Assembly (NCBI GenBank): GCA_013306675.1
Contig: JABLUY010000330.1
Location: 1 to 32,747, forward strand
Direction: 5' to 3'
DNA from: Thraustochytrium sp. TN22
Taxonomy: Eukaryota; Sar; Bigyra; Thraustochytrida; Thraustochytriidae
Length of the DNA stretch: 32,747 nt
Part shown: positions 1 to 32,747 of the stretch, in pieces
How the letters are laid out: each line of letters starts with the position of its first letter
Position numbering within the stretch: the first letter of the stretch is position 1
The notes under the pieces: generated by a model
Told to the model about the DNA's origin: nothing
The model's input: only the letters and a program-made list of their open reading frames with translations
Databases searched by the model: none
Translations under genes and position numbers: made by a program

Positions 1-1450
1 GCCTGCTGACGACGAAGCGGCGGCGGCCGGTTCGGGTCCGAGCGTGGCTGCGGCGGGGGAGACGCCCGAGGCGGCGTCGAGCACCTCGACGCCGAGGCGA
101 CGGAAGCCGTCCGAGTCGACGTCGAGGCGCAGCGCGGCGCTCGACGACGTGGACTTTGTCCTCGTCGACGAGCAGGCGCGCGGCGCGTTGCCTTGCCGCG
201 CGAGCCTGCCAAGTAGTAGCCGCGGTCGACGGCGAGCGGCTCCTCCGCGCGCAAGCTAGATTCGAGATTGCCGTGCGCGATGGCCTGCATGCGCCAGCGA
301 GCTTGCTTGCGCTGGATGAAGCGCAAAGAGGCCTGCTGCACGCGCTGCGAGCCGCGCAGCATCTGCTTCCCCTGAGCGCAAAATGCCGAGCACAGCGCGC
401 AAGCCAACCTTTTCCACCTGAAAGGGCGCTGAGGCTGTTCTCGCGGGTGGCCAGCGCGGAGCGCTCGTCTGCCCGCAGCGCTACGAGGCGGACGAGCTTG
501 TTGTCGCAGAGCAGGCTCGTGAGTTCACTCGGTTGGAACAGCTCATAGCATGCGTACCCTAGCTGCTGGTGCACCTCCTCGAACGGATTGCCAGCAGGCG
601 CGGCGATGCTGGGCCCGGTTTGGTGTTGTCCTTAGTTGATGGGGTCATCCTCGGCCTTGCCCTTGTTTCTTGCCCGAGGCGCCGGCGTTTGGTGCTAACG
701 CGGTTGTGCAGCTCAATGCGCTTCACGCGTCGGCCGCCGTTGCGGCCGGCAGCAGATGCTCCGTGCCGCCAGGCGCGGCCTGGAGCACCTACCAACTGGT
801 GCGTGTCTCGAGCACGCTCTCCAGCGCTCGCCTGCCTATGAGCCTGCGCGCTGCGCACGGTGCCTACGGCAAGAAGCCAGCGCGCCCCTGACGACCGCGG
901 CAACTACGCGTCAGCGCCGCCTCTCTCTCGCGCGCGCGTGGCTGGTTTGGCTGGTTCCAGCAGCCACGTAGTGCGCCTGGATGCCCTGCTCCTGCACGCG
1001 GGCCCGCTGGTCGGGCAAGACGTTGTTGCAGCGGCGCTTGCCCGTGGCACGAAGGGCCATGGACGTGGGACGGTCGGCGCCTGAGCCACGGAGTTGCCGT
1101 GCGACCGACCTACACCCACGCTTCCACGTTGCGAGCGCTCGGCACAGCCTGCTGCAGGCCTGCCGCTGCGTCCCAGTGAGGCGGCGCTAACTTTCCGCGC
1201 CAGCGTCGAGCTCGCCTTTGAACCGCCGCCGAGACGCGCTTCTCGTCGTGCACAAGCAGAGCCGCGATAACCATGCTGTGTGATGCGCACCGCCTCGCGC
1301 AGCCCGGCATCAGGGTCATTCTCGACGAGGACAGCCTGCAGGGCGACATCTGCATGGCCGCCGACGCCCTGCATTTGCCCTCGTTCGTTGCAGCTGCTGC
1401 CAGCGAGCTCGACGGAAACAATCTCGGCGACCTCGACACAGAATGCGCGC
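1..1450 (-). pseudogene. Broken minus-strand coding sequence, family not recognised
   Basis: Read on the minus strand, this stretch has several blocks with gene-like codon use, but they lie in different frames. Examples are a block containing NPFEEVHQQLGYACYELF (about 598-546) that continues to about 440 through DNKLVRLVALRADER, a block with QRVQQASLRFIQRK (about 380-190), a block with LLVDEDKVHVVE and DSDGFRRLGVEVLDAASG (about 180-60), and one with GKRRCNNVLPDQRARVQEQG (about 1045-950). In-frame stops and frame changes separate them. I tried to join two of the blocks with a GT-AG intron near 440-385 and the phase did not fit. It may be a decayed gene, a decayed mobile element, or a multi-exon gene whose introns I cannot place. 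The window edge cuts the 3' end. No family was recognised. Confidence 0.35.
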
Positions 1451-1842
1451 AGATGCGCAGCCGAGCGTCAATTGTCGGCGCGGCTGGCCTCGGACGCGCT
1501 TGAGTCTTTTCTTCGAAAAGGTCGCCGCCGCGTCCAAGGACCTTGCAGCGGAGACAGCGGAAGCCGTCCGAATCGCGCGCACCGCGTCCGCGTTGGCGAC
1601 GGGGAGCACCGCGCTCTTTCGAGGACGGACGCGCGCGTCCGTCAGCGGAGGGGTCGGTTGGTGGCCGCTGGCTGGCTGCCCCTTGTGTGCTTTGGGTAAC
1701 TTCGCTTACTTGTACATGAGGCGAGCACGTTGCTGCTGGGCCACTACCTGCCTACGTTCGTTCTAAAGTGCTTCGAGGTTGTTGCAAGTGCGCTCTCACA
1801 AAGCGTGTGCTCGTGTTGCGCGTGGTTGATGAAAGAGAGCGC

Positions 1843-2644
1843 TCATGAGTCGTCGTTGAGGAGGAAGAGGCGCATGGCGTCGTACTGGATCTGGAGAGCA
1901 TAGTCGCGAAAGATGCTGAAGCGGCGGCCGGCGCTGCTAAAGTAGCGTCCGTTGGAGTCGGTGCCGGTCCAGGCGACGTAGACGGCGAGGTCGCAGAAGC
2001 CGAGAGGCTGCTCCTCGCAAGCGTCCTGGGTAATGGCGGTGTCGGAGCCTTGTGAGGGGGCGGGCACGTCAATGATGGCCTCTGTAGAGTTAAGGGCGTA
2101 CGCGTTGAGCTCGCACTGCTGGATGTCGGTGCTGACGCTGCCGTCGGTGAAGTAGCAGCCATCATCCCAGGACACGGACGTGACGCCGTTGCCGCCGTCG
2201 ACGTTGATGATGACGGTGAGGATCGGGAAGAAGACCAGATCGCCATTGGCGGTCTGCTCGCAGTAGCGCTTGCGGAAGCTGGACTTGACGCCCATGCTCT
2301 CGACGTGAAAGAGCTGCTCCTCGCACGAGTTACGGTTGGCCAGGTACGCTGTGCTCTCGGGCCGCGTGAGTCTGGCTGGGCTCTCTCTACTCTGAGCTGC
2401 GAGGCCGCTCTTGCCAGATGCTGAACTTACTTCCATTCCACGAGAACCTGGAGTACTGGTCCGCGCGCGGCGTGGCGAGCACGTACTCGGCGTTATCGCG
2501 CACCAGGCAAACGTAGGTCTTGTCGCCGATCTTGATGCTGTTGGCGTCCTCGGGGCCGCACGCCCGGGCCGCCGCGACCAGCATCAGCAGCGCCACGAGC
2601 GCCGCGCGCGCCGCCACCGCCGCGAGCCTCCGCGCCGCCGCCAT
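1843..2644 (-). CDS. Secreted Cys-rich protein of unknown function (two exons)
   Basis: Two exons on the minus strand, 2644-2431 and 2348-1843, give 239 aa. The ATG at 2644 is chosen over the longer open frame because it starts a typical signal peptide (MAAARRLAAVAARAALVALL, ending near AARA). The mature part has eight cysteines, which could form four disulfides, and two N-glycosylation sequons (NGT, NST). The NGT codons are completed only by splicing. The middle has hydrophobic beta-like strands (LVFFPILTVIINVDGG) and the C-terminus is soluble and acidic (NDDS). Seen: signal peptide, intron, cysteines. Inferred: an extracellular or vacuolar glycoprotein. I recognise no family. It diverges from RPN7 with 360 bp between the two ATGs. 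Confidence 0.75.
2349..2430 (-). other. Spliceosomal intron, 82 nt
   Basis: The intron interrupts the secreted-protein gene. The donor is A|GTAAGT (reading down from 2430) and the acceptor is GAGCACAG|CG. It sits in phase 1 and is not a multiple of three; if retained it leads to a stop after 13 codons. Splicing restores a frame that runs open to the stop at 1843. It is the only intron in the window that I can place with confidence. Confidence 0.85.
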
Positions 2645-3004
2645 GGCCGTGCGCGCGTGGCAGCCGAGCAGTCGTAGTAGTCTCTCTACAAGCACGGCCG
2701 CCCGGACGCCGCCGCTGCCCGCGTCCGGTACGCTGGCGCCACGCGGCCCTCTATTTCGCAAGTGGCCGCACGCCGCTCCCAAAATAGCGAAAGGCGCGGC
2801 CACAGTGAGGAGTTGCGCCGCACAAGTGGTCGCCTACCTGCCACCGGACCCGCCGCCGTTGGGCGAAGTTCGCTCAGGGTCAAGACGCGCGACATAGCTC
2901 CATCGATCGATCGATCGATCGATCAAAGCTCGAGGCGCGCGGTCGGTCGGTCGCGAGGCGAGGCGAGGCGCGAGGCCGGCGAGGGCGGAGGGTGGCGCGG
3001 CAGG
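2645..3004. promoter_or_regulatory. Divergent promoter region, secreted protein / RPN7
   Basis: These 360 bp separate two start codons that point away from each other, so both promoters must lie here or within 5' exons. It holds an ATCG tetranucleotide run (about 2902-2924), a short GGTC run, and GAGGC repeats near 2955-2975. No TATA box is evident. Confidence 0.5.
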
Positions 3005-4291
3005 ATGTTCCGCAAGCTGAAACGGCGCGTGTCGAAGAAGCGCGGCGGCGATGAGGACGACGGCGCGGGCGCCGGCATGGAGCTGGACGAGGGCCCCGTG
3101 GCGGAGGGCAAGAGCGCCGCGGAGGTGATCGCGGAGAACGACGAGGGGCAGGACGTGGGCATGGAGGCCGCGGAGCTCAAGTTCATGCTGGAGTGCAGCG
3201 ACGAGCTGGTGCCCAACAAGCAGGACGTGGCCGCCGCGCTCATGGACCGCATCAAGGAGGAGCGCATGGTGGTGTTTTACAAGCTGGCGTGCGAGCAGGG
3301 CGTGCTGCGGATGGACCCCTCGCTGCTGGGCAAGATGGACAGCGAGAACGAGCTGGAGCGCGAGCGTCTCGAGGAGGCCAAGAAGGACGCCGAGGAGAAC
3401 CACGGCGAGATCGAGGTCATGGAGGCTCAGCTCAAGATCGCCACCTTCATCTCGCGCACCGGCTCGCAGGAGGAGGCGCTGGCGGCGTACGAGCAGGTCA
3501 CCGCGCTCAAGTCCATGTCGACGGGCCAGCACATTGACGTGGTGCTGCGCAAGGTCATCCTTGGCTTCGTGTGGGGCGACTACGTGCTGAGCAAGAACAA
3601 CCTGGACGAGGCCGAGCGGCTCATGGAGAAGGGCGGCGACTGGGACCGCCGCAACCGCCTCAAGGTCTACCGCGGCCTCTACTACATGGCGTCGCGCGAC
3701 TTCACCAAGGCGGCGGAGGACTTTCTCTCGGCCGTGGCCACCTTTACGTCCACGGAGCTCTGCCCGTACGAGACCTTTATCTTTTACACGGTCGTCACCA
3801 GCGTGCTCACGCTCAGCCGCGTCGACTTCAAGAAGAAGGTCATCGACTCGCCCGAGGTGCTCGCCGTGGTGCGCGAGGTCGACCACCTGGGCGAGTTCAT
3901 GAACACGCTTCATGACTGCGACTACCACGGTTTCTTCGCCTCCCTCGTCAAGCTCAACCAGCGCCTCTGCACCGACCGTTACATCGCCCAGCACAAGGAT
4001 TGGTTCTTTCGCGAGGTCCGCATCAAGGCCTACCAGCAGTTCCTCGAGTCCTACAAGAGCGTCACCATGAGCTCCATGGCCAAGTCCTTTGGCGTCTCCA
4101 TCCCCTTTCTCGACAAGGAGCTCTCGCGCTTCATCTCTGCCGGCCGTCTCAACGCCAAGATCGACAAGGTAGACAATGTGATTGAGACCAGCCAGCCCAA
4201 CGAGACCAACACTCGCTACCAGAGCGTCATCAAGCAGGGTGACGTTCTGCTCAACCGCGTGCAGCTTCTTTCTCGTGCCATTAACGTCTGA
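3005..4291 (+). CDS. RPN7: 26S proteasome regulatory subunit RPN7/PSMD6
   Basis: A 428-aa PCI-domain subunit of the 19S lid, which helps assemble and position the deubiquitinating lid of the 26S proteasome. The conserved RPN7 core is plain: EKGGDWDRRNRLKVYRGLYY, then DFTKAAEDFL, and a C-terminal PCI/winged-helix part with ELSRFISAGRL, KIDKV and the ending LLNRVQLLSRAINV. Helical TPR-like repeats fill residues 60-290. The start at 3005 gives an N-terminal extension of roughly 35 residues relative to animal PSMD6. It begins with a basic, NLS-like patch (KLKRRVSKKR) followed by an acidic stretch. No intron is needed. Codon use is strongly GC3, as in the neighbouring genes. Confidence 0.96.
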   Translation: MFRKLKRRVSKKRGGDEDDGAGAGMELDEGPVAEGKSAAEVIAENDEGQDVGMEAAELKFMLECSDELVPNKQDVAAALMDRIKEERMVVFYKLACEQGVLRMDPSLLGKMDSENELERERLEEAKKDAEENHGEIEVMEAQLKIATFISRTGSQEEALAAYEQVTALKSMSTGQHIDVVLRKVILGFVWGDYVLSKNNLDEAERLMEKGGDWDRRNRLKVYRGLYYMASRDFTKAAEDFLSAVATFTSTELCPYETFIFYTVVTSVLTLSRVDFKKKVIDSPEVLAVVREVDHLGEFMNTLHDCDYHGFFASLVKLNQRLCTDRYIAQHKDWFFREVRIKAYQQFLESYKSVTMSSMAKSFGVSIPFLDKELSRFISAGRLNAKIDKVDNVIETSQPNETNTRYQSVIKQGDVLLNRVQLLSRAINV

Positions 4292-5358
4292 TCAAGGCAC
4301 ACGAGGAGGACGAGCGCGAGATGACGTAGTCTAGTACCGAGCGCGAGACATCAAACACCGACGGCGTGCCTTTTTTGTTTTGTTTTTTGAATCAAGAAAG
4401 AGAAGGCCATTGTTTACAGCGCAAGACATTTGCAGAGGCAAGAGAAAGAGAGAAGTCGAAACGTTGTTGGTACCTTTTCGACAAGGCAGGGACAGGACAC
4501 AACTTGTGAGACGGAGAAAGGGGCCGCACCTTTGAAGTTGAGATGGAGAAAGCCCAAAGAGAGAGAGGGGGCATACCTTTGAGATTGAGTTCGAGAAAGC
4601 CCAACGAGAGGGGGGACACCGTTGAGATTGAGATCGAGAAAGTCAAGAGAGAGAGAGGGGGGGGCACACCTTTGAGATAAAAAAAGATGGAGAAAGCCAA
4701 AAACACCTTTGAGATTGAGAAACCTGCACGACAGCCTGAGGTCGGCCATTTCCACAGGTGGTAAGCAGCACTTACCTGAAGATCTACAAAAAGTCGATCA
4801 TGGCCGCGGGAAAACCATCGTTCACACCCCTTGCCTAGGCTCTGGGTCGACCTTGCACTCTGAGGAATCGAGTGTGGTCGCGGCGTGCGCAAGCGCGCGC
4901 CGGTGCTTGGCGCCCACCGGGGTGGGCAGTGCGGAGATTGTATCCGCTAAAATCTCGGCCTAAAGTTCAATTGCGCTGCCCCTCGAGGCAGTCTCACGTG
5001 CGCACTCGCTTGCGAGACCAGAGCGCCTTGCGGCGCTAGCCCTGCCCTACCCTTACATGGCGTTGGCTCTCGGCCATGGCCGGCCACGATCGCCCACGAT
5101 CACTGCGCAGAGCGAGCTCGGAACGCGAGAGCTGAGCGCGAAGCAAACCTGCGTCGCTCTGGAGGGCCAGGCGCGGCGGAGGCGAGCAGCGGCGAGCGGG
5201 CGCCAGGCTCCGGTCCCTGTTGTCGTTGGGGAGAATGAGGATGGGCCTGCCGTGCGGCCAGCACCACTCAAGTCACAACGTGGAAACACATCAAGAAGAG
5301 CAAACAAAAGACAGGGCACATGATCGCTGTTCGTCGTTTGTCAAAGTCATCATCCTCG
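4292..5358. other. Intergenic region between RPN7 and GDH 3' ends
   Basis: About 1.07 kb between two convergent genes. It has a T-rich stretch just after RPN7 (4368-4390), a plausible 3' UTR or polyadenylation zone, then the purine-rich minisatellite at 4526-4724. The rest (4730-5358) holds only short open frames with no recognisable similarity. No gene is supported. Confidence 0.6.
4526..4724 (+). repeat. Degenerate minisatellite, about 40-50 bp unit, five copies
   Basis: Five imperfect units follow the pattern CACCTTTGAGATTGAG, then ATGGAGAAAGCC, then an AGAGAGAGGGGG tail. Units vary by short indels, and the GA/G tail varies most in length. The strand is strongly purine-biased. The open frames across it only mirror the repeat and are not taken as genes. 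Confidence 0.8.
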
Positions 5359-7014
5359 TCAAGCCAGAAAGAGGCCAGCGTGCTTCATGGACTCGTGAAT
5401 CTTGGTGATGCCGTTGACGTAGGCGGCCTGGCGGAGGGAGCAGCGGAGGCGCTTGGAGGTCTCAATGGTGTCCTGGGAAGCGACAATCATGCTATCAGCG
5501 AGGCCGGAAAAGACAATGTCGCGCTCGGACGGACCCTGGAGGATACGGCTGCGGCGCTCGGCGTCGACGGCACCGCCAATGTCCTCCCACGCCTCGAGCA
5601 TGACGAGCTTGCTGCGCTCCTCCCACTTCTTGGTGAGGCGGCCGAAGCGCACGTTGGAGAGCGACTTGAGCCACTCAAAGTAGCTGACGGTGAGGCCGCC
5701 GGCGCTGGCGACGACGTCGGGGATGATGACGGCCGGGCCGGACGGGCGGTCCTCGAGGATGTCCTCGGCCTGGGGCGTGACGGGACCGTTGGCGGCCTCG
5801 ACGATGATGCGCGCCTGGATGCGGTCGGCGTTGTTGACGTTGATCTGCTGCTGGAAGGCGGCCAGCACGAGGACGTCGCAGGGCTCCTCGAGCAGCTTGC
5901 TGACGTCGGCCCCGCGGAAGCAGGCGTCCAGCGCGCTGTCCGGGTAAAAGCCGTCGACGCCGCCGTGCTCGTCCTTGTGCGCCTTGAGCGCCTCCAGGTC
6001 GATGCCCTCGTGGCGCAAGATGCCGCAGCCGCGATCGCTGACGCCCACAACACGGCCGCCGGCGCGATTGATGAAGAGCGCCGCGTGGTATCCCACCTTA
6101 CCAAAGCCCTGGATGATGAAGCTGCGGCCCACCAGGTTGGTGCTGCTGCTCTCCTTGAGGCCGGCCCTGGCCATGATGGTCTCGTCGCTCATGAACTCGC
6201 GCACCGCATAGTAGACGCCCAGGCCAGTCGCCTCGGTGCGGCCTTCGATGCCTCCCATGCTGAGCGGCTTGCCCGTAACGACGCCATTCGCGTGGATGTC
6301 CGTGGCGCCAAAGAGCTTGGCGTACGTGTCGGCCATCCAGCTCATCTCGCGCGCGCCCGTGCCCAGGTCCGGGCCCGGCACGTCGCGGCCCGGCCCGATG
6401 AAGGACTTTTTGGCCAGCTCTGCCGTGAAGCGCCGCACGATGCGCTCCAGCTCCAGCTCCGTAAAGTCGTTCGGGTTGATGCGGATGCCGCCCTTGCCGC
6501 CGCCGAACGGCACGTCCAGCACGGCGCACTTGAGCGTCATCAGCCCGGCCATGGCCTCGATCTCCTGCAGGTCCACGCTCGACGAGAACCGCATGCCACC
6601 CTTGCACGGCAGCCGGTGCCGGCTGTGGTGCGCGCGGTACCCCTGGATCACCACGATGCGCCCGTCGCGCCGCCTGAACGGAAACGTCACGCGCAGCGCC
6701 GCGTCGCACCCCTTGATGAGCTCTAGCTCGCCCTCGTCAATGTCAATGTACCCCGCCGCGCGGTCGTAGAACTCCTTGATCTGCTCCAGCAACCGCGGCT
6801 CCGTGCGCGCCAGCCCGCCCAGCCCGCGCGCTTGCTGCTGCTGCGCCATCGAGCCTGCGGCCGCCGCGCCCGCCGACAGCGGGCCCAGCGCCGCAGCGGC
6901 GCCCGCCCGCGCCGCCGTCGTCTCCGCCGCGCCGGCCGCCCAGGCCGCCGCGCGCGCGCAGCGCCTCGCCGTCGTGCGCAGCGCGGTCGTCCTCATCGTC
7001 ATCGCCAGCATCAT
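5359..7014 (-). CDS. GDH: Glutamate dehydrogenase, mitochondrial, GLUD1-type
   Basis: A 551-aa enzyme that interconverts glutamate and 2-oxoglutarate plus ammonium, linking nitrogen metabolism to the TCA cycle. The start at 7014 gives an Arg/Ala-rich, acid-free leader (MMLAMTMRTTALRTTARRCA) typical of mitochondrial import. Family signatures follow in order: GYRAHHSRHRLPCKGGMRF with the substrate-binding Lys, DVPFGGGKGGI, GPGRDVPGPDLGTGAREMSW with the catalytic Asp, the Rossmann loop GFGKVG, EAANGPVTP, and SAGGLTVSYFEWLKSLSNV. The sequence follows the animal-type hexameric class. An insert at the position of the allosteric antenna is present but about ten residues shorter than in mammals. NAD versus NADP use cannot be told from motifs alone. 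Convergent with RPN7; diverges from the small ORF at 7559. Confidence 0.95.
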   Translation of the reverse strand: MMLAMTMRTTALRTTARRCARAAAWAAGAAETTAARAGAAAALGPLSAGAAAAGSMAQQQQARGLGGLARTEPRLLEQIKEFYDRAAGYIDIDEGELELIKGCDAALRVTFPFRRRDGRIVVIQGYRAHHSRHRLPCKGGMRFSSSVDLQEIEAMAGLMTLKCAVLDVPFGGGKGGIRINPNDFTELELERIVRRFTAELAKKSFIGPGRDVPGPDLGTGAREMSWMADTYAKLFGATDIHANGVVTGKPLSMGGIEGRTEATGLGVYYAVREFMSDETIMARAGLKESSSTNLVGRSFIIQGFGKVGYHAALFINRAGGRVVGVSDRGCGILRHEGIDLEALKAHKDEHGGVDGFYPDSALDACFRGADVSKLLEEPCDVLVLAAFQQQINVNNADRIQARIIVEAANGPVTPQAEDILEDRPSGPAVIIPDVVASAGGLTVSYFEWLKSLSNVRFGRLTKKWEERSKLVMLEAWEDIGGAVDAERRSRILQGPSERDIVFSGLADSMIVASQDTIETSKRLRCSLRQAAYVNGITKIHESMKHAGLFLA

Positions 7015-7558
7015 GGCGGGCCGCGCAGGGCCGGCGCGGGGCCCGCGGCGGACCGGCCGCCGCGCGAGCCTCCTCGCCGCCGCGCGCCGCCGCCGCCCGC
7101 GGCCGCCGCCCGCCTGCGCGCCTCGGCCCGCCGCGCGCGCAAGTCTGCCGCGCGCCGCCGCCGCGAGCTCGAGCGAGCCCGCCGTTTCGGACCGTCCGCG
7201 ACCCGTCGCGGACCGTCGCGGACGCCGCATTGCATCCGGCCTCGCGCTGCTCTCGACCCAGGCGGCGGCGGCGCCAGGCAGGCAGACCCGAAGTACGTCC
7301 GCCTTCGCTCGCCTCCGCTCGCGCTGCGCGCGCGCGCCACGCGGCCCGCACGAGCTCGCCTCGGACTCGCTCGCTCAGTGGCTAGAGCTAGGCAACTAGC
7401 TGGAGAGCGGCGGCAGCGTTGAGCTCTGCGGCGAGGCACGAGGAGGAGTTTTCCGCGACGGTACCGGGCCTGCCTGCGCTGCGCTGCACGGCGGCGAGCG
7501 AGGAAGCGAGCATCGCGCGCACCGCGCAGGAGCTACCGGACAAGGCGCTCAGGAGACC
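7015..7558. promoter_or_regulatory. Divergent upstream region, GDH / small ORF
   Basis: 544 bp of very GC-rich DNA between divergent starts. The GDH-proximal half is CGCC/GCCG-rich, and a short group of CTAG-containing words (7381-7400) lies midway. The frames open across it are by-products of composition. No TATA box was seen. Confidence 0.45.
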
Positions 7559-7984
7559 ATGCTGTCGATCGCGACGCGTGCGACGCGCGCTCGCGTCGCG
7601 CAGCAGCTGCAGCAGCAGTCCTGCCGCCGCCTCGTGCACGGCCGCGTCGACAAGCTCTCGCTCTGGCGCCTCGACGTGCCGCCCTCGGCCACGGCCTCGC
7701 AGGCCACCAGCCTCGCGGCGCCCTCCTCCTCCGTGCACGCCACGCACACCTGCTTCACTGGCCATGTGCGCTCCCACGGCGAGCTCACGCACATTTACCC
7801 GCCCCAGAGCGTCGGCTCCAGCGTCCAGTCGCCCTCCGTCTACCTCGAGGTCCGCACGCAGGACATTGGCCGCAAGGAGAATCTCTCCGTGCTCGTTACC
7901 GAGGCCGGCCTCAGCATCTCGTGCAGCCATGTCTGGGTCAGGAACGGTAGTCTCGTGCGCCGCGTCGCGCCTTTTCGCGTTTGA
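7559..7984 (+). CDS. Small protein with mitochondrial-type leader, unknown function
   Basis: 141 aa as a single open frame. The first 28 residues (MLSIATRATRARVAQQLQQQ...) are Arg/Gln/Ala-rich without acids, like a mitochondrial presequence. The body has beta-type alternation, for example SVYLEVRTQDIGRKENLSVL and VTEAGLSISCSHVW. The 3' end is uncertain: potential donors follow ISCSHVW or lie a few codons later, and an acceptor (GATGCAG) ends at 7986. Splicing there would replace the Arg-rich tail with either AVPASKW or a longer tail ending at 8063. No family recognised. Good codon use and an A at -3 support the start. Confidence 0.55.
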   Translation: MLSIATRATRARVAQQLQQQSCRRLVHGRVDKLSLWRLDVPPSATASQATSLAAPSSSVHATHTCFTGHVRSHGELTHIYPPQSVGSSVQSPSVYLEVRTQDIGRKENLSVLVTEAGLSISCSHVWVRNGSLVRRVAPFRV

Positions 7985-9095
7985 TGCAGGCCGTACCCGC
8001 GTCCAAATGGTGAGCGCGGTGGACTCCACTCTGCCAAGGCGGCGAGCCGCACGTTTCGTGTAGCTACTCGATACGCCCGAGGCCATTCTCGCTCTCCTGT
8101 CCATGCCTGGCCTCTTCCTTCTTCAGAGCTAAAGACGGCGTCGGCTTTGCCAGACGCTGCCCTCCGTTCGGCTTTGCCAGCCAGGCGCTGCTGGCCGCCG
8201 CCGTGCGCCTCTCGACCGCACGGTTGTATTGAAACCAAATTGACTTCTCTGAAGCCCACAAAAGCCCAGGCCCCCACTCCTTTGCTCTGCAGCCGAGTTC
8301 GCCTCCTTCTCTTGCTCCGAGTCCATCTTCCTCGCATCGTTACAAGCTAGCTAGCTAGCTAGAGCGAGCGAGCGTGGCGGTTGCCAAGCTATCATCCGGC
8401 TCGCGATGCCCCAGCTCAAGGTCTGCCCAACACGCCGCCTCCGAGTCGTCCACGCGCCCAAGCTCCTGCGGCCTCTCTCCCCTCTTTCACTCTCTCTGCA
8501 TCGCATCCTTCTGTGGTCCTCTGCAGCGCAGCTGCCACTCCCCGCGCGGGCGCCGCTCTGATGATGAAAGTGCATCATGACACGCGCTCGCAGTGCAAGG
8601 CTCCCACGGATCGTCCAGCGCCGGCACTGGCAGCGGCACTTCAACTTTGCAAGCGGCATCCGGCGCTTTCACTGACACAGGGACACTGACAGTTCCAGCC
8701 CGCCGACCACGACTGCTGGTGGCTACTACTACCAGTGGAGCAGCGACGACTCGGACTCGGACGACTCGGAGCCGCAGAGCGCGGCGCAGAGCGGCCTCGG
8801 CAGTGATCCGGGCGGCGGCGCGACCACCGACCAGCATCGTCTCGCAGCCGGGCGGCGTCAGCGGCGGCGGCGAAGCTCTCGGCGCTGCGCGGCGCAGGGC
8901 CGCAGGCAGACGGCCGGGGCGAAGCGAAGGCACGCTCGCAAGGTCTGCGTCGCAGACTCGGGCATCGCAGACTACCCAGCGCCGCAGACCGCGTGACACG
9001 GCCTGCGCGCGCGCAGCGGAGACGCGGCGGCGGGCGGGATCGCAGCGGAGGAGGGAGGGCTCTGCAGCGCGGACCGCAGCCCGCAGCGCGAGACC
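7985..9095. other. Intergenic region with no supported gene
   Basis: 1.1 kb between two plus-strand genes. It has a twice-repeated CGGCTTTGCCAG word (8141-8180), a (CTAG)n tract followed by AGCG repeats (8346-8374), and a GC-rich upstream region for the ApaG gene. Short open frames on both strands show no recognisable protein pattern. Confidence 0.55.
8346..8374. repeat. (GCTA)n tract joined to (AGCG)n
   Basis: Four copies of GCTA run straight into GAGCGAGCGAGCG. It is one of several CTAG-phase tetranucleotide tracts in the window; because the unit is palindromic and four bases long, it puts TAG stops in all six frames. Confidence 0.85.
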
Positions 9096-9899
9096 ATGTC
9101 GCTCGCCAGGATCATGTACGGGCTCGTGGTGCGCGAGCTGAGCCACGGGAGCAAGCTGAAGACCGCCGGCAAGACGCCGCTGCTGCTCGCCGACCCGATC
9201 CAGGACCAGCACTTTGGGACGGGCCGCATGCTGCAGCGCTGGCCGTCGCTGCTGGAGCGCGCCGAGGGCTGGCAGGAGCGGCTGGCGCTGGACTGGGACG
9301 TGACGAACGGCTGGGCCTCGCGCACGCCGCGCCCCGCGGACGTCGAGGACTTCGACCCGACCGTGACGCGGCGCGACCTCATCAACCTGGCGCACGCGCA
9401 CTTTAAAGGCCTCGACGAGAGCTACGACGTGCTGGAGCGCTCCTCGCGCGCGCTGCAGGCGCTGCCGGAATTCTTGCGACTAGCCGCCTCCTCGCAGGTC
9501 ATCAAGTCGCCCGAGGGCGTCGTCATCGAGGCCACCACCATGGCCTCCTCCAACATGCCGGACTCTACCTTCTTCATGTACCGCCTGCGCTTCGCCAACC
9601 ATGGCGCCGACCCAATGGTCTCGTATCGCGTGCTCGGCCGCCACTGGGTCTTTCGCAACGCGGACGGCGAGCCCGAGGCCGAGGTCGCCAAGTTTGCCGA
9701 CGGTGTGGTCGGTCTCAAGCCCGTCTTGCTGCACGCCAAGCACGACAGCGGCCAGGTCTTTGAGTACGTCAGCGGCACCGAGCTATCCACGCGGACCGGC
9801 ACCATGGAAGGCGCCTTCCTCCTTGAGAATATCGAGACCGGCGAGAACTTCGAGGTTGAGGTGCCCCGAGTCAAACTGCTCTCCCCGACGCAGGAATGA
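9096..9899 (+). CDS. ApaG-domain protein with a novel N-terminal half
   Basis: 267 aa. Residues about 138-263 form an ApaG (DUF525) beta-sandwich: FMYRLRFANHG, GRHWVFRNADGEPE, ADGVVGLKPVL, FEYVSGTELSTRTGTMEGAF and a closing FEVEVPRVKLLSP. This domain occurs alone in bacteria and at the C-terminus of eukaryotic FBXO3-type F-box proteins, where it is a substrate-recognition or scaffold module. The N-terminal 135 residues show no F-box or SMI1/KNR4 pattern. They are mostly helical, with a start (LARIMYGLVVREL) faintly like LYR-family proteins and a helix LINLAHAHFKGLDESYDVLE; that likeness is too weak to name. No targeting peptide is obvious. The start at 9096 has a purine at -3. Confidence 0.85.
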   Translation: MSLARIMYGLVVRELSHGSKLKTAGKTPLLLADPIQDQHFGTGRMLQRWPSLLERAEGWQERLALDWDVTNGWASRTPRPADVEDFDPTVTRRDLINLAHAHFKGLDESYDVLERSSRALQALPEFLRLAASSQVIKSPEGVVIEATTMASSNMPDSTFFMYRLRFANHGADPMVSYRVLGRHWVFRNADGEPEAEVAKFADGVVGLKPVLLHAKHDSGQVFEYVSGTELSTRTGTMEGAFLLENIETGENFEVEVPRVKLLSPTQE

Positions 9900-10096
9900 A
9901 GCAAGCGCCCAGAGGAGAGAGGCTCGCCGCCACGCTGCCGCTCGTGAAGAGCCGCAGCACGCCGCCGCGAAACCCAAACCACGAAGCGGGACCGAGGGAG
10001 CCGGGGCTGCCTCTCTTGGTTGCGTGTTGATGATACCTAACTTAGCTGATGAGTTTCTTCTTTTTTTCTTGCTTCCATTGATCACGCATCTATCCT
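9900..10096. other. Convergent 3' intergenic spacer
   Basis: 197 bp between the 3' ends of the ApaG and SET genes. It contains a T-rich run (10052-10066) that could serve 3'-end formation for the plus-strand gene. Nothing else seen. Confidence 0.4.
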
Positions 10097-11275
10097 TCAC
10101 AGTTCGTCTCTGTCGTGGTCGGCTCTAGCCTCCAGCAGGTGGCCCGCGGTGCGCAGCGCCACGTCAAGCGCACGCTTAAAGGCGAGCCGGTATCGAAGGG
10201 CATCGCGCAGGTGCACGGCTTCCAGAGATGTGTCGGACTCGAGCGCCGCCTCCTGTGCCCGCAAGAGCCCCTCGTCCTCTTCGATCGAGGTCGGGAGTCT
10301 TGACATCAGGTCGCGCGCGGCGTCGCGGAATTCCCTGAGCGCGTGGCTCTCGACGGCGGCGTTCTCCGCGCGCGCGCGCATCAGGGCCTCGGGCAAGAAC
10401 GCCGAGACCGGCGCAAACGGCGCCTCGGGGACGAGCTCGGCGATGCCCTCTTTGCCGCCCGTCGCCTCGGCCGGGTAGAAGCGAAAGATGGTCGAGGGTC
10501 CATCCCACTCCCAGACCTGCGGCCACGCCTCGATAAACCCGTAGTCACGGAACGTTTCGTGCGCAAAAGTATGTCCGTACGACACGAACAGTTCTTCCCC
10601 CGCCCGCACCTTGCGCCGCGTCACCAGGGCCATATTTGCGTCGCGAACCTCCATGGCAGCGTTCACGAGCCCGTTGTGGTGGTTCAGGAGATCGTACACA
10701 GGCAAAAAGCCGCGGTCCGTAGATCGTGTCACAATCGCGAGCAGGCTGCGCACGCGCACCGCGTCCATGTCCTCCAGCGGCTGGCCCTTGTGGCACGTGC
10801 GCGTGAACCACGACACGTGGCGTGTCGCGTCGACCGGCGGCAGCCCCTGGAGCGCCTCCAGCGCCACCGGTCCCCACAACGCCGGCACGCGCAGGTCCCA
10901 GCTCGCGTCCGCGTCCAGGTACGCGCTCCAGAAGCTCTCTTTGCCGCGCCGCAGCTCATGCTCGAACATGGCCGCCAGCTCGCACATCTCCGGCGCGTGC
11001 TCCTCCCGGCTCCTGACGCCCAGAACCAGCGCCCAAGGCAGCACGACCACTTCCGTGTTGGCCTCAATGTCCGCGCGGGCGTACACGCCGCGCTCGCCGC
11101 TCTCCTCGCCGCTGCGCGCCTCCAGACGCCTGTCCACGCGGCCGTCGTGCTCCCGCACCCACGCGGCCACCTGCTCCAGGCCGCCGAGCCGGCTGCCAGC
11201 GGCCGTCGCCGCGTTTGCCAAGGTCACAACCACGCACGCGGCCACCGCGCACGCTGCTCGACCGGCCGCGCGCAT
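10097..11275 (-). CDS. SET-domain lysine methyltransferase-like protein, ER-retained
   Basis: 392 aa from the ATG at 11275, which opens a classical signal peptide (MRAAGRAACAVAACVVVTLA, probable cleavage after ATAA). In-frame ATGs at 11329 and 11344 would add 18 or 23 polar residues ahead of it. The body matches the RuBisCO-LSMT/SETD3 class: RGVYARADIEANTEVVVLPW (SET-N), FLPVYDLLNHHNG (the Asn-His motif) and VRAGEELFVSYGH with the GEE(L)xxxYG core, then a C-terminal helical region like the substrate-binding part of that class. The last residues are HDRDEL, a KDEL-type ER retrieval signal. Known: family members methylate Lys or His on cytosolic or plastid proteins. Inferred: an ER-lumenal methyltransferase. 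Diverges from presequence protease. Confidence 0.88.
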   Translation of the reverse strand: MRAAGRAACAVAACVVVTLANAATAAGSRLGGLEQVAAWVREHDGRVDRRLEARSGEESGERGVYARADIEANTEVVVLPWALVLGVRSREEHAPEMCELAAMFEHELRRGKESFWSAYLDADASWDLRVPALWGPVALEALQGLPPVDATRHVSWFTRTCHKGQPLEDMDAVRVRSLLAIVTRSTDRGFLPVYDLLNHHNGLVNAAMEVRDANMALVTRRKVRAGEELFVSYGHTFAHETFRDYGFIEAWPQVWEWDGPSTIFRFYPAEATGGKEGIAELVPEAPFAPVSAFLPEALMRARAENAAVESHALREFRDAARDLMSRLPTSIEEDEGLLRAQEAALESDTSLEAVHLRDALRYRLAFKRALDVALRTAGHLLEARADHDRDEL

Positions 11276-12031
11276 CCTGTGCGCTTCCGTCCTGCGGCCT
11301 TGCTGCTCTGCTCTCGTAGCGCTCTGCATCGTGATGACCTCCATGTCAGCTACGAGCCGCTACGAGCCCTCGGCTCGGCAGGCCGGGGCGCAGCCAGGCT
11401 GAGGCTGCCGGGACGCCTGCCAGTGGGGAGACCGCAACAGCGTAGCCGTGGCGTAGTGGCACACAACCACAGACAGGCAGGCAGCACATGCATCAGTGAT
11501 CGCGGCGCAGACGAAGCGTTGCGCATCAAGATGAGCGATGACGAGCGATTGCGGTTCTGGCAAGCGACTTCATTGACACCTTCCAGGGCAACGTCAAGCT
11601 CTTCTTCGCACATGCACACGGCAAGCCCAAGGCCGCCGTGCTGTTTTCATCATTGTCGCCCTTGATTCTGCATGGCGGCTCGCAAAGCTGTTCCGAGAAG
11701 GACGCTCACTCGCCACGATGTGCTCGCTGGTCGCTCGCAGCGATCATGGTCGTGATCCTGCTGAGCTCAGCGTGCTCGCGAGACGCTCACTCGCAACGAT
11801 GTGCCGCAGCTTCTCACTGCCATGCCCAGGTCGCTCGGTGGTCGCTCGCAGCGATGATGGTGGTGATCCTGCTGAGAGCTCGCAAGTTGTGCCACTCCCC
11901 TGCTTCATGTCTCGGACTCTCCCCCTGACTTACTCTGATGGTGATCATCATCATCATCATCCAAGAAAGAGAATCAAAGACGCATAGGTCGCGCGGCGAG
12001 GCAGCGACAAGCGGGCGCGCGCGGCGGCGGG
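11276..12031. promoter_or_regulatory. Divergent upstream region, SET protein / presequence protease
   Basis: 756 bp between divergent starts. It includes an imperfect direct duplication (11701-11885) and an ATC trinucleotide run (11942-11962) close upstream of the protease start. The 96-codon frame across the duplication encodes only the doubled segment and is not called a gene. Confidence 0.45.
11701..11885 (+). repeat. Imperfect direct duplication upstream of presequence protease
   Basis: GACGCTCACTCGCCACGATG at 11701 recurs with one change at 11782. GGTCGCTCGCAGCGATCATG (about 11728) recurs near 11841 with one change, each time followed by a GTGATCCTGCTGAG word. The second unit carries an extra insert of about 33 bp. 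Confidence 0.8.
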
Positions 12032-15000
12032 ATGGCGGCCGTCATGCAGCGCGCGGCCGCGAGGCTGCGGCAGCGCGGCCGCGGCGGTGCGTGGTGGGCC
12101 AGTCGCGGCCTGAGCAGCAGCAGCGGCAGCAGCGGCGGCGGTGGCAGCAGCAGCGGTGGCGCAGAGCGCGGCGCCGGGCGCGCGGCGGCACCGGCGTGGC
12201 TCACCGAGGGCGGGAGCGCGCACGGGTACACGGTGCGCGAGGTGCGCGAGGTGCCGGAGTTCGACGTGGTGGCGTACCACCTGGAGCACGAGCGCACGGG
12301 CGCGCGGCACCTGCACCTGGCGTGCGACGACACGAACAATGTGTTTAGCGTGGTGTTCCGCACGCCGGCGCAGGACTCGAGCGGGCTGCCGCACATCCTG
12401 GAGCACGTGGTGCTGTGCGGGTCGGAGCGCTTCCCGGTGCGGGACCCGTTCTTCAACATGATCAAGCGCAGCCTGAACACCTTCATGAACGCCATGACGG
12501 CGAGCGATCACACCATGTACCCGTTCGCGACGCTGAACGAGAAGGACTACGCGAACCTGATGGACGTGTACCTGGACGCGACGTTTTTCCCGCGGCTGGA
12601 CAAGATGGACTTTCTGCAGGAGGGCCATCGTCTGGAGCGCAGCCCGGACGACCCGGAGGCGGTGGTGCGCACGGGCATCGTGTACAACGAGATGAAGGGC
12701 ACGCTGGGGGACGCGGCGACGCTCTTCCACTACCGTATGCAACAGGCGGCGCTGCCCGGCACGCAGTACGCAAACGTGAGCGGCGGCGAGCCGGCGGCCA
12801 TCGCCGGGCTCACGCACGCGGACCTGGTGGCCTTCCACCGCGCACACTACCACCCGAGCAACGCGCTCTTCTTCACGTACGGCGACCTGCCGCTGGAGCC
12901 GCATCTGGAGCGCATCGACCGCGTGGTGCTGTCGCGCTTTGACTTCTCGCAGGAGGCCTTTGATGTGCGCCAGGTGCTCGCCACATCGCGCGTCGACCAG
13001 CACAAGCAGGAGCGCCACGTCGAAGTGACCGGGCCGGCCGAGGTGCTGACGCCGCTGGACCGGCAGGCGCGGTACTCGCTGGTGCGCACGCTCGCGGAGG
13101 ACCGCCACGACAGCGAGTACCACCACCTGGTGGGCCGCGTGCTGTCGTCGCTGCTGCTGGACGGCGCCTCGGCGCCGCTGTACGCCGCGCTGGTGGACGC
13201 GCAGCTGGCGCCCGACTACGCGCCCGGCACGGGCTACGACGGCTCCACGATGCACCCGTTTGTGACGATCGGCGTGCAGGGCGTCTCGCACGAGGAGGAG
13301 TCCCTCGCGCGAGTGCGAACGGCCATCGCCGACACCCTTGCCAAGGTGGCCGGCGAGGGCTTCGACGCGCGCCGCGTCGAGGCCATCCAGCACCAGACCG
13401 AGCTTGCCATGAAGCAGCCGCGCACGAACTTTGGCCTGATGCTCATGTACGCCGTGGCCTCGGCCTTTGCGCACGCGCCCTTTGACGAGGCCGACCTCCT
13501 GCGCGCCCTCAACGAAAGCATCACGGTGGACGCCAAGATGCAGCGCCTGCAGGAGGAGATGGACGCCAACCCGGCCTTTTGGCAGGATGCCGTGCGCGCC
13601 ATGTTCCTCGAGGACGACGGCGCCGGCGGCCTGCGCCTGCGGTCCGACGTGCGGTCCTTCCTCATGAAGCCGGACGAAAAGTACACGCAGAAGCTGGCGG
13701 ACCGCGAGCGCGAGGAGCTGGCCGAGATCGCGCGCAAGCTGGCGCCGGAGGACTGGGACCACATGGACCAGGTCGCCCAGGAGCTGACCGCCATCCAGGA
13801 GGCCGAGCAGGACGTCTCGTGCCTGCCCACGCTCAGCGTCGCCGACATCCCGCGCGTGCCGCAGGAGCTCGTGACCGTGGACGCTTCGTCGCCGCGCGGC
13901 CGCAACTTTTGCTGGGTGCAGGACCAAAAGACCAACGGCGTCGTCTACTTTCGCGCGCTCTTTGACACCTCGCGCGTGCCGGAGGACCTCAAGCCGCTGC
14001 TCCCGCTGCTTGGCACGCTCATCGGCAACGTTGACACGGCGTCGCACTCGTACCAGGACCTCAACGTCGAGCTCAACCTGGCCTGCGGCGGCGTTGGCGT
14101 CAACGCGCCCGTGCTCTCCTGGTACGCCGCGGACGGGCCGGCCTCGGCGCTCGCGCCCTCCAACCACACCTTCCAGCCGGCCGCCAGCGGCCACATGCAC
14201 TACCGCGAGTGCATGTCGGTCTCGTCCCGCGCCTTCGCGCGCAACCTGGACCGCACGGTCGACCTGGTGGGCGACATGCTCACGACCTCGGACTTTGGCG
14301 CCAACCTGCACCACGTGGAGAGCATCTTGGCCACCAACCTCAACTCGGCCACCTCCGGGCTCTCGCACGACGCCCTGGGCTACGCGCGCCGCTGGGCGCT
14401 CGCCTCGTTCGGCGGTGAGCACGCCAAGCGAGAGGCGCTCACCGGCCTCTCGCAGCTCGCCGTGCTGCGCCGCTGCGTGCAGGACCCGACCGGCACCGCC
14501 GACCGCCTGCAGGCGCTCCTGCGCGTCATCTTCCGCGAGGAGGCCATGACCATGAACGTTGTGGCCGGCGGCGCCGAGATCGACGAGCAGGCCGTGCGCG
14601 CCTCGCTCGGCGGCCTCTGGGACCGCCTGGCCGCCGCCAACGGTGCCGACCTCGCCGACCTGCCGGCCGGCGGCCCGGGCGCCGGCGTGCTCTCGGGCCT
14701 CGCGCCGCGCGCCGAAGCACTCGACGCCACCTACATCCCGCTCTCCATCTCCGTGCACAACTGCACGGCCGCCATCCCGACATCGGTGCGCTGGGGCCAC
14801 CCGGACGACGCCGCCATGATGGTGCTGGCCCAGGTCGTCTCGACCAACTTTTTGCACCAGCGCATCCGCGAGCAGGGCGGCGCCTACGGCGGCGGCGCCT
14901 CGCATGACCTCACGGGTCTCTTCATGATGCACTCGTACTACGACCCACACGCCGAGGACACGCTGCGCGTCTTTGCCGACGCGCTGCGCTGGGCTTGCGA

Positions 15001-15352
15001 CGGCTCGCGCTACACGGACCGCGACATCGAGGAGGCCATTCTCTCCGTCTTTGGCAGCCTCGATGCGCCCCAGAGCGTCGGCACCAAGGGCACGGGGCCC
15101 TTTGTGCACGGCGTCTCGCAGGAGGACCGCCTTGCCAACCGCGCTCGCTTCTTCGAGCTTGACAAGGCCACCATCCTCGCCGCGGCTCAGAAGCACCTCG
15201 GCCACCTCGTCGACAAGCCTGACCTGTTTTTGGCTGCCGACGGCGCGCGCCCGGCCTGCGTTGCGGTGGCCGGCAACAGCGAGACTACCTTTGCCTCCAG
15301 TCTTCCCGGCTGGACCACCTACGACTTTGGCGATGACGCGCGCATTGACTAG
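12032..15352 (+). CDS. PITRM1: Presequence protease, M16C zinc metalloprotease
   Basis: 1106 aa, close to family size plus a long leader. The enzyme degrades cleaved targeting peptides and other short unstructured peptides inside mitochondria (and plastids in plants). The inverted zinc motif is PHILEHVVLCGS (His121, catalytic Glu124, His125). The distal ligand is Glu220 in YNEMKGTLGD, at the spacing seen in PreP. Other conserved blocks are NTFMNAMTASDHTMYPFA, the YPFATLNEKDYANL region, and the C-terminal REQGGAYGGGA patch that completes the active site from the second half. The first 25 residues are Arg/Ala-rich without acids (mitochondrial leader), followed by a Ser/Gly spacer. Plastid targeting is not suggested. 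The stop codon itself lies inside a (CTAG)n tract. Confidence 0.96.
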   Translation: MAAVMQRAAARLRQRGRGGAWWASRGLSSSSGSSGGGGSSSGGAERGAGRAAAPAWLTEGGSAHGYTVREVREVPEFDVVAYHLEHERTGARHLHLACDDTNNVFSVVFRTPAQDSSGLPHILEHVVLCGSERFPVRDPFFNMIKRSLNTFMNAMTASDHTMYPFATLNEKDYANLMDVYLDATFFPRLDKMDFLQEGHRLERSPDDPEAVVRTGIVYNEMKGTLGDAATLFHYRMQQAALPGTQYANVSGGEPAAIAGLTHADLVAFHRAHYHPSNALFFTYGDLPLEPHLERIDRVVLSRFDFSQEAFDVRQVLATSRVDQHKQERHVEVTGPAEVLTPLDRQARYSLVRTLAEDRHDSEYHHLVGRVLSSLLLDGASAPLYAALVDAQLAPDYAPGTGYDGSTMHPFVTIGVQGVSHEEESLARVRTAIADTLAKVAGEGFDARRVEAIQHQTELAMKQPRTNFGLMLMYAVASAFAHAPFDEADLLRALNESITVDAKMQRLQEEMDANPAFWQDAVRAMFLEDDGAGGLRLRSDVRSFLMKPDEKYTQKLADREREELAEIARKLAPEDWDHMDQVAQELTAIQEAEQDVSCLPTLSVADIPRVPQELVTVDASSPRGRNFCWVQDQKTNGVVYFRALFDTSRVPEDLKPLLPLLGTLIGNVDTASHSYQDLNVELNLACGGVGVNAPVLSWYAADGPASALAPSNHTFQPAASGHMHYRECMSVSSRAFARNLDRTVDLVGDMLTTSDFGANLHHVESILATNLNSATSGLSHDALGYARRWALASFGGEHAKREALTGLSQLAVLRRCVQDPTGTADRLQALLRVIFREEAMTMNVVAGGAEIDEQAVRASLGGLWDRLAAANGADLADLPAGGPGAGVLSGLAPRAEALDATYIPLSISVHNCTAAIPTSVRWGHPDDAAMMVLAQVVSTNFLHQRIREQGGAYGGGASHDLTGLFMMHSYYDPHAEDTLRVFADALRWACDGSRYTDRDIEEAILSVFGSLDAPQSVGTKGTGPFVHGVSQEDRLANRARFFELDKATILAAAQKHLGHLVDKPDLFLAADGARPACVAVAGNSETTFASSLPGWTTYDFGDDARID

Positions 15353-15366
15353 CTAGCTAGCTTAGA

Positions 15367-15400
<34 letters not shown>
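15349..15400. repeat. (CTAG)n tract and (GA)n microsatellite at the protease stop
   Basis: CTAGCTAGCTAGCT starts within the final Asp codon of the protease and supplies its TAG stop. After a few bases it is followed by about 14 GA dinucleotides (about 15370-15398). Confidence 0.9.
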
Positions 15401-15458
15401 TCGATGAAGGCCTAGCTTAAGTTAGATAGAGAAGAAACAAACCGAGAAGATACCTTAC

Positions 15459-15574
15459 ATTAACGCACTGACAGTGATGACGCGACTGAGACGGTTACGT
15501 TTGCGAATACATCTCGATTAACGCACTGACAGTGATGACGCGACTGAGACGGTTACGTTTGCGAATACATCTCG
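15459..15574 (+). repeat. Perfect 58-bp tandem duplication
   Basis: The 58-bp unit beginning ATTAACGCACTGACAGTGAT occurs at 15459-15516 and again, without a mismatch, at 15517-15574. The second copy contains the last seven codons and stop of the minus-strand S74 gene; the first copy lies in its 3' flank. Each unit has a small palindrome, CACTGACAGTG. Confidence 0.97.
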
Positions 15575-16782
15575 TAGCGTGCAAGGCGCTCTTGCAAGTC
15601 CACCACCTGGGCTTGCAAGTCCTGCACGGCGCCAGCCAGCAACGGAACAAGCGAGGCATACTGCACAGATTTCATGCCCTGCGCGTCGGTGCGCACCACC
15701 TCGGGCACAGTGGCCTCGACCTCCTGCGCAATAAAGCCGAGCTGGCGGCCGTGGTCGAATTGCTTGGTGGGAAAGTCCTCGTGACGAAAGTAGAACGAGA
15801 CGGGCCGCAGGCCAAGCACCTGATTCAGGGCCGTCGCTCCTCCGAGCGCCGTGACATTGCGCTTCCAGCGGCGGTCTGACGCCGACGAGTACGCCGAGGT
15901 GCCCTGCACGCCGCCGTTCACGTCGAGACGGACGCTGGGCCAGCGCGTGCCGACACCCAGGTTGCCCTCCTGATCCACGACGAGCGCATCGCGCGGCGCT
16001 TGATGCGCGATCTTGACGACGCGCTGCGCGCCCTGCAAGAGGCCCAGACCAGCGTCTGCGTCGTTCTCCAGCGCCCAAGCGCCCGCCTCGCTGCGAAGCT
16101 CGACGCGGCTTGTCTTGGCGCTCGCCTCGCCCACCGCGGCCAGACCGCCGCGTGCCACCAGCGCGTCCACTTGCAGGCGGGCATCGGCGTCCAGAACAGC
16201 GCTGCGCGCGCCCTGGCTGCCTGCGCCGGCGCGCAGCTCCAGCGAGGCGGCTGTGGTCTCCAGGCGCAGGCCGGCCTCGCCCTGCGTCAGATCGGCGCGG
16301 GAGGCGCCCGGGCCGCGCAGCGTGACTGCGGCGGGCCTTTTCGCGTCCGCGATCTCGATGCCGCCGCTCACCACGCGCAGCACGGCGGCCGCGGTCGCGT
16401 TCTCCTCGCCCAGCGCCTCGCCCACGTGCAGCTGCTCCACGTGGAAGACACCCGTGCCGTGCAGCGTGGCCTGGGCGCCGTCGCCGAGCGCCAGGCGCAG
16501 CTCGGCGCCCTCCAAGCCGTCGCGCGGCACGCCGGCGATGTAGCCGAAGACGTCTTCGCCCGAGAGCCCGTGCACGAACTTGATGCCTCTCGCGTGCTCG
16601 CGTGCCGTCTCGGGCTCACCGCCCGTGCGGATCGCGATGAAGCAGTCACCCTCGTCGCCTCGCGCGCACCACGCCTCCGCGCGCCGCGTGGCCAGCGCCA
16701 GCGCCAGCGCCAGCGCCAGCGCCAGCGCCCGCGCCAGCGTCAACCGTCGCCGCGTCCCATGCCGCGCCATGCCGCGTCCCAT
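15553..16782 (-). CDS. Secreted protein with peptidase S74 (intramolecular chaperone) domain
   Basis: 409 aa. Starts at 16782 or 16770 are both possible; both precede a signal peptide whose core is an Ala-Leu repeat. Residues about 100-290 are beta-rich (for example FHVEQLHVGEAL, GLRLETTAASLELRAG), suggesting a trimeric beta-stalk. The C-terminal 108 residues are an S74/ICA domain: SDRRWKRNV with the Ser302-Lys307 dyad at the spacing of phage endosialidase and MYRF chaperone domains, then LGFIAQEVEATVPEVV and the MKSVQYASLVPLL block, ending in a coiled coil. Known: such domains trimerise the upstream fibre and cut themselves off at the Ser. Inferred: a secreted or surface trimer. Diverges from the transporter at 17160. 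Confidence 0.85.
   Translation of the reverse strand: MGRGMARHGTRRRLTLARALALALALALALATRRAEAWCARGDEGDCFIAIRTGGEPETAREHARGIKFVHGLSGEDVFGYIAGVPRDGLEGAELRLALGDGAQATLHGTGVFHVEQLHVGEALGEENATAAAVLRVVSGGIEIADAKRPAAVTLRGPGASRADLTQGEAGLRLETTAASLELRAGAGSQGARSAVLDADARLQVDALVARGGLAAVGEASAKTSRVELRSEAGAWALENDADAGLGLLQGAQRVVKIAHQAPRDALVVDQEGNLGVGTRWPSVRLDVNGGVQGTSAYSSASDRRWKRNVTALGGATALNQVLGLRPVSFYFRHEDFPTKQFDHGRQLGFIAQEVEATVPEVVRTDAQGMKSVQYASLVPLLAGAVQDLQAQVVDLQERLARYEMYSQT
16691..16738 (-). repeat. GCCAGC hexanucleotide repeat encoding the signal-peptide core
   Basis: Eight hexamer units, one with an A-to-C change, lie in frame in the S74 gene and encode alternating Ala and Leu, forming the hydrophobic core of the signal peptide. 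Confidence 0.92.
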
Positions 16783-17159
16783 GCCGCGGCAGGCCGCCGC
16801 CGCGGGCCCGCGAGCACGGGCGGGGCCGCGGGCGGGGCCTCGCGCGCGCGCCTCGCCGCCGCCGCGCCGCGGATCTGCGCGGAGTGGAGGCAGAGACGGG
16901 GATGGAGGCCGGCCTCCGCGCCGCCGCCGGGCGCCGCCGCGGACAGCAAAAGTCGCGATTCCAGCCTGGATGTCAGCAGTCCAGTGACTAACTACATCAA
17001 CGGCGCCGCGAGCGGCTCTGGGCAGGCCGGCACCAGACCCGATTGCGCGACGAGTCGAGGCGGCCGCGCTGGCTCGCGCGAAGTGCAGGGCGAGGCGGTC
17101 GGTCCGCGAGCCCGCTCGGTCTCGCTCGCCCAGTTGCTCGTTCGTGGTTTCCAGGGAGG
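16783..17159. promoter_or_regulatory. Divergent upstream region, S74 protein / ER transporter
   Basis: 377 bp, very GC-rich near the S74 start. It contains repeated GGGCGGGGCC-like words (16817-16845) that could act as GC-box-type elements. No TATA box was seen. Confidence 0.45.
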
Positions 17160-18167
17160 ATGCGAGGCGAGGCGAAGCTGGCCGTGGCCACGGCCGGCAT
17201 CTACACGTGCTACCTGTACTATGGCGTGCTGCAGGAGCGCATGAACAAGCCGGATCCGGAGGACGGCAGCCGGTTCTCGTTCACAATGTTCCTGCTGTCG
17301 GTGCAGTGCCTCTTCAACTTCGTGCTGGGCGGCGCCATGGTGCTCTTGGCGGATGGCGGCCGATTCACGAGTAAAAAGGCGGTCAGCGCCACGGCGGAGT
17401 CCACGCCCTTTGGCGTGCGGCATTCGGGCGTGGCCTGGGTCGGCATCTTCTCGGCCTCGTATCTGGCAGCCATGGGCTGCAGCAACATGGCGCTGCAGCA
17501 CGTGAGCTACCCGTTCCAGGCGCTCGCCAAGAGCTGCAAGATGGTCCCGGTCATGGCGGCCAACGTGCTGCTGGGCGGCAAGTCGTACTCGGCGCTCGAG
17601 TATCTGGTGGTTCTCATGATTACGGGCGGCGTGGCGCTCTTCCAGCTCGCCAAGAGCAAGCAGGGCTTTGGGCTCGAGGGCAACTCGGCGACGGGCCTGG
17701 CTCTCCTGGCCGGCTCGCTCTGCCTTGACGGCGTCACGGCGTCCTCGCAGCGCCTCTTTAGCTCCGAGTACAAGCCATCCTCGCACTTCCTCATGGCCTC
17801 CATGAACCTCTTCTCGCTGCTCTACGTCGTCCCGGTCGTCCTGGTCACGGGCGAGGCTGCCGAGGCCGTGGCGTATCTGCGCGCGCACCCCGCCAGCGTC
17901 TACGATCTGGTGGCCTTTTCTGTCTGCAGCGCGCTCGGCCAGCAGTTCATCTTCTTCTCCGTTGTCAACCTTGGCCCGCTCGCCACCACCACCATCACCA
18001 CGACGCGCAAGTTCTTTACGGTCCTGCTCTCCGTGCTCATGTTCCCAGAGAATCGTCTCAACGATGGCCAGTGGTTTGCGGTCGCGCTCGTCTTTGCCGG
18101 CCTTGGCCTCGAGCTCTGGCAAAAGTACACGCGAAAGCCTGCTGTGCCGGGCAAGAAGGACGCTTGA
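17160..18167 (+). CDS. ER nucleotide(-sugar) transporter, SLC35B1 family
   Basis: 335 aa, near the family size of about 320. About ten hydrophobic segments match the drug/metabolite-transporter fold. Family features include YLYYGVLQERM in the first helix and loop, SYPFQALAKSCKMVPVM, GVALFQLAK, SLCLDGVTASSQ, and TTTITTTRKFFTVLLSVLMF near the C-terminus. The last residues GKKDA fit a dilysine KKxx signal, which keeps type I membrane proteins in the ER. Known: family members have been described as UDP-galactose carriers and, in mammals, as the ER ATP/ADP exchanger. Substrate cannot be decided here. The start at 17160 is the first ATG before the first helix. Confidence 0.92.
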   Translation: MRGEAKLAVATAGIYTCYLYYGVLQERMNKPDPEDGSRFSFTMFLLSVQCLFNFVLGGAMVLLADGGRFTSKKAVSATAESTPFGVRHSGVAWVGIFSASYLAAMGCSNMALQHVSYPFQALAKSCKMVPVMAANVLLGGKSYSALEYLVVLMITGGVALFQLAKSKQGFGLEGNSATGLALLAGSLCLDGVTASSQRLFSSEYKPSSHFLMASMNLFSLLYVVPVVLVTGEAAEAVAYLRAHPASVYDLVAFSVCSALGQQFIFFSVVNLGPLATTTITTTRKFFTVLLSVLMFPENRLNDGQWFAVALVFAGLGLELWQKYTRKPAVPGKKDA

Positions 18168-18363
18168 TGAGAACGGGGGGGGGGGGAGTGCCCTGGCGAG
18201 ACCGGGAGAGAGAGGCCCGACGCCTGACGAGGACGAGGGAGTCCAAGCTCTAGCAAGACCGCGAAGGCCTGATGACCGCCTGATGAGGTCGAGGGAGTCC
18301 TGGCAAGACCGAGAGAGGCCGGACGCCTGATGAGGACGGGGAGGTCTTGGCAAGACCGAAAGG
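18163..18363 (+). repeat. Minisatellite starting at the transporter stop codon
   Basis: About four imperfect units of 45-50 bp with the pattern CCTGATGAGGACGAGGGAGT, then CCTGGCAAGACCGAGAGAGGC. The first, diverged unit begins with the TTGATGAGAACG that contains the transporter stop, and it carries a G11 run at about 18175-18186. Confidence 0.8.
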
Positions 18364-18536
18364 CCACGACCAAGAACGATGACTCGCGAGCGCGTAGCCA
18401 CTCGCACCTTGCGGCCGTCCATCTGGCTGGCTGGCTGCTGACTCGACTGACCACCTTCGTCTCTTGCGTACTTGTGGAGCGTGTGATGATGACGAGATGA
18501 GATGAAGAAAAGTACTTTAGCTTTTTAGAGAGGGAT

Positions 18537-18986
18537 TCAGAACAGTAGAGCGAGGCCAAGGATTGCCTGCGCCAAGTTGCGCGAGGTGATGCCCACAACG
18601 CCGTAGTTGGAGAGCACGCCATCGCCTGGCTTGCCGTTCATGTTGTAGCCGTTGGCCTGCACCTTGAAGTCAAAGGCGCGGCCCACGAACACATAGGTGC
18701 CCATGACGCCGGCGGCCATGGCGGCCTTGACCAGCATGGACAGCTCACGCGCCGTCAGCCGCGCACGCGCCCAGTGCATAATGATGAGCGCCGCCAGCTG
18801 CGGGAAGCACTCGCTCGAGATGAGCAGCTGCACCTTGTGTAGCTTGGAGAAGAACGACTTCGGGTCGCCCTCGCCCTCTGCGCCCGAGATGCGCAGCATC
18901 GACATCTTGTGCTTGAGTCCCACGTCCAGCAGCGCCAGCAGCCCTAGCGCGCGCCCCGCGAACACGTCATCCGGCTTGAGCGACAT
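18537..18986 (-). CDS. MAPEG-like membrane protein
   Basis: 149 aa with three to four hydrophobic segments. The pattern fits MAPEG proteins (microsomal glutathione transferase / eicosanoid family). A first helix ends in LLDVGLKHKMSMLRISG, then EGDP and FFSKLHKVQLLISSECFP correspond to the family's conserved loop (the R..R...N..E..P region). The second helix is QLAALIIMHWARA, and VFVGRAFDF followed by NGYNMNGKP corresponds to the GR..Y..GY..G.P stretch. The family's key Asn is not obvious, so activity may differ. Likely a membrane protein of the ER or an organelle envelope. No retention motif is seen. Convergent with the ER transporter. Confidence 0.55.
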   Translation of the reverse strand: MSLKPDDVFAGRALGLLALLDVGLKHKMSMLRISGAEGEGDPKSFFSKLHKVQLLISSECFPQLAALIIMHWARARLTARELSMLVKAAMAAGVMGTYVFVGRAFDFKVQANGYNMNGKPGDGVLSNYGVVGITSRNLAQAILGLALLF

Positions 18987-19091
18987 CTCTGCAGAGCCTG
19001 CGTGCTTAATCGTGAGAGGGCGCTGTCGCGGTCTGCACTGCCTGCAATGCCTCCAGCCGCCGTCGCCGCTCGATCCAGAACTGCTCGCACT

Positions 19092-19115
19092 CTCTAGCTA
19101 GCTAGCTAGCCTAGA
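19092..19115. repeat. (CTAG)4 tract in an inverted repeat
   Basis: CTCTAG and CTAGAG flank CTAGCTAGCTAG, so the whole element is nearly self-complementary. It lies about 105 bp upstream of the MAPEG-like start. Confidence 0.85.
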
Positions 19116-20087
19116 GGATTTCTTTCTTGCTTCGGGCCGCCGACCTACGGCGCCGACAGCCGTCGACCCGGCGACGGCACTGCAGCGACGCCGTCTCGGC
19201 CCCTCGGCGGCGCCGTCTTGACCCGCCCCTTGCGCAGCTTCTGGGCCGTCCTTACCTCGTCTTCCTGCGAGCGGGCGGATCTTGGCGCGCTCTTTCTCTT
19301 GTTTGTTTCCCTCTTGCTTGTTTCACTTGTTTCACCGTGGCAACTTGCCTTGCCAAGCTGTGAACACAGAAGAGTCTTCCGAGGAGAGGACTCGGAGTCG
19401 GACCGGGAACTTACTTACACTGCAGTGGTGGGAGAGGACAGGGCTTCGTCCGAGCCGCATCGCCTGCCGTGGACCGCCTGGCTGCCGTGACACGGTGAAC
19501 GTGCGTGGTCACGTGACTCACGTAGAAGAAACAACGGGCGAGGATGCAGGCGTGGAACTTGAATGTGCCGTTGATGTAACCGGAATGACGTACGTTGCGG
19601 CCGCACCGGGGCGAGCAGACCCGAAACCGCGCCGTCACGATGGGGCGGCGGCAGGTGAAGGAGCCGCGAGAGCTCGTGATCGCTGGCAGACGCTCGCTCG
19701 CGCAACAAGGCCGGTGCTTGCTCTTTTCTTTTCCTCCCTCATTTCTTCCCTCACGTAGTACGAAGAAGTAGAGCCAGGGATCAGGCGCGCTGAGCAGCCG
19801 CCTGCGCTCGATCTTTCTCCGCTCCCCAACTTGAACACGACGGCACGACGGTAAACTGCCTCTGACATACCGCGACCTCAGGCTTGCTTGCACGGCACGG
19901 TCGGTGGTAAGTAAGGCTGACACAGTGCGACCGACAAGGACAAGGACAAGTCCGGGTCGGAGCTCTCTCGCCGACACGGGCAGGCCGGCCGCCACCGTGA
20001 CGGTGAGCTCACCACAATGGGGTTCCCTCAGAGAAACTGACTGGCTGGAAAAGGTAGCCCCGCGTGGGTACTCAAATGTGGTACAAA

Positions 20088-20122
20088 GGTACCAGTACCG
20101 TCGCTAGCCTCAGACTGGTACC
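20088..20122. repeat. Inverted repeat (9-bp arms, 17-nt loop)
   Basis: GGTACCAGT at 20088-20096 and its exact complement ACTGGTACC at 20114-20122 could form a hairpin. Nearby GTAC words add further self-complementarity. No function assigned. Confidence 0.6.
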
Positions 20123-20710
20123 GCGTCAGCCACTTGGTGATACACGGCCGCGGCACTTCGTATCTCCCAAGCTCCTGGCGCGGCGCTCTCGCTGTTGCTT
20201 GGCCTCACGCCACGAGCCCCGCGACAGTGAGAGTCGGCACGCAACTTGACGCGAGCGACCGCATTGCTGCGCATCCGGTCCCGCCGGGACTCGCTGCAAG
20301 GCCCGGTCTACTGGTCCAGCCCTGCTGGGACCGAGAGTGACCTCGCTTGTGGCCAAGTCGGCGACCGCGCGGCTCCCAAGGGACTCGCCGCAAGCCCAAA
20401 CCGGCTAGCAAAATCAGTTGTCGGGGCACCGAGCGACCACAAGCGTGGCGAGGCGTCATCGTTACATCGATCCGCGCCACCGCGGCAGTCAGAAGAACTG
20501 ACTGAAAGCGAGACGTCGCGAGACGCACGGCAGCCGCCAGCCCGGCAGCCAGCCCGGCAGCCAGCCCAGCCACCAGTGACAGCCAACCAAAGGAGCGGCT
20601 CGGAAGCGCCTTGTCAAGACGCGAGAATGTCGCGAGAGGCCCCGGCAGTCAGACGCCACGAGGCTGTGCAATGGCGCCGCCGAAGCTCTTGCTGCGACTG
20701 GCCAGGCGGC

Positions 20711-20750
20711 AAGCAAGCAAGCAAGCGAGAGCAAGCGAGCGAGCGAGCGC
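20711..20750. repeat. AAGC/GAGC tetranucleotide run
   Basis: AAGCAAGCAAGCAAGC passes through a GAGAGC break into AAGCGAGCGAGCGAGCG. A simple-sequence tract in non-coding DNA. Confidence 0.85.
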
Positions 20751-22476
20751 AACGAGTTGAGCCGCGGCCGAGCACGACGCCGGTCGCTTGGCCGCGTGCC
20801 GGCGGTGCCGCACTGCAGCCGGGCCTCTGGCACATCAAGCATGAGCGCAGGGAAACCCCAGGATGTCCCACGGGGTCCATCCGAGTCACGCTCGCTCCAT
20901 TGCTCGTTCAGCCTTGCGAGGCTCGCGAGCTCGGCGATCAGGTCGCGCAAGGCGACTGTGGCCGCCGCCGACCTGCTGGCTGGCGGCGGCGGTCTCCTGT
21001 CCTCTTTTTTGCGACGCGGCCGGGCGTGCCGCCATCTTGCTTGCTTGGCTTCAAAGTTCACTGCCGCAGGTAGTTAGTTGCAATGCAAGCACGAGCCCAG
21101 GCGACGCCGCCGCCACTTGACCCTTGCAATTCAGCCCAGGATGCTTTGCAGGCAGATGGATACTGTGATGCGTCTTTGCGCTCGGCCTCTCGCCTGAACC
21201 CACTTGCGGCCAGAGCGGCGCCTCTCCCACCCTTCCCTCCAGCTCGTTTCAGCGCCGCTGCGCGGTTGATTCGCCGGCGGCATCACGACCTTCGCTCCCA
21301 TCTCCTCTCCCTTCGCCCTTCCTGAATCCTGCTGTGCCTTGCGCCTTCGAGTTGGTTTCTCTTCTCCAGCCGAGTCCTCCGTTGGCCTCCAACTCCTTCG
21401 CCTCCGCTTCGCCTCCGCCCGCCAACTTGAAGCACCAAGTACTCGCTTGTCGCCCTGGACTCCTCCGCGGCGCGCACTGTGGGGCGCACATCTCCCCCGG
21501 GTCCGGTACGCGCGCCCAAAAGCGCGAGCTGGTCTGCGGAGCTTCATCGCCGCGCCAGTCTGCCACGAGACCCGGGGCCGCGCCCTCCATACTGTCTCCT
21601 CCCCATTTCAAATTTCAAACGAGGCTCCCCAGTCTGCGCAGCCCGATCTCGCCTGCCGCGGCCGGCGCGGCCTCGCTCGCGCCCCTCGCGCCTCCCCAGC
21701 TCGCTGCGCCGCGGCTGCCCGCGCCTTCGCCCTGCCGCCTCCCGCACCTCGCGGCCCGCCCCGCTGTGCCGGTCGGTCGCGAGTCCGCAGCGCTTCACGG
21801 GCGCGGCGGCATCCATCCATTCATCGAGCCCGCCCATCCAGACCCGCTCCACCACTCCGCTCCGCTCCAGAGCGAGCCGCGCCGCGCCGAGCCGCGCCGC
21901 GCCGCGCCGAGCCGCGGGCGCCGCTCGCGCCCCGCGCCGCCCCGCCCGGCGCGCGGCGCTTCCGCGCGGCGGCGGCGGCAGACCCGGGACCTCGGCGCGA
22001 GCCTGGGCGCGCGCGAGCCGTCACGCGCTGCGTCAATCGCATCCAGCCAGCCGGCCGGCTAGCGCCGCCGCGCCGCCGCGCCGCCGCGCCGCGCGCCTCC
22101 GCGCCGCGCAGAGCCCCTTCGCGCCGCGCCGCCGCGCCCGCTCGCCGCTCGCCCCCGCGCCGCGCCGGCCGCCGCGGCGCTCCCCGCGCGCGGGGCCTGG
22201 CTAGCTGGAGGAGGCGCGTGCGCGGCGTTGCTCAGGAGGCGTCGAGCCAGCCGTGGCCGCGCGAGGCGAGGACCAGAACCCCTGGCGGCCTCCCGCGCGC
22301 CTTCTCCGGCCACTCGCTCCTGCACGGCGAGCCGGCCCGCCCCGACGAGCCAGCCGCAGCCGGCGGCGCGCTCGGTGGGCCTGGTCGCGGTCGCGCTTTC
22401 TCTGCGTGGCGGCATCCGGCATCCCGCCTCCAGACATCCAGCCATCCATCTAGTAGTCAAGCCGGCTTGCCTGGCC

Positions 22477-24846
22477 ATGCCCGGCGAGGCCAAGGACGCC
22501 GACTCGCGCGCCCAGGCCATGGCGCCCCGCGCGGCGCGCGCAGCAGGCACGGCGCCGTCGCCGTCGCGGCGGCGCGGCCGCACGGCGCTAGCGCTGGCGA
22601 CGCTGGCCGTGGTGGCCGGCGCCGCGCAGGCGCTGCAGGCGCCCTCTGCACGTGACGAAGCGGAGGCCGCGCACGTGACGCAGCCGCGGACGCGCAGGGC
22701 CGCGGCGAGCAGCGACAGCCTGAACGTGCTGCTGGTGCTGGTGGACGACATGCGCGCGGAGTCGCTCGCGTACGACGGCGACTACGACCTGATGCCGAAC
22801 GTGGACGCCTGGGCCAAGGCCAAGGGCGCGCAGCAGTTCGACTACGCGTACACGTCGGAGCCGCTGTGCGGGCCGTCGCGCTCCTCGTTCCTGTCGGCGC
22901 GCGACCCCATGTCGCTCGGCTACCACACGCACTCGAGCGTGAACCGCGAGACAAACATCCTGCTCAACAGCGCCAACAAGCTCATGCTCAACTGGTTCGA
23001 CGAGAACGGCTTCGACGTGCAGGGCGTCTCCAAGGTCTACCACTACATGGCGACCAACAAGGAGGCCTTTGCGGACGCCAACGGCGACTACCAGCCGGAG
23101 CCCTCCAGCCTCGTCGACGAACCGTGCGACGGCAACATGCTCTGCGGCGTCGACAACGAGACCGACCTGGTCGATCTTGAGTCGCTCTCCTGGGCCATGA
23201 AACGCCTCGAGGCGCTCAAGGAGGACCTCGACGACGGCGACGACACGCCCTGGTTCATGGCCGTCGGCATCCGCAAGCCGCACTTGCCCTTTCGCATCCC
23301 GCAGGCGCACGTCGACCGCGTGCTGCGCCTCGCCGGCGACACGACCAGCCAGGAGACCACCGTCGACCTGCGCCACTCCTCGCCCTCCACGCTCTACGAC
23401 ATGCCGTCCACGGACGACGTCCCGCTCCCCGCGCACAGCGTCTGCCCCAACATCGAGGCATATGGCGACTACGACGCCGACGCCGACATGGTCAGCTACG
23501 TCAGCCTTGGCTACTACGCCGCCATCTCATACATTGACGAGATCATCGGCAAGCTGCTGGCGAAGCTCGACGACACCGGCATGACCGACTCCACGGTCGT
23601 CGCCATTGCCTCGGACCACGGCTGGAGCCTCGGCGAGCACGACGCCTACTGCAAGCGCAGTCTCTATGACCTCGTGGCGCGCGTGCCGCTCTGGATCTAC
23701 GACCCCCGGGCCACCGCGCAGGCCGCGCAGTCTTACAACCGCCGCGGCTTCTTCTCGCTCCTCGACCTCTACCCGACGCTCGCCGATCTCGCCGGCATCC
23801 CGCTCTCCGAGTCCGAATACGCCGACTACAGCATCGACGGCGTCAGCCGCGCTGCCACCTACTTTCGCGACGAGATCGACGCCACCACGCTGCGCGCCGT
23901 GCGCCGCATCGCCAACGCCGAAGGCCACTCCTTCGGCTACCCGGCCGCCTCCGCCTTCACCGTGCAGCCGGCCTGCTTCGACTCCTCCGGCGCCAAGACC
24001 GTCTGCGAAGAGGCCCTCACCTTCGACTTCATGGGCCTCAGCGTGCGCACCGAGCAGTACCGCTTCACCCAGTGGTGGCCCTGGGACAATGACGCCGCGA
24101 CCATTGACTGGGCTGCCGGCGTCGCGGACGGCGAAAGCGAGCTCTACGACCACGACTCCGACCCGTACGAGCTCACGAATCTCGCCGCCAAGAGCAGCTA
24201 CAGCGATGTCGTCGACCAGTATGCCGCCTACATTGTCGCCAAGTACCTCGCCTGCGACTCGCTCGACGCCGGCGACGACTGCAACGCATACGCCCACTGC
24301 TACACCGTCAACTCCGCCTGCGTGCTGCGCAGCGACTGTACCGTCTTTGATGGCGATGCCACAGCCTGCAACGCGACCGGCGTCTGCGGCTACGCTGACG
24401 GGGAGTGCCTCGACATCTCCCGGGACGTCACAGCCGACGGCCGCGGCCTCGTCCTCACCAGTGCGCCCTCTCGTGCGCCCACCCGCAGCCCAACCACGCT
24501 GCCCCCCACCGCCGAGCCCACCACGGCCGAGCCCACCACGGCGAGCCCCACTGCGGAGACTGACCCGCCCACGAGCGCGCCCACGGACGCGCCCACGCCC
24601 TTTTCCTCGGCCTCCCTCGAGACCAGCGACACCGTCGCGCCCTCGGCTGCGCCCACCACGGTGGCCGTCTCGGCCAAGACGCCAACCACTGCGCCGGAGC
24701 CCACGTCGCCGCCTTCGGGCTCCATCGACACCCAAGTGGGCTCCTCCAACAACGACAATGGCGGCTCGCCTGCCTCGGCCAGGCCGGCGCCTCGTCTTGG
24801 CCTCCTCCTCGCGGCATCCTTCACCGCGACTGTCTTGTACCGCTAA
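22477..24846 (+). CDS. Iduronate-sulfatase-like sulfatase, probably GPI-anchored
   Basis: 789 aa from 22477; an in-frame ATG at 22519 (context GCCATGG, 775 aa) is equally good. A basic N-terminus leads into a hydrophobic signal sequence (TALALATLAVVAGAAQA). The sulfatase domain (about 80-590) has VLVDDM metal ligands, CGPSR whose Cys131 would become formylglycine, RKPHLPF, SDHGWSLGEHDAY and the C-terminal SELYDHDSDPYELTNL block, closest in pattern to iduronate-2-sulfatase. Next come a Cys-rich module (about 595-650), a Thr/Pro stalk (PTTLPPTAEPTTAEPTT and similar), and a C-terminal hydrophobic tail (LGLLLAASFTATVLYR) after small residues, fitting a GPI-attachment signal. Expected role: removing sulfate from external polysaccharides at the cell surface. 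It depends on a formylglycine-generating enzyme not seen here. Confidence 0.9.
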   Translation: MPGEAKDADSRAQAMAPRAARAAGTAPSPSRRRGRTALALATLAVVAGAAQALQAPSARDEAEAAHVTQPRTRRAAASSDSLNVLLVLVDDMRAESLAYDGDYDLMPNVDAWAKAKGAQQFDYAYTSEPLCGPSRSSFLSARDPMSLGYHTHSSVNRETNILLNSANKLMLNWFDENGFDVQGVSKVYHYMATNKEAFADANGDYQPEPSSLVDEPCDGNMLCGVDNETDLVDLESLSWAMKRLEALKEDLDDGDDTPWFMAVGIRKPHLPFRIPQAHVDRVLRLAGDTTSQETTVDLRHSSPSTLYDMPSTDDVPLPAHSVCPNIEAYGDYDADADMVSYVSLGYYAAISYIDEIIGKLLAKLDDTGMTDSTVVAIASDHGWSLGEHDAYCKRSLYDLVARVPLWIYDPRATAQAAQSYNRRGFFSLLDLYPTLADLAGIPLSESEYADYSIDGVSRAATYFRDEIDATTLRAVRRIANAEGHSFGYPAASAFTVQPACFDSSGAKTVCEEALTFDFMGLSVRTEQYRFTQWWPWDNDAATIDWAAGVADGESELYDHDSDPYELTNLAAKSSYSDVVDQYAAYIVAKYLACDSLDAGDDCNAYAHCYTVNSACVLRSDCTVFDGDATACNATGVCGYADGECLDISRDVTADGRGLVLTSAPSRAPTRSPTTLPPTAEPTTAEPTTASPTAETDPPTSAPTDAPTPFSSASLETSDTVAPSAAPTTVAVSAKTPTTAPEPTSPPSGSIDTQVGSSNNDNGGSPASARPAPRLGLLLAASFTATVLYR

Positions 24847-25710
24847 GGCTACTCTCGCTAGCTAGTAGTAGAGAGCTTGGCTAGCTAGCTTCTAGCCAGC
24901 CAGACCCGGCCGCGCTCGTGCTCTGTTAGCGCAAGCACAAGCGCCGCCCCTCACCCGACCGGACCTGATGATGACAAACTATGCAACCCATGACTGATGA
25001 TTGGACCCATGATGATGACGATGATTGATGACGAACGGCCTGACGATGATGAAGTCCACTGCATTCCCACGGCTGAATTCTTCTTGAGTAAAGTCACGAA
25101 GAGCTTTGTATTTATTTGCGTCGTCGCGATCATCCAAGAGTGCAGCAGTGGAGGTCGCAGAACAAGGAGAGCCGGTGGCGTGACATGATGGATGTTTTTC
25201 ACAGCCATCTCCACGCCACGCGCGCGACCAAAGGCGCCTGAGAAGGGCTTGCTCGTTCTCATCTATCTTTCACCAAAGCCATCATCGGGCTGTCATAGCA
25301 CCAAGGACGCACCAAGCAGGCAGAATCGATGGCACGCGGCGCGCGTGGGCTACGTCTGCACAGCCTTGCTCGGCTTTGCCCGAGTGAAACTCGCTCATCG
25401 CGTCAGTACCAGCTCCGCCATCGGACTCCTGAGACCGGCTTCGGGACCGGCGAGACTCCGGGCAAGTCCGGCAAGACCTCGCTCGTGGTTCAGCAGCAGC
25501 ACCACCGAGACTCGCTGCCAAGCTGCACGACGCGGACGACACAGCCTTCAGGCTCTTGCAGACAGCCAACCTGGCGGGCAGCCAGGTGCAGTGCCTGCCA
25601 GGACCGGCCACGCGCGCTGCTCACGTGTCCGGGCTCCGGCTCGCCAAGGCCGCCTGGCAGGGCAACACGTTCTGTCGCTGCTCTGGGATCCCCGGCGTGT
25701 CCGAGCCGTC
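24847..25710. other. Intergenic region, sulfatase 3' flank and SNARE 5' flank
   Basis: 864 bp. The sulfatase 3' flank has two CTAG tracts (24857-24892). A TGATGA-rich stretch follows (24966-25050). The remainder holds GC-poor DNA by local standards, then the upstream region of the SNARE gene. Open frames upstream of 25711 lack domain features and are taken as 5' UTR or chance. Confidence 0.5.
24857..24892. repeat. Paired CTAG tracts after the sulfatase stop
   Basis: GCTAGCTAG (with TAGTAG) and GGCTAGCTAGCTTC lie within 50 bp of the sulfatase stop codon. Confidence 0.8.
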
Positions 25711-26754
25711 ATGGCGGCGCCTGGCGCCTTGCACGACGCGGCGGGCCTGGCCGCAGCGCGCGAGGAGCTGACGGCCGAGACGCAGCGGCTGCAGCAGGAG
25801 GTGCTGCGTTCGCAGGAGCGCTCGCTCAAGAACCTGAGCAATGCGCAGGCCGTGGGCCAGCAGACGCTGTGGAACCTGGCGGAGCAGGACGAGGTGCTCA
25901 CCAGCGCGTCCCGGAACTTGGACGGCATGGAGGACCAGCTGGCAGAGGCAGACCGCACGCTGCAGAGGATTGCGTCGGTCTTCTCGTTCAGGCGCCTGAA
26001 GAAGCAGGGCCGGGCCTTCGAGAAAAAGTACGGCCAGGTCGCCGAGTGGAGCGGCCCACTGCAGAGGCGGCAGGGCCTGCTCGGGTACAAGACCAAGTAC
26101 TTTGCGCTGGCCGGTAGCCGACTCATGTACTTTCGCTGGAACGACACCAAGGAGGCGCCGCCCATCGCCACCTTCGACAACGCGCAGGGCGAGATGTACG
26201 TGCGTGGCGCGGCCGTCTCCTCCAACGCGCGGACACGGGAGATCACGGTGCGCCCCGCCTCGGGCAGCACGTGGCATCTGCGCGGGCTGGACGATGAGGC
26301 CTTTAAGGGGTGGAGCGTCATGCTACAGCAGCACGCCTCGGGCGACCGTAGCGAGACGGCGCGCGCGCGCGCGCTGGAGACGTTGCGGGGAACAACCGAC
26401 GCGCTCTCGAGCCCGACGCCTGGCACCGACGGCACCGACGGTACGAGCGCCACGGCCCAGTCCGAAGGAGGCACCAAGGGCACGGTCCAGGACGAAAAGC
26501 AGGCCCGCGCGGAGCTCCTCGGCTCGCCCAAGGCGGCCGTGGTCGCGCAACAACCCCAAGACGTGGACCGTGCCATGGACGCGAACTTCGACCTCATGGA
26601 CAAGATGCTCGGCGACCTGCAGCACATGGCGCTGGCGCAGCAGAACGCGCTGCTGGCACAGAATGAGAAGCTGGATCAGTTCCAGGAGCACGTGGAGGGC
26701 CGCACGGACTCGCTCAAGGCGGTGCAACGCAAGCACCAACGGCGCTTGTTTTGA
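25711..26754 (+). CDS. SNAP-25-like Qb-Qc SNARE with an internal PH domain
   Basis: 347 aa. Residues about 25-88 are a Qb SNARE helix: AVGQQTLWNLAEQDEVL with the zero-layer Gln59 in the same EQ context as SNAP-25. Residues 114-209 are a PH domain: GPLQRRQGLLGYKTKYFALA, strand MYFRWND, then EAFKGWSVMLQQH with the invariant Trp201. Residues about 285-345 are a Qc SNARE helix: MLGDLQHMALAQQNALLAQN with zero-layer Gln317. A Thr/Gly-rich linker (230-260) separates PH and Qc. There are no cysteines anywhere, so the palmitoylated linker of SNAP-25 is absent and there is no transmembrane segment. Inferred: a fusion SNARE brought to membrane by its PH domain. Tail-to-tail with Miro at 75 bp. Confidence 0.9.
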   Translation: MAAPGALHDAAGLAAAREELTAETQRLQQEVLRSQERSLKNLSNAQAVGQQTLWNLAEQDEVLTSASRNLDGMEDQLAEADRTLQRIASVFSFRRLKKQGRAFEKKYGQVAEWSGPLQRRQGLLGYKTKYFALAGSRLMYFRWNDTKEAPPIATFDNAQGEMYVRGAAVSSNARTREITVRPASGSTWHLRGLDDEAFKGWSVMLQQHASGDRSETARARALETLRGTTDALSSPTPGTDGTDGTSATAQSEGGTKGTVQDEKQARAELLGSPKAAVVAQQPQDVDRAMDANFDLMDKMLGDLQHMALAQQNALLAQNEKLDQFQEHVEGRTDSLKAVQRKHQRRLF

Positions 26755-26829
26755 TATGACTGACTCTGAACGTTGGTAGCAGGAAGGTGAGGGTATTATT
26801 GTCATCGAAATGAGCTTGTACATGTTCTA

Positions 26830-29733
26830 CTACCGTGCCAGAGGCCTTGGCCGGTGCAAGGCCGCGTCGTAGTCGTAGAGGTCGAGGTCGTACTGGCGTG
26901 GCACGGGGATGGGACGCACCTCCGCGCTTTGAGGCTGCTGCGCCGTCTCGGCGCGCCGGCCGCCGAGCAGCGTATAGGCGAGGAAGCCGGCGCCGGCCAG
27001 GACGCTCGCGACGAGCGAGATGCGCAGAGTGGCGCGAATGAGGCGCTCGCGGCGCTGACGCGCGCGCTTCTCCTCGGAGACGGGGCGCGCCAGGTCCGGA
27101 CGCAGCGCAACACTCAGCAGGAGCTCGAAGAGCACGCCGAGACGAAGGCGGTTCTTGGGCAGCACGAGCGCCACGGGCTCCGGGTTGGGCAGACTGTACG
27201 CGGCGCACAGCATGGAGGCCTCCTCGATGGCCTGCGAGAGGTGCGGCGTCTTGGACGGGCGCGCGTCGCCGCCCGCGGTCTTGGACTGCGCGCCGCCCGC
27301 GCCGCCGCTCGCGGCGACGTCCTCCGCGGCCGCGCCGGGCGAAGCGCCTAGGAGGCGCTCGGCCTCGACGATGTCCACCTTGGTGGCCAGAAAGACGAGC
27401 GGGACGGTCTCCGGGATGCGCTTCTGCAGCCCGGCGAGCCAATCCACCGAGGATGGGTTGGTGCTGTCGAAGATCATGATGGCGAGGTCGCAGTCCACCA
27501 TGCCGTTGGCGAGGGCCTCCTCAAGCGCGTCGTCCTCGGCAGCCACCTCGGTGAGCACCAGGTGGCGCGCTGGCGTGGGCGCTGCGGCCGTGGTGCCGAT
27601 GCCACCGGCGCTCGGCGCCTTGATGCGCACGCGGCCCACGGCGTTGCGGCACGAGCGCTTGCGCTCCTCTACGTTGAAGTCTGACGACAGCGTGTACGTC
27701 GACTGGCTCTGGTGCTTGAGCGCACCGCCCGCATTGCTAGCAGCAGAGCCGCGCGCCCCCGACAGTTTCAAGAGCGCGCCCACCGTGTCGGCGTCCTCAC
27801 CCGATTCCGCCTGCTTCTCGGCGACGCCCTTGGACTCGGCGTCTTCCTTGTCAGTGGCGTCCGCCAGGGCGCCCTTGCCCTGGCTCCCGCCCTCCGGCTT
27901 GCGCTTGTGCTCTTGCTGACCCGTGCCCGCCGCAGCTGCCGCCGAGGGCGCAGCGCCGTCGGCCGTCACCTTGCCAGCGCCCTCCGCCTGCTTGTGCTCC
28001 GGCAGCTGTTGCTGCAAGGGCTGTTGTTGTTGTTGTTGTTGCTGCTGCTGCTGTTGTTGCTGCTGCTGCTGCGACTGAAGGCGCTGGTGGTGCTGCTGTT
28101 GCTGGTGCTGCATTTGCATCTGCGCAAAGCCCGAGCCGCAGAGCGCGTCGAGGAGCGTCGACTTGCCAACGCCGTGGGCGCCAAAGACAAAGGCGCGCAC
28201 GGTGTTGCGCTGCAGGTCGTTGCTGGAGTTCTCAAGCGAGCGCTTGCGCGTGAGCACGACGGCCGGCTCCTTGCCGCTGTCGAAGCCGAGGAAATAGAGG
28301 AAGAGCAGCGTGAGGTGCGGCTGCAGCAGCGTCACCATGTGCCACTGCGCGAGCCAACCGCCCAGCGTGACGTTGCCATTGCCGTCGACGCGCGTGCCGT
28401 TGGGGAAGTCATCCAAGAAGCCGAGAGCCGCGGGCGCCGGCCCGCAGCGCAGCGCCTCCTCGGCCGTGAGCAGGTCGTCCGGGTCGCCGCCGCCGCCGCC
28501 GCCCGCCAGATTGAGGGCGGCCGCGCTGCGCACGGCGGTCGCGGCATCCGAGGAGGTGGCGGCGTCGCTGGCAGCCTCGTCCAGCATGCTGGCGTAGCGC
28601 GCGGCGGTCCAGGGCCGCATGCCGTTGGGGCAGATGGAGAAGAGCTCGGCGCGCTCGGCGGGGCTCAAGGCCTGGTCGCGGTCGCGGTCGAACTGGTGGA
28701 AGATGTCGGCCAAGAAGGCCTGCGCCTGCTTGCTGAGCTCCACGGAGCGCTCGCGCACCGTGCCGGGCATGGGCAGCACCCGGGAGGCGGCCGAGACCGG
28801 CGCCGCGGGCGCAGGTGCGGCGCCGGTCTGCAGCGCCAGCACCTTGCGCGGCACCATGAGGCGAAGACGGTCGTTGTAGCCGAACTGGCGCAGCACGAGC
28901 CAGGCGGCCTCGGCGCGGTTGCGCTGGATGAACTTCTTGTGGATCTGCAAGAAGCCCTGGAAGGTGATGCCGGAGGCCGACACGTTCCCAGCGCCCTCGG
29001 CCTGCAGCATGTTCTTGACGTCCTCGATGTCCGTGGGCTGCAGGCGCGCGCCGAAGCAGGTCTCCTGGAAGTCGATGAGCTCGGCGTCCGAGAGCACGTC
29101 GTCGCGGTCCTGGTCGAAGATGCGGAAGACGCGGCGCAGCGCGCCCACGAAGCGCGAGGTGAGCTCGGTCGTCTTGGTGTCGAAGAGCGGCGCGATCGGG
29201 TAGACGACGGCCTGCTGCGCGAGCTGGAAGACGTCCGACACGTTGATGTTGAGCTTGGCCGAGCACACGGTGCAGGCGTCGACCTGGCGGAAGTCGTCCA
29301 GCACGGGGCCCATCCTGCTGCGCAGTTCCTCGGCGTGCTCGTCCGACTTGGCGAGCAGGTCGCTCTTGTTGCCGACCACGACAATGGAGCCCTTGAAGAC
29401 CTTGGTCACCTCCGGCAGCCAGTAGGTGCGCACGCGCGCGAGCGTGGCCTCTTCCGCGGAGCTGTAGACCACGATGACCACGTCGGCCTGCGCCACCTGC
29501 TTGAGCGTGAGCGCGCGGTCCTCCTGCGCCGAGCTCGTGTCGGTGATGGACAGCGCGATGCCGTCCGCCGTCTCCTCCGGCGGCACGCGCACCTGCTGCA
29601 GCACGCGCGGCACGGACTCGGGGAAGATGCTGCTCACCAGCGTCGTGATGAGCGACGTCTTGCCGCAGCCGGCGTCGCCCACCACCACCATGTCCACGGA
29701 CCGCCGCTGGGCGCCGCCATCCTGCTTCAGCAT
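26830..29733 (-). CDS. Miro (RHOT/Gem1) mitochondrial GTPase with polyQ insert
   Basis: 967 aa against about 620 in animals. Order: N-terminal GTPase (P-loop GDAGCGKTS at 19-27, DTSSAQED, NKSD), EF-hand 1 (FDQDRDDVLSDAELIDF), helical linker, EF-hand 2 (FDRDRDQALSPAERAELF) with its LM-like partner (VDGNGNVTLGGWLAQWHM), second GTPase (P-loop GAHGVGKST, Lys524; TKVD), a transmembrane helix (ISLVASVLAGAGFLAYTLLG) and a tail of about 40 residues. The second GTPase is interrupted straight after its P-loop by about 190 low-complexity residues including 17 consecutive Gln. Known: Miro sits on the outer mitochondrial membrane and controls mitochondrial movement, ER contacts and shape. The start at 29733 gives the normal short lead into the P-loop. 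Confidence 0.95.
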   Translation of the reverse strand: MLKQDGGAQRRSVDMVVVGDAGCGKTSLITTLVSSIFPESVPRVLQQVRVPPEETADGIALSITDTSSAQEDRALTLKQVAQADVVIVVYSSAEEATLARVRTYWLPEVTKVFKGSIVVVGNKSDLLAKSDEHAEELRSRMGPVLDDFRQVDACTVCSAKLNINVSDVFQLAQQAVVYPIAPLFDTKTTELTSRFVGALRRVFRIFDQDRDDVLSDAELIDFQETCFGARLQPTDIEDVKNMLQAEGAGNVSASGITFQGFLQIHKKFIQRNRAEAAWLVLRQFGYNDRLRLMVPRKVLALQTGAAPAPAAPVSAASRVLPMPGTVRERSVELSKQAQAFLADIFHQFDRDRDQALSPAERAELFSICPNGMRPWTAARYASMLDEAASDAATSSDAATAVRSAAALNLAGGGGGGDPDDLLTAEEALRCGPAPAALGFLDDFPNGTRVDGNGNVTLGGWLAQWHMVTLLQPHLTLLFLYFLGFDSGKEPAVVLTRKRSLENSSNDLQRNTVRAFVFGAHGVGKSTLLDALCGSGFAQMQMQHQQQQHHQRLQSQQQQQQQQQQQQQQQQQPLQQQLPEHKQAEGAGKVTADGAAPSAAAAAGTGQQEHKRKPEGGSQGKGALADATDKEDAESKGVAEKQAESGEDADTVGALLKLSGARGSAASNAGGALKHQSQSTYTLSSDFNVEERKRSCRNAVGRVRIKAPSAGGIGTTAAAPTPARHLVLTEVAAEDDALEEALANGMVDCDLAIMIFDSTNPSSVDWLAGLQKRIPETVPLVFLATKVDIVEAERLLGASPGAAAEDVAASGGAGGAQSKTAGGDARPSKTPHLSQAIEEASMLCAAYSLPNPEPVALVLPKNRLRLGVLFELLLSVALRPDLARPVSEEKRARQRRERLIRATLRISLVASVLAGAGFLAYTLLGGRRAETAQQPQSAEVRPIPVPRQYDLDLYDYDAALHRPRPLAR
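28021..28071 (-). repeat. In-frame CAA/CAG repeat (17 Gln) in Miro
   Basis: Seventeen Gln codons, a mixture of CAA and CAG, lie within the low-complexity insert of the second GTPase domain. Further Gln/His-rich sequence flanks it on both sides. Confidence 0.95.
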
Positions 29734-30007
29734 TCTGCCGCCGGCGCCCGCGCGCCGACGCCGCTGCCCGGAGCCCTCCTCCGCGCCGCCGCCGACCGCG
29801 CCGACCGTGCCGCGCAGTGGTTTTGCGGTTTGCCACCCGCCATCCTGCCCTGCAGCAGAGCAGACTCGGAGCAGAGCAGAGCAGAGCAGAGCTTTCCAAG
29901 TCCGAGTCGTCGCGCGCAGGCCAAAACCGTTTCCGCCCCGGACTCGGACTCGGGCTTGGGCTCGGGCTCGGGCTGCAACTTGGGCTCCGGCGCCGACTCG
30001 AGCCGCC
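29734..30007. promoter_or_regulatory. Divergent promoter region, Miro / ACBP-ankyrin
   Basis: 274 bp between divergent starts, the shortest such gap in the window. It carries an AGCAG/AGAGC run (29864-29891) and GGACTCG / GGGCTC repeats (29938-29975) beside the ACBP start. No TATA box seen. Confidence 0.55.
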
Positions 30008-30979
30008 ATGAGCGCGCGCGCGGCAGCGGCGGTCGCCGCGGTGGCCGGCGCGGTGGCCGCACTGCTCGTGCAGCCGGCCGCGCTCTCGGACCGCCGCGCG
30101 GTGGGCGCCGCGCTCGTGCTCGCCGGCGTCGGCGTGCTTACAGCCGTGCTGCAGAGCCAGACCGCCACGCCGCAGATCAGGCCCGTGGCCGGCGCCGGCG
30201 ACGAGCGCCGCTTCGAGCAGGCCAAGGCCGCGGCCAGCAGCGGCGCGCTTGGCAAGATCGACCAGGACGCGCAGCTCGAGCTCTACGCATGGTTTAAGCA
30301 GGCCACGGCCGGCGACTGCGACACGCCCAAGCCCTCCATGCTCGACATGGTCGCGCTCGCCAAGTGGAAGGCGTGGATGCGCGTCAAGAGCGCATCCCCG
30401 GCCGAGGCCCGCGCCGCCTACGTGGCGGTCGTCGACCGCCTGGCGCCCGGCTGGCACGAGAACAGCGGCGCCTCCGCGACGCCCAAGCCAGGCACTGGCG
30501 GCGGCAGCAGTGGCGGCGGCGGCGGCTTGGCGCCGCGCGTCAGCACCATGGCCCAGATGGGCGACGACAAGGCCGACGAGGACCTGAGCGCAACCGAGCG
30601 CCTCTTCTCGCTTGCCGGCAGCGTCGACCTGGACGGCCTCGCCGCGGCCCTGAGTGCGGCCTCCTATTCAGGAGACACGCTGCGCGCCCTCGTCGGAGAG
30701 GACCGCGAGACGCTCCTGCACATGGCCGCAGACCGTGGCGAGGTTGGCATGGTGGACCTGCTCATGGGCCTCGGCGCCGACATTGAGGCACGCGACGTGG
30801 ATGGTCTCACGCCACTCGCCTACGCCCTCATGAATGACCACCGCGACCTTGCCCTCCACCTCGTGCGCAAGTACGGCGCCGACCCTCGCGTGGAGGGTGA
30901 GGACGGCGAGCCGATTCTCAAGATGTGTGGCACCAAGCTCGCCAAGGACCTCCTCGACGCCAGCCCTGTTGCCCAGTGA
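30008..30979 (+). CDS. Membrane-anchored acyl-CoA-binding protein with ankyrin repeats
   Basis: 323 aa. Two hydrophobic segments (about 6-24 and 32-48) form an N-terminal membrane anchor. An acyl-CoA-binding domain follows (about 66-150) with the family's LYAWFKQATAGDC and MLDMVALAKWKAW blocks, which hold the Tyr and Lys residues that contact CoA. After a Gly/Ser linker (155-175) come ankyrin repeats (about 232-295: ETLLHMAADRGEVGMVDLL and GLTPLAYALMNDHRDLALHL). This order matches plant ACBP1/ACBP2 and resembles ACBD6 with an added anchor. Likely role: holding and trafficking acyl-CoA at ER or another membrane while docking a partner. It diverges from Miro, and an AATAAA lies at 31104-31109 downstream. 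Confidence 0.92.
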   Translation: MSARAAAAVAAVAGAVAALLVQPAALSDRRAVGAALVLAGVGVLTAVLQSQTATPQIRPVAGAGDERRFEQAKAAASSGALGKIDQDAQLELYAWFKQATAGDCDTPKPSMLDMVALAKWKAWMRVKSASPAEARAAYVAVVDRLAPGWHENSGASATPKPGTGGGSSGGGGGLAPRVSTMAQMGDDKADEDLSATERLFSLAGSVDLDGLAAALSAASYSGDTLRALVGEDRETLLHMAADRGEVGMVDLLMGLGADIEARDVDGLTPLAYALMNDHRDLALHLVRKYGADPRVEGEDGEPILKMCGTKLAKDLLDASPVAQ

Positions 30980-30990
30980 CTGACACTTGA

Positions 30991-31026
30991 GAGTGAGTGA
31001 GTGAGTGAGTGAGCGAGCGAGCGAGC
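30991..31026. repeat. GAGT/GAGC tetranucleotide run
   Basis: About five GAGT units change into four GAGC units within 15-50 bp of the ACBP stop codon. Confidence 0.85.
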
Positions 31027-31103
31027 TGGCTGCTCGCATGACGTGTATCTGTTGTTGACCAAATGAAGACATGTTCACTCGTGACCTACTCTACAAAGTC
31101 GCA

Positions 31104-31109
31104 AATAAA
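31104..31109 (+). terminator. Possible polyadenylation signal AATAAA
   Basis: A canonical AATAAA hexamer 125 nt past the ACBP-ankyrin stop codon, in an A-rich stretch. Whether this organism uses AATAAA is unknown, so the call rests on position and sequence only. Confidence 0.35.
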
Positions 31110-31247
31110 GAAAAGAGAAAAAGAAGGGGAAATGGAGCGAGCAAAGGAGCGAGCCGAGGCGCGAGCCAAGGGCCAAGGCGCGAGCCAAGGCGCCCACAGT
31201 CAGTCTCGGATTATGCGCAAAAAAGAGGCGCCGAGAGAGCTGCGGCT

Positions 31248-31373
31248 CGAGGTTTCGCCGTGGTTCGAGGTTTCGCTGTGTCTCGAGGTTTCGCTGTGTC
31301 TCGAGGTTTTGCTGTGTCTCGAGGTTTCGCTGTGGCTCGCGGATTCGCTCCAGCTCGCGGATTCGCTGGATGA
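31248..31373 (+). repeat. 18-bp minisatellite, seven copies
   Basis: Seven uninterrupted 18-bp units with the consensus CGAGGTTTCGCTGTGTCT. Units 2 and 3 are identical; unit 4 differs from them by one base, and units 6-7 are the most diverged (CGCGGATTCGCT...). The period is a multiple of three, so all frames across it stay open as six-residue repeats. Confidence 0.95.
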
Positions 31374-31433
31374 TTCGCTTGGTGGATCGCATGCCGATTT
31401 GCTCGCTAGCTATCTCCATGCGCCGTCATCTCA

Positions 31434-32291
31434 TCACTCGCAGTCGCAGTCCGCGTCGCTCTCACTCTCAATCTCGCGGCGCATGCCGGCGACGTTGGCG
31501 CGTACCTTGCGCGCAAAGTCCTTGCGAAAGCCGAGCGCGAGAAAGATCTCGATCGTGGTGAAGAGCGGCGTCATGAGGATGACCTGAAAGAGGTGGCGGC
31601 GCAGCAGGTGGAGCACGTGCATGGTGTTGGACCAGCCCTCGACGCTGACCTCGACGACGAACTGCAGCACCCAGAGCGCCACGTGCACCCAGGCGCCCCA
31701 CTCGAAGGGGTGGTCCAGGTGCTCGACGACGAACTGCGAGCTGACGTAGACGGCGGCCACGAGCGCGGCCGAGGTGAGCCCGACGACGGAGCGCTCGGCC
31801 AGCACGTAAAAGACCACGTAAAAGACGGTGAGCATGAAGGCCCACTCGGAGGCACTGGCCATCATCCACATGCCGGTCCAGAGCAGCGGCCAGACGCAGG
31901 CGAGGTGCACGAAGCGGATAAAGGACCGCGGCACGAGCAGCCTATAGTGCGCGAACTGCGTCTCCATGTCCAGCACCTGCGGCGTGGACAGCGCCCTGAG
32001 CAGCAGCAGCAGCACCGTGGAGCCCGCGAGGAAGTCCGAGTGGTTCCTCGCGTAGAACGTCAGCCCGATGAGCACGCCTGCGCCCGTGCTGAAGGCGTCC
32101 CGCGTGCCCAGCACCGTGTTGCTCCCGTCCGACGACTCCTGCAGCAGCCCTGAGGTCGACCTCGACCTGCGCCGCAGCCTGGCCGGTAGCGCGGCGGCCT
32201 CCTCGCCGCCGCCGCCCGCCGCGCACGCCGCGCTCTCCGCGCCCCACTGCTCGCTGCCGGCGGCCTCCATCGCGGCCATCGCGCTCAGCAT
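31434..32291 (-). CDS. Multi-pass membrane protein, possibly Mpo1/DUF962-like
   Basis: 285 aa from the first ATG; in-frame ATGs five and eight codons in are also possible. The N-terminal 65 residues are polar with an Arg-rich patch (LRRRSRSTS). Five to six hydrophobic segments follow. The C-terminal segment LFQVILMTPLFTTIEIFLAL followed by GFRKDF resembles the 'aPlF..lEvlf.lGyr' ending of DUF962/Mpo1 proteins (ER enzymes that shorten 2-hydroxy fatty acids in yeast). However, the family's paired His motifs are only loosely matched (FIRFVHLACVWPLL; EHLDHPFEW), and at least one expected His is not in place. It may be a diverged non-catalytic relative or an unrelated membrane protein. The acidic C-terminus ends in SDADCDCE. 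Confidence 0.6.
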   Translation of the reverse strand: MLSAMAAMEAAGSEQWGAESAACAAGGGGEEAAALPARLRRRSRSTSGLLQESSDGSNTVLGTRDAFSTGAGVLIGLTFYARNHSDFLAGSTVLLLLLRALSTPQVLDMETQFAHYRLLVPRSFIRFVHLACVWPLLWTGMWMMASASEWAFMLTVFYVVFYVLAERSVVGLTSAALVAAVYVSSQFVVEHLDHPFEWGAWVHVALWVLQFVVEVSVEGWSNTMHVLHLLRRHLFQVILMTPLFTTIEIFLALGFRKDFARKVRANVAGMRREIESESDADCDCE

Positions 32292-32747
32292 CGCGCGCCG
32301 CCGCCGCGCGCCGCCGCGCGCCGCGCCGCGTCGGCGCGGCCACCCGCCGGTGCCTGCCCGGGACGCGCCAACCTCTGCCTGCTTGCGCGTCGCCGCGCTC
32401 TGGCCCCCGCCGTGCGCCTCTGCGGCTCCGCCTCGCGCGGCGCCGCTCGCGCGCGCCCGCGCGCCCGCGCCCGCCTCTTCGCTCGCCGCCGCCGCCTCGC
32501 GCGAGGCGCTTCGATCGCCCTTGCCCGCGCGAGCTCCGGCGCGCTTCGGCCGGCGGGATGGATGTTTGTTTGGTCGGGCACTGGATGGATGGATGGATGT
32601 GGATGTCTCGAGTCTCGACCCTCGAGACGGTCGCCGACCGCGACGAGGACGCGCGCGACCGCGGCCCGGCGCAGCGCGGGGCCCGCGGCGCAGCGGCGCG
32701 GCGCGGCGCGGCGCAGCAGCGCAGCGCTTGTCTTTTGCCGTGACAAT
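32292..32747. promoter_or_regulatory. Upstream region of the Mpo1-like gene
   Basis: 456 bp to the window end, extremely GC-rich with CGCG-dense words, plus a GGAT tetranucleotide run (32582-32606). It probably holds the promoter of the minus-strand gene. No other gene is supported before the edge. Confidence 0.4.

Follow-up and report, generated by a model that had tools for sequence, protein, structure and literature searches.

In the genome of Thraustochytrium sp. TN22, a single gene encodes a Qb-type SNARE helix, a PH domain, and a Qc-type SNARE helix in this order, with a zero-layer Gln in both helices and with neither a cysteine nor a membrane span in its product as translated. The Qb-PH-Qc arrangement is real and apparently intact, and it looks to be a new domain order in a known family. 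The gene lies in the window, that is, the whole stretch of 32,747 nucleotides that was analysed, which is one whole contig (number 256) of a genome of 37.9 million bases in 453 contigs. The features of the gene and the evidence on which each is based are as follows.

25711..26754, + strand: Qb helix-PH-Qc helix gene, 347 amino acids and a stop codon (translation, GC at third codon positions, six-frame codon score)
25741..25977, + strand: helix 1, residues 11-89, Qb-type SNARE motif (V-SNARE_C, alignment to the SNAP-25 N-helix, z 6.9)
25885..25887, + strand: codon (CAG) of the zero-layer Gln59 (aligned to SNAP-25 Gln53; layer register)
25981..26034, + strand: basic, aromatic stretch, residues 91-108, candidate membrane contact with a putative role (composition)
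26047..26340, + strand: PH domain, residues 113-210 (Pfam PH_8; Foldseek and VIA-align matches)
26341..26565, + strand: low-complexity linker to the start of helix 2, residues 211-285 (composition, pLDDT)
26566..26751, + strand: helix 2, residues 286-347, Qc-type SNARE motif (alignment to the SNAP-25 C-helix, z 11.6)
26659..26661, + strand: codon (CAG) of the zero-layer Gln317 (aligned to SNAP-25 Gln174; layer register)

Reading frame and coding signal

Translation of positions 25711-26754 of the forward strand gives 347 amino acids and a stop codon in a single uninterrupted frame, which spans both helices and the PH domain and is open upstream of the ATG as far as 25192. GC at third codon positions (GC3) is 0.86-0.95 in five segments of the 347-residue frame and 0.88-0.95 in five neighbouring conserved genes, compared with only 0.63 in the part of the open frame that precedes the ATG, which does not look coding. 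When the six frames of 25711-26754 were compared, the SNARE frame alone was free of stops and had a positive codon score. Therefore, the GC3 contrast and the six-frame codon scores together support the ATG at 25711 and one gene, and a single uninterrupted gene starting at this ATG may be regarded as well supported.

An artefact of the gene model would mean either two adjacent genes or a frame that is open by chance. In this GC-rich DNA many frames are open (121 ORFs of at least 100 amino acids), and the linker segment of residues 216-285 has a neutral codon score (0.001 per codon), although this value is as expected from its odd composition. However, the one frame of six without a stop is also the sole frame with a positive codon score, GC3 is coding-like in every segment, and the PH domain and both SNARE helices share one frame; an artefact is hardly credible. 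The RNA structure of the 3' flank was not better than that of shuffled sequences (z 0.35), no Rfam families or tRNAs were found in the window, and the NCBIfam profile search gave nothing useful.

The two SNARE helices

The best match of the whole sequence among all PDB chains was SNAP-25 (E 4.1e-5), which aligned in two stretches and in SNAP-25's own order. Since the single stretches were weak (independent E only 0.42 and 0.03), order and specificity were tested by local alignment. Helix 1 scored z 6.9 against the Qb fragment of SNAP-25 and z -0.1 against the Qc fragment, whereas helix 2 scored z 11.6 against the Qc fragment and z 0.4 against the Qb fragment; none of 1000 shuffles scored as high as either matching helix. 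The order of a Qb followed by a Qc helix, which had been proposed in an earlier sequence-only reading of this DNA, is borne out by the matched and crossed scores. The same reading had placed a zero-layer Gln at residues 59 and 317, and both are in register with SNAP-25: in the PDB alignment, Q59 lies over Q53 and Q317 over Q174, in native SNAP-25 numbering as given by the construct offset.

SNARE layers were assigned by a simple 3/4 heptad spacing from the zero-layer Gln. With the zero layer excluded, 11 of the 15 layers are hydrophobic (A/V/I/L/M/F/W) in each helix, a count that was reached in 14 of 20000 shuffles of helix 1 and in 23 of 20000 shuffles of helix 2, and moving the register by 1 to 3 residues in either direction gave at most 8 hydrophobic layers. 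The non-hydrophobic layers are -7, -6, -3, and -2 in helix 1, and -2, +4, +7, and +8 in helix 2. In this simple register, the polar residues His342 and Arg345 occupy layers +7 and +8 of helix 2, next to Leu346 and Phe347.

In searches with SNARE profiles, suggested earlier as a check, Pfam V-SNARE_C matched residues 47-87 of helix 1 below the cut-off (E 0.0021), and no SNARE family in Pfam matched helix 2. The Pfam SNAP-25 family (PF00835) matched neither the protein nor the genome, and the search controls likewise gave no match. In the genome searches, the identity to the SNAP-25 fragments was 27% for helix 1 and 33% for helix 2. It had been stated that both helices closely follow the SNAP-25 pattern; this wording is somewhat too strong, given these identities and His342 and Arg345 at layers +7 and +8. 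As judged from the alignments, SNAP-25 and the 347-residue protein are distant but clear relatives, and the motif order, the zero layers, and the lack of a membrane span mark the predicted protein as a member of the Qbc-SNARE family.

The PH domain

Residues 118-207 matched Pfam PH_8 with an E of 1.2e-6, over positions 6-87 of the 89 in the profile. The score was 29.2 bits in the protein search, just short of the cut-off of 30, and 32.7 bits, above the cut-off, in the six-frame genome search. The fold predicted for residues 113-210, from models made without an alignment, matches PH domains in Foldseek and VIA-align and has the seven-strand barrel and C-terminal helix of a PH fold; mean pLDDT was 56.4 and 53.9 in these single-sequence models, and no Foldseek match had an E <0.001. 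Both the PH profile search and the structure prediction, the latter from low-confidence models, agree with the earlier claim of a complete PH domain between the SNARE helices.

Because the confidence of the models is low, a basic pocket is not readable from them. W201 lies inside the helix of residues 195-210 and corresponds to the conserved Trp of the PH C-terminal helix. Basic residues are found near the start of the domain (R119/R120, K127, and K129), a pattern placed as in lipid-binding PH domains; many PH domains, however, bind no phosphoinositides. The structural matches include the split PH domain of PLC-gamma2 with Rac2, and SKIP with SifA.

Linker, cysteines, and membrane span

The PH domain is preceded by a basic stretch, with seven K/R, two D/E, and four aromatic residues in residues 88-112 of the protein. 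The linker that follows it (residues 211-285) has no aromatic residue; it was modelled partly as short helices, and pLDDT is <50 across most of residues 229-282. The highest 19-residue Kyte-Doolittle mean in the protein is 0.41, indicating no membrane span, and none of the 347 residues is a cysteine, both as had been noted before. The palmitoylated cysteine cluster of a membrane anchor of the SNAP-25/SNAP-23 type is absent from the linker. At the rate of four neighbouring genes (19 cysteines in 1940 residues), 347 residues would be free of cysteine by chance in about 3% of cases, and SNAP-29 and SNAP-47 are also described as having no linker cysteines (PMC6551745). Therefore, the absence of cysteine is not remarkable among Qbc-SNAREs, and it was rejected as strong evidence; the sequence-only reading was right about the absence, which is less unusual than it implied.

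Comparison with known SNAREs

The protein has the Qb and Qc helices in the same order as SNAP-25 and SNAP-23, a zero-layer Gln in both, and no membrane span. It resembles SNAP-47 in being a Qbc-SNARE with a PH domain and without linker cysteines; however, the PH domain of SNAP-47 lies N-terminal to both SNARE motifs, whereas here it lies between them (residues 118-207, with helices at 11-89 and 286-347). SNAP-29 is not known to have a PH domain, and Vam7, the yeast vacuolar Qc-SNARE, has a single SNARE helix and a PX rather than a PH domain, in contrast to the two SNARE helices and the PH domain found here. The likeness to SNAP-29 lies in a Qbc-SNARE without linker cysteines (PMC6551745), and that to Vam7 in a soluble SNARE with a lipid-reading domain, since the PX domain of the vacuolar Qc-SNARE is described as binding PI3P (PMC6994237).

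Unlike the present protein with its PH domain and longer linker, SNAP-25 and SNAP-23 have a short linker with palmitoylated cysteines (PMC6422494). According to the same source, the SNAP-25 linker opens with palmitoylated cysteines and lysines where helix 1 reaches the membrane, its lipid contacts at this defined place help to trigger fusion and to widen the pore, and spacers that shift these contacts make release moderately slower (PMC6422494). SNAP-47 is reported to be recruited to autophagosomes via its PH domain by PI(4,5)P2 (PMC10968809), so that a mechanism of lipid recruitment has a precedent, and a 2025 review describes it as the first SNARE in which a lipid-binding domain was discovered (PMC12520108).

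Among the papers listed on SNAREs with PH domains and on SNAP-47, none has a title or abstract opening that places a PH domain between the SNARE motifs. The available text of a SNARE phylogeny (PMC2639358) does not contain the term 'PH domain', and the PH passage in the available text of PMC3428585 concerns dynamin. A PH-bearing Qbc-SNARE as such is already known in SNAP-47, and it is the position of the PH domain, after helix 1, that looks new. If the PH domain binds lipid, the protein may, by analogy, work like SNAP-47; orthology to SNAP-47 is not implied.

Proposed mechanism and alternatives

The reading that we favour, and consider fairly probable, is that of a soluble Qbc-SNARE of the SNAP-25 family in which the PH domain and the basic stretch serve as a reversible, phosphoinositide-dependent anchor. 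In a four-helix fusion bundle, the protein would contribute two helices, with a Qa-SNARE and an R-SNARE of its own cell as partners; the most likely site is the plasma membrane or an endosomal membrane. Since the PH domain comes directly after helix 1 and the basic stretch, a lipid-reading module would be situated where the bundle meets the membrane. Together with the preceding basic stretch, the PH domain may keep the membrane-proximal end of helix 1 next to a membrane that bears phosphoinositides, at a point close to the position of the palmitoylated cysteines of SNAP-25, and the flexible linker of about 75 residues would run from the PH domain back along the bundle to the start of helix 2. 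Recruitment would then be reversible, fusion competence would follow the local lipid, and phosphoinositide binding may replace palmitoylation. The polar layers +7 and +8 of helix 2 speak against this lipid-anchor reading, as does the failure to find a relative with the same domain order.

The protein may instead be a Qbc-SNARE whose PH domain has a structural role or recognises a protein partner (a tether, a small GTPase, or an SM protein), while the basic stretch and the Qa partner make contact with the membrane. The structural matches would fit this, as they include PH domains with protein partners (PLC-gamma2 with Rac2, SKIP with SifA), but the basic residues at the presumed PH lipid-site positions do not. 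Among the known Qbc-SNAREs, SNAP-29 has neither linker cysteines nor a membrane anchor and its targeting is described as largely open (PMC6551745), which would leave room for recruitment by a protein, whereas SNAP-47 offers the precedent for recruitment by lipid (PMC10968809, PMC12520108). A protein-binding or structural PH domain is thus conceivable, though we think it rather unlikely.

A regulatory or inhibitory SNARE would join bundles but zipper poorly at the membrane end, and such a protein might look as helix 2 does, with His342 and Arg345 in layers +7 and +8. However, Leu346 and Phe347 stand directly beside layer +8, the end of helix 2 is only a few residues from that of SNAP-25, and the gene is the sole two-helix Qbc candidate found in the genome, so that a purely inhibitory role becomes less likely; we regard it as improbable. 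Even less plausible is a protein whose two helices enter different bundles, with the PH-bearing linker bridging the complexes. For SNAP-29, a rigid linker that separates the helices has been discussed as a theoretical option (PMC6551745), but residues 211-285 are of low complexity, mostly of low confidence in the model, and only partly modelled as short helices, and a flexible stretch of this length could presumably return along one bundle.

A natural protein with a folded PH domain near the place of the SNAP-25 lipid contacts would let one ask whether a reversible lipid-reading module could stand in for a covalent anchor. It would join SNAP-47 as a second Qbc-SNARE with a PH domain, and the different position of that domain would point to more than one origin of lipid-reading SNAREs. 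For thraustochytrids, which are cultured on an industrial scale as a source of omega-3 oils, it would imply a step of secretion under lipid control. A more specific scheme is put forward only tentatively: the gene might encode a thraustochytrid secretory Qbc-SNARE, perhaps the only one of the lineage, in which a permanent lipid anchor was swapped, independently of SNAP-47, for a PH domain at nearly the same position in the chain, with a phosphoinositide directly gating the last zippering step. The domain order is known from one genome, and its conservation is not deducible from it.

Other SNAREs in the genome

Queries with the whole protein and with the region of helix 2 matched only the gene itself, and no second Qbc-SNARE was found with them in the genome. 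The SNAP-25 Qb fragment matched the long open reading frame L043 first (E 0.076) and then the SNARE gene (E 0.56); the 568 residues read from L043 do not have the look of a SNARE. The SNAP-25 Qc fragment matched the SNARE gene first (E 0.005), followed by L015/L046 (E 0.009), a Qc-like SNARE distinct from it and with a terminal hydrophobic span. The SNARE gene is the sole gene found in the genome that matches both SNAP-25 helices, with weak scores and in a search that may miss genes split by introns, and it is the best candidate for the secretory Qbc-SNARE of this genome.

Qa-, Qb-, and Qc-like SNAREs, as classed by inspection, are also present, and most of those read have a terminal hydrophobic span. 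L011, in which both a Syntaxin and a SNARE domain were matched, is a Qa-SNARE of the syntaxin type, and five of the eight synaptobrevin-family matches listed for the genome are above the cut-off. The Qa-SNARE L011 and the synaptobrevin-family matches are named here as candidate partners.

Two other frames carry SNARE-like sequence. A Qb-type SNARE (L007, positions 553-1707, + strand, contig C1) matched V-SNARE_C above the cut-off (E 2.6e-6); its frame ends with MKSWWRIGSIQKK soon past the SNARE helix and has no membrane span, and a later exon is possible. A frame of 708 amino acids (L019, positions 274-2400, - strand, contig C34) has a Qa-type SNARE helix, with a match to the SNARE profile below the cut-off (E 0.0022). 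Next come a Gly-rich hydrophobic stretch, a region that weakly resembles the DysF domain of dysferlin (E 0.2), and, at the C-terminus, a helix with a Gln in SNARE-like register. As a Qa-Qb-Qc fusion this frame is doubtful: its two later helices scored only z 1.7 and 3.4 against SNAP-25 and matched no SNARE in the PDB.

Search for relatives

No relative of the whole protein was found at E <=0.001 among the 7999 candidates sharing most words with it, and none of residues 105-215 at E <=1, for which 68 candidates shared words. The search demands exact five-residue words, which a fast-evolving SNARE may escape. As a control, the Rpn7 gene of the window gave 1428 matches among 7991 scored candidates; the best-scoring match was 76% identical and came from Hondaea fermentalgiana, so that thraustochytrid proteins are present in the database searched, the sources of which include EukProt and MMETSP. 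Together with the omega-3 PUFA synthase frames of the genome, this Rpn7 match indicates a thraustochytrid or a close relative. Viral contigs gave two pattern matches and no relative. The search for the same order in other genomes, which had been suggested earlier, yielded no relative with Qb-PH-Qc, but a word-based search is weak for this purpose, and it is not concluded that the gene is unique to its source organism.

Neighbouring genes and other observations

The neighbours of the SNARE gene encode Rpn7, glutamate dehydrogenase, a SET-domain protein, a PreP-type peptidase, a sulfatase, a Miro-type GTPase, and an acyl-CoA-binding ankyrin protein. These are ordinary genes and suggest no functional link to the SNARE. 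The frame of the Miro-type GTPase (26830-30255, - strand) overlaps that of the acyl-CoA-binding ankyrin-repeat protein (29474-30979, + strand); the overlap involves the open ends of the two frames and not their Ras and ACBP domains. A frame of 409 amino acids at positions 15553-16782 (- strand) of the window matched Peptidase_S74, the chaperone of endosialidase (E 5.9e-13), in this protist contig. Peptidase_S74 is a chaperone domain that cleaves itself and is known chiefly from the tail proteins of phages.

Elsewhere in the genome, contig C410 has a frame of 5691 amino acids with repeated ketosynthase-like matches. Contig C124 (26703-41142) has a frame of 3044 amino acids for a PfaA-type omega-3 PUFA synthase with a divergent frame of 2083 amino acids beside it, as is the case in thraustochytrids.
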